This document shows, one piece after another, positions 1 through 64,000 of a stretch of DNA of 64,000 nucleotides. Made by a program: the position numbers and the translations under genes. A model generated the notes under the pieces. The model saw only the letters and a list, made by a program, of their open reading frames with translations. It was not told the DNA's origin and ran no database searches. The DNA is from Aureispira sp. CCB-E (GTDB lineage Bacteria > Bacteroidota > Bacteroidia > Chitinophagales > Saprospiraceae): assembly GCF_031326345.1 (NCBI RefSeq), contig NZ_CP133671.1:3596001-3660000 (forward strand), written 5' to 3'. The first letter of the stretch is position 1. Every line of letters starts with the position of its first letter.

Positions 1-55
1 CAAGTGCTATTCTTTTAATGATCCTTATTTATATTATCATTCAACGTATTTAGTT

Positions 56-277
56 ATGGCACAAGAACAAGGCGGCATGGGGGGCGGTATTTGGGGCAGT
101 TTAATTGATGGTATTTTTGATTCGGTTGGAAAGGCGCAAGATATGGATGCTGCCAACCAAGCTTTTGACCGAGTTGTATTTATGCAACCAGGAAAGTATA
201 ATCAAGGCAATCAAGATGTCATTATTTTTGTTGGTTTGCTTTTGATTCTTGGATTGGTGATTTTTTTCTTAAAATAG
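56..277 (+). CDS. Small tail-anchored membrane protein, unknown function
   Basis: A 73-residue protein with a glycine-rich N-terminus (GGMGGGIWG) and one C-terminal membrane helix, about residues 54-72 (IIFVGLLLILGLVIFFL). It ends in a single lysine, so the bulk should face the cytoplasm or lie within a particle. It is followed after 5 bases by another small membrane protein and then by a third, so all three are probably one transcript that begins to the left of the window. I recognise no family. The tiny tail-anchored pattern and the recombinase and tRNA 4-5 kb away would suit a structural protein of an integrated element, but that is inference only. Confidence 0.6.
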   Translation: MAQEQGGMGGGIWGSLIDGIFDSVGKAQDMDAANQAFDRVVFMQPGKYNQGNQDVIIFVGLLLILGLVIFFLK

Positions 278-282
278 GTAGT

Positions 283-723
283 ATGAAAATTGATAGTAAA
301 ACAGCATTCTTTGGTATACTAGTACTTTTAGTTTTAGGAGTGGTAATTTACTTAATAACGCAATTAAAGGCAAATGATAAAGAGCTAAAGGTCTTGGGGA
401 AGGAAAATAAAGGAACTGATCCAACTACTCCTTCTGGAAATGCAAATACTACCATTCCCCCAAACCCCGCAGCACATATTTATAAATTAGCGGATAAATT
501 TAGATTGGCATTTCTTGGTAGTGCGGGCAATAGATGTGGAGAAATTAGAGCTGTAAATCATTTAACGGATATAGAATTGGATGATTTTTGGGATTATTAC
601 TGGTATCAATATGGTTTAACGCCTTATCAAGAGATGTATAACGCTTGGGTTTGGTGTCCTGTTAGTTTTGATGGAATTAAACTTTATGATCGTTTTTTAA
701 AAAAGCACAATAATGAGCAGTAG
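283..723 (+). CDS. Small signal-anchored protein, unknown function
   Basis: A 146-residue protein with one N-terminal membrane helix (about residues 8-27), a low-complexity Thr/Pro/Asn linker (about 44-64) and a compact C-terminal domain. That domain is rich in aromatic residues (FWDYYWYQYG, then WVWCP) and has two cysteines, C84 in NRCGE and the one in VWCPV, which could pair. The linker and the absence of a signal-peptidase site suggest a domain tethered outside the inner membrane. It starts 5 bases after the preceding gene, and its last 11 bases overlap the next start, so the three are translationally coupled. I do not recognise the family. Confidence 0.65.
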   Translation: MKIDSKTAFFGILVLLVLGVVIYLITQLKANDKELKVLGKENKGTDPTTPSGNANTTIPPNPAAHIYKLADKFRLAFLGSAGNRCGEIRAVNHLTDIELDDFWDYYWYQYGLTPYQEMYNAWVWCPVSFDGIKLYDRFLKKHNNEQ

Positions 724-976
724 AAATTACGACGACCAATTTTGGCAAGACCCAGATTTTTATATGAAGGCAGTCGATACCCTTCCTGGTACTATTAGTA
801 AGTGGTGGGATTTATTTGAGCCTAGCAGAACACAAGATGCTCCAGATATAACCAATGTTTACCAAACTCAACAGGGGAGCTTTTTAGGAACAACAGAGGG
901 GAAAATTGTACTTTATGGAGGGCTAGGCTTATTGCTGCTTTTTGTTTTGATTTTGGTAATTGTGTTGATGAAATAG
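713..976 (+). CDS. Small tail-anchored membrane protein, unknown function
   Basis: An 87-residue protein whose ATG lies inside the end of the preceding gene (ATGAGCAGTAG), a strong sign of co-translation. It has a polar, aromatic N-terminal part and a C-terminal membrane helix at about residues 64-85 (IVLYGGLGLLLLFVLILVIVL). In shape it matches the first gene of the trio (soluble head, C-terminal anchor), though the sequences are not obviously related. It is the last gene of the trio and is followed immediately by a terminator hairpin. Function unknown. Confidence 0.6.
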   Translation: MSSRNYDDQFWQDPDFYMKAVDTLPGTISKWWDLFEPSRTQDAPDITNVYQTQQGSFLGTTEGKIVLYGGLGLLLLFVLILVIVLMK

Positions 977-982
977 ATTAAT

Positions 983-1036
983 ACAAAAAGAGCTATTTTA
1001 ATGAAAAATTTCCTTAATAAAATAAGCTCTTTTTGT
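983..1036. terminator. Bidirectional intrinsic terminator
   Basis: Inverted repeat with arms ACAAAAAGAGCT..TTTT and AAAATAAGCTCTTTTTGT around a short AT-rich loop. A-runs on one side and T-runs on the other give a U-tract in both directions. It sits between the small membrane protein trio and the convergent gene ending at 1052. Confidence 0.75.
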
Positions 1037-1051
1037 AAAAGAAATTTATTG

Positions 1052-2116
1052 CTATGGTGCGTCTAAATAGTCAAGATTATGATCAATATTTTTTTTGTGC
1101 ATTTCAATTCTTATTTCTTCTATAGTTTTATTATGTTGTTTTAGCTCTTTAGACATTTCAGTAAGGATTTTTGAATGTTCACTTGTTTCGGAGGTTGCAG
1201 ATTGCTTTAATGACACATCTATAGAACCACCTTTTAATGTGAATTTCATTATATCTTTAAGTCCAATTTTTATTGCATTTTGGACTTCTTGCTTGTCTTG
1301 TTTTTCGTCATTATATTCCTTAATTAGTTCTAGTGATATTCTCTCACTTTCATATTCTATACTACTTTTTATTTTCTCTTCAAAAATTTTGTTAGCCTGA
1401 TTGAGTGCTTCATCATTACTTGTGTTTATAGACTCTAAACTATGTTTTAAATTTTTTATTTCATATATTTTTTTGACTGCATCTAAAACTAGGTTTATTC
1501 CTTTTAGTGTAGCAAAAAGGGTACTGGTTACCACGCCTAAAGTTATTAGTAATGATCCTTTTTGAATCCCTTCAATAGTATAATCGTTATTAGTAGAATT
1601 GGCTAATCTTGTAAATGAGTTTAATGTTTGTTCCCATTTAGAAGAATGTGTTTTTAAGTCTTCAAGTGTTAATATGTTAACCCCTTCCTTAAAGTGCAAG
1701 CTAATGCATGAATTTACTGATTTAGAATGAGGAGTAAACAAATGGGCTAAGGGTTTTAAACCATTTGCTAGTTGATTTAGATGATTTATTGACTTGCTGT
1801 AATCCTGTCTTAAAGACATAATTTCAGTTTTAGCCAAGTTAAAATTATTTTCTATACGAATAATGTTCTCAATTGTAGCTATGATATCGTCATTGAATAC
1901 TTTGTCTAGCCCTAAACCACTGTAAAGTAAGGGGTATTCTTCATCAAAATTATTTTCAATTATTAATTTAATCACCGATATAGCTTGATTTAAATAATTA
2001 ATGTAAGATATGTTGTTTTTGTTAACATACTGATAGGCTGAATTAATTGTTTGGGCGAAATCTGTAACATGAGGACCCAATGCAATTGTAAGTTGGTATA
2101 GTTTATTTATGTTCAT
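1052..2116 (-). CDS. Coiled-coil protein with a central hydrophobic segment, unknown
   Basis: A 354-residue protein with no recognised domain. Most of it is predicted helical and highly charged. A hydrophobic stretch near residues 188-206 (LLITLGVVTSTLFATLKGI) could be a membrane helix or hairpin. The part after it is rich in Glu, Lys and Ile with heptad-like spacing (NQANKIFEEKIKSSIEYES and the C-terminal ILTEMSKELKQHNKTIEEI), suggesting coiled coils. Unusually high Asn and Ile content sets it apart from the metabolic genes further right and fits an accessory region. It is transcribed alone and converges on the trio to its left. Confidence 0.6.
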   Translation of the reverse strand: MNINKLYQLTIALGPHVTDFAQTINSAYQYVNKNNISYINYLNQAISVIKLIIENNFDEEYPLLYSGLGLDKVFNDDIIATIENIIRIENNFNLAKTEIMSLRQDYSKSINHLNQLANGLKPLAHLFTPHSKSVNSCISLHFKEGVNILTLEDLKTHSSKWEQTLNSFTRLANSTNNDYTIEGIQKGSLLITLGVVTSTLFATLKGINLVLDAVKKIYEIKNLKHSLESINTSNDEALNQANKIFEEKIKSSIEYESERISLELIKEYNDEKQDKQEVQNAIKIGLKDIMKFTLKGGSIDVSLKQSATSETSEHSKILTEMSKELKQHNKTIEEIRIEMHKKNIDHNLDYLDAP

Positions 2117-2176
2117 TGTTTATTCCTTAGTGGGTAAATTAAAAAAAAAGCAATATAGTCAAATATAAGCTAATAT

Positions 2177-2207
2177 ATAAAAAAAGCCCATCCAAAAGGA
2201 CAGGCTT
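2177..2207 (-). terminator. Probable terminator of the 97-codon gene
   Basis: Read on the minus strand, a hairpin with arms AAGCCTGTCC and GGATGGGCTT (5 + 3 paired bases with a 2-base bulge) is followed by a run of seven T. It lies 9 bases past the stop codon at 2216. Confidence 0.5.
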
Positions 2208-2215
2208 CAATTTCT

Positions 2216-2509
2216 TTAAGATTCCAAAATTACATTTTTCAACAAATCAAAGGTCAGTAGTACCTCGTCTTTATATTGTTGGTTGTCCTCGGTTCGGATA
2301 CAATGCCGTGTAGAGGCTTCAAATAAAATGTCCAACATCATGTATTTATTCTCTTGAATAAAACTTAATGTCTGCAGTAATTTTGGGGATGGATTTTTAA
2401 CGTAACTCATTTTTTGGCGTTTGCTTTTGTTAAAAATAGAGAGTACCCCTACAAACGCCAATTTGTCCTTCATGCAGCGAACTACAAGGAAGGAAAGGAG
2501 CACTCTCAT
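2216..2509 (-). CDS. Small hypothetical protein
   Basis: An open frame of 97 codons with no recognised domain. Two starts are plausible: the ATG at 2509, or an internal ATG at 2410 giving 64 residues (MSYVKNPSPKLLQTL...). The internal ATG has the A-rich leader (CCAAAAA) typical of this phylum. The upstream 33 codons also run through a copy of the TTGGCGTTTG motif, which is why I slightly doubt them. The C-terminal part is helical and acidic. It has its own terminator and is flanked upstream by a perfect 16-bp inverted repeat, which could be its control region. Function unknown. Confidence 0.4.
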   Translation of the reverse strand: MRVLLSFLVVRCMKDKLAFVGVLSIFNKSKRQKMSYVKNPSPKLLQTLSFIQENKYMMLDILFEASTRHCIRTEDNQQYKDEVLLTFDLLKNVILES

Positions 2510-2578
2510 TTCTTTATTTAACCTAACTTAAAAATTACAGAAAAAATTCCTGCATATAAAAAACAAATTGGCGTTTGT
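2451..2578. repeat. Perfect 16-bp inverted repeat (2451-2466 / 2563-2578)
   Basis: ACAAACGCCAATTTGT at 2451-2466 and its exact reverse complement ACAAATTGGCGTTTGT at 2563-2578, 96 bases apart. A shorter copy of the core, TTGGCGTTTG, lies at 2414-2423. The repeats surround the upstream start of the small gene that ends at 2216. A pair of operators, or the ends of a tiny element, are the simplest readings. Confidence 0.7.
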
Positions 2579-2618
2579 TGCTTACGAAAATAAGAAATAC
2601 TTTTCACAAAAGCAAATT

Positions 2619-3134
2619 TTAGAACTCGTAAGTAACGTCTAATTCAACTCGCATAGATGAGTTATTAAATTTTAAAACACTAGGAAAGCCTTGCCCTTCA
2701 CTGTATAGTTTTGAAAATAACGAGCCTATCAAGTCATCGTTTGAGCCGCTATCAAAATCAAAAAGAGTGAAGCCCATAAATTCTTCAGGATCATAAATAG
2801 GAATAGAACAAGACCAGTGATGATTAGCCGTACTAGAAGCGTTAGACTTAACGGATGTTTCTAATAAAAAATTTCCATTTCCTGTAATGGTAAGATAAAT
2901 GTCAGCATCACTTCCAAAGTCCCAAGGCCATCCATTATCATCATGTGACCTAAATAAAATTACTCTAACTCCTTGAATTGTTATTTTTTTAGGCTCTAAT
3001 TCTACATTGCAAGTTGGACCCGTGAAGCCTGTCGGACAAATAGGAGCTTGATTATTTAGAAATGGATCATCTTCTTTTTTGCAGCTTGAAAATAGCAGCG
3101 TGCATCCTAATGCAAATAATAGTAGGTTTTTCAT
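2619..3134 (-). CDS. Lipoprotein with EGF-like fragment and C2-like domain
   Basis: I place the start at the ATG at 3134, because it gives a clean lipoprotein signal (MKNLLLFALGCTLLFSSC) and leaves 16 bases after the upstream gene; the longer frame would overlap that gene. The mature protein of about 155 residues begins CKKEDDPF. It has one short EGF-like stretch (CPTGFTGPTC) and then a beta-rich domain. Within that domain, DSDADIYLTI-like and FDFDSGSNDDLIGS segments resemble the calcium-binding loops of C2 domains. It is probably exported and anchored to a membrane, binding Ca2+ or a surface. It is likely co-transcribed with the YccF-family gene. The C2 call is by motif only. Confidence 0.6.
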   Translation of the reverse strand: MKNLLLFALGCTLLFSSCKKEDDPFLNNQAPICPTGFTGPTCNVELEPKKITIQGVRVILFRSHDDNGWPWDFGSDADIYLTITGNGNFLLETSVKSNASSTANHHWSCSIPIYDPEEFMGFTLFDFDSGSNDDLIGSLFSKLYSEGQGFPSVLKFNNSSMRVELDVTYEF

Positions 3135-3150
3135 AATATTAATGGGAGAT

Positions 3151-3609
3151 TTATTTATTAAAATATTTATCAATGTGTAGTTCTCCTTTTCTTCTTGCTG
3201 CTTCGTCAGCAACTATTTTAGGGACATAAATCTTATTAATTGGGTTAAAGTAAGTGCCTAGAGATTTTGCCAGAATAATGGCAAGAGGAATTCCAACTAT
3301 AGTAAAGAAAAGTAAGGCGATTTGTATCATTGTTGCGATAGTTAATATAATACCAAAAGGTAGATAGAATAGTTGCACAATTCGCCCGTAAGCTAACCAT
3401 AAGCGGTTTTGCTCACTGCCTAAATCTCTTTTGTCTATTATGCTTCCTGTAAATGGTGTTAATAGAAATCTACTATACTGTAAAAGTCCTAGTCCTATAG
3501 GAGCTCCTATAACGGTAATTATTAAAAAGGAGCCTAAAAGAAACGCTATTATTGCATTTACAAAACCTAAGAAAGGGATGTGCCACAAAATATTTGCAAG
3601 TGTTCTCAT
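3151..3609 (-). CDS. YccF-family inner membrane protein
   Basis: A 152-residue protein with two hydrophobic blocks matching the YccF pattern: an N-terminal NILW..PFLGF, then a long helix ending in TVIGAPIGLGLLQYSRFLLTP, and a second copy near residues 93-118 ending in FTIVGIPLAIILAKS. The paired [IV]G[AI]P[IL] motifs are the hallmark of the family, whose role is not established. The C-terminal tail is charged and cytoplasmic or periplasmic. It is the first gene of a two-gene unit with the lipoprotein that follows 16 bases later. Confidence 0.7.
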   Translation of the reverse strand: MRTLANILWHIPFLGFVNAIIAFLLGSFLIITVIGAPIGLGLLQYSRFLLTPFTGSIIDKRDLGSEQNRLWLAYGRIVQLFYLPFGIILTIATMIQIALLFFTIVGIPLAIILAKSLGTYFNPINKIYVPKIVADEAARRKGELHIDKYFNK

Positions 3610-4192
3610 TTGCTGTAGTTTAGTTATAAGATTATGAAAAATAGAAAAAATCTATCTATAAACAAAATTACCAATTGAGACCCAATAAAAAGCGGTGTTC
3701 GCTTGGCTCACGTTATAATAGAGAGGCAGCCCAGTTTGGGCTGCAGTAGTTTAAGTTTTTTTAAGCCCTTGCTTGTGGTTGCTCTTATTCTATTTTATTA
3801 AATGTGGGGTTTTGTATTTTGAATTTGTAATATTTTGAAAAATAGATTATTATGTGCTTTTCGTGCGGAGGTCTCTCAACTGTCACAAAATGAAAGATTT
3901 TGATTTTTATTTTGCGGCTAAAATTTCAAAGAACAAGATTTTTGAGCAAAAAAAGTCCGACGTCGAGCGGTTGGTCGGACTATGTCGGACTGTCTGACGT
4001 ACTAGGTCGGACTAAAGTCTGACGTGTTTTTGTTTTGATTATCAAGTGATTGTAAAGTGTGTCGGACTACCCCTTTTTGTAGTTCGACGCAATTTTTGTT
4101 TATAAGTGGTTGATTTTGTTTTATTTGTGAAAATGTGTCGGGCTAGTCGGACTATTTTGGACGTTTTGTAAGTCTCCACGTTTTTTGATTGG
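3610..4192. other. 583-base non-coding region with hairpin and repeat cluster
   Basis: No convincing gene on either strand. A perfect 8-bp hairpin (GCAGCCCA / TGGGCTGC, 3726-3744) is followed by T-rich sequence and could terminate rightward transcription. The right half carries the GTCGGACTA repeat cluster described separately. The GC-rich repeats stand out from the surrounding AT-rich DNA. Confidence 0.6.
3954..4154. repeat. Cluster of GTCGGACTA short repeats beside the recombinase gene
   Basis: Copies of GTCGGACT(A) begin at 3974, 3984, 4006, 4061 and 4146. Degenerate copies are GTCTGACGT near 3992 and 4018, TTCGACGC near 4083 and GTCGGGCTA at 4137. One inverted copy, AGTCCGAC, lies at 3954. 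Several copies are 9-22 bases apart. The cluster starts 39 bases beyond the stop codon of the tyrosine recombinase. Repeated short sites next to such a gene suggest recombinase arm-type or accessory-factor sites, or replication iterons. Confidence 0.75.
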
Positions 4193-5131
4193 TTAGAAAA
4201 TTTTGTTTGCTACGTCACGAATGTTGTCATTAACACCGCCGTAAGTTTGCATATATCTTTGGGTGGTTGTTAATTCTTTGTGTCGAAAGTGTGCTTTTAA
4301 GTCCATGACGTTTAAGCCTAATGCAATCAAATCTTTGGCGGCAGTATCTTTCCAGCTGTAAAAGGTTTTGCCCTCTACATCGCTAAGAAATCGACATTCG
4401 TGCAAATCATCAACCACCCTTTTATGTTTTTTAGAAATCGTATCCCGTCCACATTGTTGCGCTCCTGGTTTTAAGGTACCAGCTCCGAACACATACCAGC
4501 CTTTGGGGAAATTGTGAAATTGATAGGTTTCTAAAAGCGGTAGCAGTACTTTGGGAATGGTGATGGTGCCAAGGTCTTTGTTTTTGGTTTGAGAGCCATC
4601 TAGAAAGATTAAGCCTAGTTTGAGGTCAATATCTCGGATTCTTAGGCGACGCATTTCGCTGGGACGCATTCCACAGTAATAACATAAGCAAATAGCTAGG
4701 AGCAGCTGTTTATTCTCGTGCTTTATGTATTGTATAATGGTTTTCTTTTCTCGGTCGCCGAAGGTTCGTCTGCGTTTTTGGGTTTCTTTAAGACGCTTGA
4801 TATTAGCAAATGGATTTGCTTTGACATATTCCCGTTCAACTAAGACATAAAAGAGCGCACGCATAACACGCATATAGTTATTTCGAGTAAGGGCGTTGAC
4901 CTTTCGACTTAGAAGAATGTCATCCAAATAGCGGACGGCGTGTCGTTTGGTAAATTCGGAGAGCTTCATGTTCTCCATTTGTTTTGTTTTGAGGTATACT
5001 TCAAAGCGATCTACAAAGTTGCGGTATTCGTCTGCTGAAACCTTTCGTACATAAGTGGCTTTGATGCTTTCTGCGATCCTAAGAGCTTCTACTATATTAA
5101 TAGTATAAGGATCATTTTGAAATTGGTCCAT
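4193..5131 (-). CDS. Tyrosine recombinase / phage-type integrase
   Basis: A 312-residue site-specific recombinase. It has a SAM-like N-terminal DNA-binding domain (about residues 20-110) and a catalytic domain (about 120-310). Visible catalytic positions are R156 in CGMRPSEMRRL, K183 in the beta-hairpin (QTKNKD), H284 in HFRHKEL and the nucleophile Y293 in TTTQRYM. The box normally reading HxxR is YSWK here (258-261), so Lys replaces the second Arg; this variant recurs in Bacteroidota integrases. The gene points away from the tRNA-Ser 96 bases upstream of its start, the standard arrangement for an element inserted at a tRNA 3' end. A GTCGGACTA repeat cluster follows the gene. Confidence 0.85.
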   Translation of the reverse strand: MDQFQNDPYTINIVEALRIAESIKATYVRKVSADEYRNFVDRFEVYLKTKQMENMKLSEFTKRHAVRYLDDILLSRKVNALTRNNYMRVMRALFYVLVEREYVKANPFANIKRLKETQKRRRTFGDREKKTIIQYIKHENKQLLLAICLCYYCGMRPSEMRRLRIRDIDLKLGLIFLDGSQTKNKDLGTITIPKVLLPLLETYQFHNFPKGWYVFGAGTLKPGAQQCGRDTISKKHKRVVDDLHECRFLSDVEGKTFYSWKDTAAKDLIALGLNVMDLKAHFRHKELTTTQRYMQTYGGVNDNIRDVANKIF

Positions 5132-5227
5132 TTTTTTTTACCTCAAATGCAAAAAATAGCATTCGAGAAGTCCTAAAAATGCAAAACCGCAAACAGTTCA
5201 TAAAGAACCGTTTACGGTATTTTTGTG

Positions 5228-5315
5228 CGGAAGTTGAGGGATTCGAACCCCCGGTAGGCTATTAACCCACGCCAGTTTTCAAGACTGGTGCATTCAACCG
5301 CTCTGCCAAACTTCC
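5228..5315 (-). tRNA. tRNA-Ser (anticodon UGA)
   Basis: Read on the minus strand: acceptor stem GGAAGTT / AACTTCC, D-arm GGCAGAGCGGTTGAATGC, anticodon stem-loop CAGTCTTGAAAACTG with anticodon TGA, the long variable arm expected of a serine tRNA, and T-arm GGGGGTTCGAATCCC. The discriminator is G and no CCA is encoded. A T-rich stretch lies on the upstream side. A recombinase gene begins 96 bases downstream, so the 3' half of this tRNA may be an attachment site. Confidence 0.95.
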
Positions 5316-5494
5316 TTTTTTTTAGTAGCCGTTTCGTTGACTGCGATGCAAATATACGGCAGTTTTCTTTATTTGCAAATTTTTAGAAGAAAAAATGTGT
5401 CTTTTTTTTAAGTTTTTTTTTGAGGTTGCTTGTTGGTTATTCAGAATCAGTTAGATAGATCTTGAATTTTTTTTTGAATTTTTTTTAAGTTTTT

Positions 5495-6226
5495 TTAATC
5501 AGGTTTGAGAGACGTAGTGGAAGAGAAGAAATCTAAGACAAGTGCATCCGTTATTTCTTTTGTGATAATGTATTTAGCCAAATCAAAATAAGCTCCTACT
5601 TCATCTAAAATCCAACTATCTGCTGTAATACAAATTTTTTCTTTCTCAATAAGTGTAGAGTCTGGGTTAAAGACTAAGTCAACATCCCAATTAGATTTAT
5701 TTTTCTCTGCTAATTCATAGAGTAATACTTTTAATCGACCACTATTAGAAACGGGCGCATCAAAATACCACTGAACGTGTTTTACATCGAGTTCTTTGAG
5801 TGCTTTGTCAATTAACAGCAAAGCAGGAATGGTCTCATTGACTTTTTTGTAGGTGCTGTGTACACTTGCGATATCTCGATAGCAGCCATCTTGACCAACC
5901 AAAATATATCCTTTTGATAAAGCCGCTTCTATTGTAATCAATAAATTATACCCATCAATAGCTACAGATTGGTTGTTTAAAGCTTGCGGAAGAAGAGCTT
6001 TTTGAGAGCGAGTATAGAGTTTGTCAGAAGGGCAAGTAATCAAACTCAAGGCTCTTTGTTGGCGTTTATTCAGTTGATAACGGTTGCCAACCAAAGCCAA
6101 GGCGGACTTTTCGCCATACTGCTTGCCAAGTAAAAAAGACAAATCTCCTGCTGCCGCTGCAAAAATAGGATGCCATTTGGGAGCAAAATTAGTATTGTCT
6201 TGAGAATGTTTGCCTCTATGTTTCAT
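5495..6226 (-). CDS. DUF434 / DUF5616 family protein
   Basis: A 243-residue protein. The N-terminal 60 or so residues (FAPKWHPIFAAAAGDLSFLLGKQYGEKSAL..LVGNRYQL.. ) match the DUF434 pattern. The central part reads VAIDGYNLLITIEAAL, ILVGQDGCYRDIASVHSTY and WYFDAPVSNSGRLK, the conserved blocks of the attached DUF5616 domain. The acidic residues D93, D116 and D157 or so, spaced like a PIN-type nuclease core, hint at a nucleic-acid role, which is inference. The family is shared with archaea and no function is established. It is transcribed alone, leftward, from a long upstream region. Confidence 0.7.
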   Translation of the reverse strand: MKHRGKHSQDNTNFAPKWHPIFAAAAGDLSFLLGKQYGEKSALALVGNRYQLNKRQQRALSLITCPSDKLYTRSQKALLPQALNNQSVAIDGYNLLITIEAALSKGYILVGQDGCYRDIASVHSTYKKVNETIPALLLIDKALKELDVKHVQWYFDAPVSNSGRLKVLLYELAEKNKSNWDVDLVFNPDSTLIEKEKICITADSWILDEVGAYFDLAKYIITKEITDALVLDFFSSTTSLKPD

Positions 6227-6663
6227 GATAGGGTATTGTTTTATTGTTTGTAATAATCCGAGCGACCACGCAGTAGTAGCGCAGTATTAAATGCAAAGAA
6301 TTGCTAATATTTGGATGAAATAACTCGAAAACCATTAAAAAGGTTCCTTTTAAGAGCAAAGTAAGCTCTAGAAATTATACCGTGTAGCTGTTCATTTTTT
6401 CACAAAAAATTCTATCTTTGTCAACCATAAAAATTAAGTTGTATTGAAATTTAATAGTTCTTTGTTTTTTATTTATTCAATAAATAAAAGTATTCATTTG
6501 ATAGATGAAAAATACCAAAAGCATCTTAAACTGGTTTGATAGTCAGTTTCGTATGTTTGTTTAGAACTATTGGAGGTTTGTACAAAAATAAAATGATAGA
6601 ATTATCGGTCAAGATAAGATAAATCATTAAATGACAAAACACTATCAATTATAATCATACAAT
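6227..6663. other. 437-base divergent intergenic region
   Basis: This region separates the DUF434 gene from the carboxylase gene. It holds a short fragment resembling the module in the family-1 repeats (ACCACGCAGTAGTAGCGCAG, 6265-6284). A TATCTTTG at 6413-6420 fits the TAnnTTTG -7 consensus of Bacteroidota promoters and would drive the carboxylase with a leader of about 240 bases; no clear TTTG lies at -33. No gene is visible. Confidence 0.4.
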
Positions 6664-8307
6664 ATGGAAACACCTACAAAGATTGACTTAGAATTTAATA
6701 GAAACGAAGATACAAACAAACTAGAGGTTGCTAAAATGCGTCGTATGCTTAAAACCATTGGTTTGGGCGGAGGTCAAATGCGAATTGATAAATTACACAA
6801 AAAGGGTAAAATGACAGCCCGTGAGCGCATCAATTATTTGATTGACGATGATACAGAATTTCTAGAAATAGGTGCTTTTGCTGGGCATGAGATGTATGCA
6901 GATTATGGTGGTTGTCCAGCAGGGGGTGTTGTTGGTGGTATTGGATATATTCGTGGACGTCAATGTATGATTATTGCGAATGATGCTACCGTAAAAGCAG
7001 GGGCATGGTTTCCTATTACAGGAAAGAAAAATTTGCGTTTTCAAGAGATTGCGATGGAAAACCGCTTGCCAACTATTTATTTAGTGGATTCAGCAGGTGT
7101 TTTCTTGCCTATGCAAGATGAGATTTTTGCCGATAAAGAGCACTTTGGGCGTATTTTTCGCAACAATGCTCAAATGTCAAGCCAAGGTATTCCTCAAATT
7201 GCTGCTATTATGGGGAGTTGTGTAGCCGGAGGGGCATATTTGCCAATTATGTCGGATGAGGCGTTGATTGTAGAAGGTACAGGCTCTATTTTCTTGGCAG
7301 GACCTTATTTGGTAAAAGCTGCTATTGGAGAAACGGTTGATCAAGAAACATTGGGGGGGGCTACGACTCAAAGCGAAATTTCTGGTGTAACAGATTATAA
7401 AATGCCAGATGATAAGACTTGCTTGGATACCATCAAAGATTTAGTCGATAAGTTTGGAACATTTGAAACAGCTGGTTTTTCTAGAGAAACACCACAATTG
7501 CCTAAAGAAGATCCTAAAGAGATTTTTGGTATCTTACCTGCAGAGCGTTCTAAACCATACAATAGTAAAGAAATAATAAAGCGTTTGGTGGATAATTCTG
7601 AATTTACAGAATACAAAGAAGGGTATGGAAAAACAATCATCTGTGCTTATGCTCGAATTGATGGTTGGGCTGTTGGGATTGTTGCTAATAATCGCCAAGT
7701 CGTGAAAAGCGCAAAAGGCGAGGTACAGTTTGGTGGAGTGATTTATTCTGACTCTGCTGATAAAGCAGCTCGTTTTATTATGAACTGTAACCAAAAGAAA
7801 ATTCCTTTAGTTTTCTTGCACGATGTAACTGGATTTATGGTTGGTACTCGTTCAGAACATGGTGGAATCATTAAAGATGGGGCAAAAATGGTATCTGCTG
7901 TATCTAATTCTACGGTACCAAAGTTCTCTGTTATCATGGGAAATTCTTATGGTGCAGGAAATTATGCCATGTGTGGCAAAGCTTATGATCCTCGTTTGAT
8001 TGTTGCTTGGCCAACAGCTAAAGTTGCCGTTATGGGTGGTTCGCAAGCCGCCAAGGTTTTGCTCCAAATCCAAACTGCTTCTCAAAAAGCAAAAGGAGAA
8101 GAAGTAACACCAGAAGAGAAAAAGAAATTGTTGGATCAAATCACAGATCGTTACGACAAGCAAACAACACCGTATTATGCGGCTGCTCGTTTGTGGGTAG
8201 ATGCTATTATTGACCCTACAGAAACACGTTTTGTGATCTCTCAAGGAATCGAAGCTGCTAATAATGCACCTGTAGAGAAATTTAATCCAGGTATTATTCA
8301 GACTTAG
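6664..8307 (+). CDS. Acyl-CoA carboxylase carboxyltransferase (beta) subunit, methylcrotonyl-CoA type
   Basis: A 547-residue biotin-dependent carboxyltransferase. It transfers CO2 from carboxybiotin to an acyl-CoA in the cytoplasm. Both crotonase-like halves are present. The N-terminal half has TARERI, GGVVGGIGYIRGRQCMII, NDATVKAGAWFPITGKKNLR, YLVDSAGVFLPMQDEIF and MGSCVAGGAYLPIMSDE. The C-terminal half has NNRQVVKSAKGEVQFGG and GNSYGAGNYAMCGKAYDP. The LPMQDE and AGGAYLP blocks are closer to 3-methylcrotonyl-CoA carboxylase beta (leucine breakdown) than to propionyl-CoA carboxylase. Length is typical. The biotin-carrying alpha subunit is not in the window, so substrate remains unproved. It is transcribed alone and ends at a strong hairpin. 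Confidence 0.85.
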   Translation: METPTKIDLEFNRNEDTNKLEVAKMRRMLKTIGLGGGQMRIDKLHKKGKMTARERINYLIDDDTEFLEIGAFAGHEMYADYGGCPAGGVVGGIGYIRGRQCMIIANDATVKAGAWFPITGKKNLRFQEIAMENRLPTIYLVDSAGVFLPMQDEIFADKEHFGRIFRNNAQMSSQGIPQIAAIMGSCVAGGAYLPIMSDEALIVEGTGSIFLAGPYLVKAAIGETVDQETLGGATTQSEISGVTDYKMPDDKTCLDTIKDLVDKFGTFETAGFSRETPQLPKEDPKEIFGILPAERSKPYNSKEIIKRLVDNSEFTEYKEGYGKTIICAYARIDGWAVGIVANNRQVVKSAKGEVQFGGVIYSDSADKAARFIMNCNQKKIPLVFLHDVTGFMVGTRSEHGGIIKDGAKMVSAVSNSTVPKFSVIMGNSYGAGNYAMCGKAYDPRLIVAWPTAKVAVMGGSQAAKVLLQIQTASQKAKGEEVTPEEKKKLLDQITDRYDKQTTPYYAAARLWVDAIIDPTETRFVISQGIEAANNAPVEKFNPGIIQT

Positions 8308-8334
8308 ATTTTGAAAGTACAGCACTTTAAATTT

Positions 8335-8370
8335 CTGATGGTGAACTATTTGTAAATAGTTCACCATCAG
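8335..8370 (+). terminator. Strong hairpin after the carboxylase gene
   Basis: A near-perfect palindrome of 36 bases, with arms CTGATGGTGAACTATTT and AAATAGTTCACCATCAG around GT, so about 15 pairs in practice with a 6-base loop. It lies 27 bases past the stop and 28 bases before the channel gene. It lacks a long U-tract, so it may stabilise the mRNA 3' end rather than terminate fully. Confidence 0.65.
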
Positions 8371-8397
8371 CATTTATAATATCCTTATAATCCGTTT

Positions 8398-9243
8398 ATG
8401 AATCTACTGAAAAAAATCTTTCTAAATGACAAGATAATTCTTGCCTTGATTTCTATCAATGCTGTGATTATTTTTCTACAAGGTTTTCCAATTAAAACAA
8501 TAGGAGTAGAGGCGCATCATCTGTTTATGTTGATTGATGATATTATCTCTTTTTGTTTTTTGGTAGAGGTGCTTGTCAAAGGGCGCCATTTTGGGTTAAG
8601 AGAGTATTTAAAACCTACTTGGAATAAATTTGATGTTGCCTTAATTTTATTATCGTTGCCTCCTTTAGTTGCACGAATGTTTATTGATTATGAAACGGCA
8701 AACATTGGTTTCTTACTGGTGTTTAGAGTTTTTCGAGTCTTCAAATTCTTCCGATTTATACAATTCTTTCCACAGGTAGAGCATATTTTTAATTCCATAC
8801 GAGAAGCAATGCGTGCTTCTTTTATGGTCTTGATAGGTTTTTTTCTTTTTGTGTTTATCATGTCCATCTTATCGTGCTATATGTATCAAAATATTGCACC
8901 TGAATATTTTGGTGACCCTATTGTTTCCTACTATAGTATGTTCAAAGTGTTTACAATAGAAGGTTGGAATGCGATTCCTGAAGCTATTGCTGAAGGTGGG
9001 AAAGTAAATCTATTACAGGCATTTTTTACCAAGTTGTACTTTATTATAATACTAGTTTTTGGAGGTGTTATCGGGTTGTCAATTGTCAATTCTATTTTTG
9101 TTGACGCGATGGTTAGTGATAATAACGATGAATTGGAAGAGCAGGTAGGGATGATTAAAGAAGATGTAAAAAAACTAGAAAATAAAGTAGATCGCATTTT
9201 AACCTTGTTGGAGGAGCAGAAAAAGTCTCCGCCACAGATTTAA
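8398..9243 (+). CDS. Voltage-gated cation channel, BacNav/CavMr-like, filter TIEGWN
   Basis: A 281-residue six-helix ion channel subunit, expected to form tetramers in the inner membrane. S1-S4 lie at about residues 12-122. S4 carries charges every third position (R110, R113, K116, R119 in RVFRVFKFFRF). The pore loop reads FTIEGWNAIPEA (185-196). S6 ends in GLSIVNSIFVDAM, like the NaChBac family, and the tail (about 244-275, DELEEQVGMIKEDVKKLE) is a coiled coil as in BacNav proteins. The filter T-I-E-G-W (186-190) has Gly where Na+-selective homologues have Ser (TLESW). That Gly is typical of eukaryotic Cav repeats I and III and of the native Ca2+-selective channel CavMr. I therefore infer Ca2+ permeability. 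Confidence 0.85.
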   Translation: MNLLKKIFLNDKIILALISINAVIIFLQGFPIKTIGVEAHHLFMLIDDIISFCFLVEVLVKGRHFGLREYLKPTWNKFDVALILLSLPPLVARMFIDYETANIGFLLVFRVFRVFKFFRFIQFFPQVEHIFNSIREAMRASFMVLIGFFLFVFIMSILSCYMYQNIAPEYFGDPIVSYYSMFKVFTIEGWNAIPEAIAEGGKVNLLQAFFTKLYFIIILVFGGVIGLSIVNSIFVDAMVSDNNDELEEQVGMIKEDVKKLENKVDRILTLLEEQKKSPPQI

Positions 9244-9392
9244 GGCATTTCAATAGTACAGGACTATCTATGTTCATTTTTTCTTGTCGCAACGTTTTTT
9301 CTTTACTATCTTTAGAGGTTTAGGTTTTTAGACGACCTAAATATTAATTTTTCTCCTTGTAGAGAATATAAAATAGATAGAAATAGACAACT

Positions 9393-10277
9393 ATGGAAGC
9401 ATTAAAAGACGCCAATTTGATTATAAACCCTGATGGAAGTATTTACCACTTGGGAATTCGTCCAGAAGATATTGCAGAAACAATTATCCTCGTTGGAGAC
9501 CCGCAGCGAGTAAAAAAAGTAGCTGCGCATTTTGATTCTATTGAATTGACAAAGCAGAAACGAGAATTTATTACCACAACAGGACGAATTGGTAATCAAC
9601 GAATTACCTGTTTGGCTAGTGGGATAGGAGTGGATAATATTGACATTGTAGTCAATGAATTGGATGCGTTGGTAAATGTCGATTTCAAAACTAGGACTTT
9701 TAAAGAAGAACACACGGCTTTGAAGTTGATTCGCCTAGGAACTTCTGGAGCTATCCGAAAAGATATTCCTGTAGAAAGTTTCGTTGTAGCGGATTATGGG
9801 ATAGGATTTGATGGTTTGATGCTCTTTTATAAACAGTATCTCAATGAGAGAACGAAGGGATTGAAGCGAGATTTTAATGCTTTTTTAGATAACTTAAATT
9901 TCGACTTTCCAATTCCTCCAACTTACAGCAGTGCTTCTCAATCATTGATTGATTTGTTTCAAGCACCAGAATGGAAACATGGAATTACGGCGACTGCAAC
10001 TGGATTTTATGCGCCACAAAATAGAACCATTAGAGCGGAGAGTATTGTGCCTGAATTGTTTGATTTGCTGGAACCATTTTCTTATGATAACTTAAATGTA
10101 ACAAATTTGGAGATGGAAACATCTGCAATTTATGGTCTAGCAAGTGTCTTGGGGCACAAAGCATTGGCTTTGAATGTTATCCTTGCCAACCGCCCAACAG
10201 GAGCTTTTGCAACAGCACCAAAGGAATTGGAAAAGAAACTGATTCGTTCGTTCTTTGAAGTATATTTAGGAGCGTAG
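9393..10277 (+). CDS. Nucleoside phosphorylase (uridine phosphorylase-like)
   Basis: A 294-residue member of the PNP/UDP phosphorylase family. It cleaves a nucleoside with phosphate to base plus ribose-1-phosphate in the cytoplasm. Visible motifs are VGDPQRVKKVA (phosphate-binding loop near residue 33), TTTGRIG and ASGIGVDN, RLGTSGAIRKDIP (about 114-126) and NLEMETSAIYGLASVLG (about 247-263), where the family's Met-Glu contacts the ribose. The insertion after GIGFDGLMLFY and the overall length fit uridine phosphorylase-like proteins. Substrate (uridine or a purine nucleoside) cannot be told by eye. It is transcribed alone and ends at a clear terminator. Confidence 0.8.
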   Translation: MEALKDANLIINPDGSIYHLGIRPEDIAETIILVGDPQRVKKVAAHFDSIELTKQKREFITTTGRIGNQRITCLASGIGVDNIDIVVNELDALVNVDFKTRTFKEEHTALKLIRLGTSGAIRKDIPVESFVVADYGIGFDGLMLFYKQYLNERTKGLKRDFNAFLDNLNFDFPIPPTYSSASQSLIDLFQAPEWKHGITATATGFYAPQNRTIRAESIVPELFDLLEPFSYDNLNVTNLEMETSAIYGLASVLGHKALALNVILANRPTGAFATAPKELEKKLIRSFFEVYLGA

Positions 10278-10326
10278 TTGAGCTTACTACCCATACATAA
10301 TAAACAAAATATTAAGACAAAAAACT

Positions 10327-10371
10327 TATAGCCGAATGATCAAATAATTATGGTCATTCGGCTATATTTTT
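10327..10371. terminator. Intrinsic terminator after the nucleoside phosphorylase gene
   Basis: Arms TATAGCCGAATGA (10327-10339) and TCATTCGGCTATA (10354-10366), 13 perfect pairs, followed by TTTTT. It lies between two convergent genes and could serve both. Confidence 0.85.
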
Positions 10372-10415
10372 GATATATCACGCAAATAGTTAGCGGTATG
10401 GCTAATTTGGTCGGA

Positions 10416-11462
10416 TTAGTTAGAAATTTTCTTTCTCAAAACATTTTTGCCCAATTTAAAAGCCTCATAAGAAAGTTTGGCAACAGTTGCTGTTCTACGA
10501 CCTATAGAATTAGAACTTTCTGTGCGCATCATTTGCCATTCGTTGATGGGTTCCTGTTGTGTGATTTTTTTATCTAAATACTGAGCAATATTTTGAATTG
10601 CAGTTTTAGCTTCAGGAATATATTGCCAGAAAAAATGCCATACATGAGACATCCCGTCTTCTATCATTAAGGTCACATCGGAATCTTTCATGGCAGCAAA
10701 TGCGGCAAAACGCACTGCATCACTTAATAAAATTTCCTCTGTCCCTACCTGTATTAATATGGGAGGCAAATCAGACAAATCACCAAATAAAGGAGAGACA
10801 AAAGGGTGCTCTAAAGGCGTATTTCCTGCATACCATTGTCCCCATTCTCTTGCTTTGGCAACGTCTAAAATAGGATCTTTTTCTGGGTTAGAAAGGGCAG
10901 AATCGCCAGAAACAGTTAAGTCAGTCCAAGGAGATATAACAACAGCAGCTAGAGGATTTTCTAAACCCATTTTTTTTATTTTTAGCAATGTTGACAATGT
11001 TAGACCACCACCTGCTGAGTCTCCCATCAAGATAATGTCTTTGGGATTAAAATGCTCCTTTTCTATCAACCATAAGTAAGCTTTTATGGCATCATTCAAT
11101 GCTGCTGGATAGGTGTGTTCAGGAGCTAAACGATAATTGATGGCAATGTGTGGAATACCTGTCTCAGAAGCGATTTTGCCAATTAAACCAGCATGACTTT
11201 TGATAGAACCAGAAGTATATCCACCTCCGTGTAAATACAAAACGATTTTATGGGCATATTTTGATTTTCTTGGAATAAATCGTGCGGCTTCTACTCCCTC
11301 TATATTGAAGTATTTGACTTTGACTGATTTAGGACAAGGAACACGGCTGAAAATTTTTTCTTTTTCTGCCCTGAAAACGGTGTGATTGTCCATTAATTTA
11401 AACGCACGACTTTTTAACTTTCGCAAGAAAAAAGTTGCCATCTTCGCCTGTACTGTTGCCAT
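10416..11462 (-). CDS. Alpha/beta hydrolase, hormone-sensitive-lipase-type esterase
   Basis: A 348-residue esterase. The oxyanion motif HGGGYTSGS (about residues 78-86), the nucleophile elbow GDSAGGG (about 146-152) and the histidine in GMSHVWHFF (about 265-273) place it in the HSL (acetyl esterase/lipase) family. The acid motif, usually DxLxDD, reads EEILLSDA here, so Glu probably replaces the catalytic Asp; this occurs in some family members. No signal peptide is present, so it is cytoplasmic. An N-terminal basic stretch (FFLRKLKSRAFK) may be a loose cap. It is transcribed leftward and alone. Substrate unknown, probably short-chain esters. Confidence 0.8.
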   Translation of the reverse strand: MATVQAKMATFFLRKLKSRAFKLMDNHTVFRAEKEKIFSRVPCPKSVKVKYFNIEGVEAARFIPRKSKYAHKIVLYLHGGGYTSGSIKSHAGLIGKIASETGIPHIAINYRLAPEHTYPAALNDAIKAYLWLIEKEHFNPKDIILMGDSAGGGLTLSTLLKIKKMGLENPLAAVVISPWTDLTVSGDSALSNPEKDPILDVAKAREWGQWYAGNTPLEHPFVSPLFGDLSDLPPILIQVGTEEILLSDAVRFAAFAAMKDSDVTLMIEDGMSHVWHFFWQYIPEAKTAIQNIAQYLDKKITQQEPINEWQMMRTESSNSIGRRTATVAKLSYEAFKLGKNVLRKKISN

Positions 11463-12168
11463 CTTCTTTTTTTTGATTAAAAAATTCCCCTTTCTCCTTC
11501 GTTAGGAAAAAAAAAGGATAGATATTGAAAGTAGGAATATGGTTAGTATTGGTGAGGGGATGGTGAGATATTGAAAGCGGACGGATAAAATTAGGAAAAA
11601 CTTTGAACTTAAACAAATGTTAATAAATGATAAATTTAATAATAACCACTAGTGCTAGGTTTATTTGTTTCTTAATATGCTTTTTGAAATTTAGTTATCA
11701 ATGGGTTGGTTTTTAACTGATTGTTATTGGTTTATGTGCTGAGTTCATGAGGGTAAATATGACATATAACAAAGTTTTTTATTATTTATAGTTGCAATCG
11801 GAGATAAGCTCAAAACGCTACCCCAATAGTTCACATATTGAGAAATGTGTCTACAAAAGTTAATTTTATACGAGCTAGATCGCCGAAATAAGTTTGTATC
11901 TTAAGTTCCAAAACCTGTTGTGTCAACTAAATGAAAACTTTTTGCTATAACAAAATGTTATATGTCATATAAATCACCTCTATACCTGACTAACTAAACA
12001 ATATAATGGGGCAAAAAACCTTGATTTTTAAGGATATAAAATTTAAGTATGTTTTAACTAATTGTCAAAGTATTAACAAGTTTTTAAAAAAAAGTGTATC
12101 TTGGACATAGAAAAGAGCATTAAAGATATTATTACTTCCCCTTATAGTTTTAAAACTTTGTAATTAAA
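11463..12168. other. 706-base divergent intergenic region with a 15-bp inverted repeat
   Basis: No gene is visible. A perfect 15-bp inverted pair, ATATGACATATAACA (11758-11772) and TGTTATATGTCATAT (11956-11970), brackets about 183 bases. TAAGTTTG at 11889-11896 fits a -7 promoter box pointing to the OmpA-family gene. The size and the paired sites suggest a regulated region between the esterase and OmpA-family genes. Confidence 0.45.
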
Positions 12169-13341
12169 ATGAGAAATCATAGCAGATTTGCAACAGTTTT
12201 TTGCTTTTTAGGCTTGTTGTTATGTAGCCTGTCCCAAGCAAATGCCGCTCCTCAAACATCAGAAGCAGATTATACCGACTATCTGCCTAAATACCGAACT
12301 TTATCAGATGATTTTCTCATCTCCAAAATAGATTACACTGAAAACAATATGGTGGTTTTTTTTCGATATGTAGCCAATGCGGACAATGACATAGTCGGCT
12401 TTTATGGTGCGGGCAAAGACCAATCTTGGAAATTAACAACTTCGACACGTTCAGAAACCTCTTCAGCTTATACAATTACTAGAGCTGCAACAGTTAAAAA
12501 TATTCGATTAAACGACGAGGCGAAAGTTGTAGAGCTGGCAGCTAACGAAAGCCAAAAAGTAAATGCTCAAAAGGGAGATGTAATTACTTGTGAAGTGCAC
12601 TTTGAAATGATGCCTCGTTCTGTACGAACAGTGCATTTGATAGGAGGTGATTTGGATGAAGATGGGACACAACGATTCAATTGCAATGATATTCTTCTAA
12701 AGACCAAGGATAGCAAAATTTTAGGAACAGAAACGCAAATGGAAGCAGTTATCCAACGTTTTTACAGTCAACAAGAAAAGGTTAATTATCCAGATATTAA
12801 TAATGCAACAACGTTAGCCGAAGAATCTACTTTTGACAAAAAAAATAAAACGGAACAAGTAGTTGAAAATCCTTTGGCAAAATCGCTAGAACCGATTGAT
12901 TATATGCCTAAAAAAATGGCTTCTATAGAAGATTTAGCTTGCAATGAGCGTGTGATTCTTTCCAATATCTATTTTCATGATAATAAAGCTGAATTTGTGG
13001 GACGTATAAAAGCGATGAAAACAATTAACATGATTGTTGATTATTTGACTTTTCATCCCAAAGCAAAAATTGTATTACATGGTCACACAGATATTTTTGG
13101 AAATGCTTTCAAAAATTTAGAACTTTCTCAAAAGCGTGTATTTACGGTAAAGCGCACTATAATGAGCAAAGGAATTGATGCCAATCGTATCATTACAATT
13201 CATCATGGAGGGGCGCAACCATTGATTCAATATAAAAATGGTGGCGAAATGAATCGCCGAGTTGAAGCAGAAGTACTGTGTTCTGGTAAAGTAAAAAATA
13301 CTACTTTAGAAGCAGTCAAACCAGATACTGCTGAGCAATAG
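12169..13341 (+). CDS. OmpA-family outer-membrane / peptidoglycan-binding protein
   Basis: A 390-residue exported protein. A signal peptide (residues 1-26, ending SQANA) leads to an unrecognised beta-rich N-terminal domain. A polar linker around 205-230 is followed by an OmpA-like domain at about 257-375. That domain shows LSNIYFHDNKAEF, VLHGHTDIFGN, LELSQKRVFTVKRTI, GIDANRI and NRRVEAEV, including the Asp and Arg that hold diaminopimelate of peptidoglycan. It probably links the outer membrane or a periplasmic complex to the wall. It has a long upstream control region and its own terminator. Confidence 0.8.
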   Translation: MRNHSRFATVFCFLGLLLCSLSQANAAPQTSEADYTDYLPKYRTLSDDFLISKIDYTENNMVVFFRYVANADNDIVGFYGAGKDQSWKLTTSTRSETSSAYTITRAATVKNIRLNDEAKVVELAANESQKVNAQKGDVITCEVHFEMMPRSVRTVHLIGGDLDEDGTQRFNCNDILLKTKDSKILGTETQMEAVIQRFYSQQEKVNYPDINNATTLAEESTFDKKNKTEQVVENPLAKSLEPIDYMPKKMASIEDLACNERVILSNIYFHDNKAEFVGRIKAMKTINMIVDYLTFHPKAKIVLHGHTDIFGNAFKNLELSQKRVFTVKRTIMSKGIDANRIITIHHGGAQPLIQYKNGGEMNRRVEAEVLCSGKVKNTTLEAVKPDTAEQ

Positions 13342-13378
13342 GATATAGAGACATTATCAACGTCTTATAAATAGATAG

Positions 13379-13416
13379 GAGCTAAGAGTAATAATTTTAC
13401 TCTTAGCTCTTTTTTA
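13379..13416 (+). terminator. Intrinsic terminator after the OmpA-family gene
   Basis: Perfect 13-bp stem GAGCTAAGAGTAA / TTACTCTTAGCTC with loop TAATT, followed by TTTTTT. Confidence 0.9.
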
Positions 13417-13578
13417 TGATTTTACACTTCATCTTTATCTCTTGATAAAGAGTAATATTTAGATGTCGCTTTAAGTTTTTGAATTCCTTTTCGGGGCTTT
13501 GGAATAGCCTATTATACCAACATTTTTCCTTAATAGAAAGTATAGATTTACAGAGTAGAGGCTCTTAAATAATGCATT

Positions 13579-15141
13579 ATGAATATAATTAATCTAATAA
13601 TTACTTTTACTTTATTATGTGTGGTTGCTTTGAAAGGGCAAGATTCAATAAAAAAAATAAGCCTTTTTGAGGCTGCTTCAAAAAATGAAATTTTAGATGT
13701 TTATCTGTACACTCAATTGTACAAAACGGGGCAAAAGCTTTATGAAGTAGATTCTATCTATCAGCAGCTTAACAATGAGATAGAACAAGAAAATTTAAAG
13801 ATAATTAATACGATTGCTTATGCAAGAGCTATTGATAAGTTAGGAAATCATGACAGAGCATTGGATCTATTAGTTGCTATAAATTCTAAATTAGATTTAT
13901 ATCCTGCTATTGTTCAATCTGAATACTTTTGTACTATGGGAAGCATCGCTTTGCGCTCTATGCATCCCGAATTTGCTACCAAGCAATATCGAAAGAGTTT
14001 GGATTTGATTATTGATTCGAGTAATGTACCTAAAGAAATTATTCAAGATAAAATTATTAGAATAGGGGTTGGTTTGAATGCCTCTTTAAAACACCAAGCG
14101 GCTAAAATAACTTTTGAAAGAGCTAAGGTGTATGAACAGCTATTGGGGCAGAATAGAAATTCGCTGTATCTAAAATTGAATATGGCACTAACGAATAGCT
14201 ATTTGGGAAAAAATGAAGTAGCAAAAAGTTATCTATTAGATGCTTTGGGGATAATAAAAAAAAATAAAGACAATTTTGCAGAATTAAGAACGTATGGGAA
14301 TATTGCAGATATTTATTTGAAACAGGATTCGTTTGAGCTCGCTAAAAAATTCTACTATCAAGGTTTAATTAAAGCAGCGCAAAATGGCTTTAAGTTGGAT
14401 GTGTTTCGGTTTCAATATGCGTTGAGTGATCTTTATTACAAAAACAAGCAACTGGATAGTGCTTATATACACCTTAAAGTAGCAGATAGTATCCGCAATC
14501 ATTATAATACCAATATCGTATCTGAAAAAATTGTAGAAATGGATCTCTTTCATAAGATTCAGCGAGAGGAGTTGGAAAAAGAAATGAATGCCAAATTATT
14601 AAAATTAGAAGCAGAAAAAAAGAAGGTACTCTTCTTCTTTTGCATTTTACTAGTTATAGGGTGCCTAATTTTGTCTAGACAATTGGTTTTGCTTAGAGAG
14701 AAAAATAAATTTTTGCTAAAAGAGCAACTGAAATCAATACAGATAGAAAAAGAGCCTGTTCATTCAAAGCGGATAATTTCGAAGACAATGGATTATTCTC
14801 AAATAATAGAGACGCTTGAAGAAGTAATTGATAAAAACGAAATACATAAAGATAGAGGTCTAACATTAGAAAAGTTAGCCAAAAAAATAAACACCAATAG
14901 AACCTATCTTTCAGATGCTATCAACTCTCATTATCAAAAAACTTTTAGTCAATGGATTAATGAACTTCGTGTTTTGGAATCTAAGAAAATGTTAGCTTCA
15001 TCGGATTTTGACCATTACAGCATAGAAGGAATTGCTAAAGAGGTAGGCTTTGCTTCTATATCTACCTTTAATGCCAATTTCAAAAAGATTACGGGGCTAA
15101 CCCCTTCCTATTTCAGAAAAAATCGCTCTACACCTATTTAA
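13579..15141 (+). CDS. Membrane-bound TPR sensor with AraC-type DNA-binding domain
   Basis: A 520-residue one-component regulator of a type common in Bacteroidota. A signal peptide or anchor (residues 1-20) precedes a helical periplasmic region of TPR-like repeats (about 30-320). One membrane helix lies near 350-368 (LFFFCILLVIGCLILS). The cytoplasmic C-terminus (about 410-517) is an AraC HTH pair, with LTLEKLAKKINTNRTYLSDA and GIAKEVGFASISTFNANFK followed by GLTPSYFRK. The likely logic is that a ligand outside alters DNA binding inside. It lies directly upstream of the GH19 chitinase in the same direction, with a 390-base control region between, so the chitinase is the obvious candidate target. 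Confidence 0.8.
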   Translation: MNIINLIITFTLLCVVALKGQDSIKKISLFEAASKNEILDVYLYTQLYKTGQKLYEVDSIYQQLNNEIEQENLKIINTIAYARAIDKLGNHDRALDLLVAINSKLDLYPAIVQSEYFCTMGSIALRSMHPEFATKQYRKSLDLIIDSSNVPKEIIQDKIIRIGVGLNASLKHQAAKITFERAKVYEQLLGQNRNSLYLKLNMALTNSYLGKNEVAKSYLLDALGIIKKNKDNFAELRTYGNIADIYLKQDSFELAKKFYYQGLIKAAQNGFKLDVFRFQYALSDLYYKNKQLDSAYIHLKVADSIRNHYNTNIVSEKIVEMDLFHKIQREELEKEMNAKLLKLEAEKKKVLFFFCILLVIGCLILSRQLVLLREKNKFLLKEQLKSIQIEKEPVHSKRIISKTMDYSQIIETLEEVIDKNEIHKDRGLTLEKLAKKINTNRTYLSDAINSHYQKTFSQWINELRVLESKKMLASSDFDHYSIEGIAKEVGFASISTFNANFKKITGLTPSYFRKNRSTPI

Positions 15142-15235
15142 GTGTTATGTAAAAGACTATCTTTTTGCCGAATTGAACAAATAGGTAGTCGATTGACCAA
15201 TTGAATGTACTTGTTAACCAGTTGATTGTGTTTTT

Positions 15236-15267
15236 TTTGCTTGATTTCTATTTCTAGGGTACATTTG
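15236..15267 (+). promoter_or_regulatory. Bacteroidota-type promoter upstream of the chitinase gene
   Basis: TTTG at 15236-15239, 20 bases, then TACATTTG at 15260-15267. This matches the published TTTG-N19-21-TAnnTTTG sigma consensus in sequence and spacing. It predicts transcription from about 15275, giving a leader of about 255 bases. Confidence 0.6.
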
Positions 15268-15308
15268 TCTTGTATTAGTGATTTTTAAAAATAGAAATAA
15301 TATAAATT

Positions 15309-15419
15309 ATGGCAACGGTTAGACAAAGTTCAAACAGTAAATCTTATTTAACTAAAATAAGAAGAAGTATTTTTTTTATTTTTTTTCTCTTAAAAGGGAC
15401 TAACGTACTATTTTTTTGA
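15309..15419 (+). CDS. Possible 36-residue leader peptide
   Basis: ATG GCA ACG ... TGA encodes 36 residues with a basic start (MATVRQSSNSKSYLTKIRRS) and a hydrophobic end (IFFIFFLLKGTNVLFF). It begins about 35 bases after the predicted transcription start and ends 112 bases before the chitinase ATG. It could be a membrane microprotein, a translated leader, or chance. Position downstream of a good promoter is the only support. Confidence 0.3.
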   Translation: MATVRQSSNSKSYLTKIRRSIFFIFFLLKGTNVLFF

Positions 15420-15531
15420 AGGTACTGAATTCTCATAAAAATGAACAAGTAATTCCTTTTCTAAAGCAATGATTTGGAGAATTGTATAGGGGAAGATCAA
15501 TTAAGATTATAAAAGAATAAAGAAGAAAATC

Positions 15532-17169
15532 ATGAACAAAAAAAACTCAAGATTTAGAATAGTTCTAGCAATAGGATTGGTGTTATGTATATTCAAGTCA
15601 TATTCCCAAAATAGTAACTTGAGTAGTTTACTAACTCAAACGCAGTGGGATGCCTTATTCCCCAAACGAGCAGGGACATTTGGCGTACATCCTCAAGGGT
15701 ACACAGCAGACTTTTATTCGTACAATAACTTGATGCAGGCGGCTTTAGAAATGTCAGACTATTTAGTAGAAATCAGAATTAAGCCAGGTGTTTGGGGGCA
15801 ATTAATAACCATTACAAAGAAATCAACACAGTTCACCTATATTTACTCCAATGTTGACCCGTGGTGGCATACGAACCCAAGCCCTGAGAATATTATCAAT
15901 GTCGATTTTGAAGATTTTATCAATAGGACATCTAGTTTAGATAACAAAAGAGAATTGGGGGCTTTTTTGGCAAACATATCTAAAGAAACTACTGGAGGTT
16001 GGCAATTGCCTGTTGGTGGTGGTGCGTCGGGAGATTATGCAGATTGGGGACTATATTTTGTACATGAACTAGGCTACAATAGTACGAACGGGGCAGGAGC
16101 ATACTCGCAAGCTCATGCGGACTACCCACCGAATCCTTTGGTGGGGTATTATGGTCGAGGACCTATTCAATTGTCGTGGAATTATAATTATGGTCAATTT
16201 AGTAAATTTTTATTCAATAATGCCACCATTTTATTGAATAATCCCGATTCTATCCAGCAAGATGGGGTATTAGCTTTTAAATCTGCTATTTGGTTTTGGA
16301 TGATGCCTCAATGTCCCAAACCCTCTGCTCATCAAGTAATGCATGATTTATGGAGGGCAGACGTTGGAGACTATTCGGCTAATAAAATGTATACAAAAGG
16401 TTTTGCCCATACCAACAATATTATTAATGGAGGGTTAGAATGTAGGAGCAGTTCCTCCGCAGCTTTTACACAGAAAGTAGTTTTACGATCAGAACTCTAT
16501 AAGTATTATTTAGGTATAATGGGATTGACAAATGCTCAAATAGCAGCGGAGGATGCCAATGGCTATTCTACCTTATGCTATGAATCTACTACAGATGCAA
16601 TGGAGGATTATATCAATTGTTATTACGAACCTATTATTCTAGATAATCATTTTTTGGATTTCGAAGCACAATCTATTTCTAATCAAACTATTTTGTTGCA
16701 CTGGAAAATCAAAGTAGAAAAAAATAGTCGATTTTTTGAAATTCAACGCAGTTCTAACGGTATAGATTGGGAGGTTATAGGACAAGTAATTGGCATCAAT
16801 GAAGCTGAAATCTATAATTTCAAGGATTTGAATCCTATAAATGGACAAAATTATTATCGTCTAAAAGTTATAGCGGCAAATAACGAGGCGAGTTATAGCA
16901 AGATTAGTACGGTTTATTGTTTGCAAAGTACTGGTTACAAAATCTATCCGAATCCCAATCAAGGCGTTTTTTATATAGATTTGAAAGGAGAATTGCAAGA
17001 GTTTGGTATGGTTGAAGTATTTGATGCTGTTGGTAGAAAGGTAAAAGAACAGAGGCTGAATGGCAAGTATGATTTAATCAACCTTCAAGAACAAGCAGCA
17101 GGTATTTATAGCTTAAAAATACAAATGGATAACCAATGTTTTTATACCAAAATAGTTGTTTGCCAGTAA
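15532..17169 (+). CDS. Secreted GH19 chitinase with T9SS C-terminal sorting domain
   Basis: A 545-residue exported enzyme that hydrolyses chitin or related beta-1,4-GlcNAc polymers. A signal peptide (about 1-25) precedes a GH19 catalytic domain (about 30-350). The diagnostic block YYGRGPIQLSWNYNYG is at about 206-221, and the probable catalytic pair is E152 (SKETTGGW) and E179 (FVHELG). A fibronectin-like region (about 375-460, WKIKVEKNSRFFEIQRSSNG) is followed by a type A T9SS sorting domain (about 468-545, IYPNPNQGVFYIDLKG...GIYSLKI). It should therefore be delivered to the surface or medium by the type IX system. The upstream AraC-type regulator is a candidate controller. Confidence 0.9.
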   Translation: MNKKNSRFRIVLAIGLVLCIFKSYSQNSNLSSLLTQTQWDALFPKRAGTFGVHPQGYTADFYSYNNLMQAALEMSDYLVEIRIKPGVWGQLITITKKSTQFTYIYSNVDPWWHTNPSPENIINVDFEDFINRTSSLDNKRELGAFLANISKETTGGWQLPVGGGASGDYADWGLYFVHELGYNSTNGAGAYSQAHADYPPNPLVGYYGRGPIQLSWNYNYGQFSKFLFNNATILLNNPDSIQQDGVLAFKSAIWFWMMPQCPKPSAHQVMHDLWRADVGDYSANKMYTKGFAHTNNIINGGLECRSSSSAAFTQKVVLRSELYKYYLGIMGLTNAQIAAEDANGYSTLCYESTTDAMEDYINCYYEPIILDNHFLDFEAQSISNQTILLHWKIKVEKNSRFFEIQRSSNGIDWEVIGQVIGINEAEIYNFKDLNPINGQNYYRLKVIAANNEASYSKISTVYCLQSTGYKIYPNPNQGVFYIDLKGELQEFGMVEVFDAVGRKVKEQRLNGKYDLINLQEQAAGIYSLKIQMDNQCFYTKIVVCQ

Positions 17170-17195
17170 AGTGATTTAAGACTGATATTTATGAG

Positions 17196-17229
17196 AGAAG
17201 CAACTAAGAGTTGCCTTTTAGTTGCTTCT
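17196..17229 (+). terminator. Hairpin after the chitinase gene
   Basis: 11-bp stem AGAAGCAACTA / TAGTTGCTTCT with a 12-base loop. The U-tract is weak, so termination may be partial. The hairpin ends 23 bases before the next open frame. Confidence 0.55.
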
Positions 17230-17252
17230 ATTGAACCAAATGTTCTAATAGA

Positions 17253-17672
17253 TTGTTGCTGATGAAAAAGTCAGATATGAAAAATAACAACCTTACCAAA
17301 GAAGCTTTGATAGAACATGTTAAATTAGCCATCAATCCACATTTTAAGGATTGGGTACTGTTTAAGAATGGAACGTATATTATTATCGAAAACTTGGAAA
17401 AAGGAGAAACTATTGAAGCACTTGCCATGCAAAAAATGAAAGAGTTTGGTCCTGTACACGTTGGCTCTCCCGCAGGTGACTTTAACACCATCACACTCAA
17501 TAAAACCGAAGGTTGGGTGATTGCAGGACATGGTTACGGCATGTACACTTATGTCCATCCGTCTGAAGTCGAAGATCCAGAAGCACAAGACTATGTGATT
17601 GGGTTATTTGGTAGAAACAAAAGGGATGAGGATGGTCAACACCCTGAAATTATTTACGTAAATAGGGCTTAG
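17253..17672 (+). CDS. Conserved-looking small cytoplasmic protein, unknown
   Basis: A 139-residue soluble protein with no signal or membrane helix. I recognise no family. It has a helical N-terminus (KEALIEHVKLAINPHF) followed by an alternating, probably beta-rich part (WVLFKNGTYIIIENL, GSPAGDFNTITLNKTEGWVIAGHGYGMYTYVHP) and an acidic tail. The in-frame ATGs at 17262 and 17277 are alternative starts; the A-rich leader before 17277 favours one of these. It follows the chitinase in the same direction behind an imperfect terminator, so weak read-through is possible. A family-1 repeat lies just downstream. Confidence 0.65.
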   Translation: MLLMKKSDMKNNNLTKEALIEHVKLAINPHFKDWVLFKNGTYIIIENLEKGETIEALAMQKMKEFGPVHVGSPAGDFNTITLNKTEGWVIAGHGYGMYTYVHPSEVEDPEAQDYVIGLFGRNKRDEDGQHPEIIYVNRA

Positions 17673-17708
17673 CAAGACTTGTTATTTTGAGGGCATTACT
17701 TTGTGTTA

Positions 17709-17926
17709 GTAGTTCGTTGATTTTTTACTTTTTTAGCTCGCTGCGCTCGTGAGATCGCAAGCTTAGTTACCAAAAAGATAAAAAAGCACATTTATATTAG
17801 TTTAGCTGCGCTGCTACTTCGTGGTACTTCATGAGTGCTGCGCAGTTGATAATTAAAATTTTAACACAAAATGTAGTAAAAGTATAACTTGCTGATTATT
17901 AAATTAATAAAGTTTTCAACGAACTA
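17709..17926 (+). repeat. Family-1 dispersed element, copy A (218 bp)
   Basis: Starts TAGTTCGTTGA and ends TCAACGAACTA, an 11-bp terminal inverted repeat. The core reads AGCTCGCTGCGCTCGTGAG, then GATCGCAAGCTTAGTTACC, then AAAAAGATAAAAAAGCACA. Unlike copy B it carries an extra GC-rich palindromic insert (GCTGCGCTGCTACTTCGTGG through GTGCTGCGCAG). It sits between two convergent genes. Confidence 0.85.
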
Positions 17927-17946
17927 TTGTTGTGTAGTTTCTTTGC

Positions 17947-19137
17947 TTAAATTGAAGAAGGATATTGGTATTCGGCAGGATTATATGCTACAATTTTATT
18001 AATAATCTCATCAGCATCATCCGTTAGACTGAGTAGCTCTTGATAGCGTTGATTTTGCGTAACGGTTTGCATTAAATTCCAAACAGGTCGCACTTTAGTC
18101 CAATGCTCAATGCCAAACAAAATCATAGGAGAAACAAAGCGTTTGACACGAGAGTCTGTATTGTAAGCAGCATAATGATTTTGGCAAGCGTCTTGAAAAA
18201 TTTCTTGTGTAGTTCCTGCACTTCCTGGAGCAAAAATAACACCGTGTTTGGCGATTGCCAACAAACCATCTTCACGTACAGAGTTGGCAAAATATTTTGC
18301 GATATGTGTGGCAAAAGGAGCAGGAGGTTCATGGCCATAGAGCCATGTAGGAATTCCGATACTCATACTTTTTGCCTTCATCCAATCACTTGTAAGTGGG
18401 TAGGCTTTTATAACTTTCATGGCTCGATGCAACCAATCCCAGTCGCTGTATTCCTTGCCTGGTATGGCATTGGAAGGTCTAACGGACATCATTTGTATAC
18501 CGTCGTTCATTTCGTCAAGGCTTCTAGTTGCAAAATAAGCCCCTACATGAGTTGCCTCCATAATACCAGGACCACCACCACTAACAAGCAGAAAACCTTT
18601 TTGTGTTAATTCCCAAGAAATACGAGCTACTTTTTGGTAAAAAGGAGAACTTCTTTCAATTCCATGTCCTCCCATAATAGCAACGACTTTTTGACCAGCA
18701 ATGGCTTCCATTAAGGCTTCTGTGATACTGTGGTCGTGCAGACGACGCATTAGACTGACATGAATAGATTTTGGAAAATCTTTACCTTGCTCTACATATT
18801 GTTCATAAATTTTATAATCCAATGTTTTGTGATACCCCATTTTATCATTAGGATCAAACCCTTCAAACAATTCTTCACAGGTATAAAGATGCGCTAAGTG
18901 AGATTTAAACAAAACTTCTTTGGAACTTGGTATAACCGTACCACCAGTTTGAACAATATGCCCTGCAACAGCATCGGATAATTGGCAACCTAAAAACAGG
19001 GTGTCGGGATATGATTTTTGCATCATTAATGCTTCAAAGTCTTTTAAGTCAAGGCTTTGAATCGCTACTTTGGGAAGGATAGCATTTGGTGTTTCTATCC
19101 AAGCCTTAAACGCTTTTTTATGGTCAATTTCTTTCAT
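17947..19137 (-). CDS. LOG-family protein (nucleotide phosphoribohydrolase-like)
   Basis: A 396-residue protein. The central Rossmann domain shows VVAIMGGHGIERSSPFYQKV, the LOG-type GGGPGIMEATHVGA (about residues 193-206) and PGSAGTTQEIFQDA (about 307-320). The last corresponds to the PGGxGTxxE signature, with Ser for the second Gly. LOG enzymes cleave the base from nucleoside 5'-monophosphates, including cytokinin precursors in plants. An N-terminal extension of about 140 residues (typical LOG proteins are near 200) makes it a long variant, closer in size to PpnN-type nucleosidases. It is cytoplasmic and encoded just downstream of the LytTR operon's last gene, in the same direction. Confidence 0.75.
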   Translation of the reverse strand: MKEIDHKKAFKAWIETPNAILPKVAIQSLDLKDFEALMMQKSYPDTLFLGCQLSDAVAGHIVQTGGTVIPSSKEVLFKSHLAHLYTCEELFEGFDPNDKMGYHKTLDYKIYEQYVEQGKDFPKSIHVSLMRRLHDHSITEALMEAIAGQKVVAIMGGHGIERSSPFYQKVARISWELTQKGFLLVSGGGPGIMEATHVGAYFATRSLDEMNDGIQMMSVRPSNAIPGKEYSDWDWLHRAMKVIKAYPLTSDWMKAKSMSIGIPTWLYGHEPPAPFATHIAKYFANSVREDGLLAIAKHGVIFAPGSAGTTQEIFQDACQNHYAAYNTDSRVKRFVSPMILFGIEHWTKVRPVWNLMQTVTQNQRYQELLSLTDDADEIINKIVAYNPAEYQYPSSI

Positions 19138-19170
19138 GATATTTGGTATAAATCCGAAGGGGAGGGATTG

Positions 19171-20727
19171 TTACATTGAATTTTTAGAACGCCTCGAAGC
19201 TGCTACCGTAAGGAATTTTTTATGTTGAAGTTTGCTTTCCATCCAACTAATAATATCAAAGTTCTTGATAATTATGCGTTCAAAAGGCAGGTGCTCTATA
19301 GCTTCAAACTTTTCTTTATAAACTTTTATCAAGGTAATAAATTCTGTACTGTTTTTGACATTAATAAGTTTTTTTAAAAACTGTAAGGTTACTTTCTCGA
19401 ACTTGTGAATTTTTTCCATTCGTTTGATGAAGTTGTAAGTCGAACGCAATTTATAATCTAAGTATTGGATGCTTCCCATTTCTGCATGGTTAACCAAATG
19501 AAGTAGGTGTGCCATGCACATGATGTCTTCTCGTAGATTGTCTTTTTGATGTTCCAATGTTCTGTTAACCCATGTTTCGGATGCTTCATAATCTCCCAGT
19601 GCAAAATAGGCGTAAGCAATACTATAACACAGTTCGATATGAAAAAGAATTAAACCAAAAGCAATCAAATTTCCTTCTTCAACAATCTTGACTGCTTCGG
19701 GGAGCAAAGCAGGTGTTTTGTCAAAATAGGCATTTTGAGTATAAAACTGTAACTCCAAAGAAACCGCATAGTAGTGTGTAAGACGGTGAATAGTTTCATT
19801 CTTTGACTTATACGTTTTAGGAATGTCTTTTAAATATTGCAAATTGGGATAAAAAGTGGCTTCCTTATTCAGCAAAATACAACAACCCAATAAATTATAA
19901 TGTGCTGGAACAACAGTAGACATTAGGTAGTCCTCAAAGACCTTCGGGTTTTCTTGGATCACTTTTACAAATCCCTTGCTAGATTCATAACCTTGTTCAA
20001 AATCTGTATTTATTTCATGGATTTTATTCCAAATATTGTGGTATCGAGCTACTGCTTTGGCATTGTTGGAATCAGGCAAATTTTTTAGCAGGTGGTGCTC
20101 GCTAAACTCCTGCGCCATTGTCTTGGCTTTTTCCTCTCTAGAGTATCCTTCTTTGATACCAAATTTAAATACATCATAGGCAAGGTGTCTATATTCAGAT
20201 AAGACACTTGTTGCTTGCAACCCTTTATTGGCAAAAGCCTTATTGGCTTCCATATGAGCATCAATTTGATGGCTAGAGGGTAGTAATAACGCCAACCGAA
20301 AATCCCAAAAAGCCAATTCTTCGGCATGGTGATAGAGTTGAGCTTCTTCAATAATTCGTCTAGTTTTTTTGATCAATTTTTGGCAAAGACCTATCAAGCG
20401 TTTGTTATAGAGGATTTCTATTTCTAAGAGTAACTCATGCACCTGAATGTTGTTGGTAGATTCAGAATGGTAAGCTCTAAGACTTCTTAGAATTGATTTG
20501 ATCAGATAATTTTTAGCAACAGATAGTTGTTTGACAAACTTTTGATTTTTGAACTTCTTTTTAATACTTTCCTCATTGTATGTTGTTTGTAAGTCTATAG
20601 CATCAAACAATTTTAAATAAGAGGGGTTGGCACCATTTTTTGCACAGAATTTTTTGACATATCCCTTTTCTGATACAGACAATGATTTGATAAGTTGAAA
20701 TAAATATAACTTCTGATTTTGCTCCAT
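19171..20727 (-). CDS. Large helical-repeat protein downstream of a LytTR operon, unknown
   Basis: A 518-residue soluble, almost wholly helical protein. The start reads LFQLIKSLSVSEKGYVKKFCAK and is followed by LKLFDAID, a pattern I have seen in Bacteroidota hypothetical proteins. Degenerate TPR-like hairpins seem present around residues 330-420 (YAVSLELQFYTQNAYFDKTP, AYAYFALGDYEASETWVNRT). No catalytic motif is visible. It starts 96 bases after the LytTR regulator gene in the same direction, so it may belong to that operon and act as a scaffold or regulatory partner. The LOG-family gene follows after 33 bases. Confidence 0.65.
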   Translation of the reverse strand: MEQNQKLYLFQLIKSLSVSEKGYVKKFCAKNGANPSYLKLFDAIDLQTTYNEESIKKKFKNQKFVKQLSVAKNYLIKSILRSLRAYHSESTNNIQVHELLLEIEILYNKRLIGLCQKLIKKTRRIIEEAQLYHHAEELAFWDFRLALLLPSSHQIDAHMEANKAFANKGLQATSVLSEYRHLAYDVFKFGIKEGYSREEKAKTMAQEFSEHHLLKNLPDSNNAKAVARYHNIWNKIHEINTDFEQGYESSKGFVKVIQENPKVFEDYLMSTVVPAHYNLLGCCILLNKEATFYPNLQYLKDIPKTYKSKNETIHRLTHYYAVSLELQFYTQNAYFDKTPALLPEAVKIVEEGNLIAFGLILFHIELCYSIAYAYFALGDYEASETWVNRTLEHQKDNLREDIMCMAHLLHLVNHAEMGSIQYLDYKLRSTYNFIKRMEKIHKFEKVTLQFLKKLINVKNSTEFITLIKVYKEKFEAIEHLPFERIIIKNFDIISWMESKLQHKKFLTVAASRRSKNSM

Positions 20728-20823
20728 TGATTCTTTGATTTAATCTCAAACGTTTGATTAGGACGTTCAAGAAAAAGATGATGAAAAAGTTCTTGGGGCA
20801 AATAGATCGGGGTGACGATGGCT

Positions 20824-21537
20824 TTATAATCTATTTTTGTTGATAATATTCAACAAAACATCTTTGTAGTTTTTTCCAATAGGAATAATTTTTTTCTCAA
20901 TTTGAACCGTATTTCCTTCAATAACAGAAATATTTGCCAAATTAACAATGAATGATCGATGGACACGCATAAAAATATCCGAAGGAAGTTTAATTTCTAA
21001 ACTTTTCATAGTTTGTAAAGTAACTACACGACCATTTGGAGTATGTAAGATAACATAATCTTTTAGACCTTCAATGTAATTGATTTGGTCAAATCGAATT
21101 TTTATAAGCTTTTTATCTGCTTTGACAAAAATATAGTCTGCGGGTTCTGTATTGGTTGGCAAATTAGGCTCATTTTCTTGAATTTGCTGTTCTTTGGCCA
21201 CCGCCTTATTAACGGCTTTTGCAAAGCGATCTAGAGAAATTGGTTTGAGTAAGTAATCAACAACATTTAATTCGTAACCATCCATAGCGTATTCTGAATA
21301 GGCCGTTGTGAAAATTACTTGTGGAGGGTTAGGAAGTGTTTTTAAGAAATCAATGCCCGATATTTGAGGCATCTGTATGTCTAAAAACATCAAGTCAATA
21401 TTATTGCTATTCAAAACATCGAAAGCTTCTACAGCATTGCTGCATTTGGCAATCAAATTTAGGGCAGGAAACTTACTGATATAAGTCTCTATAACTTCTT
21501 GTGCTAATGGCTCATCATCAACAATTATAACATTCAT
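20824..21537 (-). CDS. LytTR-family response regulator
   Basis: A 237-residue regulator. The receiver domain (about 1-120) has the acidic pair in VDDEP, phospho-acceptor D53 in LMFLDIQMP, T in FTTAYSEYA and K97 in DYLLKPIS. The LytTR DNA-binding domain (about 137-235) has IFVKADKKLIKIRFDQINYIEG, TLQTMKSLE and FMRVHRSFIVNLANI. It partners the LytS-type kinase encoded 76 bases upstream. Such pairs control envelope, surface polysaccharide or motility genes in Bacteroidota; the targets here are unknown. Confidence 0.9.
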   Translation of the reverse strand: MNVIIVDDEPLAQEVIETYISKFPALNLIAKCSNAVEAFDVLNSNNIDLMFLDIQMPQISGIDFLKTLPNPPQVIFTTAYSEYAMDGYELNVVDYLLKPISLDRFAKAVNKAVAKEQQIQENEPNLPTNTEPADYIFVKADKKLIKIRFDQINYIEGLKDYVILHTPNGRVVTLQTMKSLEIKLPSDIFMRVHRSFIVNLANISVIEGNTVQIEKKIIPIGKNYKDVLLNIINKNRL

Positions 21538-21613
21538 TTTAAAAGTTTTTTATGGTTTATAGAAAATTGGTATTGGGGTATAAAAGCAATGGATTATCTA
21601 AGAAATTAAGAGA

Positions 21614-22672
21614 TTAATTTAAATCAATTTTTAGATTGACCAAATAAATGTCATCTGTTTCGTGTATATCCAAAATGTATTTGTCAGGGTAAATTAGTTC
21701 TAATCGTCGCTTGACATTAACCAAGCCAATGCCTCCTTGAAAATAGCGTTCGTCTTTTTCTTTCGTTTTACTATTTTGAATGGTGAAATCAACCGTATTG
21801 TCTTCTATGTAAATTAAGCATTCTACAAATCCTTCGGTAATACTTTGACTCAAACCATGTTTAAAACTGTTCTCGAAAAAAGTAATAAACAAGAGGGGGG
21901 CAATGCTGTAGTTGCTTGGAGAATCTCCTGCACATTCAAATTCGATTCTAGCTTTGTCTCCGTAACGAGTTCGTTCTAAGGTTAAGTAATTCTGAATGTA
22001 ATTAATCTCTTGCTCTAAAGGTACTTTTTTTTCATTACTTTTATAAAGCATGTATCGCATCATTTCAGACAGGCGAAGCACTATTTCTGGCGCTTTGTCT
22101 GATTTTTTTAACGTTAGTGCATAGAGGCTATTGAGCGTATTAAAAAGAAAGTGTGGGTTGATTTGAGATTTTAAAAAACTTAACTCTGACTGCAAGTTTT
22201 TGTTTTCTAAGTCTTTTTGTACCGCTTGTTGCAACAACCATTCTTTGGTGATTTTTAGAATGGTACTAATGATTAAGGTTAAAAATAGGAATATAAAGTG
22301 ACCGTATTGTTTTTTTAGCAACTCAAGCTGTGCTTCAATATTTTCTTTCTCAGCAATATTCCAATATAGAAAAACCATCTCAATGGGCATGACGACAGCT
22401 GCTGTAAAAAGCAAGAGCAAAAGGTACGAGATAAACCGCTTTTTGGATAGGTAATTAGGAATCAAATAGAGGTAATTCGTATAGACAATAAGCATTAGAA
22501 AAAAAACATGGATAACTGTATTCCTAAGAATGGTAAGGAAGCTTTCTTCTCCACTATCTAAAAATAACAGTGCTAGCATATAACAGAACCAAATAAGAGC
22601 ATGGTAAACAACTCGGTTAGAGATGAATTCATAGCTTTTTTTTATACTATTTTGTGCAGCAAGTAGTGACAT
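21614..22672 (-). CDS. LytS-type sensor histidine kinase
   Basis: A 352-residue membrane kinase. About four membrane helices (within residues 22-140) form the sensor with no large extracytoplasmic domain. The His_kinase domain follows with LKSQINPHFLFNTLNSLYAL and probable phospho-acceptor H174. The ATPase part has FFENSFKHGL (N box) and GGIGLVNVKRRLELIY (G box). It is the first gene of a leftward unit with the LytTR regulator and probably the helical protein after it. Its promoter should lie in the 369-base divergent region shared with the methyltransferase gene. Confidence 0.9.
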   Translation of the reverse strand: MSLLAAQNSIKKSYEFISNRVVYHALIWFCYMLALLFLDSGEESFLTILRNTVIHVFFLMLIVYTNYLYLIPNYLSKKRFISYLLLLLFTAAVVMPIEMVFLYWNIAEKENIEAQLELLKKQYGHFIFLFLTLIISTILKITKEWLLQQAVQKDLENKNLQSELSFLKSQINPHFLFNTLNSLYALTLKKSDKAPEIVLRLSEMMRYMLYKSNEKKVPLEQEINYIQNYLTLERTRYGDKARIEFECAGDSPSNYSIAPLLFITFFENSFKHGLSQSITEGFVECLIYIEDNTVDFTIQNSKTKEKDERYFQGGIGLVNVKRRLELIYPDKYILDIHETDDIYLVNLKIDLN

Positions 22673-23041
22673 AAATTAATTGAATGTGTAGTTTGTTTAT
22701 CTGCTTATCAAGCACTAAGAGCGAATAAAATTTAGGAATTATTACAATAATAAGATTTATTGACATAAATTTGTGCAAAATTAGACTAGACGATACCCAA
22801 TACCGACTAAATTTAATTGATGAGATAAGTCATGACAATAATTATAAAGGTGCTAGTGTTTGCTAACCCTTTGATTATTAGTCGTTGTTTGGGTGTGGTA
22901 AGATGAATCGTACTTTTGATTTACACACTCCCAATATACAAACTTTAAATCTAAAATAGGGGGAACTTGATTTTCTTGCATCATTAGAATAATTACAATC
23001 AAAACTCCTAATTTTTATTCACTAAAAAATCATTATTAATA
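22673..23041. other. 369-base divergent promoter region
   Basis: This region lies between the kinase operon and the methyltransferase gene. TAAATTTG at 22766-22773 (rightward) and, on the minus strand, TAATTTTG at 22776-22783 (leftward) both fit the TAnnTTTG -7 box and lie almost back to back. Clear -33 boxes were not seen. No gene is visible. Confidence 0.35.
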
Positions 23042-24277
23042 ATGAGAATTTCAGATTTTGTTGAAGTAAGAAACAGAAAATTAAAGAAGAGATACTCTGG
23101 CAATAAAGTAGAGGCTGGACACTGGATAGAAGATTATCTAAAAGGTGATATAGATATGAAAGGTGATTTCATGGAATTCATCGATAACATTAAAGAATTG
23201 TGTGATTTTAACTTTGTAGGTCACCACTACAAATTCTTTGTTACAGAGTTTCTACCAGAAATCATGAGCCATTCACAAAAAATGGACGAAGAGACTATTT
23301 TGAGCCACTATGATGATCAAAACGATATTTTCAGATGGTTCTTAGGACCACGTATGGTTTATACTTCTGGATACTACAAAACTGAAGACGAAACACTAGA
23401 GCAAGCTCAAGATAACAAGCTGGACTTGATTGCACAAAAAATGCAATTAAAAGAAGGTGAAAGCCTTTTGGATATTGGTTGTGGATGGGGAACATTGGTT
23501 GCTCACATGGCTAAGAACTACAATATGGATACAACGGGTGTAACGATTACACCTCAACAAGCTGAATGGGGAACAAAATTGATCAAAGAAAATGGTATGG
23601 AAGATCAATCTAGAATCCTTTTGATGGACTATAGAGACATCCCTAGAAGAAAATATGATAAAATTACTTGTTTGGAAATGGCTGAGCACGTAGGTATCAA
23701 GTACTTCCAAAAATTTATGGAGCAAATTTATGATTTGTTGGAAGACGATGGTATTTTCTACTTGCAAATTGCTGCTTTGAGAGAAAGAAAATCTTTGTTG
23801 CGTGGACCAGACCAAGAAACAATTGTTTGGGGATTGTTCATGAATGAATATATTTTCCCAGGTGCAGATGCAAGTATGCCTGTAAGTTGGGATCTTAGAA
23901 GAATCGAAAAAGCAGGATTTGAAATCCAATCTGTGGAGAATGTTGGTATCCACTACAGCAAAACAATTGCTGCATGGTATGACAACTGGATGAGCAACAA
24001 AGACCAAGTAATCGAGAAATACGGAAGAATGCAATTTAGAATGTATCAAGTATTCTTGGGTTGGTCTACTAGAATTGCAGCTATTGGTGGTTCTTCTGCT
24101 TATCAAATCATTTGCCACAAAAACGTTAACCACGTACCTAGAAATAGATACATTGGTAAAGTAGCTTTGGGCGAAACTCAACAATTTGAGAATACTTCTT
24201 CTGTTGCTTCTGACTCTACTTCTGAAAAAATCATGGAAGAGTACAAAACTAGAAAGAAAAAAACGATGGTGAAATAA
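23042..24277 (+). CDS. Cyclopropane-fatty-acid-synthase-type methyltransferase, sphingolipid C9-methyltransferase-like
   Basis: A 411-residue SAM-dependent methyltransferase. Motif I is LDIGCGWG (143-150). The block MDYRDIPRRKYDKITCLEMA (195-214) continues AEHVG. Later blocks are WGLFMNEYIFPGADAS (263-278), AGFEI, VGIHYSKT (301-308) and WYDNWMSN. CFA synthases share the first motif, but as I remember them the DYRDIP-KITCLEMAEHVG and FMN-YIFPGADAS blocks are those of fungal sphingolipid C9-methyltransferases, which methylate the sphingoid base of glucosylceramides. The two N-terminal membrane helices of the fungal enzymes are absent. Bacteroidota make sphingolipids, so a lipid-chain methylation role is plausible. 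It is transcribed alone and ends at a terminator. Confidence 0.85.
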   Translation: MRISDFVEVRNRKLKKRYSGNKVEAGHWIEDYLKGDIDMKGDFMEFIDNIKELCDFNFVGHHYKFFVTEFLPEIMSHSQKMDEETILSHYDDQNDIFRWFLGPRMVYTSGYYKTEDETLEQAQDNKLDLIAQKMQLKEGESLLDIGCGWGTLVAHMAKNYNMDTTGVTITPQQAEWGTKLIKENGMEDQSRILLMDYRDIPRRKYDKITCLEMAEHVGIKYFQKFMEQIYDLLEDDGIFYLQIAALRERKSLLRGPDQETIVWGLFMNEYIFPGADASMPVSWDLRRIEKAGFEIQSVENVGIHYSKTIAAWYDNWMSNKDQVIEKYGRMQFRMYQVFLGWSTRIAAIGGSSAYQIICHKNVNHVPRNRYIGKVALGETQQFENTSSVASDSTSEKIMEEYKTRKKKTMVK

Positions 24278-24364
24278 TCTGTTAAGATTCACTTTTCGGA
24301 AAGAATGAGCTTTTAGAAATAGAAGCATACTGTTGAATTCTTTCAATAATACCGTAATAAATAG

Positions 24365-24399
24365 AAAAGCTGCTCTAAGTAATTGGGGCAGCTTTTTTT
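24365..24399 (+). terminator. Intrinsic terminator after the methyltransferase gene
   Basis: Stem AAAAGCTGCTCT / GGGGCAGCTTTT (9 perfect pairs plus G-U extensions) with loop AAGTAATT, followed by a T-tract. Confidence 0.8.
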
Positions 24400-24476
24400 C
24401 TCGTTTTTAGTTGGCAAAGTTCATTTTTATTAACAGTTCTTTGTTCCTCCAATTAGATTGTGTTAGTATAAAAATC

Positions 24477-25229
24477 ATGAAACATCCAAGAGATCAATTT
24501 TTGACCATTTATGGGCGCAAGCCTGTCTTAGAAATTCTAGAGAATGAGGCCTTAGATATCGCTAAGGTTTTTATTGCTAGAAAAGCAAAAGCTGATATTA
24601 TCAAAAAAATTATAGCAGCTTGTGAGCGAAGAGGAATTGAAGTTTTGCGTTTGGAAGCAGATCAAGTTTCTAGAATGTCTAAGCATCCCAAACAGGATCA
24701 AGGAGTTGCAGCAGATGTTCATACGCCACAAATGGACGATGCGATTCAGTTCTTGGAAGCACACCAAGGAGCAGATTTGACACTCATTGCTTTAGATGGC
24801 ATTACAACTCCAGGCAATGTAGGCATGATTATTCGTTCTTGTACGGCTTTAGGTGTAGATGGCATCATATTGCCAAGAAAGGGTTGTGCAAAGCTCAATT
24901 CATTGGTCATCAAAGCCTCCGCAGGGGTCGTATTTAAGAGTCGTATTCTAAAATGCGAACGCTTGACACCTGTGTTGAAAAAAGCAAAAAGTTTTGGTTA
25001 TTCTATTTATGGTTTGTCGGGAGAAAAAGGAACAAATATTTATAAAGAATCATTAGAGACCAAGGGGATTTTTGTGTTGGGGAATGAAACGGATGGTGTG
25101 TCTCCTCAGACAGAAGCATTAACCAACAAGCACTTGTTTATTCCCATGGCCAATGATGTTGAATCTTTGAACGTTGCTTGCGCTGCAACAGTAGTTGCCT
25201 CTGAAATAATGCGACGAAAAAAACGGTAG
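24477..25229 (+). CDS. TrmH/SpoU-family RNA 2'-O-methyltransferase
   Basis: A 250-residue protein from the ATG at 24477, chosen because it begins the usual MKHPRDQFLTIYGRKPVLEIL start; the open frame continues 22 codons upstream without family features. An N-terminal SpoU substrate-binding domain (about 1-80) is followed by the trefoil-knot SPOUT domain: LIALDGITTPGNVGMIIRSC, LPRKGCAKLNSLVIKASAG, FVLGNETDGVSP and IPMANDVESLNVACAATV. The last three are the SAM-binding motifs, with the motif-2 Glu in LGNE. It methylates a ribose in rRNA or tRNA. The target cannot be told by eye. Confidence 0.85.
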   Translation: MKHPRDQFLTIYGRKPVLEILENEALDIAKVFIARKAKADIIKKIIAACERRGIEVLRLEADQVSRMSKHPKQDQGVAADVHTPQMDDAIQFLEAHQGADLTLIALDGITTPGNVGMIIRSCTALGVDGIILPRKGCAKLNSLVIKASAGVVFKSRILKCERLTPVLKKAKSFGYSIYGLSGEKGTNIYKESLETKGIFVLGNETDGVSPQTEALTNKHLFIPMANDVESLNVACAATVVASEIMRRKKR

Positions 25230-25265
25230 ATTATTAATGAATCATAATCTAAACATAGATTAAAG

Positions 25266-26069
25266 TTAAGGCAAAACCTTGTAAGTAAATAGTTGAGATT
25301 TAACACTATTTGAACTATCTGTGTTGACCCAAAAAATGGGTGTTGCTTCTCCATAGCCTGTCTGGTTATGGTGACCAAAAATTAACTTAAAAGGCACGGA
25401 ATCCATTGGCGGGATAGAGGTGAATACGTCGGATAAAATGGGGGGAGTATAACAAATTTCATGTGTTTTTGCTGCCAGTACCCAGTTAGAAGGTATGCGA
25501 CTTTCTTCTGTTCTTTTCCAGTGAACTGCGATAGGAGTTGTATTATCATTGATAACCCAAACATGATGAATGTATGACTCTGTTGGAGTAGAGTTGCTGA
25601 TATAGCTCGTAGCATTGGAAGGATTGGCTAAGTTCAATCTAAAATATTCCTTGAGTGCTGTTGATTTGTAATGAACTGTTTTTGAGGTGAGTTGTTGGTG
25701 CATGGGGTCGTAAAACTCTATACTTCCCATTCCAACACCGATATTTCCATTAGGTGTGATGGTCAGAGTAACATCAATAGATGTATTCGCAGGAATATTT
25801 AAAGTGCCTGAATTGGAGGTGCTCCCATTTAACTCGTACGTCCATCCTAGAACGGTCTGTTGCTCGATGCGATCCCAATGGATAGTCGCTGCTTGGTTCG
25901 TTCCGTTCGTAACTTCCACTTGCATGATAATAGAATTGTCAGCTAATCCCATTTTTTCAATACTAGTTTCTGAAACGGTAATATTTATAGGATTAGAATT
26001 ATTAGATGTATTACATGCTACCGCTAATAATAGTAATATAAAAGGACTAAAGTTGAATAGTGTTTGCAT
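25266..26069 (-). CDS. Lipoprotein with two Ig-like beta domains, unknown
   Basis: A 267-residue exported lipoprotein. The signal MQTLFNFSPFILLLLAVAC ends in a good lipobox with C19. The mature part is Asn/Thr/Ser-rich and beta-rich. It appears to hold two related domains: one around EVTNGTNQAATIHWDRIEQQ (about 50-70) and one around VINDNTTPIAVHWKRTEESR (about 172-192), each with a hydrophobic-His-Trp strand followed by a region before a GTLNIPANTSIDVTLTI or SIPPMDSVPFKLIFG-like strand. This duplicated architecture resembles adhesion or scaffold Ig folds. Function unknown. It converges on the RNA methyltransferase gene. Confidence 0.6.
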   Translation of the reverse strand: MQTLFNFSPFILLLLAVACNTSNNSNPINITVSETSIEKMGLADNSIIMQVEVTNGTNQAATIHWDRIEQQTVLGWTYELNGSTSNSGTLNIPANTSIDVTLTITPNGNIGVGMGSIEFYDPMHQQLTSKTVHYKSTALKEYFRLNLANPSNATSYISNSTPTESYIHHVWVINDNTTPIAVHWKRTEESRIPSNWVLAAKTHEICYTPPILSDVFTSIPPMDSVPFKLIFGHHNQTGYGEATPIFWVNTDSSNSVKSQLFTYKVLP

Positions 26070-26357
26070 AAGTGTTTTTTTTGGGATAATATTTTGAGAC
26101 CAAACAATCTGCTATATGTTAAGATGAGAAATAGCCAAACAGCGAATATGTATGAAGTTATACAATAATGGTGAAATTTGCAAATTATAGAAGATAAATA
26201 ACAAGCGTTAAAGGATTAGTAAGTAGCTCGTTTTTAAGAATGTAAGGAGAGAGAGCGATTTGCCCAAAACTTGAAAAGCTAAAGAGAAGAGCGCAAATTA
26301 GGTATTCATAATTTGCTGTATTAGATCAATAAGAAAGTATATTTCAGAATATACAAG

Positions 26358-27020
26358 TTAGTCTCGCCACAAATAAGGAAACAAAATAAATGCCAAGGCA
26401 CCTAAGATAACATCAATGCAAAGCAAAATGAGCATATCTTGATAATACGCCGTATCGGTCATCAAACCTATCGCTATTTTTGTTAGGCGCATTAAGGTCA
26501 TTAACATCGGTATAATGACAGGAAAGCTTAGTATAGCCATGAGTGTGGCACTCTGATTGGCTTTGGCAGAAATAGCCGAAATGAATGTAAAGGTAATGGA
26601 AAAACCAATTGCTCCAAGTGCAAGAGTTTGATAAAATAAACTTGGATACTTAACAGGGTTACCAACCACGACTGAAAAAACAGCAAAAGCAAGAAAGGAA
26701 ATAACTAAAAGTAACAATCCGTTGTAGAGCATTTTGGACAAAATAACAGAAGCAGGATTGGATAGAGCATAATAATAGAGTTGCCGACGTGGACTTTCTT
26801 GAACAAAACTTTTTGCAATAGCATTGACAGAGGCAAATAGTACAATAATCCAAAATAAAGCAGCCCAAACTGCTCCACCTACTTCTTGCCCTAATGTGAT
26901 GTAAACGACAAAAACAGTCGATATAACATACAATAAAATGCCGCTAATCGCATATTTTTGGCGAAATTCCAAACGAATTTCTTTTAGTAATAAATGCCTC
27001 GTTTCAGTTAGTATATTCAT
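26358..27020 (-). CDS. ccmB: CcmB-like heme exporter membrane subunit
   Basis: A 220-residue protein, the usual CcmB length, with six membrane helices. Family features are the N-terminal LLLKEIRLEFRQKYAISGILLY, then FWIIVLFASVNAIAKSFVQESPRRQLYYY (cut here from a longer block), GAIGFSITFTFISAISAKANQSATLMAILSFPVIIPML and a C-terminal LWRD. CcmB is a permease of the CcmABC(D) transporter needed for cytochrome c maturation. The other ccm genes are not adjacent: the gene stands alone, with a dispersed repeat upstream and the Ig-like lipoprotein downstream after 288 bases in which I see nothing. Confidence 0.8.
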   Translation of the reverse strand: MNILTETRHLLLKEIRLEFRQKYAISGILLYVISTVFVVYITLGQEVGGAVWAALFWIIVLFASVNAIAKSFVQESPRRQLYYYALSNPASVILSKMLYNGLLLLVISFLAFAVFSVVVGNPVKYPSLFYQTLALGAIGFSITFTFISAISAKANQSATLMAILSFPVIIPMLMTLMRLTKIAIGLMTDTAYYQDMLILLCIDVILGALAFILFPYLWRD

Positions 27021-27083
27021 ATTAGCGCAAAATTAGCATTATTTATTAATTTTGTAATAAGATGACGGATTTATTCTAACCAT

Positions 27084-27265
27084 TACTCCGTTGAAAAATC
27101 GTATTAGTTTATTGCATGAGTGCTTCGCAGTTGATTATTAGTAAGATGTACTTTTGTTGGCTTTTGTGCTAAAAGGTTGATAATCAAGCTAATGCAAGAT
27201 GGTTTTTTATGTTTTTACTTCGTGAGCCTGCGGGTTCGTAAGAAAACTAAAAAAGCAACGGAGTA
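27084..27265. repeat. Family-1-related element, copy E (182 bp, variant ends)
   Basis: Begins TACTCCGTTGA and ends GCAACGGAGTA, a variant of the TAGTTCGTTGA ends of copies A-D. The inside shares only modules with them (ATGAGTGCTTCGCAGTTGAT, TTGATAATCAAGCTAAT, TTTTTACTTCGTGAGCC). It lies between divergent genes, unlike copies A-C. Its first 23 bases recur exactly, inverted, at 50469-50491. Confidence 0.7.
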
Positions 27266-27415
27266 TTATTCTAATAGTAATCTGCTAAAAAATTAGCAAA
27301 CCACTATTGGTAAATGTCAAGGTAGAATAAGAAAGATAGAATTGAATTTTTGATGTTTGTTGAGTGCTACACTCTGTCTAAGAGATTGACACTTGATAGT
27401 CTATTGGAATCTAAA

Positions 27416-29278
27416 ATGGAAGGATATTTTAATATAAAAGTTAAGTTTGTTATTGCGGTATTGTTGGCGGTATTGTTTTATGTAAGCTATCTGTATCTCT
27501 TTAAGGAGCAAACTCCAGATTCATTTGAGTTAACTAGGGATTGTACTACCGCAGAAATAGAAGCAGGAACAACTAAGGCTAATTTGTTATTTGAACGTTA
27601 CTTTGAAGAACGAATACTTCGAGATCCCGAATGGCAAAGTAGGTTGGGCAGAAAAGATAGTAACAACCAGTGGACATCCTTGAGTACAGAACATCTTAAA
27701 ATTGAGCATTCTTACAACCAAGCTATACTCAGTTATTTAGAAGATAGTATTCTAAGAGAAGCTTGCTTGGACGAGGCAACTTTGTTGAGTGCGAGGTTGT
27801 TAAAAGATAAACTCAAAACAGAAATAGAAGCCTATCGTTATCGTTATCATAATTATCCTATTAATGCAATGAATGGTGTGCATCTAAGGATTCCTGCTTT
27901 GTTAATTAATCAGCATGAAATTAATGACTTAAGAGATGCTGAAGCGTATATTAGTAGGGTTGGAAATGTTCCAAAGAAGATTGATGAATTAATAGCGGGT
28001 TTGATTATACGTGAAAAAAAGGGCATTATTTTACCCAAGTTTTTGTTTCCTACGGTATTGGCTTCTATTAACGAGATTATCAAGACGACACCTGATGCGC
28101 CCAATTTAATTATTAAAAAATTTGAGCAAAAAATAGCTTTACTTGATTTAAAAAATGAGCAAAAGACAACTCTAAAACAGCGTTTGTTGGATGCTTTTAA
28201 TCAAAAGTTTATTATTTCTTATCAAAAATTATATCACCATTTAAAAGTTTTGGAAACCAAGGCAAGTGATGGTATAGGTGTTTGGCAATGGGAGGCAGGA
28301 GAACTGTATTATGCCTTCAAGTTAAGAGAGCAAACCACAACTTCTTTAACGGCAGATGAGATTTATAACTTAGGGATAGAAGAAGTCGCTCGAATTCATG
28401 AAGAGATGCGGGCGATTATCAAAAAACTAAATTACAAAGGCGATCTGCAAGCGTTTTTCAGCTTTTTACGTAGTGATCCCCAATTTTATTACCCTAATAC
28501 AGACAAAGGAAGAAATGACTACTTAAAAAATGTAAGAAAAATTATTGATTCAATGATTGTGCAATTGGATACTTGGTTTATTTCTAAGCCAAACAAAGAT
28601 GTTGTTGTTCGGTCTATAGAATCCTTTAGAGAGTCGACATTTACAACTTTTTATAAGACCTCTGTATTGGGAAGTAATGCACCTGGGGTTTGTTACGTAA
28701 ATACTAGAGATATGGGGGATTTGCCTAAATATGAAATGGATGTTAGTGTCTACCATGAAGCTATACCTGGACACCATTTGCAAATTTCTATAGAGGAGTC
28801 TTTATCTGATTTGCCACAATTTCGTCGTTTAGAGGATTCTTATACCGCATATATTGAGGGGTGGGGCATGTATGCAGAATACTTACCCAAAGAAATGGGA
28901 GCCTATCAAGATGCTTACTCGGATTTTGGTCGATTGGTTTGGGAGTTGTGGAGGGCTTGCCGATTGGTAGTAGATGTAGGGATTCATCACAAAAAATGGA
29001 CAAGAAATCAAGCGATTGATTATTATAAAGAGAATACTCCTAATCAGGTATCTACTTGTGAAAAAATGGTGGAACGACATATTGTTTTGCCTGGGCAAGC
29101 GGTAACTTACAAAGTAGGAATGATTACTATTTTGGAATTGAGGAAATATGCAGAGACAGCGTTAGGAGATCAATTTGATATACGAGAATTTCACGAAGTT
29201 TTATTGACAAATGGAAAGGTGCCATTGGATATTCTGCAAGATCTGGTTGAGGAATACGTCCAATCTAAAAAAGACTAG
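27416..29278 (+). CDS. DUF885 family metallopeptidase-like protein, membrane anchored
   Basis: A 621-residue protein from the ATG at 27416, chosen because it starts a clean N-terminal anchor (MEGYFNIKVKFVIAVLLAVL); the open frame extends 22 codons upstream to 27350 without obvious meaning. The DUF885 family is a gluzincin-like group. The metal motif HEAIPGHH lies near residue 447, and a probable third ligand is the Glu of YIEGWGMYAEYL near 480. Preceding family blocks include GVWQWEAGELYYAFKLRE and PGVCYVNTRDM. The one N-terminal helix suggests a periplasmic or surface-facing enzyme. Substrate unknown. It ends just before a family-1 repeat. Confidence 0.8.
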   Translation: MEGYFNIKVKFVIAVLLAVLFYVSYLYLFKEQTPDSFELTRDCTTAEIEAGTTKANLLFERYFEERILRDPEWQSRLGRKDSNNQWTSLSTEHLKIEHSYNQAILSYLEDSILREACLDEATLLSARLLKDKLKTEIEAYRYRYHNYPINAMNGVHLRIPALLINQHEINDLRDAEAYISRVGNVPKKIDELIAGLIIREKKGIILPKFLFPTVLASINEIIKTTPDAPNLIIKKFEQKIALLDLKNEQKTTLKQRLLDAFNQKFIISYQKLYHHLKVLETKASDGIGVWQWEAGELYYAFKLREQTTTSLTADEIYNLGIEEVARIHEEMRAIIKKLNYKGDLQAFFSFLRSDPQFYYPNTDKGRNDYLKNVRKIIDSMIVQLDTWFISKPNKDVVVRSIESFRESTFTTFYKTSVLGSNAPGVCYVNTRDMGDLPKYEMDVSVYHEAIPGHHLQISIEESLSDLPQFRRLEDSYTAYIEGWGMYAEYLPKEMGAYQDAYSDFGRLVWELWRACRLVVDVGIHHKKWTRNQAIDYYKENTPNQVSTCEKMVERHIVLPGQAVTYKVGMITILELRKYAETALGDQFDIREFHEVLLTNGKVPLDILQDLVEEYVQSKKD

Positions 29279-29291
29279 TAATTGATATTAG

Positions 29292-29465
29292 TAGTTCGTT
29301 GATTTTTTACTTTTTTAGCTCGCTACGCTCGTGAGATCGCAAGCTTAGTTACCAAAAAGATAAAAAAGCACATTTATATTAGTTTGATAATCAAAATTTT
29401 AACACAAAATGCGATAAAATCATAACTTATTAATTATCAAACTAATAAAGTTTTTCAACGAACTA
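29292..29465 (+). repeat. Family-1 dispersed element, copy B (174 bp)
   Basis: The simplest copy. Ends TAGTTCGTTGA / TCAACGAACTA. The left half is nearly identical to copy A. The right half is a hairpin with arms ATTAGTTTGATAATCAA and TTAATTATCAAACTAAT (one mismatch). It lies between convergent genes, 13 bases after the DUF885 stop codon. Confidence 0.85.
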
Positions 29466-29516
29466 TTGTGATATAGTAATCAGTTATGTTGTTACTTCAT
29501 GGATAACTCCTATGTT

Positions 29517-30314
29517 TTAATATTGAACGGTTATCGCTTGAGGAATATTATGGGCTATTTTTTGAGCTAAAGCAAAGTTATCTGAAGTATGTGTTTTTTT
29601 CTCTATCTGCAAATTGACACTATCTAATAACATTGCTACATCTATTTCTAGTGCTATGACTTCTGCTGATTCTGTTAACGTTTTTTGGATAGGTAAATCA
29701 ATGCTTTGTAATAAAGTATTGCTACCGATTCGAAAGTCAAAAGATTCATTTTCATTGGGAATACCATCCCCATTTCGATCTACTTTCCCAACCATTTTTA
29801 GAAAAATATAACCTTCGTTTAAACTTAGATGCATGGTATCAGGAGACTGTAAGGCAAGAGGATGGGAAGCATCTGTCAAGTAGTTTGTTATCAGAGCATT
29901 GGCAGCTGGATCAACTCCTACGTTGAACTGAAGTTGTTCATACGTTTCTAAAAAAGCAGTTCCTATGGGGATGTGAGTATTCGTCTTTTTTACCAGTGGA
30001 TATAAATTATTAACCTCTATAGACGTTTGATCAGATCGTACTAATTTGATTTGAGAAATATAGAATTGAAGCTCCTTAAAGGCAGTTTTATGACCATTTA
30101 TGGTATAAATTCGATTGATTTCAAAAGGAAGATTGCCCATTTTAAAATCAAATTCGATGGCCAAGGTAGGGTAAACACAATCATTGCTAGCTAACTGCGC
30201 ATTAGAATCATAGTTAACGGCTTTTGGATCAATACACCCAACGCGCTCTGCACAACTTTGTAAGCTTAGAATAGCACATAATGCATAAAAAAAGAAATGT
30301 TTTTGAAGGAACAT
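29517..30314 (-). CDS. MbnP-like lipoprotein
   Basis: The start is placed at the ATG at 30314, which gives the lipoprotein signal MFLQKHFFFYALCAILSLQSC; the longer frame adds 26 codons of no clear origin. The 265-residue product has a short Cys-containing start (CAERVGCIDPKAVNYDSNAQ, a motif seen in many Bacteroidota surface proteins). It then has the MbnP-type domain: TLAIEFDFKMGNLPFEINRIY, FKELQFYISQIKLV, YPLVKK, LQFNVGVDPAANA and NEGYIFLKMVGKVDRNGDG. MbnP proteins bind copper or accompany MbnH-type heme proteins, but no MbnH gene is adjacent. The NGDGIPNE segment looks like a Ca2+-binding loop. Confidence 0.7.
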   Translation of the reverse strand: MFLQKHFFFYALCAILSLQSCAERVGCIDPKAVNYDSNAQLASNDCVYPTLAIEFDFKMGNLPFEINRIYTINGHKTAFKELQFYISQIKLVRSDQTSIEVNNLYPLVKKTNTHIPIGTAFLETYEQLQFNVGVDPAANALITNYLTDASHPLALQSPDTMHLSLNEGYIFLKMVGKVDRNGDGIPNENESFDFRIGSNTLLQSIDLPIQKTLTESAEVIALEIDVAMLLDSVNLQIEKKTHTSDNFALAQKIAHNIPQAITVQY

Positions 30315-30632
30315 AATTCGTAGATTTTGGTAAGCATTCTTAATTAAGTTGGGAATCAAAGATCCTAAAGTATTCCGAATATACAACTTCAAATTTGAAT
30401 ATTAAACTATCAATTTAGATAAAAAAAGCATCAACCATCCACTCAAATTGTTGTTGTAAGGGTGAGAATCAACACAAATAAGTATTAAAAATTGATCTTA
30501 CTACTGAATTTTAGAGTACTGAAGTGGAATTGTTGAAATAAAGTGCAAATTCATTATAAAAATCACTTAGACTTATCTATATTTGGCGTTGTTTCAAAAA
30601 ATATTGAAAGTTTTAAAAATAAATACAATTTT
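30315..30632. other. 318-base divergent intergenic region
   Basis: Shared upstream region of the MbnP-like gene and etfB. The frame before the etfB ATG stays open for 30 codons from 30543 but has no family features. I see no clear promoter box or structure. Confidence 0.4.
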
Positions 30633-31373
30633 ATGAAATTATTAGTTTGTGTAAGCCAGACGCCAGATACAACTACTAAGATCAAGTTCACTAATGGTGA
30701 TACAGAATTTGATACAAATGGTGTTCAGTTTATAATGAACCCATACGATGAGTGGTATGCATTGGTACGTGCTTTGGAGTTGAAAGAGCAAGTAGGTGGT
30801 TCTGTGACCTTGTTTCACGTAGGACCAAAAGCCAATGAAACAGTTATTCGTAAAGGATTGGCAATTGGTGCAGATAGTGCTGTACGTGTAGACGCAGAAG
30901 CAAGTAGTGCTCTATTTACAGCTAAGCAAATAGCTGAGTATGCAAAAGCAGAAGGTTTTGATATGGTTTTGTTAGGTAAAGAAACCATCGACTACAATGG
31001 TTCTGAAGTAGGAGCTATGGTAGCAGAGCTTTTGGATATGCCATTTATCTCTTATGGTACCAAGATGGATGTGGCAGGAACAACTGCAACTATTAATCGT
31101 GATATAGAAGGAGGAGAAGAAACGGTTGAAGTAGAAGCTCCTTTTGTATTGAGTTGTGCTAAAGGTATGGCAGAGCAACGTATTCCAAACATGCGTGGCA
31201 TTATGATGGCAAAGCGTAAGCCAATTACAGTAATCCCAGCTGTTGAAGCTGCTGATTTGGCTACTGTAGTTAAATACGACTACCCAGCAGAGAAAACTGG
31301 GGTGAAACTAATTGATCCAGAGAACATGGAGGAGTTAGTGAATTTATTACATAACGAAGCAAAAGTGATTTAA
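30633..31373 (+). CDS. etfB: Electron transfer flavoprotein beta subunit
   Basis: A 246-residue protein from the ATG at 30633, where the family start MKLLVCVSQTPDTTTKIKF begins. ETF beta features are FIMNPYDEWYALVRALELKE, the AMP-binding region LGKETIDYNGSEVGAMVAE (about 116-134) and the signature EAPFVLSCAKGMAEQRIPN (about 173-191) followed by MRGIMMAKRKP. With the alpha subunit encoded 4 bases later it carries electrons from acyl-CoA dehydrogenases to ETF:quinone oxidoreductase. It fits with the acyl-CoA carboxylase in the same window. The gene has the GC-richer codon use of highly expressed genes. Confidence 0.92.
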   Translation: MKLLVCVSQTPDTTTKIKFTNGDTEFDTNGVQFIMNPYDEWYALVRALELKEQVGGSVTLFHVGPKANETVIRKGLAIGADSAVRVDAEASSALFTAKQIAEYAKAEGFDMVLLGKETIDYNGSEVGAMVAELLDMPFISYGTKMDVAGTTATINRDIEGGEETVEVEAPFVLSCAKGMAEQRIPNMRGIMMAKRKPITVIPAVEAADLATVVKYDYPAEKTGVKLIDPENMEELVNLLHNEAKVI

Positions 31374-31377
31374 TAAT

Positions 31378-32331
31378 ATGGCTGTTTTAGTATTTGCAGA
31401 GAGCTTAACGGGCTCTATCAAAAAAGCTGCTTTAGAGGCAGTAACTTATGGCAATTTGGCGGCACAAGCGTTGGGTACAGAATGTATCGCTTTGACAATC
31501 GGAACAGCTGAAGGTGCTGACAAGTTGGGACAATATGGCGCATCAAAAGTATACAATGTTGCTGCTTCAGATGATTTTGATTCTCAAGTATATGCTGCTA
31601 TTATCAGCAAAGCTGCTGAGCAACTAGGTGCAGATTGTGTTGTTTTTGCACATTCTTCTTCTGGTAAATCGTTGGCTGGTCGTGTGGCAGTTCGTATGGA
31701 AGCAGGGATGGCATCTGCTGTTATTAGCGTACCTACTGCTGGAAACTTCTCTGTTCAAAAAGGAGTATTCTCTGGTAAAGGTTTTGCTACTTACGAAATC
31801 AAGTCAACTAACAAAGTATTGACTATTGCTCCGAATACTTTCCGTCCAGAGGCAAGTGGAAGCGATGTAGCAGTAGAAACATTGGCTATTGAGGCTCCTG
31901 CGGCACGTGTAAAAGTGAAAGAACAATCTACTGTAGAAGGTATTGTGCCATTGCCAGAGGCTGAATTAGTAGTTTCTGCTGGTCGTGGTATGAAAGGTCC
32001 TGAAAACTGGGGTATGATTGAAGAAATGGCTGATATCTTGGGCGCAACAACAGCTTGTTCTCGTCCTGTAGCAGATGTACACTGGCGTCCTCACCACGAG
32101 CACGTTGGTCAAACAGGTGTTGCGATTCGTCCAACGTTGTACATTGCAGTAGGTATTTCTGGTGCTATCCAACATTTGGCGGGTGTCAATCAATCTAAAG
32201 TGATTGTTGTAATCAACAAAGATCCTGAGGCTCCTTTCTTCAAGGCGGCAGATTATGGTGTTGTTGGCGATTTATTCGAGGTTGTTCCTCGTTTGAATGA
32301 GGCTTTGAAAAAGTTCAAATCTCAAAACTAA
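31378..32331 (+). CDS. etfA: Electron transfer flavoprotein alpha subunit
   Basis: A 317-residue protein. The N-terminal domain (about 1-185) resembles the beta subunit. The C-terminal FAD-binding domain contains SAGRGMKGPENWGMIEEMAD (about 201-220), TTACSRPVADVHWRPHHEHV, GQTGVAIRPTLYIAVGISGA and VVINKDPEAPFFKAADYGVV. The start is 4 bases after etfB, so the two are one operon and form the heterodimer. A terminator follows. Confidence 0.92.
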   Translation: MAVLVFAESLTGSIKKAALEAVTYGNLAAQALGTECIALTIGTAEGADKLGQYGASKVYNVAASDDFDSQVYAAIISKAAEQLGADCVVFAHSSSGKSLAGRVAVRMEAGMASAVISVPTAGNFSVQKGVFSGKGFATYEIKSTNKVLTIAPNTFRPEASGSDVAVETLAIEAPAARVKVKEQSTVEGIVPLPEAELVVSAGRGMKGPENWGMIEEMADILGATTACSRPVADVHWRPHHEHVGQTGVAIRPTLYIAVGISGAIQHLAGVNQSKVIVVINKDPEAPFFKAADYGVVGDLFEVVPRLNEALKKFKSQN

Positions 32332-32356
32332 TTAAGGTAAAATAGAAGGTTGTAAG

Positions 32357-32377
32357 AACACTAAATGGAGTGTTTTT
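32357..32377 (+). terminator. Short terminator-like hairpin after etfA
   Basis: 6-bp stem AACACT / AGTGTT with loop AAATGG and TTTT. It is probably backed up by the stronger hairpin at 32413. Confidence 0.5.
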
Positions 32378-32412
32378 ATGACTATATAGATATAACAACC
32401 TGTAATTACTTG

Positions 32413-32452
32413 GCGCAGTGCTCTTTGTTGAGTATTGCGCTTTTTATTTTTT
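32413..32452 (+). terminator. Strong intrinsic terminator of the etf operon
   Basis: 11-bp stem GCGCAGTGCTC / GAGTATTGCGC (with G-U pairs) and loop TTTGTT, followed by TTTTTATTTTTT. It overlaps the upstream, TTG-initiated form of the next frame, which is why that gene is started at 32507. Confidence 0.85.
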
Positions 32453-32506
32453 ACAATCGTTAGCAGCGTTGTTATTATTTTTAATGACTCTTTTAACCCA
32501 ATTGCA

Positions 32507-33040
32507 ATGAATAATTTAGTCTTGGATGACGATGGTGAAATGAATCCTAATAAGGAAGGTAGTGTCTTTACATTTGTTATGCTTGTTATTGGTTTATTTA
32601 TAACGCTTATTTTTGGCGAGACAGATTGGTTGAATGCATTTATAGGTGCTAGTCTTTTGCTAATAAATGGTTTTTTGCTTTATTTTGATCGAAGAAAAGG
32701 GATTATTTTTTTGGGGCTTATAGCAATTGCTGCCAGTTTAAATCGAGTAGATTTTCTACCTTTTGACCTGATTGTTTTTATCACAGTAGATATTATTAGC
32801 GTACTTATCTTTTTGGGTTCTTATGTGTTGACCAATGAGAAGATTTTCTTAGATTATTTGGAGGAAAAAAGAAGCCTAGAGTCCAAACTTGTTAAGCCTT
32901 CCTCTAATATGGAGTTTTTCAAAAAAAGATTTAAAAATAAATCTACAGACGAACTACTCGAAATAATTGCCAATCCGAGCCTTGTTGAAGCTGCTAAAAG
33001 AGCGGCAAAAGAATTACTAGAGCAAAAAAAAGAGAGCTAA
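32507..33040 (+). CDS. Small multi-pass membrane protein, unknown
   Basis: A 177-residue protein from the ATG at 32507; the open frame runs upstream to a TTG at 32435, but that codon lies inside the etf terminator. It has three or four membrane helices between about residues 20 and 108 (FTFVMLVIGLFITLIFG, FIGASLLLINGFLLYF, GIIFLGLIAIAASL, IVFITVDIISVLIFLGSYVL). A charged cytoplasmic helical tail (FFKKRFKNKSTDELLEIIAN...AAKELLEQKKES) follows. No family is recognised. The ICMT-like gene follows after 27 bases, suggesting co-transcription. Confidence 0.65.
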   Translation: MNNLVLDDDGEMNPNKEGSVFTFVMLVIGLFITLIFGETDWLNAFIGASLLLINGFLLYFDRRKGIIFLGLIAIAASLNRVDFLPFDLIVFITVDIISVLIFLGSYVLTNEKIFLDYLEEKRSLESKLVKPSSNMEFFKKRFKNKSTDELLEIIANPSLVEAAKRAAKELLEQKKES

Positions 33041-33067
33041 AAGAAAAGTCTTACAAAAATATTATTC

Positions 33068-33958
33068 ATGAAAGGAACAGCATATTTATTACAAGCAGCA
33101 TTAATTTCTTTTTGGTGGATAGGATTGTTAACCAATCAAAATTTCTACGACGCTTTTCAATTTCCAGGAATACATAGCATAGCATTTAATTCATTTTTAT
33201 TGCCAGATATCTTAATTATTGCCATACTATCTATAGCAAGAGCGTATTTTGGCAAGCAAGAAATAGAATTTGTTATTTTGGGCGGCTTTGCATTTGCAAC
33301 ATTGTATTGTATTAATGCTTCTATATTGACACAGGGAGGCTTTTTAGGAACAACTATTATGATACTAGGCTTATGTTATAATTGTTTCTTGGTATTTGAA
33401 AAATTAATGTTTAGAGAGTCAAATACAAAGAGTTTTACTAAGAATTGGCTGAAAACAATAGTTCAAATGATTAGCATTTGGCTAATAACTTTAGTGCTGT
33501 TTCCAATATTGATCATGGAATCATCTGAAGGAATACCTTTGGTAAAAGAAACCAATAAATTGATAGGACTCTCGTTCTTTTTGGTATGTAGTGTGTTGGG
33601 GATTTGCAGTGCGTATTTTATGGTCAAAAAAGGAGAGGGAACACCTTTGCCATTGGATCAAACTCAAAAGTTAGTTGTAGCAGGTCCTTATAAATATGTG
33701 AGAAATCCTATGGCAATAGCAGGAGTCGGGCAAGTTGTTGCTATAAGCATTATTTTTAGTTCAATTCCTATCTTGTTGTATGCCCTTTTGGGGGCAGTCC
33801 TTTGGGAGCTTGTTGTCAAGCCCATAGAAGAAAAAGATATGGAATTAAGGTTTGGATTAGATTATAAAAATTATAGAGGGAAGGTAGGTTGTTGGATTCC
33901 TAAAATAACAACCTACCTTCATTTTTTAATAAGATACTACTTATCTTCTTTTAAGTAA
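33068..33958 (+). CDS. ICMT/PEMT-type membrane methyltransferase
   Basis: A 296-residue polytopic membrane protein. The C-terminal third has the isoprenylcysteine-methyltransferase / phospholipid-methyltransferase signature: QKLVVAGPYKYVRNPMAIAG (about 198-217), then ELVVKPIEEKDMELRFG and YKNYRGKVGCWIP. These residues bind SAM at the membrane surface. Bacterial members methylate lipids, quinones or unknown small molecules, and the substrate cannot be named here. The N-terminal two-thirds form about six helices. The stop codon falls within the first bases of a family-2 repeat, so the last few residues may have been set by that insertion. Confidence 0.75.
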   Translation: MKGTAYLLQAALISFWWIGLLTNQNFYDAFQFPGIHSIAFNSFLLPDILIIAILSIARAYFGKQEIEFVILGGFAFATLYCINASILTQGGFLGTTIMILGLCYNCFLVFEKLMFRESNTKSFTKNWLKTIVQMISIWLITLVLFPILIMESSEGIPLVKETNKLIGLSFFLVCSVLGICSAYFMVKKGEGTPLPLDQTQKLVVAGPYKYVRNPMAIAGVGQVVAISIIFSSIPILLYALLGAVLWELVVKPIEEKDMELRFGLDYKNYRGKVGCWIPKITTYLHFLIRYYLSSFK

Positions 33959-34114
33959 GTGGACAGAAAAAAGTATAGTTAAAAATGTAATTGTTTTTAG
34001 TGCTGTTCAAAGAAAAGAATTGAAGTTTTAGCGGGCTAAAACGAGATTTTTTGATGAAGAACAGTGCAAAAAGAATTCTATTTTGCCTATAAATTTTTAT
34101 GAACGATTACTTAA
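33951..34114 (+). repeat. Family-2 dispersed element, copy 1 (about 164 bp)
   Basis: Begins TTAAGTAAGTGGACAG and ends GAACGATTACTTAA, giving short inverted ends TTAAGTAA / TTACTTAA. It contains a GTTTTAGC-GG-GCTAAAAC hairpin near the middle. It is about 90% identical by eye to 45615-45787 over most of its length but lacks the GC-rich insert found there. Confidence 0.75.
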
Positions 34115-34168
34115 TTGTGTATTCTTATAGGAATCAATAAACTACCATCAAAATATAAATGCCTAAAG

Positions 34169-35671
34169 ATGAATTCAATAAAATCATTGTTGTTTTTCCT
34201 GTTGATGAGCAGTCAGGTTGTGTTTGCGCAAAATGACACAAGCAAATGCGTTTGTATTGGAGACGATATAGAGGCAAAATTCTCTAATTTGCTGAAAGAT
34301 TTTATAAGCTTTGACGAATTCAATAATGTTTTGGGTTGGGAGTTAGAAAATGGAAAGGAACTATACGAATTTATTTTTTATAGAGATTTAATAGGAGGCG
34401 ATAACCGAATAGTGTCTAATTACGAACTCAAGGCAGTTTCATACGATAAGATTCGTCTAAAACATCCTTCAAAATATTACACTATTGATTTACTACCTTG
34501 CACAAAGGATAAAATCTTTTATCTATTACCTCTGGAAGTATCGTATCGACACGATATAAAAACATACTTACCAGAGTTTGACTTTACCAGTTTTGATTAT
34601 TCTCCAGAGTCTTATTACCGAATTCTAAAAGCTCGTGCTCGTATAGATGACATGAAGTTTCTTAAAATAGCTATAGAAACAGGTCCACTACAGTGGAAAG
34701 GTAAAGGCAAAGAGTTATCTATGAAGAAGTTCATTCGTAAAGTAATAAAAAGAAATAAAATCCAGCTTTCAGAATTCAAAGCAAAGACCTACCAAGATAG
34801 CATTCGACAATACTTACTCCAGTTTCGTAAACAAAAAGTTGACCTTACAAAAATTGCCTTGGAGCATTTTGTTCTATATGGGAAAAAATTAAGAAAGGCT
34901 GATGATAAAATTGAAAAACGGTTGCGTTATTTATTTGGTCGTTGGTTAGGGAACATTTCGTATGCTTCGATTCAACGGCATATTATCAATCCCACGGTAG
35001 AAGCTGATATAAGGGCAAATTATGTTAGCATCAAGCTCTCGCCAGATATGATTCGAGAATGGAACTCTGTGGAAAATAGACCCAAGCTTGATAGTTCTAA
35101 TGTGCCTATTGGTAGTACAATACTTTGTGAAGTTTCAAACCTACATTATTCAAGTATTAAAGGGCTGAATGCTTACTCCTATGAAATCTGTATGCCAACT
35201 TCTGAAATCACAGGAACAGGCATTCTTATGGATATAATTGAAGCAGATATTGTGACCAATCAAAAAGGAGGGAAACCTAATCTAAATTACAAATTATACA
35301 CTCAATGTCTGGTAGACTCCATTCGAAAAAAAGGAACAACTATTTATGAGTACTCGCCTCTTCTTACGGAGTTTTCAGGGCTGAAAATTGCTGCTGCAAA
35401 TCTTGAATTACCGTTTGAGGAGCATATTATTGAATTAGATGCGTACAATGTTCTATTAAATAATAAAGTTCTAACTGGCTCTATTGATTTGCCTTCGAAA
35501 GAAAATACTGGACAATTGAATATGAATTCAATTGTAATAGTTCAGGATAATAGAAATAATAAGTTGGAAGTAGTCGTCAGCAAATTGGTAAAAACGCTCC
35601 AAAAAAGAGGTCTTAAAAACGTAGTACTAGATAGTGAAAATAGTAAGTTGACTTTTTTTTATAAAAAGTAA
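34169..35671 (+). CDS. Exported protein of unknown function
   Basis: A 500-residue protein from the ATG at 34169, which begins a signal peptide (MNSIKSLLFFLLMSSQVVFAQ); the frame continues 18 codons upstream. The mature N-terminus has a CVCIGDDIEAKF segment with two cysteines. No family is recognised. A middle section is very basic (KGKGKELSMKKFIRKVIKRN), and the C-terminus has a short alternating helix-strand pattern (VIVQDNRNNKLEVVVSKLVK, GLKNVVLDSENSKLTFFYKK). It is probably periplasmic or outer-membrane associated. It is transcribed alone after a family-2 repeat. Confidence 0.65.
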   Translation: MNSIKSLLFFLLMSSQVVFAQNDTSKCVCIGDDIEAKFSNLLKDFISFDEFNNVLGWELENGKELYEFIFYRDLIGGDNRIVSNYELKAVSYDKIRLKHPSKYYTIDLLPCTKDKIFYLLPLEVSYRHDIKTYLPEFDFTSFDYSPESYYRILKARARIDDMKFLKIAIETGPLQWKGKGKELSMKKFIRKVIKRNKIQLSEFKAKTYQDSIRQYLLQFRKQKVDLTKIALEHFVLYGKKLRKADDKIEKRLRYLFGRWLGNISYASIQRHIINPTVEADIRANYVSIKLSPDMIREWNSVENRPKLDSSNVPIGSTILCEVSNLHYSSIKGLNAYSYEICMPTSEITGTGILMDIIEADIVTNQKGGKPNLNYKLYTQCLVDSIRKKGTTIYEYSPLLTEFSGLKIAAANLELPFEEHIIELDAYNVLLNNKVLTGSIDLPSKENTGQLNMNSIVIVQDNRNNKLEVVVSKLVKTLQKRGLKNVVLDSENSKLTFFYKK

Positions 35672-35771
35672 TTGTACTAACTAACAGAAGGAGTGTTTGG
35701 GGTCTGGTAGATGGGTGAACGAATGAGGAGTTGTTTTGTCTTTGGTCAAACCAACCATAAAAAAGGGCATA

Positions 35772-35799
35772 AAAAAAGAAGACTTTGGAAGCCTTCTTT
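35772..35799 (-). terminator. Terminator for the LRR gene
   Basis: On the minus strand AAAGAAGGC...GTCTTCTTT (8 of 9 paired) is followed by TTTTTTT. It lies 108 bases beyond the LRR stop codon. Confidence 0.55.
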
Positions 35800-35906
35800 A
35801 GAACAATCGTACGAACACTATAACAGCAAAGTGACTAAAATAGTTCACGCAAATGTCGATTTTTTGAAATATTTATTTTTATAAATTGTTATTATTGTTG
35901 TGTTGC

Positions 35907-36752
35907 TTATTTTTTGTTAAAAAGTAGGCTTGTATTGGGCAGCAATCTTTGTAAGTGATTGAGGAGTCCTTTATTTTTGGCAATAGGGTTTCCTCTTAGA
36001 TGGAGTGTTTCCAATTGCGTCAAATTACGAATTTGATTGGGCAAGCTTTCCAAGTGATTGCCATTTAGGTTTAGAATTTTTAACTGACGGAGTTCGCCAA
36101 TACTCGTTGGTAAATCCCTTAGTTTATTAGATGCTACATTTAATATCTCTAAATTCTGCAACAAACCAATATCTCTAGGTATTGTTGTCAAATGATTGTT
36201 ACTAAGATTTAAATTGTTTAAACGGCTTAATCTGAAAAGGTGCGTTGGAAGGCTTTTTAATCTATTTCTAGAAAGAATGAGCACTCTCAACATCTTTAAT
36301 TGACCGATTTCCGCAGGAATTTTTATGAATCTATTTTTTCCTAGATAGAGCGTTTCTAATTGGTTTAGTACTCGAATATTTTTAGGAAACTCATGCAATT
36401 GATGCCCTGTAAGACTAACGGTTTTAATTCCCTTCAAAGTAGCAAACGGAATTTGTCCTCTGTTCCAATTTTGTTGATTAAAGTATAGCTTTTCGAGATT
36501 TACAAAAGGAGCCAAAGAAATATTACGGCGGCTAAATCCCTGTTCGAGTTTGATGATTGTTACTTTTTCTGTAAGATCAAACTCGATGCACCACAATAAC
36601 TTATCATTGCTATTGGTCATCAATTCTGCTAATGTTTCATCTTGGGGTATTTTAATACTATTGAGTAAGGCTAAACCAACCCGTTGATTTTGCTCAAGGG
36701 GGCTTGCTAATAGAGCTTTTACTCTATCAAAATCTATATCTGTAGTTATCAT
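35907..36752 (-). CDS. Leucine-rich repeat protein
   Basis: A 281-residue cytoplasmic protein. A helical N-terminal domain (about 1-60, with LEQNQRVGLALLNSIKI) is followed by about eight leucine-rich repeats of 22-23 residues from about residue 100. These have the LxxLxLxxNxLxxLPxxIxxL pattern, for example LETLYLGKNRFIKIPAEIGQ and LKILNLNGNHLESLPNQIRN. The curved surface suggests protein binding. No signal peptide or catalytic domain is seen. It is divergent from the GldN-like gene. Confidence 0.85.
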   Translation of the reverse strand: MITTDIDFDRVKALLASPLEQNQRVGLALLNSIKIPQDETLAELMTNSNDKLLWCIEFDLTEKVTIIKLEQGFSRRNISLAPFVNLEKLYFNQQNWNRGQIPFATLKGIKTVSLTGHQLHEFPKNIRVLNQLETLYLGKNRFIKIPAEIGQLKMLRVLILSRNRLKSLPTHLFRLSRLNNLNLSNNHLTTIPRDIGLLQNLEILNVASNKLRDLPTSIGELRQLKILNLNGNHLESLPNQIRNLTQLETLHLRGNPIAKNKGLLNHLQRLLPNTSLLFNKK

Positions 36753-37094
36753 GTTATTATTTTTTGCGTTATCAATAGCCTATGTACATGAATGGGCATT
36801 CATGTTGTACAAATAGTAAGCAATTTGTCAAAGGCTTATAAAAAAGAGTAAGTATCTAGTTTTAGACTTTCATAACGGCAAAAAAAGTGGATGTAGTGAT
36901 TTTTGAGAAAATACACTAGGTTATCATTATAACCCCCTTAACGGCATCTTTTTAAGAAAAGTTCCCATGCAATAAAATTTTAGCATTTTCTAGTACAATA
37001 TTTCTGTAACCTATTCTCCTTGGTGTATTATATATTATATAAATAAATAGTTTAAACTAAGAAGAGAATACTCTCTTACAAAATCAACCTCACT
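36753..37094. other. 342-base divergent intergenic region
   Basis: AT-rich DNA between the LRR and GldN-like genes. I see no clear promoter box, repeat or gene. Confidence 0.4.
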
Positions 37095-38273
37095 ATGAAA
37101 ATGACTTATTTAATACAGACAATGAGTTTGTCTGCATTGTTGATGACAAGCTGTACGTCTACCGAAACAGGCTCTACAGATCATGTTACAACAACGAATC
37201 TAGAAACTAAAAAGCCTAAAAAAGAAGCAATTCCCACTTTGAGCGAATTGGAACAAAATGCGGATATTATTTGGTTGGGAGAAGCTGAAGTAGATTATGC
37301 GCTCAACTACAACCGATGGGATTATGATAAGGAAGATCCAGAAAGATTACTGATGGAGAATTTAGGCTTTAAGAGCCGAAACAGTTTCAAAATATTGAAG
37401 TATCAAGTAACGGATTTGAATGCTTCTCACAATGACGACCACGATTTATTTGAAAAGGTGCTCAAAAATCGTCGTGAAATGACATTTTACAAAGATGCCA
37501 CTTTAAAGGACAAATATGCTTCAAAAGAAGTAGAGCGTTTGATTGGTCGAGTCGATACTATTTTTACATTTGATCCGAAGACGATGAAAGAGCAACAGCA
37601 AGTAGTAGTAAACGCATTAGACCCAGAAACAGTCAGAGCATTTAGACTGCGTCAAGTAATTTATTATAGCCAAAAAGAGATGACTTTTAAATCCATTGCC
37701 TTGGCTATCGCTCCATTGGCATACGAAAAAACTTCCAATACTCCTGCTAGTCCAGCAGATTTAAAACCTCTTTTTTGGATGAAGCCAGAAGTATTGACAG
37801 CAGCACCAGATTTATCATCCTCAACGGTTACTTGGGCAAAACGTATGTATCGAAACTTTGATTTATCTACAGTTAAAATGATAAAGCAAGAACAAGATAT
37901 TAGTGTGGTTATTGAAATGATGATGAAAGGGTTTAGAGAAAATGCTGCAACCACTAAATTGGGCTATACTTTTGATGCTGATGGCACAGAATACTTAAAG
38001 GCTGAAGAGATAAAGCATTTAGGAGCGTCTATTGATACTATTATTACCTTTGATCCTAAGACCTTTAAAGAAACCAATCAAGTGGTAAAATCTAAGATGA
38101 ATGGCAGCGATATTAAAAATTTGCGGTTGTTACAGGACTGGGTATGGAACGATAAAACAAAGTCATTGAGCATTCGTTACGTTGGTTTTGCGCCTATTAT
38201 TAATCGAGTTGACGCTATGGGAAATTTTTTAAATTCAGGACCAATGTTTGTTCGTAAAGTCGAAGATATTTAA
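37095..38273 (+). CDS. GldN/PorN-like lipoprotein with duplicated domain
   Basis: A 392-residue lipoprotein with signal MKMTYLIQTMSLSALLMTSC and C20 lipidated. Two copies of one module follow. About 148-210 reads GRVDTIFTFDPKTMKEQQQV..LDPETVRAFRLRQVIYY..KEMTFKSIALAIAPL. About 310-370 reads ASIDTIITFDPKTFKETNQV..MNGSDIKNLRLLQDWVWN..KSLSIRYVGFAPI. The pattern (D-T-V/I...DP-T, then I-[KR]-[AN][FL]RL..DW.W, then R-[IV]-G-[IF]-[AC]-P, then PLFW) is that of GldN/PorN, a periplasmic ring-forming part of the type IX secretion and gliding machinery. Canonical GldN has one module, so this is a variant. It is transcribed alone. Confidence 0.7.
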   Translation: MKMTYLIQTMSLSALLMTSCTSTETGSTDHVTTTNLETKKPKKEAIPTLSELEQNADIIWLGEAEVDYALNYNRWDYDKEDPERLLMENLGFKSRNSFKILKYQVTDLNASHNDDHDLFEKVLKNRREMTFYKDATLKDKYASKEVERLIGRVDTIFTFDPKTMKEQQQVVVNALDPETVRAFRLRQVIYYSQKEMTFKSIALAIAPLAYEKTSNTPASPADLKPLFWMKPEVLTAAPDLSSSTVTWAKRMYRNFDLSTVKMIKQEQDISVVIEMMMKGFRENAATTKLGYTFDADGTEYLKAEEIKHLGASIDTIITFDPKTFKETNQVVKSKMNGSDIKNLRLLQDWVWNDKTKSLSIRYVGFAPIINRVDAMGNFLNSGPMFVRKVEDI

Positions 38274-38300
38274 GCCTTCAATTAGACCTAAAAAGATAAG

Positions 38301-38335
38301 AGCACAGCCGTTGTTAGAGTGGTTGTGCTTTTTTG
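38301..38335 (+). terminator. Terminator of the GldN-like gene
   Basis: Stem AGCACAGCC / GGTTGTGCT (one G-U), loop GTTGTTAGAGT, then TTTTTT. Confidence 0.8.
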
Positions 38336-38339
38336 TTAT

Positions 38340-38376
38340 AAAAAAGGACCAAAGCAGCCACCACGCTACTTTGGTC
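38340..38376 (-). terminator. Terminator of the VIT/vWA gene
   Basis: On the minus strand GACCAAAG...CTTTGGTC (8 pairs) is followed by CCTTTTTT. It lies back to back with the rightward terminator at 38301. Confidence 0.7.
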
Positions 38377-38428
38377 ACACACCATTTAATCTGCCTCCAC
38401 CACGAGACAGAGCAATTGATTAAGTTTT

Positions 38429-40702
38429 TTATTCATGAATTTCGTATACCTCATTATTCATCATAAAGCGTACATTTTTGCCTAGTGCTAAAAACGCAAC
38501 GGCTTCTTGATTTTCCATTAGTTTGAAATAAGCTTCTGAATTAAATTTAATTCGATTGGTTTTAATATTTTTATTCTGATTGAGAGAGATATTAGCATCC
38601 AACCATTCGTTGTTGTTATTGTACATCGCACGTCCTTGTATGTTGACAATTCCCTCAGATAGGTTGCGATGCTTGCCAGAACTATCTTTATAAGCCAATC
38701 GTTCGACACCTTGTTTAATTTCAGCTAAGTTAGAAGCTTTGTTCATGGTTTGACTTTCTTTACTAGCACGGACAGAGGACTTTCCATCTTTCTTTTTGGC
38801 ATTAGCACCAAAACCAGCAATAGTTTCTACTTCTTCTTCAAAATCTATATCATCAGACAGTTGTGGGGCATCTAAAGCACGAGGTCTTAAAATCAAATCC
38901 TGTTCTTGAATTGCTTGATTTCTAGAAGCAACTGCTTCATCTTCTAAAATAAGATAGGAAGTATAAGGCGTGATAATTCCATGCTTTTTTGCTAAGCGAG
39001 TTACTTCTTTGACCAATTCTTCGTTCTCACCATGCAAACGAATTTGATCCAAGAGATATCCTACTGCCCTAGAAGCCCAGAGATTGGGAATAAAATCCAG
39101 CTCGGTATTTTCGTTGGACAAATCAACAGAATATTGAAATGTTTTGCGAGCACCATTGATATTACCACTTACGGTAATCGTTGATTTTCCAGATCCTTTA
39201 TAGCGTCCCATTAAGCTGATCGAACCACCTTTAAATAAGTCAGGCAATTTTTTGTCGTAAACATCCGATATGCGCACATTTTTATCAAACTCTATGCTTA
39301 TATCAGTAAGCACAGGAGAGGAAGCCTTGCTATAAAAGTCAGAGACTTTAAGTTCAATATCTTCATCAGGCAAGACATAAGTTCGATAAGCGTTGGTGCT
39401 TGCTGTAATTTTATCTAGTAAATGAGTATTGAGATTTGTGCCAATTCCAAAAGTGAAAATACGTACATTTTTCTTGTTCATTGCCGCTACTTTCTTTAAT
39501 AATGGATCTTCTTCCGTTTCACCAATGGTAGGTTTTCCATCTGTCATAAAGATGACAAAGAAAGGTCTTTTGCTATTGGTTTCTTGTGCAGAAAGTGCCA
39601 AATCTAGTGCCTCTTCAATGTTTGTTCCTCCAATAGGGTTAATGTCGTCTATAAAGTCAATGGCTTTCTGTTTGTTGGATGTATTCAACTGTTCGACTTT
39701 TCCAAATAAAGAGGTAGCTTCTGTAGAGAAAGGGATAATTTCAAAACGGTCGTTTTTATTTAGATTCTCTACGCAAAAACGCAAAGCTTTTTTTGCTTGA
39801 TCTAGTTTGTCACCGGCCATAGAGCCAGATTTATCCATGACAAAAACAATATCTTTGGCAACGATTTCATGTTCATTCCCAAAGCCAGGGCTTAGGTTGA
39901 GAAAGAAATAGCCATCTTCGTTGGGCATTTTGTAGTTGAGCAAAGAAAGCCCTAGTTTACTGTTGTCTAAATTAAAGTATAATTTGAAATCTCGATCTGA
40001 TTTTACATTGCTTGCTTCAAAACCAACGGTTGCTTTTTCTGCTCCTTTGCGGATGATTTCGACAGGATGTGTGGGACAGTAAACTGTTTTAATTTTTTCT
40101 TTTCCATCAATATCAATTTTAAAACTAATTTGCTGGATAGGTTTGGCAGAATATTTTTCGGTATTCATAGGAAAACTATACTCGATGGTACCATTATTTT
40201 TAGAAAGGGTTTCTGTGTATGTTAGTTGTATCTTTTGTTCTTTTTTAGCTAAAATTGGAAAAATACGCACTCTGAACATCCCTTTTCCATAATACTCCAA
40301 TAAAGCAGGGTCTTTGGAACGACGGACAATTTCTTCGTAAATTTTTCGAGCTTTGGTTGCGTCCAATAACTCTGCTTCATGCTTAACACCATTAATATCC
40401 ATTGTAAATTTGGAAATAACAACATCTTTAGGAACAGGGAACAAGAAGTAACCTTCTAATTGGCGATTGGTTGGATTGAAAAAAACTTGCTTTATCGTAG
40501 TTGTTGCTGTTTGACCACTGATAGACGTATTAACTTGTGTGGATCTAGATTCTAGGGGAAATAAAGCGGGATTGGGTTGACCAGGAATAATAGCGTTGGG
40601 GTTACTGTGCTTATCAGGCATAACAATAATGAATCCTCCTGCGTAGCTTGCGGCAATATTAAACAACAAGGTGGTTGTTACTAATAAAATTATTTTTTGC
40701 AT
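38429..40702 (-). CDS. Exported VIT-domain and von Willebrand A-domain protein
   Basis: A 757-residue protein from the ATG at 40702, chosen for its signal peptide (MQKIILLVTTTLLFNIAASYA); the frame extends 25 codons further. A VIT domain (about 30-165) has QTATTTIKQVFFNPTNRQLE, GYFLFPVPKDVVISKFTMDI and a KARKIYEEIVRRSKDPALLE block. The vWA domain (about 283-450) has the metal-binding motif DKSGSMAGDKL and FMTDGKPTIG. A long C-terminal beta-rich tail ends without a sorting signal. The layout mirrors inter-alpha-trypsin inhibitor heavy chains. Bacterial versions are thought to be periplasmic or surface adhesion proteins; the role here is unknown. Confidence 0.85.
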   Translation of the reverse strand: MQKIILLVTTTLLFNIAASYAGGFIIVMPDKHSNPNAIIPGQPNPALFPLESRSTQVNTSISGQTATTTIKQVFFNPTNRQLEGYFLFPVPKDVVISKFTMDINGVKHEAELLDATKARKIYEEIVRRSKDPALLEYYGKGMFRVRIFPILAKKEQKIQLTYTETLSKNNGTIEYSFPMNTEKYSAKPIQQISFKIDIDGKEKIKTVYCPTHPVEIIRKGAEKATVGFEASNVKSDRDFKLYFNLDNSKLGLSLLNYKMPNEDGYFFLNLSPGFGNEHEIVAKDIVFVMDKSGSMAGDKLDQAKKALRFCVENLNKNDRFEIIPFSTEATSLFGKVEQLNTSNKQKAIDFIDDINPIGGTNIEEALDLALSAQETNSKRPFFVIFMTDGKPTIGETEEDPLLKKVAAMNKKNVRIFTFGIGTNLNTHLLDKITASTNAYRTYVLPDEDIELKVSDFYSKASSPVLTDISIEFDKNVRISDVYDKKLPDLFKGGSISLMGRYKGSGKSTITVSGNINGARKTFQYSVDLSNENTELDFIPNLWASRAVGYLLDQIRLHGENEELVKEVTRLAKKHGIITPYTSYLILEDEAVASRNQAIQEQDLILRPRALDAPQLSDDIDFEEEVETIAGFGANAKKKDGKSSVRASKESQTMNKASNLAEIKQGVERLAYKDSSGKHRNLSEGIVNIQGRAMYNNNNEWLDANISLNQNKNIKTNRIKFNSEAYFKLMENQEAVAFLALGKNVRFMMNNEVYEIHE

Positions 40703-41080
40703 GATTTGTTTTGTTTGTTGGTTTAAGAGGTAATCAACAACGAGGTATTTGTTGACAATAAAGAGCAACCAGCTCAAGTGATAATTTTATGACTAACTGT
40801 TTTGGAAATATCCGAAATAGCGTTGCTCTACTCATTAAATATTATGAGTATCAACTTACTTGGGCAAATCAATAAATTATTTTTGTTTTATTAAATATTG
40901 GTTGCGTACTTAAAAATAGAGATGCACTTTGTGTGGATATGGTTGTGTGTATCAAAAAAAAATAGTGCTGTTTGTTGAAATCAGCACTACAAAAATTACG
41001 ATATGGATAATAAGATGACTTGTTCAAGTATGTTGTATGGATGACGATTTGAGAGAGCAATAAGTCTGTCAATAATTGGC
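40703..41080. other. 378-base intergenic region with a leftward terminator
   Basis: A minus-strand hairpin TAGTGCTG / CAGCACTA (40963-40989) followed by TTTTTTTTT (40952-40962) probably ends the TlpA-like gene. A 71-codon open frame at 40869-41084 on the minus strand contains this hairpin and has no family features, so I do not call it. Confidence 0.6.
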
Positions 41081-41782
41081 TCAACTGAGTAGGTTTTGAA
41101 TGGTTTGTTCTACTACTTCATTCGTTTTTGGATGGCGAATAACAGCTTTGGAAATATTGCCTTGTTTGTCGATAATAAGATGAGTTGGATAGGTAATAAT
41201 ACCAAATTTTAAAGCCAATAACTCTTGATCAGCAGCAAAGTCAAAATTCCAACTTTTGCCTCTTAAGAAACGGGATAAATTGGCAGGACTATCCAATGCA
41301 GGAGCAATCCAAATGCAGTTCTTATTATTAGCATATTTTTTAGCCAAAGCGTTTAAGTCTTGAATATCTTTGGTGCAGATATGAGAAGCCGTAAACCAAA
41401 AACTTAAGATAGTAACTTTGCCAGCAAGGCTTTGTTTGGTATATCGTTCCCCTCTTAGATTAGACAATTCAAAATCAGGTAAAGGCTGAGCTTCGAGTTT
41501 CTTGGCGTGTTCTTTTATAGAAACTAAATGCACTTCTTCAGAACCATCTATCTTCTGTTTTTGTTCTGAAAGATAAAGCCCTTCTGCTAGCAACTGATTG
41601 AATTTATCGGTTGAAATTATTTTGTTTTGAGTATCAAAAAAAGTAATGTTCTCTTCTATTTTGGTAGGAGCAGCTCGATGACTAGAGTCTTTGATATCTT
41701 CAAAAGTAATCTTCTCCTTGCTTGGATCTTTGCAAGCGCTTAAAATGAGCAATAAGAGTATGGTATAGTTAAAATATTTCAT
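41081..41782 (-). CDS. TlpA/thioredoxin-fold lipoprotein lacking the first active-site Cys
   Basis: A 233-residue lipoprotein from the ATG at 41782 (signal MKYFNYTILLLLILSAC, C17 lipidated). An N-terminal helical and charged region (20-95) leads to a thioredoxin/AhpC-type domain: LPDFELSNLRGERYTKQSLA, GKVTILSFWFTASHICTKDI, then FAADQELLALKFGIITYPTH (the cis-Pro loop). The usual WCxxC reads TASHIC, so only the second Cys remains. It therefore cannot do normal disulfide exchange and may bind metal, act as peroxiredoxin-like, or be a chaperone. It is probably periplasmic. Its neighbours give no further hint. Confidence 0.7.
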   Translation of the reverse strand: MKYFNYTILLLLILSACKDPSKEKITFEDIKDSSHRAAPTKIEENITFFDTQNKIISTDKFNQLLAEGLYLSEQKQKIDGSEEVHLVSIKEHAKKLEAQPLPDFELSNLRGERYTKQSLAGKVTILSFWFTASHICTKDIQDLNALAKKYANNKNCIWIAPALDSPANLSRFLRGKSWNFDFAADQELLALKFGIITYPTHLIIDKQGNISKAVIRHPKTNEVVEQTIQNLLS

Positions 41783-41933
41783 AGGGAATCTAAATTCAAG
41801 CAAACATACTAAAAAGAATATAATTTTAAGAAGATAGTTGATATGGATTGAACGATGGCTTTAATTGATGTGGGGATCAAAGCCATATTGATAAAATTAA
41901 CAAAAAAAAAGATTTATTTGAACTTTGAGAAGC

Positions 41934-42824
41934 CTAATTTAGGCTTTCTAAGAAACTAAAAATAGCCGCCCAATATTCTTCGTGACCTTCTTTGCTAGCC
42001 CATAAAGCTCTAGAACCATGATAACCATCTCCTTTAGGTATAAATTGTATTTGTTGGTTGTTTTGTTTTGTCTTTTGAATTAAATTTTTAATTCCTTCTG
42101 CTTCTTTTTTTGAAGAAGTAATAAAAAAAGGTTGTGCACTTGTTGTGATTAATGGAATTAGAGATCCTTTCTGACTGCTAAAGTAATTACCAGGACTGAA
42201 TGACACAACAGCAAAAACTTTATTATTGTTCAATCCATTATAGAGTGCTAGTGTAGAAGAATAAGAAGAACCCCAAATAATAATTGGATGTTTGGCTTGT
42301 TTATAAAAATAATCAATAGCTGCAACGATATCTTGTTCAGCATCAAGATACTCGGTAGGCAAACCTGCTGCCATTGCTCTTTGATGAGTTGCATTAATGG
42401 GATGAATCCCATCTACGTCCATCGTGCCACCAGAACGTTGGTCAATAGCCAAACAATTGTAACCATTATGTTGTAAGACAACAGCTATAGAGTCGTATTC
42501 ATATTTGTTCCACCTTGCTTGATGACAAAGTAAGATGTTGGGAGCACTGTCGCTGCTATAGTAATAATTGGCATCAATCAGTAAGCTGTCTAAAGACCTA
42601 AATTGAATACGTTTGTAAGCATTGCTGTGTTTATTGGTAATACTGTCTAAGTGCCCAAGACTATCAATGACGATCAAATTGGGTGTTGCAAGAGGGGGCT
42701 TAGGAGTAGTAGGCACCAGCGAGTGCTCATTCTGGGATGGGGCAGAAGAAGTCTCACAACTACTTAGTGTTATGATAAATAAATATATGCAAATGTAAAT
42801 TGTAGCATGTAAATGTGTAGTCAT
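41934..42824 (-). CDS. Alpha/beta hydrolase lipoprotein
   Basis: A 296-residue lipoprotein (signal ending TLSSC) with an alpha/beta-hydrolase domain resembling dienelactone-hydrolase or BAAT-type esterases. Visible parts are LLCHQARWNKYEYDSIAVVL (oxyanion region), LAIDQRSGG, the helix DAEQDIVAAIDYFYKQAK and the elbow IIWGSSYSSTLALYNGL with nucleophile Ser. The final His is probably the one in GDGYHGSRAL. The Gly after the nucleophile is Ser here (GSSYS rather than GxSxG). It is anchored in the inner or outer membrane. Substrate unknown. Confidence 0.75.
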   Translation of the reverse strand: MTTHLHATIYICIYLFIITLSSCETSSAPSQNEHSLVPTTPKPPLATPNLIVIDSLGHLDSITNKHSNAYKRIQFRSLDSLLIDANYYYSSDSAPNILLCHQARWNKYEYDSIAVVLQHNGYNCLAIDQRSGGTMDVDGIHPINATHQRAMAAGLPTEYLDAEQDIVAAIDYFYKQAKHPIIIWGSSYSSTLALYNGLNNNKVFAVVSFSPGNYFSSQKGSLIPLITTSAQPFFITSSKKEAEGIKNLIQKTKQNNQQIQFIPKGDGYHGSRALWASKEGHEEYWAAIFSFLESLN

Positions 42825-43219
42825 TTAAAAGGTGTTTGGGAAACGCTTATAATAAAATGATATTTTAAAATAATATGTAAGTGTCTGCTTATTAATATAA
42901 TAAAACTTTAAGTAAAAAACATGATAAGGTTCATTATTTAACAGAAAAAATAAAAACTTTTAGACCAAACCTATCATAAATTTGAAAAAAGCAATAAAAA
43001 AGAGTATTTTTAAAATGCCTTAATTAATTATTTTATTCCACCTAAGAACGCCTTTAATCGACTGTGCTAACATTGATAGGACGCTTGGATATTGTATGTG
43101 TAGATGCTAAATTAATATTGTTGAAGTTTTAATATAACTGCCACTAATTCAGTAACAATCTTGTCCAATCATATAGCCAAAACAGTTTTAATAATGGCTT
43201 TATTGTAAAATTAGATTTT
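42825..43219. other. 395-base divergent intergenic region
   Basis: Very AT-rich DNA between the hydrolase lipoprotein and the endonuclease genes. I see no clear promoter box, repeat or gene. Confidence 0.4.
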
Positions 43220-44323
43220 ATGCGACAAAAATTATGTTTTTTATTAATTTTTATCGCTCCAATTGTACAAGCCCAATACGATCAGCAACAACTATTATTA
43301 AACCAAAATGGTCAAGAATTACTAGATGAATTAGTGGATTTGTATAAACCTAGTTTTGTTTTAGATTATGATGATGCGAGAGATACACTTTTTGCTAAGG
43401 TATATGCATTGGAGGATAGTGTACGTTGTGTATACACAGGGCATGCCTTGCATTTGAATACTCAAGTAGATCCTTCTACCAATTTGTATAATGGAGGTAG
43501 TGCTAACGGAATTAATACAGAGCATACGTATCCTCAAAGTAAAGGAGCGGGTCAAGGAAATGCTCGTAGCGATTTGCATCATTTATTTCCTGTTCGTGCA
43601 GCTGTTAATTCTGCTCGAAATAATTTTCCCTATGCAGAAATAGCAGATGAAAAAACAACTGCTTGGTTCTACAACGCAGTGACAGAAAGTTATCCAACCA
43701 AAGAAGCAACATGGTATAGTGAATTAGATTTTAATGCCGAAGTTTTCGAACCCAAGGAAGCGCATAAGGGCAATGCTGCCCGTGCAATTTTTTACTTTTA
43801 TACGATGTACAAAGCGGAAGCAGATGCCGCTGATCCTACTTTTTTTGCAAAGCAGTTGCCTACTATTTGCCAATGGCACTTGGATGATCCTGTTGACAGT
43901 TTAGAGTGGGAACGCACACACATTATAGCACATTATCAAGAAGGAAAGGCAAATCCTTTTGTCTTAGATTGTAGCTTGCCATACAGAACCTATTGCCCAT
44001 ATTTGCCTGCCAACAGCTGTTTTACTAGTTATAATACTTTGGCTGATTTTGGGGCAGAATTATATGCCAATTTTCCTAATCCTGCAACTACAAGCATGAC
44101 CATTCAATACGAGTTAAGTCGTCCTACGATGGTTCAAATTAGTATTTATAATTCGACAGGGCAGTGTTTAAAAACGCTGTCGTTGGGGGAGCAAGACGCT
44201 GGTCTTTTTCAAAAAAATATTGTCTGCACAGATTGGGCAAGTGGAGTGTATGCTTATCGTCTTAGTTTGGAACAAAATGGACATGTTATTAATTTGGTCA
44301 TACAGTTTACAATTAAGCACTAA
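43220..44323 (+). CDS. Secreted endonuclease I family nuclease with T9SS sorting domain
   Basis: A 367-residue exported nuclease. A signal peptide (about 1-18) precedes an endonuclease I (EndA/NucM) domain: VYTGHALHLN, GINTEHTYPQSKGA (98-110, metal-binding and general-base region with H102) and RSDLHHLFPVRAAVNSARNN (117-136). The C-terminal 90 or so residues (from LYANFPNPATTSMTIQYEL to GVYAYRL) form a T9SS type A sorting domain. It should be exported to the surface or medium and degrade DNA there, useful for nutrient capture or for clearing extracellular DNA. It is transcribed alone. Confidence 0.9.
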   Translation: MRQKLCFLLIFIAPIVQAQYDQQQLLLNQNGQELLDELVDLYKPSFVLDYDDARDTLFAKVYALEDSVRCVYTGHALHLNTQVDPSTNLYNGGSANGINTEHTYPQSKGAGQGNARSDLHHLFPVRAAVNSARNNFPYAEIADEKTTAWFYNAVTESYPTKEATWYSELDFNAEVFEPKEAHKGNAARAIFYFYTMYKAEADAADPTFFAKQLPTICQWHLDDPVDSLEWERTHIIAHYQEGKANPFVLDCSLPYRTYCPYLPANSCFTSYNTLADFGAELYANFPNPATTSMTIQYELSRPTMVQISIYNSTGQCLKTLSLGEQDAGLFQKNIVCTDWASGVYAYRLSLEQNGHVINLVIQFTIKH

Positions 44324-44668
44324 ATGTACTATTCAAGCAATCAATAAGATAGCTTTGAGTGCCTAATTAACCCTAATGGCATTATAGTCTAATTTAAACG
44401 TGTAAAAGTAAGGCTATAGCAGCGTTTCATTTCTAAATTTAAATAAAAAATGCTTAGCAACAAGTGCTAAGCATTTACAAAACTTACTTACTATGTATAA
44501 ACAACTAAGAACAGAATTAGTCTACTTACTTACTGTTTAAATAATGGTTCCTAAAAAAAGCCTTACCCACAACGTTGTTTTAAGAAAAGATTCTTTTAGT
44601 CGTCTATTTAATTCCTGTTCTTGAGATGAAAATGACTCCTATTTGGTTTGAAGGAATGCTAATTTCTA
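44324..44668. other. 345-base intergenic region between convergent genes
   Basis: The hairpin with arms AAATGCTTAGCA (44448-44459) and TGCTAAGCATTT (44465-44476), loop ACAAG, is a perfect 12-bp stem. With the A-rich run at 44441-44450 it gives a U-tract on the minus strand, so it should terminate the barrel gene; it may work for both strands. Confidence 0.6.
44441..44476 (-). terminator. Perfect 12-bp terminator hairpin between convergent genes
   Basis: Minus-strand reading: AAATGCTTAGCA, loop CTTGT, TGCTAAGCATTT then TTT and TTTA. See the surrounding intergenic entry. Confidence 0.75.
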
Positions 44669-45250
44669 TTAAAAAAGATAAGATAAAGATACTTGTACAG
44701 AAGAGCTAGGAAAAGCAGCTGTAGGTTGGTTTGGATTGCTAACAGAATCGCCAATTTGCCCAATTTTATTAAAGTTGCCAAGATTGTGTACATAGCGAAT
44801 TCCTAAGCCCAATTTGCTGAAAAAACGATACTCAATATGACCTACCAAGCCAAAGTTGAATCGATTGTTGGGCATATCCGCACCTTGTGCATGGACTAGG
44901 TAATCTAGTTCAGCACCCGCACCAATAAAAAAGTTTTTAACAGGCATAAATTCTAACATAGCGGGCAATCCAACTGCAAAATAATCAACGTCATCTTGCT
45001 CCCAAAAATGCTTGTCGGTTCCGTGCCACAAAACATTGGCTTCTGTTCGTAAACGCAGCCAGTTGACGAATTTAAATTCGCCCATCAAACCTCCTGTCAT
45101 ACCCATGGTAGGAGTACCTTGTGTGAATAAATTGGAAGTGGTCAGTCCACCTTTAATTCCCATTTTAAAAAACTGTGCTTGACTTTGGTTTGTTCCTATC
45201 AATAATAAAGCACATACAGCAACGCTTACAAACAATTTTTGAATACCCAT
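44669..45250 (-). CDS. Outer-membrane beta-barrel protein, PorT-like (paralogue 1)
   Basis: A 193-residue exported protein with a signal peptide (about 1-25, ending QSQAQ) and alternating amphipathic strands: MGIKGGLTTSNLF, GLMGEFKFVNWLRLRTEAN, AELDYLVH, HIEYRFFSKLGLGIRYVHN and a C-terminal VQVSLSYLF ending in Phe. This is a small eight-stranded barrel of the Bacteroidota PorT/OmpW-like type. It shares clear similarity along its length with the product of 46485-47072, including LWHGTDKH.WE.DD.DYFA, MPNNRFN and RYVHNLGNF. Function unknown. It ends before a strong terminator. Confidence 0.8.
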   Translation of the reverse strand: MGIQKLFVSVAVCALLLIGTNQSQAQFFKMGIKGGLTTSNLFTQGTPTMGMTGGLMGEFKFVNWLRLRTEANVLWHGTDKHFWEQDDVDYFAVGLPAMLEFMPVKNFFIGAGAELDYLVHAQGADMPNNRFNFGLVGHIEYRFFSKLGLGIRYVHNLGNFNKIGQIGDSVSNPNQPTAAFPSSSVQVSLSYLF

Positions 45251-45614
45251 AATACTTCGTTTTGGAGAATATTACCTACTTTTAGAAAGAGTCTAATTGT
45301 AAGAATATTCTAGGCTTATAAATAACTGACTTAAGACAGTATCCCTCGTTAGGTGGAATTCTGTTGTCTAGAAGTGTGGTTGTATAAAAAATGTAAAAAC
45401 TATGCCATAAAGTTGGGATGTAGATATGAAGCGCAACTATTTTCATGAAATCATTAGTATCTTCAAAAAATGCTTAGTTGCCCTATTAATATTTAGTTGT
45501 TTGGAATCTTTCTTTTTAATCAAACGAACAAAATCGTTTTTTATTGAGTCGCTTTAATTCTAATAAAACATTTTTTATGCCAAAGTGCTTGTGTTTAATG
45601 GTAAAAAATAAAAC

Positions 45615-45787
45615 TTAAGTAAGTGGACAGAAAAAAAGTATCGCTAAAAATGCAATTGTTTTTAGTGTTGTTCAAAGAAAAGAATTGAAGTTTTACCTGT
45701 GGTGCTACTTCGTGGTAGCGGGCTAAAACGAGATTTTTTGATGAAGAATAGTGCAAAAAGAATTCTATTTTGCCTATAAATTTTTAT
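45615..45787 (+). repeat. Family-2 dispersed element, copy 2 (about 173 bp)
   Basis: Begins TTAAGTAAGTGGACAG like copy 1 and matches it up to TGCCTATAAATTTTTAT. It carries a 22-base insert (CTGTGGTGCTACTTCGTGGT core) between GAAGTTTTA and GCGGGCTAAAACG. That insert matches part of family-1 copy A. The right end, present in copy 1, has diverged. Confidence 0.75.
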
Positions 45788-45824
45788 AAAATTATTTGAT
45801 CGAGTAGTAAGGCTAGATATTGAT

Positions 45825-46133
45825 TTGAAATCAAATAACTTGTGTGTATGTGCAAACTATCCTGAACGAGGAGATGTTTGGTCGGAAGAATTTTATTTAG
45901 AAAAAGTAGTTAGTCCCAATCATCTCCGAATTGCTAACAAAGGTGCTAAAGTGTATACCAAAGGAGTCCATAATTTTATTTACAACAAAGAGCAGAAAGA
46001 GTTGTTATTAGAAAGTAGACACAACAAATCAGCTGTGAGTGCTGCGCAGTTGATAATCAAAATTTTAACGCAAAACGCAATAAGTTTTCAATTTGTTGAT
46101 TATCAACTGCGCAGCACTCATGCAATAAATTAA
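45825..46133 (+). pseudogene. Remnant ORF truncated by repeats on both sides
   Basis: The only candidate start is a TTG at 45825. The frame is open back to the family-2 repeat, whose TAA at 45777 stops it. The central 70 residues (DVWSEEFYLEKVVSPNHLRI and the following HNFIYNKEQKELLLES) look like genuine protein. From SAVSAAQLII on, the reading frame is simply the 25-bp inverted repeat at 46036-46120 translated. I infer that an unidentified gene lost its start to one element and its end to another. Confidence 0.5.
46036..46120. repeat. Perfect 25-bp inverted repeat (hairpin module)
   Basis: Arms at 46036-46060 and 46096-46120 are exact reverse complements. Each arm holds the core GTGCTGCGCAGTTGATAA also found in family-1 copy A. 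The AT-rich loop is 35 bases and resembles part of the family-1 right half (AAAATTTTAACGCAAAACGC). It appears to be a separate circulating module. Confidence 0.85.
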
Positions 46134-46145
46134 TAAAGTATCAAT

Positions 46146-46419
46146 ATGTCAGATTATAAAAAAAAAATACGAACCAATTAACTGTTCTTTTCACGATGTT
46201 TTACTAGAAAAAGCGACGTTTAGAAAGCAAGTAGAAATTGTTTATTATACAAAAGATGGAGAAAAAGAAACTTGCAAAGACATCATAAAAGATGTTTACA
46301 CCAAAAATGGGGAGGAATTTATGCTATTGAAAAGTGAAACTATTGTTCGCTTAGACCATATTTATAGCGTGGATGGTGTTTTATTGCCCAAAACAAGTTG
46401 CAATATTCCAAAGGGCTAA
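46146..46419 (+). pseudogene. rof: Rho-binding antiterminator (Rof/YaeO-like) gene interrupted in an A10 run
   Basis: The ATG at 46146 gives MSDYKKK and then leaves frame, stopping at 46179-46181. If the run of ten A at 46158-46167 is read as nine, the product is 90 residues: MSDYKKKYEPINCSFHD, then a VYYTKDGEKETCKDII block, EEFMLLKSETIVRLDHIYSV and a stop at 46417. The YxPINCxxxD start, the DG turn and the RLDxIxS end match the ROF family, which binds Rho and relieves termination. Either the gene is dead, or the run is decoded by polymerase slippage or varies in length between cells. The upstream 25-bp hairpin ends 25 bases before the ATG. Confidence 0.7.
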
Positions 46420-46436
46420 AATAGAAGTTGATAAAA

Positions 46437-46470
46437 AAAAAGCCATCCTAAGGAATTAGAATGACTTTTT
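46437..46470 (-). terminator. Terminator of barrel paralogue 2
   Basis: On the minus strand, 15-base arms AAAAAGTCATTCTAA and TTAGGATGGCTTTTT (pairing with two G-U) with loop TTCC, then more T. It lies 15 bases beyond the stop at 46485. Confidence 0.8.
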
Positions 46471-46484
46471 TAGATGTGATTTAA

Positions 46485-47072
46485 TTATCGACAAAAATGG
46501 TATGAAAGGGTTGCTTGAAAAGAAGACCCTGGAAAAGCAAGGCTTGGCTCATTAGGGTCGTAAGCAACCTCACCAATCTGTCTAATATCGCTAAAGTTTC
46601 CTAAGTTGTGGACATAACGTAGCCCTAAGCCTAGTTGATTCGCAATGCGATATTCTATATGAGCCAATAGTCCTAAATTAAATCGGTTGTTGGGCATAGC
46701 AGCACCTCTTGTATGGGTTAAGAAATCTAGTTCCATACCTGTGCCCAAATAAAGATTTTGAATTGGCATAAATTCGACCATTACTGGTAAGCCAAATGCG
46801 AAGTAATCAATGTCATCACGTTCCCAAGCGTGCTTGTCGGTTCCATGCCATAACAAATTGTATTCGTGTCGGATCAAAAACCAGTTTGTCAATTTGTGTT
46901 CTGCGATAAAACCGGTTGTCAAGCCTGTTGTTGGAATCCCTTCTGTTACTAAGTTAGACGTTGTCAAACCTACTTTTAAACCCGGTCTAAATATTTGTGC
47001 TTGACTTTGTTCTATTCCTAAAAATAATAATAGCCCAATGACTACTCCTGTGAAATATTTATGTAAATGCAT
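46485..47072 (-). CDS. Outer-membrane beta-barrel protein, PorT-like (paralogue 2)
   Basis: A 195-residue protein from the ATG at 47072 (signal MHLHKYFTGVVIGLLLFLGI, ending SQAQ); the frame runs 9 codons further upstream. It has the same barrel architecture as the product of 44669-45250 and shares LTTSNL, LWHGTDKH.WERDDIDYFAFGLP, MPNNRFNLGL, HIEYRI and GLGLRYVHNLGNF. The C-terminus is YHFCR rather than a terminal aromatic, an unusual ending for a barrel. The two genes look like a tandem duplication now 1.2 kb apart, with the decayed rof locus and repeats between them. Confidence 0.8.
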   Translation of the reverse strand: MHLHKYFTGVVIGLLLFLGIEQSQAQIFRPGLKVGLTTSNLVTEGIPTTGLTTGFIAEHKLTNWFLIRHEYNLLWHGTDKHAWERDDIDYFAFGLPVMVEFMPIQNLYLGTGMELDFLTHTRGAAMPNNRFNLGLLAHIEYRIANQLGLGLRYVHNLGNFSDIRQIGEVAYDPNEPSLAFPGSSFQATLSYHFCR

Positions 47073-47583
47073 GATTTTTTGTTTTATGGTTACCAACATC
47101 TAGAAGCGAGGCTACCAAAAGTTGGAATGATTAAATTGTGGTATGCTTCGCCAAACCTATTTTGAAATAGGTGTTACTACTGGAAGCAAATTTTATAATT
47201 AATTACCTACAACTGGGCATGCCTAATTTTGAATTTTTGAAAGTTGCAGACTTTTATATTATCTTGTAACAATGGTTTATTAATCAAATTAATATATCAA
47301 CAAAACGAGCTCTTGTTGGTTGAAATTCTATTTGGAACATTACTTTATTTCTCTTAATAATTTTAATATTAATCAACGCAAAACCTTGATTGAGTCTTCT
47401 GGGTATAAGTTACAAATAACTTACTAAGAAGATTGAATAATTTATTCTGTTTTAGAATGCTTAAAACTATAAATACAACAAGGAAAAGGCTAAAATGTTC
47501 ATTTTGTGGCGTTGTTTTTGTTTTTTTGCACCTTGTTAAAATCATTTTTTACCAAGGTAACCCTTACCGAAAATTATATTCCA
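47073..47583. other. 511-base divergent intergenic region
   Basis: AT-rich DNA between barrel paralogue 2 and the WG-repeat gene. A 71-codon frame at 47433-47648 and an upstream extension of the WG frame (26 codons from 47506) lack family features. I see no other structure. Confidence 0.4.
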
Positions 47584-48765
47584 ATGCGTTTTTTATTCCT
47601 ATTTTGCTTAATAGCAAACACCTTATCGGCACAAATAGCGGAGGTTGATATAAACTTTAATTTACGAAAAATAAAAGTAGCTAATAAATGGGGTTTTTTA
47701 GATACAGAGGGGACTTGGAAAGTGCCTGCAATTTATGACAAGGTATTTGACTTTCAGAACACCTTGGCTGTAGTACAATTGGATGATAAATGGGGGTATA
47801 TAAGCGAAGATGGAACGGTTGTTATTCCTATTGAATACGACAAGGCGTTTCCTTTTTACGATGGGCTGGCATTGGTGAAAAAAGGAGGGAAGTATGGGTA
47901 TATTAATATGAAAGGAGAGGTTGTTATTCCTCTAATCTATGAATACGGGTGGCATTTTTTGTCTAATGGTATGGCCTATGTGCAAAAAAATGGAAAATGG
48001 GGGTTCATTAATAAAAAAGGAGTTGTTGTTGTACCTCTGGAATACGACTTTGTACAAGGATATACTGGTCCTTTGGCAGGAGTAGGTAAGCATAGCAAAA
48101 TTGGGCTAGTGAATCAAGAAGGCAAAATGGTGATGCCTGCTTTTTGCGATCGAGTAGGAGTCTTTTCTGAAGGTCTAATTGCTGTAGCAAGAAACGAACA
48201 AGGGGGATATATGAATGTGGATGGAAAGTTAAAAATTCAAATGATTTACCACAGTACAAGTCCTTTTTCTGAGGGGCTAGCTGGGGTGCAAATGAACAAA
48301 AAGTGGGGTTATATTAATAAAGAAGGTAAAGAAGTGATCGATTATCAGTATGACAAAGTAGAGCCTTTTGTAGAGGGAGTAGCTCGTGTGTTCGTTGACA
48401 ATGAATGGGATTTGATTGATAAAAATGGACAATCATTATTACAAGATGACTATGATTTATTAGGAGTGTTTTCAGATGGCTTGGCTCAAGTACACAAAGA
48501 TGGTAAAATTGGGTTTATTAATCGGCAAGGTGTTTTGGTGATTCCACTTGTTTATGATGTATGTGGTGCCCCTAATTTTTCGGAGGGTTTTGTTGCCGTT
48601 TGCAAACAAGGAGCTTGGGGATATATAGATAAAAAAGGGACTGTTGTTGCTGATTTTCAATACACCAAAGCAGAACCCTTTTTACATGGCTTAGCCAAAA
48701 TAGAACAAGAAGGTAAACAGGGATATTTAAATTCAAAAGGTCAAGTTGTCTGGTGGGTTGATTAA
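47584..48765 (+). CDS. Exported WG-repeat protein
   Basis: A 393-residue protein from the ATG at 47584, which starts a signal peptide (MRFLFLFCLIANTLSAQ). The rest is about eight to nine WG repeats of some 45 residues, each with a [KQ]WG[FY]I[ND] turn and a [VI]IP..YD strand, as in VANKWGFLDTEGTWKVPAIY, DKWGYISEDGTVVIPIEYD and KKWGYINKEGKEVIDYQYD. WG-repeat domains form beta-propeller-like or solenoid surfaces and are common in Bacteroidota; ligand unknown. It is probably periplasmic or on the outer surface. Confidence 0.85.
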   Translation: MRFLFLFCLIANTLSAQIAEVDINFNLRKIKVANKWGFLDTEGTWKVPAIYDKVFDFQNTLAVVQLDDKWGYISEDGTVVIPIEYDKAFPFYDGLALVKKGGKYGYINMKGEVVIPLIYEYGWHFLSNGMAYVQKNGKWGFINKKGVVVVPLEYDFVQGYTGPLAGVGKHSKIGLVNQEGKMVMPAFCDRVGVFSEGLIAVARNEQGGYMNVDGKLKIQMIYHSTSPFSEGLAGVQMNKKWGYINKEGKEVIDYQYDKVEPFVEGVARVFVDNEWDLIDKNGQSLLQDDYDLLGVFSDGLAQVHKDGKIGFINRQGVLVIPLVYDVCGAPNFSEGFVAVCKQGAWGYIDKKGTVVADFQYTKAEPFLHGLAKIEQEGKQGYLNSKGQVVWWVD

Positions 48766-49098
48766 AAAACATGAAATCGTGCGGACAATATTTTTTATGA
48801 ATTGGAGGATCAGACGAGTGAGTTTGTAAAGTAATTAAAGGTCTGCTAATATAATTGTAAAATTTTATGCCTAGTGTCTCAAAAAATACTATTTTTACGG
48901 CGAAATCTATAATTATAAATATACTGGTCTAAATCAATAACTTATTTTTTCTTTTACAAGACGATTTTTCATTATAGGATAGGAGTGTGGTTATCTTAAA
49001 ATAGCTAAAATAACAACAAACCTAAATTTTATTATTGATAAATAACCGTTGCGTAGGTACTTGTTTTTAGATCATAAGAACAAAAAAAATAGCAAATT
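48766..49098. other. 333-base upstream region of the aldolase gene
   Basis: AT-rich DNA. I see no clear promoter box, repeat or gene. The aldolase ATG is preceded by an A-rich leader (AAAAAAAATAGCAAATT). Confidence 0.4.
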
Positions 49099-50157
49099 AT
49101 GTCCTTGGATAAGATTACTGGCATATTGGGAGAAGAGAAATCCAAGCTTCACTTGGAGCACGAATGTAAAACATTTGATAAGAGTACATTGTACACACCA
49201 AGTCCCAATTTTATTGATGACGTATGGAGCGGATCTAACCGTAATATTCAAACACTTAGAAGCTTAGATGCTTTGTATAACAATGGTCGATTGAGCGGAA
49301 CAGGTTATGTGTCTATTTTGCCAGTAGATCAAGGATTAGAACATACCGCAGGAGCTTCTTTTGCGCCCAATCCTAGATATTTTGACTCAGAGAATATTGT
49401 TAAATTGGCAATGGAAGCGGGTTGTAATGCTGTGGCTAGTAGTTATGGCGTATTGGCTTCTGTCGCTCGTAAGTACGCACACAAAATTCCTTTTGTCGTT
49501 AAGATTAATCACAATGAATTGATGACTTATCCTAACAAATACGATCAAATTATGTTTGGTAGTATCAAAAATGCTTGGGATATGGGAGCTGTGGCTGTTG
49601 GTGCAACAATTTATTTTGGCGCAGAAACATCTAACCGTCAAATTATAGAAGTAGCAGAAGCTTTTGATTACGCACACGAATTGGGAATGGCAACTATTTT
49701 ATGGTGTTATACTCGTAATAATGCCTTTAAAAAAGATGGTGTAGATTATCATGCGGCAACAGACTTGACAGGACAAGCAAATCACATTGGAGCAACTATT
49801 CAAGCGGATATTGTGAAGCAAAAATTGCCTGTTAATAATGGTGGATTTACCAATATTGGTTTTGGAAAGACACACGATAAAATGTATAGCGAATTATCTA
49901 CTGATCATCCAATTGATCTGTGTCGTTACCAAGTAGCAAATGGATATATGGGGCGTATTGGGTTGATCAACTCAGGAGGTGCTTCAGGAGGAAACGATTT
50001 GCAAGATGCTGTTGAAACAGCAGTTATCAACAAACGTGCTGGAGGAATGGGATTGATATTAGGAAGAAAAGCATTCCAAAAACCAGTTCAAGAAGGAGTT
50101 GAAATTATCAACGCTGTACAAGATGTTTATCTTTGCGATGCAATTGATCTGGCTTAG
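49099..50157 (+). CDS. fbaB: Class I fructose-bisphosphate aldolase (FbaB)
   Basis: A 352-residue cytoplasmic glycolytic enzyme that interconverts fructose 1,6-bisphosphate with DHAP and glyceraldehyde 3-phosphate. It aligns end to end with E. coli FbaB as I remember it: [82 protein letters not shown] (Schiff-base Lys) and [13 protein letters not shown] near the C-terminus, then [18 protein letters not shown]. Length is typical. It is transcribed alone and ends at a strong terminator. Confidence 0.95.
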
Positions 50158-50187
50158 TCCAAGTAAATCCCAACGGATATAAAAACA

Positions 50188-50230
50188 AAAAAATAGGAGT
50201 CACTGTTTGTTTTCAGTGGCTCCTATTTTT
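50188..50230 (+). terminator. Terminator of fbaB
   Basis: Arms AAAATAGGAGTCACTG and CAGTGGCTCCTATTTT with loop TTTGTTTT, one internal mismatch, then T. Confidence 0.9.
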
Positions 50231-50262
50231 GTTAAACTAATAGTCGTTGTTATGTTATACAA

Positions 50263-50458
50263 TAGTTCGTTGAAACCACGGAGTAGCAGCGCAGCTAAAC
50301 TTTATTAGTTTGATAATTAATAAGTTATGATTTTATCGTATTTTGTGTTAAAATTTTGATTATCAAACTAATATAAATGTGCTTTTTTATCTTTTTGGTA
50401 ACTAAGCTTGCGATCTCACGAGCGTAGCGAGCTAAAAAAGTAAAAAATCAACGAACTA
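50263..50458 (-). repeat. Family-1 dispersed element, copy C (196 bp, inverted)
   Basis: Begins TAGTTCGTTGA and ends TCAACGAACTA. It is the reverse complement of copies A and B in the core (AGCTTGCGATCTCACGAGCG). Near its left end it carries a GC-rich insert (ACCACGGAGTAGCAGCGCAG). It lies between convergent genes. Confidence 0.85.
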
Positions 50459-50468
50459 CTAGTTATAG

Positions 50469-50491
50469 TAATACGATTTTTCAACGGAGTA
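50469..50491. repeat. 23-base exact inverted copy of the start of element E
   Basis: Exact reverse complement of 27084-27106, ending CAACGGAGTA, 10 bases beyond copy C. It indicates a former second element, or a compound arrangement, at this site. Confidence 0.85.
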
Positions 50492-50630
50492 ATGTTATAG
50501 GTGAACGTAGGAAAAATCCCTATTGAGATGTCTTTTATGCATAAAATATAGACATAGGTTTGTCATTAGCCGAAAGATAGATTTGATTTCTAACGACCAA
50601 TGCTATGCACTTCTGAAATAGAAAATGTTG

Positions 50631-51380
50631 TTACTTTAAGCGCTTGTAAATCGGTGATTTGAGAATTCCTAATTTATTAAAAAAGTGTTTGAAGGAGACC
50701 CCTAATACCCCCAAACCATATTTGATAGAACGTTGCAAATTGATTGATGATGCTTCGTCAAAATACTTGGTTGGACAAGTCACTTCACCAATATCAAAAC
50801 CTGCATAAATAATCTGAGAAAGCATTTCATTATCAAATACAAAATCGTCGTCGTTGGCATTGAAGTTAATTGTCTCTAACACTTCTTTGCTGAAAGAACG
50901 GTACCCAGTATGGTATTCTGATAATTTGTAGCGAATTAAAAGATTTTGAGAGAAGGTCAAAAAGCGATTGGCAATATATTTATAAAGAGGCATACCTCCT
51001 TTTAAAGCACCTTTCCCTAAAATTCTAGAACCTAAAACAACAGGATATAAGTCTTCGCCAATAATATTGACCATTGACGGAATTAGTTTAGGAGTATATT
51101 GATAATCAGGGTGCAACATGATAACAATGTCTGCCCCAATTTCTAACGCTTTATTGTACAGTGATTTTTGATTGCCACCATACCCTTTGTTATTTTTGTG
51201 GATAATAATATGTTGGATACCTAATTGTTTTCCTACCTCTGCGGTATGATCTTTACTAGCATCATCACATAGAATAACCTCGTCAACTAAATCAAAAGGA
51301 ATTTCATTGTAGGTCATTTCAAGTGTTTCAGCAGCATTATAAGCAGGCAAAACAACAACAACTTTTTTATTTTTGTACAT
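50631..51380 (-). CDS. Family 2 glycosyltransferase, dolichyl/polyprenyl-phosphate mannosyltransferase-like
   Basis: A 249-residue GT-A enzyme from the ATG at 51380, which begins MYKNKKVVVVLPAYNAAETL; the frame extends 10 codons upstream. The nucleotide-sugar site has VILCDDASKDHT, the metal motif region IVIMLHPDYQYTP (usually DxD, here HPD), and YKLSEYHTGYRSFSKEVLE with the GYR block of Dpm1-like enzymes. No C-terminal membrane helices are present. It probably adds a sugar to a polyprenyl phosphate or glycan for surface polysaccharide or T9SS cargo glycosylation. It is divergent from yaaA. Confidence 0.8.
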   Translation of the reverse strand: MYKNKKVVVVLPAYNAAETLEMTYNEIPFDLVDEVILCDDASKDHTAEVGKQLGIQHIIIHKNNKGYGGNQKSLYNKALEIGADIVIMLHPDYQYTPKLIPSMVNIIGEDLYPVVLGSRILGKGALKGGMPLYKYIANRFLTFSQNLLIRYKLSEYHTGYRSFSKEVLETINFNANDDDFVFDNEMLSQIIYAGFDIGEVTCPTKYFDEASSINLQRSIKYGLGVLGVSFKHFFNKLGILKSPIYKRLK

Positions 51381-51678
51381 AAAGATTAAAATGGTAGTAA
51401 GTAACCCCAAAAAATCGACAGTGTATTAAATTAGTTAAAATTTAGATTTTTTGTAGGTACTGATTTCTATTTATGATATGAAGAAGAACCCAAAATTAAA
51501 AAATAAATGCAATCTACCCTAAAATAAATGATTTTAAAATTGTTTTTAGACAACATGGGTTATTTATTACTTCATTTCTCTTTTTAGTATTAATTTTGTA
51601 CTGTTGTGTTCTGCAACACAGCTTTTGAATCAAAGGCAATTCGTTGCCTATTAAAACAAATATTCATAGAATAAACTT
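51381..51678. promoter_or_regulatory. Intergenic region with candidate yaaA promoter
   Basis: TAATTTTG at 51591-51598 fits the TAnnTTTG -7 box and would start transcription near 51605. No TTTG is seen at the expected -33 place. A small hairpin (TGTGTT / AACACA) follows in the leader. Confidence 0.35.
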
Positions 51679-52428
51679 ATGTTACTATTAATATCTCCAG
51701 CCAAAACATTGGATTTCGATGCAACTAATATTGAAAAACATACTCAACCACAACTCTTGGAGCAAAGTCAAACGCTAGTGGACAAATTGAAAAAGCTCAA
51801 CTCTAAAAAAATACAGGACTTGATGGGAGTAAGTGAAAAGATAGCAGACTTGAATGTTACGCGTTATCAAGATTTTTCATTGCCATTTGATCGTTCCAAT
51901 GCCAAACAGGCAATTTTGGCTTTTAAAGGCGATGTCTATCAAGGATTGTCGGTAGAAGAGTTTAACGAAGCCGATTTAGATTTTGCTCAGGAGCACATTG
52001 GTATTTTGTCGGGTTTATATGGTTTTTTGCGTCCATTGGATTTGATGCAAGCTTATCGCTTAGAGATGGGAACAAAATTGAAAATCAGACGCAAAAATAA
52101 CTTGTATGAATTTTGGGGAGATAGAATTACCCAGCAAATAAATGCGTCTGGTGCCAAAGACATTATTAATCTAGCTTCCAACGAATATTTTAAGTCTGTG
52201 AAAAAAGAAGCTTTGGAAGGAAATTTGTGGACAGTAGATTTTAAAGAAAACAAAAATGGAAAATATAAGGTGGTTGCTTTTTATGCTAAAAAAGCAAGAG
52301 GCATGATGTGTAATTATGTCGTTAAAAATCGCCTAGAAAAGCCCGAAGAAATGAAAGGATTTGACATGGAAGACTACCAGTTTAATGAAGCATTGTCAAG
52401 TGAACGTCATTATGTATTTACTCGATAG
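51679..52428 (+). CDS. yaaA: YaaA family peroxide-stress protein
   Basis: A 249-residue protein of the YaaA/DUF328 family: MLLLISPAKTLDFD, LMGVSEKIADLNVTRYQDF, AILAFKGDVYQGL, ILSGLYGFLRPLDLMQAYRL, NLASNEYFKSV, VVAFYAKKARGMM and FDMEDYQFNEALSSERHYVF all match. Family members bind DNA and lower free iron during H2O2 stress in E. coli. It is cytoplasmic and of typical length. The glycosyltransferase gene after it follows in the same direction after 51 bases. Confidence 0.9.
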   Translation: MLLLISPAKTLDFDATNIEKHTQPQLLEQSQTLVDKLKKLNSKKIQDLMGVSEKIADLNVTRYQDFSLPFDRSNAKQAILAFKGDVYQGLSVEEFNEADLDFAQEHIGILSGLYGFLRPLDLMQAYRLEMGTKLKIRRKNNLYEFWGDRITQQINASGAKDIINLASNEYFKSVKKEALEGNLWTVDFKENKNGKYKVVAFYAKKARGMMCNYVVKNRLEKPEEMKGFDMEDYQFNEALSSERHYVFTR

Positions 52429-52479
52429 AGTGAAACCAATTTGCTGGGCTTTTAATCGTTATTGAGAAAACAGAAAAAG

Positions 52480-53706
52480 ATGAGAATACTTCAGTTGTGT
52501 AAAAAATTTCCTTTTCCCTTGAAGGATGGAGAAGCTATTGCGGTCACTTATTTGGCACAAGCACTGCATCAATTGGATTGTGAAATAACCTTATTGAGTA
52601 TGAACACAACCAAGCATTTTTTTGACAAAAGTACCTTGCCGAAAGATTTTAATCACTACGAATCCATTCATTTGGTAGATGTCGATAATCGAGTAAAGGC
52701 AAAGGATGCTTTTCTAAATTTGTTTAGTAGTCAATCTTACCATATCTCTAGATTTGTTTCTCCCAAATTTCAGTTAAAATTAATTGAATTGCTAAAAGCC
52801 AAAGAGTATGATATAATTCAGCTAGAAACACTTTACTTGGCGCCATATGTAGACTTGATTCGCAGTTATTCCAAAGCGAAAATTGTCATGCGTTCACACA
52901 ATGTAGAGCATGAAATTTGGAAACGGATTACAGAAAACACTTCGTTGGGAGCAAAGAAAATGTATCTAAGCTTATTGACTCGGCGTTTAGAAAACTTTGA
53001 GTTAGAGTATCTAAATAAGTATGATATGATGGTTGCCATCACCGAGAGGGATTTAAACTTTTTTAAACAATTAGGTTGCACTATTCCTGCTCATGTCGCG
53101 CCAATTGGCTTGGAATTAAAAGATTATACAATAGAAGCAACCGAACACAAAGTACCTACATTTTGTTTTATAGGCTCATTGGATTGGATGCCCAATACGG
53201 AAGGAATTGAATGGATTTTGGAGAAAGTCTGGCCTAAGGTATTGGAAAAAGCTCCACAAGCTGTTTTTCATATTGCTGGTAGAAATACACCAGAAAATTT
53301 GTTAGCAAAAGAATGGAAAAATGTGGTTATCCATGGCGAAGTTCCTGATGCTGCCGATTTTATCAACTCTCATGATGTGATGTTGGTGCCACTTTTTTCA
53401 GGAAGTGGAATGCGTGTGAAAATTTTGGAGGGAATGGCTTTGGGAAAGGTGGTGTTAAGTACCGATTTAGGACTTGAAGGAATTCATGCCAAACACGGGG
53501 AGCAAGTTTTGATTGCTAACACGGTTGCAGATTTTGTCAATGAAATTATAATTTGTAGCCAAGAACCTAACATGATTCAAGCAATTGGAGCCGCTGCTTC
53601 TAATTTTATTCATGAGTATTATGATAATTTGTCGATAGGAAAACGTTTGTTGGATTTTTACAGCGAATTAATTAGTTCTCCATCAGTGTCTAGTGTTGGG
53701 AATTAA
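52480..53706 (+). CDS. Family 4 glycosyltransferase
   Basis: A 408-residue GT-B enzyme from the ATG at 52480 (MRILQLCKKFPFPLKDGEAI); the frame extends 6 codons to a TTG. The N-terminal half has the VMRSHNVEHEIWKRITEN acceptor-side block. The C-terminal half has FIGSLDWMPNTEGIEWILEK, HIAGRNTPENL and VPLFSGSGMRVKILEGMALG, the last being the EX7E-type nucleotide-sugar region with E in KILEGMA. It is cytoplasmic or membrane peripheral and is likely to build a surface glycan. It may be co-transcribed with yaaA. Confidence 0.85.
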   Translation: MRILQLCKKFPFPLKDGEAIAVTYLAQALHQLDCEITLLSMNTTKHFFDKSTLPKDFNHYESIHLVDVDNRVKAKDAFLNLFSSQSYHISRFVSPKFQLKLIELLKAKEYDIIQLETLYLAPYVDLIRSYSKAKIVMRSHNVEHEIWKRITENTSLGAKKMYLSLLTRRLENFELEYLNKYDMMVAITERDLNFFKQLGCTIPAHVAPIGLELKDYTIEATEHKVPTFCFIGSLDWMPNTEGIEWILEKVWPKVLEKAPQAVFHIAGRNTPENLLAKEWKNVVIHGEVPDAADFINSHDVMLVPLFSGSGMRVKILEGMALGKVVLSTDLGLEGIHAKHGEQVLIANTVADFVNEIIICSQEPNMIQAIGAAASNFIHEYYDNLSIGKRLLDFYSELISSPSVSSVGN

Positions 53707-53834
53707 TAGGGGATGTGTGGTTGTTCTTTTCATAAATAGTAGAGGCGTATAACCTGATAACTTTAAACGTAAATTTGTATATTGATAATACCTTATGGCT
53801 TTAATTTTGAGTGAGAGGGATTAAATACAAGTCT

Positions 53835-56714
53835 ATGAAGAAGTTTCCGTTTTTATGGTGTTTTGTGTATTGGCTTGCTGTCGGGGGAATGGCAACTGCA
53901 CAGCAGTTGGATACAATGGTTCATTATGAGCTGATAAGAAACGAACAGCCTTCTAATCTTTTATGGGAAGTTGTGCTGAAAGATGGGAGGGGAAATGTGC
54001 TAGCAGTTTGTAGAAGTCAGAAATTTGATGTTCAAGATCAATACATTCGAGCGGAAGAAGGAAAAATTACACTCTATTTGCATCACTCCGAAGGACAGAT
54101 AGACTCTATTGTTCATTCAAATGTGTTTTTTCAATACAGTAGGGAAAACTATACTCTTAGAACAGAAATTCCTGCAACAGGAAATTACCCACCTTATTAC
54201 ATCAGTACACTACACCAAGTAGAGCTAGAAGTTCCAATTATAGAGTGGCAAATAAAACGAAAGAAACTGTATTTGGTGAATGAAAAAAGTGCTATATGCA
54301 TTACATCTTTTAATTATTTTAATGCAGCTTTAATGGAAGCTTATCAAGGGTTGGGAACGACCAATCCTTTAGTGAAAATGGCTTTGTATGCTCAAAAAAT
54401 GAAAAAAGAAAAGGTTTGGTTTGATGTACAAGAACTTGCTTTACTATTAGACAAACGCTTAGAAGGAGTTGTTTTGATGGATGAAGATGAGGTAAAAAAA
54501 GCCGAAAAAAATCCAACATTTAAAATAATAAGAGAACAAGAAGATTTTAGAGTTTTCCAAAAAGGTTATCCCTTAGTTTTTAAATTTGCAGGCATCGATG
54601 TGCAAGACCTGAAGCAATTGTTTTCCAATACTGTATTGGAAGAAAATGTAGTACTGCCACTTTATTGGAGAATGGTCAAGGATGGGTTTTTAATTTATGA
54701 GGAATCAACGAAACAGGTACAGTTGCAACAAAAATTATTTCATTATGTGGCAGCAATAAATCAAGAGTCAATATCAGCTTATGATCATTTGAAATTTTGT
54801 ACCGAAGAAGGGCGTGTCGTTTTAAATATGGAAACGCAAGAGTTGCTTGTTCCCAATGTGAAAAATGTCATTTTGAGTATGCCTCAGCAAGTAGTAGCAG
54901 TGCCAAGGGGTAATCTGTCTTTATTACCTTATCGAAATCTTAAGTTTGACGGGCAGCTTTATGTTGGTAAGACCTGTTTTAGTGGTCGTAATATCCAGTT
55001 TAATTATCAAGGTTATCAAGTCAATTTGCCGAAAATAAATCGTTTACAGTTGGCGATTTACAAGCGAGCTAGAATTCAAAATGAATGGAGGATAGAGCCG
55101 CCTGTTATTACCCTAAAAAGGGCTTTGGATGAAAAAGGAAAACCTACCCATAAATTAGAGTACATTCCAACTGCAATAGAAGAAGGGAGTGGTTATTTGT
55201 TGATGGATTCTTTTTACCATCAACCTAAAGAGCAGACAACAACTGTTGATGCCCCTGTTTTGGTGCTAACTTCTAAAACGAAAGCATATTATGAACCTAC
55301 TACAAACAATCAAAACGTAATTTATCCTCGCAAGAATTTTTATTTTGAGTTGGAGCCTTTTTATTTAAAACAACTGAATGACCTTAATTTAAAAGATTTT
55401 ATTTTTAAAGGAAAATTTTACTCATCCAAAATTTTACCTGTTTTAAATAATCATTTAACAATACAATTATCAGATTTATCTTTAGGCTTTGATACAACGA
55501 TTATAGGTAAGAGAATTCCAATTTATTGGAAGGAAAATATTGGCGGAAAAGGAATGTTTTTAGGACAAATTAAACTTTCTAACAAAGGCTTAGAAGGGAA
55601 TGGTCGGTTGACTTATCTAAACGCTACATTGGGTTGTGATGTTTTTAATTTTCAGCCTGAACAAGTTATTGCAAAACAGGTAGATAGTTTGATCGTAAGG
55701 AAGACCACAATTTGTCCTAAAATAAAGGCAACACATCTTCGAATGTTGTGGAAGCCTTATGAGAATTGTATGTATTTAAACTCTCTTTTTACAGAGGGCT
55801 TTCCATTTCATTTTTATTATAACAATCAAATTTATAAGTTAGATGGGCAGTTGCAAATAGGAGCCAAAGAGACTGTAGGCAAAGGAACCTTGGATTGGGA
55901 ACAAGCGGTCATTGTATCGAATCCTGATGGAGATTATAAGATAGGAGCAAGCAGATTGACGTCTAATTCGGTCGATTTGTTACTAAAAATAAAAGGGGTG
56001 GATCAATTTGGTATTGAATGCGAGCGTATTCGGATGGAATTGGATTTTGAAAGAGAAAAGGCAAGGTTTGTTTGCCAAGATAAAAATACGATTGTTGCTT
56101 TTCCTTATAATGGCTATGTCGCAAATTGCAAGGAACTTGATTGGGATTGGCAAAGCAATTTACTTTACTTAGAGCCAGAACAAGAAGGAGGGAAAGTTGT
56201 TATTAAAAGAGAAGGGAGCAAGCTCAGCTTTCCTTTTTATGCTTCTAAAGGAAGATACGATTTGAATCAAGGCTTATTGTATTTGGTTGATATAGCGCCT
56301 ATTAGAATAGGAAATGCTTTTTTGTACTTGCACGACTCCGTACTGACGATAGAATCCGATGCTTATATCGAAGATCTGACGGGAACCTTTGTTATACATG
56401 ATACTTTTAATTACAGCTTAGACTCAATGACATTGATTTGGAACAATGATGAGAATGCTTGGATTAGCCAAGGTAGTTATTTAAAGATAAAAAGTAAAGG
56501 GGAAAAGGGATATCGGGCAAAAGGAAAAGTGGTAGTTGAAGTGAATGAAAAAGGATTAATGCTAACCTATGGGTGGCTTTTGAAAAATGCAGATTGGATT
56601 ATTTTTGAATGGCAGAATGGTATCTTAAAAGCTACTGCTAAGGAAGGAAAAATAGGAAATTTAAAGGGGGTTGATAAATCAAAATGGAAACAATTTAAAG
56701 CACATTGGTTGTGA
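53835..56714 (+). CDS. Large exported beta-rich protein, unknown
   Basis: A 959-residue protein from the ATG at 53835, chosen for its signal peptide (MKKFPFLWCFVYWLAVGGMATAQQ). Nearly the whole length looks like beta strands of 8-12 residues with turns rich in Gly, Asn and Lys, for example GKITLYLHHSEGQIDSIVHS, GNYPPYYIST and ANCKELDWDWQSNLLYLEPE. No membrane helix beyond the signal and no C-terminal sorting domain is visible. I recognise no family. An AsmA/LptD-like repeat scaffold or a large lipid-handling or adhesive envelope protein is a guess. The next gene also encodes an envelope protein, 163 bases downstream, and may share its pathway. Confidence 0.7.
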   Translation: MKKFPFLWCFVYWLAVGGMATAQQLDTMVHYELIRNEQPSNLLWEVVLKDGRGNVLAVCRSQKFDVQDQYIRAEEGKITLYLHHSEGQIDSIVHSNVFFQYSRENYTLRTEIPATGNYPPYYISTLHQVELEVPIIEWQIKRKKLYLVNEKSAICITSFNYFNAALMEAYQGLGTTNPLVKMALYAQKMKKEKVWFDVQELALLLDKRLEGVVLMDEDEVKKAEKNPTFKIIREQEDFRVFQKGYPLVFKFAGIDVQDLKQLFSNTVLEENVVLPLYWRMVKDGFLIYEESTKQVQLQQKLFHYVAAINQESISAYDHLKFCTEEGRVVLNMETQELLVPNVKNVILSMPQQVVAVPRGNLSLLPYRNLKFDGQLYVGKTCFSGRNIQFNYQGYQVNLPKINRLQLAIYKRARIQNEWRIEPPVITLKRALDEKGKPTHKLEYIPTAIEEGSGYLLMDSFYHQPKEQTTTVDAPVLVLTSKTKAYYEPTTNNQNVIYPRKNFYFELEPFYLKQLNDLNLKDFIFKGKFYSSKILPVLNNHLTIQLSDLSLGFDTTIIGKRIPIYWKENIGGKGMFLGQIKLSNKGLEGNGRLTYLNATLGCDVFNFQPEQVIAKQVDSLIVRKTTICPKIKATHLRMLWKPYENCMYLNSLFTEGFPFHFYYNNQIYKLDGQLQIGAKETVGKGTLDWEQAVIVSNPDGDYKIGASRLTSNSVDLLLKIKGVDQFGIECERIRMELDFEREKARFVCQDKNTIVAFPYNGYVANCKELDWDWQSNLLYLEPEQEGGKVVIKREGSKLSFPFYASKGRYDLNQGLLYLVDIAPIRIGNAFLYLHDSVLTIESDAYIEDLTGTFVIHDTFNYSLDSMTLIWNNDENAWISQGSYLKIKSKGEKGYRAKGKVVVEVNEKGLMLTYGWLLKNADWIIFEWQNGILKATAKEGKIGNLKGVDKSKWKQFKAHWL

Positions 56715-56877
56715 TAAGTATAAAATTTTAGAAAACAAAATATTTTAGCATTTTTTAAACATTTTTGGTAAATATGTGTTTTAGTTATTATAACACACAT
56801 TTAAATTTAAAGCACATTATTTTGTGTTTAATTTGTTGATATTAAAAATATTAGCTAATCAAAAATCAATATAAAAA

Positions 56878-58596
56878 ATGAAAAAACTATTTAATCTGTT
56901 ATTTATTATCATCTTATTGACACAAACGGCATGGGCACAAGATGTTGACGTGACTGTACCTGTACAAGCAGGCTATCCAGGGTATTTAATGGTCATCTTG
57001 TCAGGAGTATTATTGGCACTTGGTTTTCAATTTTTTTTAACGGTTCTTTCTGTTGCAGCAGGGGTAACTACTGTTGGAAATCTAAAGAAAAGTTATGCAG
57101 AATATAAGTACGATCATCTTGGAGATACTGAAGAGGATGATGACGACGACCGATTAGAGAAATCTATTCCTATGGGCGTGAAAGTGACATCTGGAATTGG
57201 TGTTTGGAATATGTTGACGGTTGCTTTATCCTTACTTGGAGCAACGTTTTTTGCTTTAAAATTGGTGCCTATGGCAAGTAGTGTAACAAGCATTAGTTTA
57301 TCGTTGGTAATTTGGGCTACTTTTTTTATGCTCCTATTTTACTTGGAAAGCAAAATGGTTGGGACTGCATTAGGTGGCTTGATCGGCACGGCTATAGCTG
57401 GAATAAAAGCATCTGGGAGCAAAATAGCTTCTATGTTTAGTACATCACCAGAAAAAAAAGCTCAAAAATTGGTAGATAGAACAATCGAGAAAGCGAGAAA
57501 GGAATTTTCTAGTGAGTTTGATATGAAGGGGGTGATGAATAGCATTAAAAATTTTGTTGATCAGCAAAATAAAAATATGCCGAGTTATAAAACACTAAAG
57601 AAAGATTTGAAAAAAATCGCTGCTAGTGTGGGAAAAGATGCCAATTCAAAATCTAGTGCTGCAAAATGGATGGCGGTTCAGACAATTATTAATGGAGCTA
57701 TACAAACTGCTGGAAATACCGATACAGAAGAAGGGCAGAAGAAAGTAGACGAATTAAAACGCTTATTGGCAGAAATTAAAGATGCCTATAATGATGGAAA
57801 TGATTGGCAAGAGAGTTTGCTCAATGTGCTTGAATTATCACCTGTAGACGAAGAGAATGTTGATCAAAAAATTGATGAAATCAAACATAAAATCAGAACG
57901 AATACGGATAGGGACATGAGTCCAGAGAGAATACAAGAATTGTGGAGCGATTTTATGAATAATCCACAAGGAAAAATAAATCGCTTGTTTGATAAAATGG
58001 GGACATGGAAACGAAAAGATATTATCAATCTACTGGATGAAAATACATCTTTGGAGCGCAGCAAGATTGAAGAATATGCTACTCGGATTGAATCAAGTAT
58101 CGTTACCACTAGAGAGCGTTTGGGAATTACGAATGAAGATCCAGAAATTGAGAATCTATTGGCATCTTTTGAAAATAAGGTTCGAGCATTTATAGATACA
58201 ACGGATGCACCTGAATTGCAATATCATTTACTGAAAGCAGATGTCAAAAATGTATTGAATAATCCTAATGATAGTTTGGATATCTTAAAACATCGTTTAA
58301 ATACTTTTGATAGAAATACATTGGTGGCTTTATTAACGAACACACCATGGATTGATAAAAAGGATATCAATAATTTAGCTGATATGGTAGAAAGTGCTAA
58401 AAACGATCTGACATTGAAATTGGACAAGGTAAATGATAAAATAACAAGCACCGTAAATAACACAGAGCGCAAATTAGTGATTCATGCAGAGCATTTGCGT
58501 CAAGCAGCGGTATCTGCATCATGGTGGCTTGTTGCCACTATATTAATGTCTGCTGCTGCTGCCATAGGTGGAGGCATTATGTCTACGGTCGTTTAG
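56878..58596 (+). CDS. Polytopic membrane protein with long coiled C-terminal domain, unknown
   Basis: A 572-residue protein. A signal-like N-terminus (MKKLFNLLFIIILLTQTAWAQ) is followed by helices at about 37-58, 108-125 and 137-158, and a last one near 545-565. Between them is a very acidic loop (DTEEDDDDDRLEKS). The large region at 185-540 is helical and charged, with repeats of the type DLKKIAASVGK, DELKRLLAEIKDAYND and LDENTSLERSKIEEYATRIESS. It may form a cytoplasmic or periplasmic rod. No family recognised. It ends at a strong terminator. Confidence 0.7.
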   Translation: MKKLFNLLFIIILLTQTAWAQDVDVTVPVQAGYPGYLMVILSGVLLALGFQFFLTVLSVAAGVTTVGNLKKSYAEYKYDHLGDTEEDDDDDRLEKSIPMGVKVTSGIGVWNMLTVALSLLGATFFALKLVPMASSVTSISLSLVIWATFFMLLFYLESKMVGTALGGLIGTAIAGIKASGSKIASMFSTSPEKKAQKLVDRTIEKARKEFSSEFDMKGVMNSIKNFVDQQNKNMPSYKTLKKDLKKIAASVGKDANSKSSAAKWMAVQTIINGAIQTAGNTDTEEGQKKVDELKRLLAEIKDAYNDGNDWQESLLNVLELSPVDEENVDQKIDEIKHKIRTNTDRDMSPERIQELWSDFMNNPQGKINRLFDKMGTWKRKDIINLLDENTSLERSKIEEYATRIESSIVTTRERLGITNEDPEIENLLASFENKVRAFIDTTDAPELQYHLLKADVKNVLNNPNDSLDILKHRLNTFDRNTLVALLTNTPWIDKKDINNLADMVESAKNDLTLKLDKVNDKITSTVNNTERKLVIHAEHLRQAAVSASWWLVATILMSAAAAIGGGIMSTVV

Positions 58597-58635
58597 AGCA
58601 CATACGTCTATTGGCTAATAATAAATTATTTAATG

Positions 58636-58675
58636 AACAGGAGCGATACCTCAATGGGCATCGCTCCTGTTTTTT
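58636..58675 (+). terminator. Strong terminator between convergent genes
   Basis: 12-bp perfect stem AACAGGAGCGAT / ATCGCTCCTGTT, followed by TTTT. Confidence 0.9.
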
Positions 58676-58692
58676 AGTAAAAAAGTTAATTA

Positions 58693-59730
58693 TTATTGCC
58701 TGCCTTGCACTTCCAACAAGCGGCGTTTTGCTTGGCGATTGCGTAGAATCTTAACATAATCCAAAGCTTCACGAATATTGTAGTCTTCATAGGCTTTCTG
58801 TGCCCAGCGAATAGCTTCTTCTAGATTGCCATTGATTTCATTACTAATAGCCATATTATAAGCACCTCTGCCAGCAGGAATTCGTTTGTCGCTTTTAGAC
58901 TCTTGTAGCCAAAGTTCTGCGGCGCCATCCCAATTGCCCGTTTGTGCTCTACGTTTGGCAATTTTAAAATTGGGACTTCCACCTACAAAGTAATCTCTAG
59001 AGACTCGAATTCGATAAGGAAGCAATCGTCTAGCATACAGACTGCCAATTTCACGGCTGTTTTGTTCTACCAAGTTTTTTCGGTTTTTGATGGCTTGAAT
59101 GGCAACGGTGGGGTTAATGCCTTTACCAACTGAAACAAAACGTCTCGTTCCTGGAAACTCGTCATAAATGGTTTTAGTAAGTGGATCGTAAATTCGCCAA
59201 GTAGTATTGATAAAGGTAGTAACTTGAGCTTGATGCTCTAAGCCAGGGACTTCTAGCCCAATGGGAGTCGTAATGGTAACAGGAACCGTACTATAGGCAA
59301 TCTTTGTGTCTGTGTCGTAATGTTCTAAAACAAAAAGTAAATCAACTTGTTGAGCTTGACAAATTGCTGCTACTTTATTCCAATTTAAGGGGGCTGCTGC
59401 TTGCCTCAAATTTGGATTTTCTAATTCAAAACTATCTAGGAGTACAACAGAATCGAAGCGTTGGTTTTGTATCAAATCATCGTAAAGTCCCACTAAACAG
59501 GCTTGCGCGCCCAAACTATCTAAGACCTTGCCTTCAATGGAGAGTACTTGATCGATTTTGTTTAACACATCATTGTCCTTGGTTACTTTTGTCCGAGCAA
59601 TGATAGCTGCTTTTCGTACATCTGCTGGAATGGTAACGGGGGCGGGTTCTGTTACACTTAAGGTCATAATATTCGTACCACAAGCACCCCAAAAAATAGA
59701 AAGTATTGATAGTAAAAAGAAGAATCTCAT
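58693..59730 (-). CDS. DUF6340-like lipoprotein
   Basis: A 345-residue lipoprotein (signal MRFFFLLSILSIFWGAC). The start of the mature part reads MTLSVTEPAPVTIPADVRKAAIIARTKV, then later RFDSVVLLD, WNKVAAICQAQQVDLLFVLE, TTWRIYDPLTKTIYDEFPG, RYVGGSPNFKIAKRRAQTG-like and NMAISNEINGNLEEAIRWAQ. The PA-V-P start and the TWRIYDP block fit DUF6340, a Bacteroidota lipoprotein family of unknown role. The C-terminal 60 residues look like a TPR pair. It is followed on the same strand by nothing; the DUF5686 gene lies upstream and may be transcribed with it, 65 bases apart. Confidence 0.65.
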   Translation of the reverse strand: MRFFFLLSILSIFWGACGTNIMTLSVTEPAPVTIPADVRKAAIIARTKVTKDNDVLNKIDQVLSIEGKVLDSLGAQACLVGLYDDLIQNQRFDSVVLLDSFELENPNLRQAAAPLNWNKVAAICQAQQVDLLFVLEHYDTDTKIAYSTVPVTITTPIGLEVPGLEHQAQVTTFINTTWRIYDPLTKTIYDEFPGTRRFVSVGKGINPTVAIQAIKNRKNLVEQNSREIGSLYARRLLPYRIRVSRDYFVGGSPNFKIAKRRAQTGNWDGAAELWLQESKSDKRIPAGRGAYNMAISNEINGNLEEAIRWAQKAYEDYNIREALDYVKILRNRQAKRRLLEVQGRQ

Positions 59731-59795
59731 AATCTGGTTATTTTAGTTGTTGTAAGAGCATAAGTCGATTTTAGTGCTTAACAAAGCAAAGCTCC

Positions 59796-62198
59796 TTAAA
59801 AAGTAGCTGTCATGTCAATTTTAAAGGCAAAGTTATCCAATAAGTTTTGGGGCAAATGATAAGAACCATAACGAACAAAAGCGCCTGCGCCAAGCCCGAA
59901 ATAGCCAAAGTTAAACATCGGCAACCGTATTAAATTAGCTAACATAATGCCACTTTCAAAATAGCCTTTTCTCAAATCTTGCACAGCAATTCCCTCGTGA
60001 TGTTCTGGGTGATCAAGCCAGCCAAAACCAATGGCTTGATATAGCTTTACTTCAGGTTTAAACGTAGGGGTGTTGAAGAGCAAACTTCCAAAATTATGTT
60101 CTATAAATAGGTAGGCAAATGAATTGACCAAAAATTCATTGGGGCGCATGGTTTGAAAGGTGTTTTTGATTAGAAACATACGCCAACGGTCGTAACTCCC
60201 TCGACCATTAAATAAAATAGAATAGGGTGTTTCGCCACCAACCCAACCTGCTTGCGCAAACCAAGAGGTTCTTCCCAATCCTTTCACAAAAAAGCTGCTT
60301 TCTAAACCTCCAACAATTTTGTGGTAATCAAAACCTCCATCCATAACGCCTTTTAAACCTTTGGTGTAGCTCAAATAAACGACGGGATAACGATTGCGTA
60401 AACTCATATTGCTGTTGCCCATTCTTACAAAATCTTCCTTGTAAGCAAAGCGAAATTGAATACCTATCCGCGCAAATTTGAATTTTTGTAGGATTTCATT
60501 ATCAGAAACAAAACGGTAGTCATACAAAGGTATTTTATAACTCCAATTGCCCAATATGCGTGTTCGTAAATAACGAAAAGAACGGAAATAGCCAGATATT
60601 TCAAATTCATAGGTACGGTCCATTTGGTCTAAAACGTTTCTGCGAGTAAAGCTTTGACTAGGCAATACTTTTTTGGATAGAGAATGGGTATTTTGAATGA
60701 TTGCAGCAGGTTCCAAAATGTCGTTTACATAGCTAATTTGAAAGCCAAAGTCTTTTTTGGGAGCAGGTCGAAACGTAATACTCCCACCGTATTTCCACTC
60801 TTTATCTTTAAAACCATAGGCAAAATAACCGCCTACAGAAAAATAAGGATTCCATTTGTAACTGCTGTACAATCCGAGCCCTAAGCGAAACTGTTCGTGC
60901 AAATTAAATTCTAAAATTTGCGTGTAATTGACCGATAGCCAATCCAACTGAATGCGCTCATCTTCTAATTCATTGATGGATGCCATTAGCAAATCTAAGG
61001 GAAGTTGTCGTCCAATTTTGTCTAAGACTTGGTACGTTTTTGCTTCTTTGACAGTGAGTTGATGCGTTCTATTTTCAATCCAAAAGGTACTGTCTTTGTT
61101 GTGCGCATCATCATTGATCGTAACTTTGTTTAATCCAAAATCTTTGGGATGAAGATGAGGATGTAAGTTGACATTGGTAATATACCTTTTTCCTTGAATA
61201 GTAAAGGTATCTACTTTTCTAGGGGCAAGCTCAACTTCAAAGTTTAATTGAGAAGGAAACCACTTCTGATGATCAATTAAAGTATATTGCTGTTCAATTT
61301 TGAGATGTATTTTTTGCTTCTGAGCAGGTTCCGCCAATACATTTTGTATGGCATACCCATTGGTGTTGATGTACAAAACGCCTTTTAAAGCATCAAAGGT
61401 TTTATTTTTTCTAGGAAAAAAGCGAATCATATACACCGTATCTTGCTCTTGATAAAGCGTATCTTCTAAACGGTATTCGTACTTTTTGATACAGCCACTG
61501 CTAATCGGATTAAGGTATTCTTTGTCTAAAATCAAGAAATTATCTTTGTGAAAACTAGTAGGCTGTATTTCAGCAATCGCTGTAACAAAGGTAGGGTCTT
61601 TAAAGCCTGAAAGTTTGCTGGCAATAATTGTTTCTTGGATTTTGTCAGGAGCAATGTATTGAACCTTCGAAATAATTTCCATCATAGTATAATAGAAATC
61701 AATCGAATTATGATCAACAGAGTCTTTGGGAGCTACCTTTCTAGGGTGATTGTGTTGGTCAAAAACGCGCATTTTATTATAACTATCATAGGTATAGGTG
61801 GGCACTTTTTTAGGGTCATGTAAGTTTCTATTTTTAGCCGCTTTTCTTATAATGCGGTACGCTGGATTTTCTCCTGCTATGACAACAATTTCTTCTAAAG
61901 CAACATCTGTTCTTTCCATTTCAAGCAAGAGCGGTGTCTCAGATATTTTTAGGGCAATATTTTTATTTAGATAACCAACATAGCTGAGTTGCGCACTAGT
62001 AATGGTTTCGTGATGTTCTAACTTAAATCGACCGTCAATGTCAGAAGTTGTGCCTAGTTGAATATTGTGGTTAAATGTAATATTAACAAAGGGTAAAGCT
62101 TCTTTGGTTTCGGCATCTATAATGCTACCTTCCACAATGAATTGGGCATGGGTAGAAAGACAAAAAAATAGAAAAATAAATGTAAAAAATGAATGCAT
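59796..62198 (-). CDS. DUF5686 outer-membrane protein with carboxypeptidase-regulatory-like domain
   Basis: An 800-residue exported protein. A signal peptide (about 1-18) is followed by a CarboxypepD_reg-like (CNA-B type) beta domain: VEGSIIDAETKEALPFVNIT, TSDIDGRFKLEHHETI and LSYVGYLNKNI (about 20-110). The rest is a DUF5686 region with many short amphipathic strands that should form an outer-membrane barrel, ending DMTATF. The DEI.-type block AGENPAYRIIRKAAKNRNLH and the C-terminal Phe fit the family. DUF5686 proteins are common in Bacteroidota; function unknown, perhaps envelope biogenesis or T9SS-related. It may be co-transcribed with the DUF6340-like gene. Confidence 0.8.
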   Translation of the reverse strand: MHSFFTFIFLFFCLSTHAQFIVEGSIIDAETKEALPFVNITFNHNIQLGTTSDIDGRFKLEHHETITSAQLSYVGYLNKNIALKISETPLLLEMERTDVALEEIVVIAGENPAYRIIRKAAKNRNLHDPKKVPTYTYDSYNKMRVFDQHNHPRKVAPKDSVDHNSIDFYYTMMEIISKVQYIAPDKIQETIIASKLSGFKDPTFVTAIAEIQPTSFHKDNFLILDKEYLNPISSGCIKKYEYRLEDTLYQEQDTVYMIRFFPRKNKTFDALKGVLYINTNGYAIQNVLAEPAQKQKIHLKIEQQYTLIDHQKWFPSQLNFEVELAPRKVDTFTIQGKRYITNVNLHPHLHPKDFGLNKVTINDDAHNKDSTFWIENRTHQLTVKEAKTYQVLDKIGRQLPLDLLMASINELEDERIQLDWLSVNYTQILEFNLHEQFRLGLGLYSSYKWNPYFSVGGYFAYGFKDKEWKYGGSITFRPAPKKDFGFQISYVNDILEPAAIIQNTHSLSKKVLPSQSFTRRNVLDQMDRTYEFEISGYFRSFRYLRTRILGNWSYKIPLYDYRFVSDNEILQKFKFARIGIQFRFAYKEDFVRMGNSNMSLRNRYPVVYLSYTKGLKGVMDGGFDYHKIVGGLESSFFVKGLGRTSWFAQAGWVGGETPYSILFNGRGSYDRWRMFLIKNTFQTMRPNEFLVNSFAYLFIEHNFGSLLFNTPTFKPEVKLYQAIGFGWLDHPEHHEGIAVQDLRKGYFESGIMLANLIRLPMFNFGYFGLGAGAFVRYGSYHLPQNLLDNFAFKIDMTATF

Positions 62199-62723
62199 TG
62201 TTTGTGAATCGATTCGAGTATGGTGTAGAATGGTTTATTGTATGACACTTTAGCTTAGTAAGAGCATTAACTGTCGGTATATACTGTTAGAGGTAGGTGC
62301 TAAACTTAAGGAACACTTGTTCTAAAAGGGCAAGAAGGGGGAGTCATTGTGTGGTTCATAATTGTAATAATGAGAAAAGCATTTGATAAATCTAAAAAAA
62401 ATATCGTTTTCAGGCAACCCAAAAGCATATAAAGAAATCTTATGAAGATTCTAAGTAAGAGGTCAGAAAAAATAAGAACAAAAAATGGGATTATTTTTTT
62501 GAACGATTACTTAAGAACAAGATTTGAGCAAGTAATGGCACTATCAAAGTATGCACTAATCAATTGCTTAACAAATGTTTTCCGATTAGTTCAAAAATCT
62601 TGCCCAACAAAAGTGAGGTTTGCCCATCGCATCTTTAATCCTAAAATAAGTGAGTAGCCTTTTGTTTTTTGTGTGAAGCTTTGTAACTTGTTCGTTCGTC
62701 ATAACCAACAAAGCGCCGATCCT
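62199..62723. other. 525-base divergent intergenic region
   Basis: Contains a short match to the right end of family-2 repeats (GAACGATTACTTAA at 62501-62514). A 71-codon frame at 62442-62657 has no family features and overlaps this repeat tail. I see nothing else. Confidence 0.4.
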
Positions 62724-63737
62724 ATGCCAACAAAACGAGGACTAAGAGAACATATTTACCACTTTATAGATAATGAAGAAGAGCAAAGTTTTGGAAGCCA
62801 ATCATTTGAATTGTTTATTACTGGGCTCATTCTATTAAGCATTGTGGCCATTGTATTGGAGTCGTTTGATAATTTAAGAGAGCAATATGGTTACTATTTT
62901 AATTTGTTTGAAAATATTACTTTAGGTATTTTTACCATAGAATACATTTTGCGTGTTTCTACAGCAGATTACAAATATAAAGATGCGGTATCTTGGCCTA
63001 CGGCTGCCTGGCGATTTATCACCTCTGGTTCAGGAATTGTAGATTTAATAGCAATCGCTCCAATCTTCTTCCATTTTGCTTCTTTCTTTGGTTTGAGAGA
63101 GTTTGCTCAAAATGATTTTCGATTCATTCGGATTTTGAAGATTACTCGATTGTTGAGAATTTTCAAAATGAACTCTTTTACCAATTCGATTACAGTCGTT
63201 GCAGAAGTCTTTACAGAAAAACGACACGATTTAGGGATTACTTTGTTTGTAACATTCGTATTATTATTAGTATCTTCTACCTTAATGTGGTATGTAGAAG
63301 GGCAAGAACAACCAGAATTGTTTCCTAATATTGTCGCTTCTTTTTGGTGGGCAATTGCTACCTTAACGACCGTCGGTTACGGAGATGTATTTCCGATTAC
63401 ACCTTTAGGAAAGTTTCTATCGGGATTGATTGCCTTGTTAGGAATTGGTTTGGTTGCGTTGCCAGCAGGTATTTTGAGTTCCGCTTTTATCGAAAAGCTA
63501 GAAGATGGCACCATCAAAGAGGAAGAAATAGACAATTATGTTCCCAAAGGGAATTTGCCACAAGCGCAATTTCAGAAAGTCAATACCAAAAAAAGTGACG
63601 ATAGTAGTTGGGCGACCAATGAAACCATAGAAACCAATCGTCATAAAGATTGTAGTCAGCACTTTGGAAAGGCTTTTGTATATTGCCCTTATTGTGGTGA
63701 AAAATTAAACGATGATGAAAATCATATACATACGTAA
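62724..63737 (+). CDS. Voltage-gated K+ channel (Kv-like) with C-terminal zinc-ribbon-like tail
   Basis: A 337-residue tetrameric channel subunit from the ATG at 62724 (MPTKRGLREHIYHFIDNEEE); the frame extends 17 codons upstream to a GTG. Six helices: S1 near 32-48 (FELFITGLILLSIVAIVLES), S4 near 135-150 with FRFIRILKITRLLRIFKMNS (Arg/Lys every third residue), and the pore loop TLTTVGYGDVFP with the K+ signature (about 213-224). The cytoplasmic C-terminus ends KDCSQHFGKAFVYCPYCGEK, a CxxC with upstream Cys and His that could bind zinc, an unusual tail for a bacterial Kv. With the Cav-like channel at 8.4 kb it gives this organism two voltage-gated systems. Confidence 0.88.
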   Translation: MPTKRGLREHIYHFIDNEEEQSFGSQSFELFITGLILLSIVAIVLESFDNLREQYGYYFNLFENITLGIFTIEYILRVSTADYKYKDAVSWPTAAWRFITSGSGIVDLIAIAPIFFHFASFFGLREFAQNDFRFIRILKITRLLRIFKMNSFTNSITVVAEVFTEKRHDLGITLFVTFVLLLVSSTLMWYVEGQEQPELFPNIVASFWWAIATLTTVGYGDVFPITPLGKFLSGLIALLGIGLVALPAGILSSAFIEKLEDGTIKEEEIDNYVPKGNLPQAQFQKVNTKKSDDSSWATNETIETNRHKDCSQHFGKAFVYCPYCGEKLNDDENHIHT

Positions 63738-63815
63738 GTAGCGTTATTAATTAAAAGACAGTCAGAATGCTATTTGTAAAAAAAAGCAATAAACAGGTTA
63801 GTGTTCTTAAATCAA

Positions 63816-63975
63816 TAGTTCGTTGAAACCACGCAGTAGCAGCGAAGCTAACTAAAAGCGCAGCGCTCACGAAGTAAACTAATATAAATATAAATGTGCT
63901 TTTTTATCTTTTGGGTAACTAAGCTTGCGAGCTCACGAGCGCAGCGAGCTAAAAAAGTAAAAAAGCAACGAACTA
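63816..63975 (-). repeat. Family-1 dispersed element, copy D (160 bp, inverted)
   Basis: Begins TAGTTCGTTGA and ends GCAACGAACTA. It carries the inverted core (TAACTAAGCTTGCGAGCTCA) and a different GC-rich insert (ACCACGCAGTAGCAGCGAAG). It lies downstream of the K+ channel gene; the next gene is beyond the window. Confidence 0.8.
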
Positions 63976-64000
63976 TTACTTAAATAAAAAAAAAGATATA

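Follow-up and report, generated by a model that had tools for sequence, protein, structure and literature searches.

A Glu-Gly-Trp filter channel of Aureispira, a candidate voltage-gated Ca2+ channel from a family scattered through Bacteroidota

CavMr, of Meiothermus ruber and the AnclNav group, is the sole native prokaryotic Ca2+ channel that we found in open-licence papers. Excerpts of PMC7041947 identify the Gly that follows its filter Glu as a determinant of Ca2+ selectivity and state that this Gly is also present in repeats I and III of eukaryotic Cav channels, both as stated in the original prediction for the locus described here. The window analysed, i.e. the whole stretch of 64,000 nucleotides from Aureispira sp. 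CCB-E, encodes at positions 8398-9243 a one-domain channel with the same Gly, raising the question of whether this is a bacterial Ca2+ channel in its own right and how it relates to CavMr. What looks like a second and separate lineage with Glu-Gly-Trp, found here and there across Bacteroidota, would show how far the Gly rule reaches, holding either generally or only on the AnclNav backbone; the natural variation at filter positions 6 and 7 within the channel's family, for which we use our own name, the EGW family, is available for that comparison.

The open reading frame, its filter residues T186-I187-E188-G189-W190 (codons at 8953-8967) and the intact S4 charges R110, R113, K116 and R119 are all as the original prediction gave them. 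The features of the locus are as follows.

8335-8370, + strand: terminator-like hairpin (stem of 16 pairs) separating the carboxylase-like gene upstream from the channel gene (terminator scan)
8398-9243, + strand: EGW-family channel gene, one-domain voltage-gated cation channel, 281 residues (ATG-started open reading frame; Ion_trans)
8428-8481, + strand: S1, residues 11-28 (AlphaFold2 helix; named by homology)
8506-8592, + strand: S2, residues 37-65, with F54, E57 and K61 (AlphaFold2)
8617-8682, + strand: S3 region, residues 74-95, with W75, N76 and D79 (AlphaFold2)
8707-8766, + strand: S4 voltage sensor, residues 104-123, with R110, R113, K116 and R119 (residue conservation)
8776-8886, + strand: S4-S5 linker and S5, residues 127-163 (AlphaFold2)
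8917-8949, + strand: P1 helix, residues 174-184 (AlphaFold2)
8953-8973, + strand: selectivity filter, T186-I187-E188-G189-W190-N191-A192 (sequence)
9010-9225, + strand: S6 continuing into the C-terminal helix, residues 205-276 (AlphaFold2, unbroken helix)
9133-9210, + strand: predicted coiled coil, a/d positions L246, V250, I253, V257, L260, V264, I267 and L271 (heptad run)

The protein is a member of the Ion_trans superfamily, with S1-S6, S4 charges and a P-loop. It matches PF00520 (Ion_trans, Pfam) at 1.3e-24, and its AlphaFold2 model, based on 48 alignment rows (mean pLDDT 91, pTM 0.65), has helices that fit S1-S6 and the P-loop. The nearest solved structures found with Foldseek are NavMs, a CatSpermasome chain at rank 2 and then NavAb, with engineered CavAb at rank 22, the TM scores being 0.54-0.75 among the best 50 matches listed. 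The predicted coiled-coil tail is supported by a run of eight consecutive a/d heptad positions that are all V/I/L/M, reached by only 2 of 20000 shuffles. The description of S6 as NaChBac-type was apt insofar as an Asn is kept there, but the label is loose, the pattern IGLSIVNSIFVDAM being the family's own. A K+ channel can be rejected for 8398-9243, which is without TVGYG; the predicted second, K+-type channel in the window is indeed present at 62673-63737 (+ strand, likely ATG 62724), with TVGYGD and a zinc-ribbon-like C-terminal end, CPYCGEKL.

The 16-pair hairpin between the carboxylase-like gene and the channel gene suggests that the channel is transcribed apart from that upstream gene; two terminator-like sites lie within 8150-9500 (shuffle mean 0.7), and a simple scan of the same interval gave no + strand promoter-like site. 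The genes neighbouring the channel in the window appear to be metabolic and offer no clue to its function. Within the window's clade, by names assigned by eye, 11 of 12 loci have a carboxylase-like gene upstream of the channel (at a distance above 1 kb in L069 and L073), and 10 have a phosphorylase-like gene downstream. Elsewhere in the window, again by eye, 15532-17169 (+ strand) resembles a chitinase-type glycoside hydrolase and 43220-44323 (+ strand) resembles endonuclease I, both with secretion-tail-like ends.

Protein searches found orthologs of the channel at 57-88% identity in all seven other genus genomes and, at 35-39%, in 10 of the 29 genomes searched from the rest of the family, by which we take the gene to be real, with no strong match in 23 further genomes of the order. 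The separation was sharp: 18 of 60 relatives, the channel's own genome included, scored at least 172 bits, the next lower score being 42 bits, and all 18 read T(I/L/V)EGW. A profile search, in which at most six first-look candidates were scored per genome, placed 16 of 395 class genomes (a count that takes in the channel's own genome and G034 a second time) at or above 180 bits, with 110 as the highest score below that; 11 of the 16 have EGW and five SGDGF. Taking both searches together and leaving aside the weaker matches, which come from other groups of channels (TGEDWTD, TLEDWTD, TLEGWVD and K+ type), all 32 family members, each from a different genome (27 EGW, five SGDGF), have Gly at filter position 4. 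The five class genomes with the odd filter (L048-L052) read SGDGFFD or SGDGFSD, with Asp replacing Glu and Phe replacing the otherwise invariant Trp.

A scan of genome contigs found 416 relatives of what is a little-noticed bacterial channel family; the counts that follow rest on the best 80 of these (L067-L146), which are partly selected for EGW, since one of the two patterns used contains it. Gly4 is present in 80/80 and Glu3 in 79/80, with one Asp, and position 7 carries an acid in 66 and a neutral residue in 14 (the L145 filter being read by eye). The filter TVEGWFE, for example, occurs in L108, from Maribacter aquimaris, and L092, from Saccharicrinis aurantiacus. A chance Gly or a sequencing slip at G189 was rejected, given its retention in 32/32 and 80/80 relatives. 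In the 48-row alignment G189 and W190 are present in 48/48 and E188 in 47/48. The voltage-sensor residues are similarly constant: R110 and R113 in every row, K116 as Lys in 43 and Arg in five, R119 as Arg in 47 and Lys in one. F54, E57, K61 and D79 occur in 48/48 and W75 and N76 in 47/48; by homology, F54, E57 and K61 presumably have a charge-transfer role. The combination of Asn at position 6 and a neutral residue at position 7 occurs, among the best 80 of 416, only in the window's clade of 12 loci, from Aureispira, Saprospira, the Saprospiraceae MAGs L072 and L073 and the Chitinophagales MAG L080; N6 with E7 is found in several other Saprospiraceae. The protein of Aureispira sp. CCB-QB1 (L067) is identical over all 281 residues.

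How the family relates to CavMr was addressed with an 89-row tree, rooted at the midpoint beside four K+-type channels, for which the tool warned of long branches meeting; CavMr and NavPp themselves are absent from it, L053-L057 standing in for them by filter (TLEGWVD, TLEDWTD). One clade, with support of 99/96, holds NaChBac, NavAb, NavMs, L053-L057, the TGEDWTD proteins and L058, L059 and L061; the window channel lies outside it, in a second clade of 69 EGW or SGDGF rows whose support, 94/74, is below the tool's mark for a firm branch. Forcing the EGW family and L053-L057 into one clade cost 13.8 log units (AU p 0.0625, no rejection at 0.05), and grouping the family with CavMr/NavPp-type channels is thus disfavoured by the tree but not firmly rejected. 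Glu-Gly-Trp occurs in the EGW family, in L053 and L054, nested among TLEDWTD proteins, and in L058 and L059; if the separation in the best tree holds, Glu-Gly-Trp, and with it Gly4, would have arisen more than once. L053 and L054 are themselves candidate AnclNav-type Ca2+ channels, being Bacteroidia proteins with the exact CavMr filter TLEGWVD and cysteines in the following loop.

The window channel shares with CavMr its single domain, Glu-Gly-Trp at positions 3-5 and an expected homotetrameric assembly, and that likeness of the filters, on which the original prediction built, stands as a fact of sequence. The parallel goes no further at positions 6-7, where the window channel has N-A and CavMr V-D, the Val being absent at N191, nor in the best tree, where it falls outside the CavMr/NavPp-filter group. 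A strict orthologue of CavMr, belonging to AnclNav proper, would fit the shared Gly4 and one-domain architecture, and neither the AU p value, above 0.05, nor the modest EGW clade support speaks firmly against it. Set against the 99/96 support for the clade joining BacNav and AnclNav-type channels, the weaker NaChBac match (61 bits for the window protein, 158 bits for AnclNav-like L055), an identity of 18-24% to L053-L057 and the lack of any Cys in residues 191-213, the loop after the filter, orthology is improbable; the window channel is probably not an orthologue of CavMr. According to excerpts of a 2023 review, a disulfide in that loop is reported for CavMr, and is not shown there to define the group (PMC10120453). 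The comparison called for with NaChBac and NavAb gave 23-24% identity, as did that with NavMs, and CavMr was represented in it by L053, with the same filter and 23.6% identity. NaChBac, NavAb and NavMs share with the window channel the fold, the S4 charges, a single filter Glu and a long S6 leading into a coiled-coil tail, but belong to a separate clade and have Ser after the Glu, the canonical TLESW being absent from the window channel. Among eukaryotic channels, Cav3 and Cav2 chains rank first for the EGW-family profile, although multi-repeat chains sum their scores; Cav and CatSper channels are built from four different repeats or subunits, whereas the window channel has one identical subunit.

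With respect to selectivity, mutagenesis of CavMr, for which Sf9 cells served as the expression system, is informative. Excerpts of PMC7041947 give PCa/PNa values of 218 for CavMr, 11.9 for G4S and 7.7 for G4D, and of 41 for NavPp D4G; V6T (filter TLEGWTD) reduced the CavMr value to 40 with a K+ leak (PK/PNa 0.69), and D7M, with one carboxylate per subunit, left it at 144. Excerpts of the 2023 review likewise associate one-domain channels that have Gly at filter position 4 with selectivity for Ca2+ (PMC10120453). Compared with these mutants, TIEGWNA retains the decisive Gly, has a polar residue at position 6, as in V6T, and a neutral one at position 7, as in D7M. Since N6 and A7 are unlike CavMr, moderate selectivity is likelier than the value of about 200 of CavMr, our best guess by analogy being a PCa/PNa of tens with some K+ leak. 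Given the position in the tree, the 23.6% identity to L053 and the lack of a loop Cys, applying the Gly rule to this channel is an analogy, and a Ca2+ preference of the window channel is plausible on that footing; conservation across the family backs it better than the original prediction, made from one sequence, could show. Our main reading, to which we give a probability of roughly 0.58, is that the protein forms a homotetrameric cation channel in the inner membrane, opened by depolarisation, which would favour Ca2+ over Na+.

A possible, less probable reading is that the channel is voltage-gated yet weakly selective or Na+-permeable, the Gly widening the entry, but one carboxylate per subunit, N6 and A7 being insufficient for Ca2+ selectivity in this backbone. 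The polar N6 and neutral A7 count against Ca2+ selectivity, and the acid at position 7, present in 66 of the best 80 of 416 relatives, is missing from the window's clade; the K+ permeation of CavMr V6T points the same way. The family's backbone is also unlike that of the CavMr/NavPp-type channels. Because the family lies outside the clade of BacNav and CavMr/NavPp-filter channels, and filter swaps between CavMr and NavAb gave no detectable current (excerpts of PMC7041947), the Gly rule may not transfer. In the same paper, current was undetectable for two of four AnclNavs tried. What tells against weak selectivity is that Gly4 is invariant throughout the EGW family and that CavMr D7M, with its one carboxylate per subunit, keeps a PCa/PNa of 144 and NavPp D4G reaches 41. 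We found no electrophysiology on any EGW-family member in open-licence papers.

If the main reading, a Ca2+-preferring channel, is correct, four subunits held together by the C-terminal tail would form a ring of four Glu residues, with the Gly widening the pore entry such that Ca2+ could out-compete Na+, as proposed for CavMr. Depolarisation would then admit Ca2+, which a CaCA exchanger could clear; the genome encodes one (PF01699, with two repeats in one 345-residue frame). Counted against the Ca2+ reading is that the genome gave no match to EF-hand_7 (found in 1 of 14 control genomes) or to Cation_ATPase_C (found in 10 of 14). A voltage-to-Ca2+ signal in a predator is the likely use in Aureispira, and the weakest step of this scheme. 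Calcium is reportedly required for ixotrophy in Aureispira sp. CCB-QB1, going by the title of a 2015 paper, and the host being a predator whose prey capture is said to need calcium makes the physiology directly testable. Excerpts of two further papers describe the formation of cell aggregates by the marine strain CCB-QB1 with CaCl2 (PMC8868019) and Saprospira grandis as likewise an ixotrophic predator (PMC10508125).

The genome also encodes two one-domain channels with the filter TGEDWTD (C1:637102-637857, L001; C1:6261897-6262640, L002). We take this filter to be reminiscent of that of Cav repeat II. At E<=1e-20 the TGEDWTD family is present in 8/8 genus genomes and 0/52 other relatives; among 30 named genomes it is strong in five, which are all of the Aureispira and Saprospira ones in the set, with one weak match (84 bits) in the genome of L118. 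The CCB-QB1 genome and that of the window give the same two scores. This distribution, and the neutral position 7 in the clade of the TGEDWTD carriers, would suit mixed tetramers of EGW and TGEDWTD subunits in Aureispira and Saprospira, imitating eukaryotic Cav repeats in their alternation of filters. Such assemblies are nevertheless very improbable, as the two proteins are about 20% identical and their genes far apart, the genome of L080 has a neutral position-7 filter without the TGEDWTD family, and the co-occurrence, restricted to a single lineage, is phylogenetically one event.

Outside the window's clade, the gene context of the family was unexpected. In 31 of the best 80 of 416 loci (e.g. 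L108:5004-7629 and L094:4947-6861) the channel adjoins a gene for a predicted PD-(D/E)XK nuclease, which belongs to either of two families. The Mrr-like type (17 loci) is a protein of about 620 residues encoded beside the channel on the same strand, with a C-terminal D..ECK motif (that of L085 is cut by a contig end); 8 of 16 scanned gave a weak Mrr_cat match, at best 2.3e-4. The HSDR_N type (14 loci) has about 360 residues and matched HSDR_N in 13 of 13 scanned, that of L124, split in two frames, being left out. Both alignments keep D, E, C and K in every row of this motif, which we read as a putative PD-(D/E)XK active site. With each gene started at its first ATG, 27 of the 31 pairs lie between a 40-base overlap and 30 bases apart, and 15 overlap; both gene orders occur, the nuclease coming first in five. 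A further case, L047, came from the class survey. On the 80-row tree the partner state has changed at least 13 times, or 11 if presence alone is counted, with seven loci cut off at contig ends omitted, and L093 and L079, of one small clade (98/74), carry different nucleases. No nuclease adjoins the channel in any of the 12 window-clade loci, and the window's genome has neither type at E<=1e-40.

The linkage is asymmetric, in that the channel is often beside a nuclease, but the converse does not hold. HSDR_N-type nucleases are common (51 of 395 phylum genomes), yet none of 30 fetched has an EGW channel beside it; the Mrr-like nuclease is rare (1 of 395 genomes), and the sequence around that one, extending only 657 bases on one side, shows no channel. 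The Mrr-like model (pLDDT 77) gave weak fold matches, the best being a nicking endonuclease (5.8e-4, TM about 0.2). PADLOC at E<=0.1 gave no match for three channels or two HSDR_N-type nucleases; of two Mrr-like nucleases one was without a match and one gave weak Cas4 models, at best 4.5e-4. At E<=1e-8, 207 models matched among 131 of 176 neighbours in the 31 nuclease-bearing loci, from which 45 neighbours had been dropped by hand to keep within a size limit, and 101 models among 131 control neighbours drawn at random from the 238 of the 37 other loci, the window's 12 clade loci being in neither set. Defence-like genes occur in both (nuclease-bearing: ThsB_TIR 2, YhcG_C 2, ORF6N 3; control: a type IIG enzyme, GajB and PD-Lambda-5, 1 each).

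Our literature searches turned up no paper that connects a nuclease operon to a voltage-gated channel. If functional, the close association, with its repeated changes of partner, would point to a voltage-linked DNA-cutting system. A wider scheme, which we regard as doubtful as a whole, is that EGW channels are a distinct bacterial Ca2+-channel lineage turning depolarisation into an intracellular response, which many Bacteroidota pair with an exchangeable PD-(D/E)XK nuclease, possibly against phage, membrane damage opening the channel and the ions licensing the nuclease. Aureispira and Saprospira would then have a stand-alone derivative, used together with the TGEDWTD channels for calcium-dependent prey capture. 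As a separate observation, made by eye, HSDR_N-type nuclease genes adjoin (L173) or lie 0.8 kb from (L174) a gene resembling the voltage sensor of a K+-type channel.
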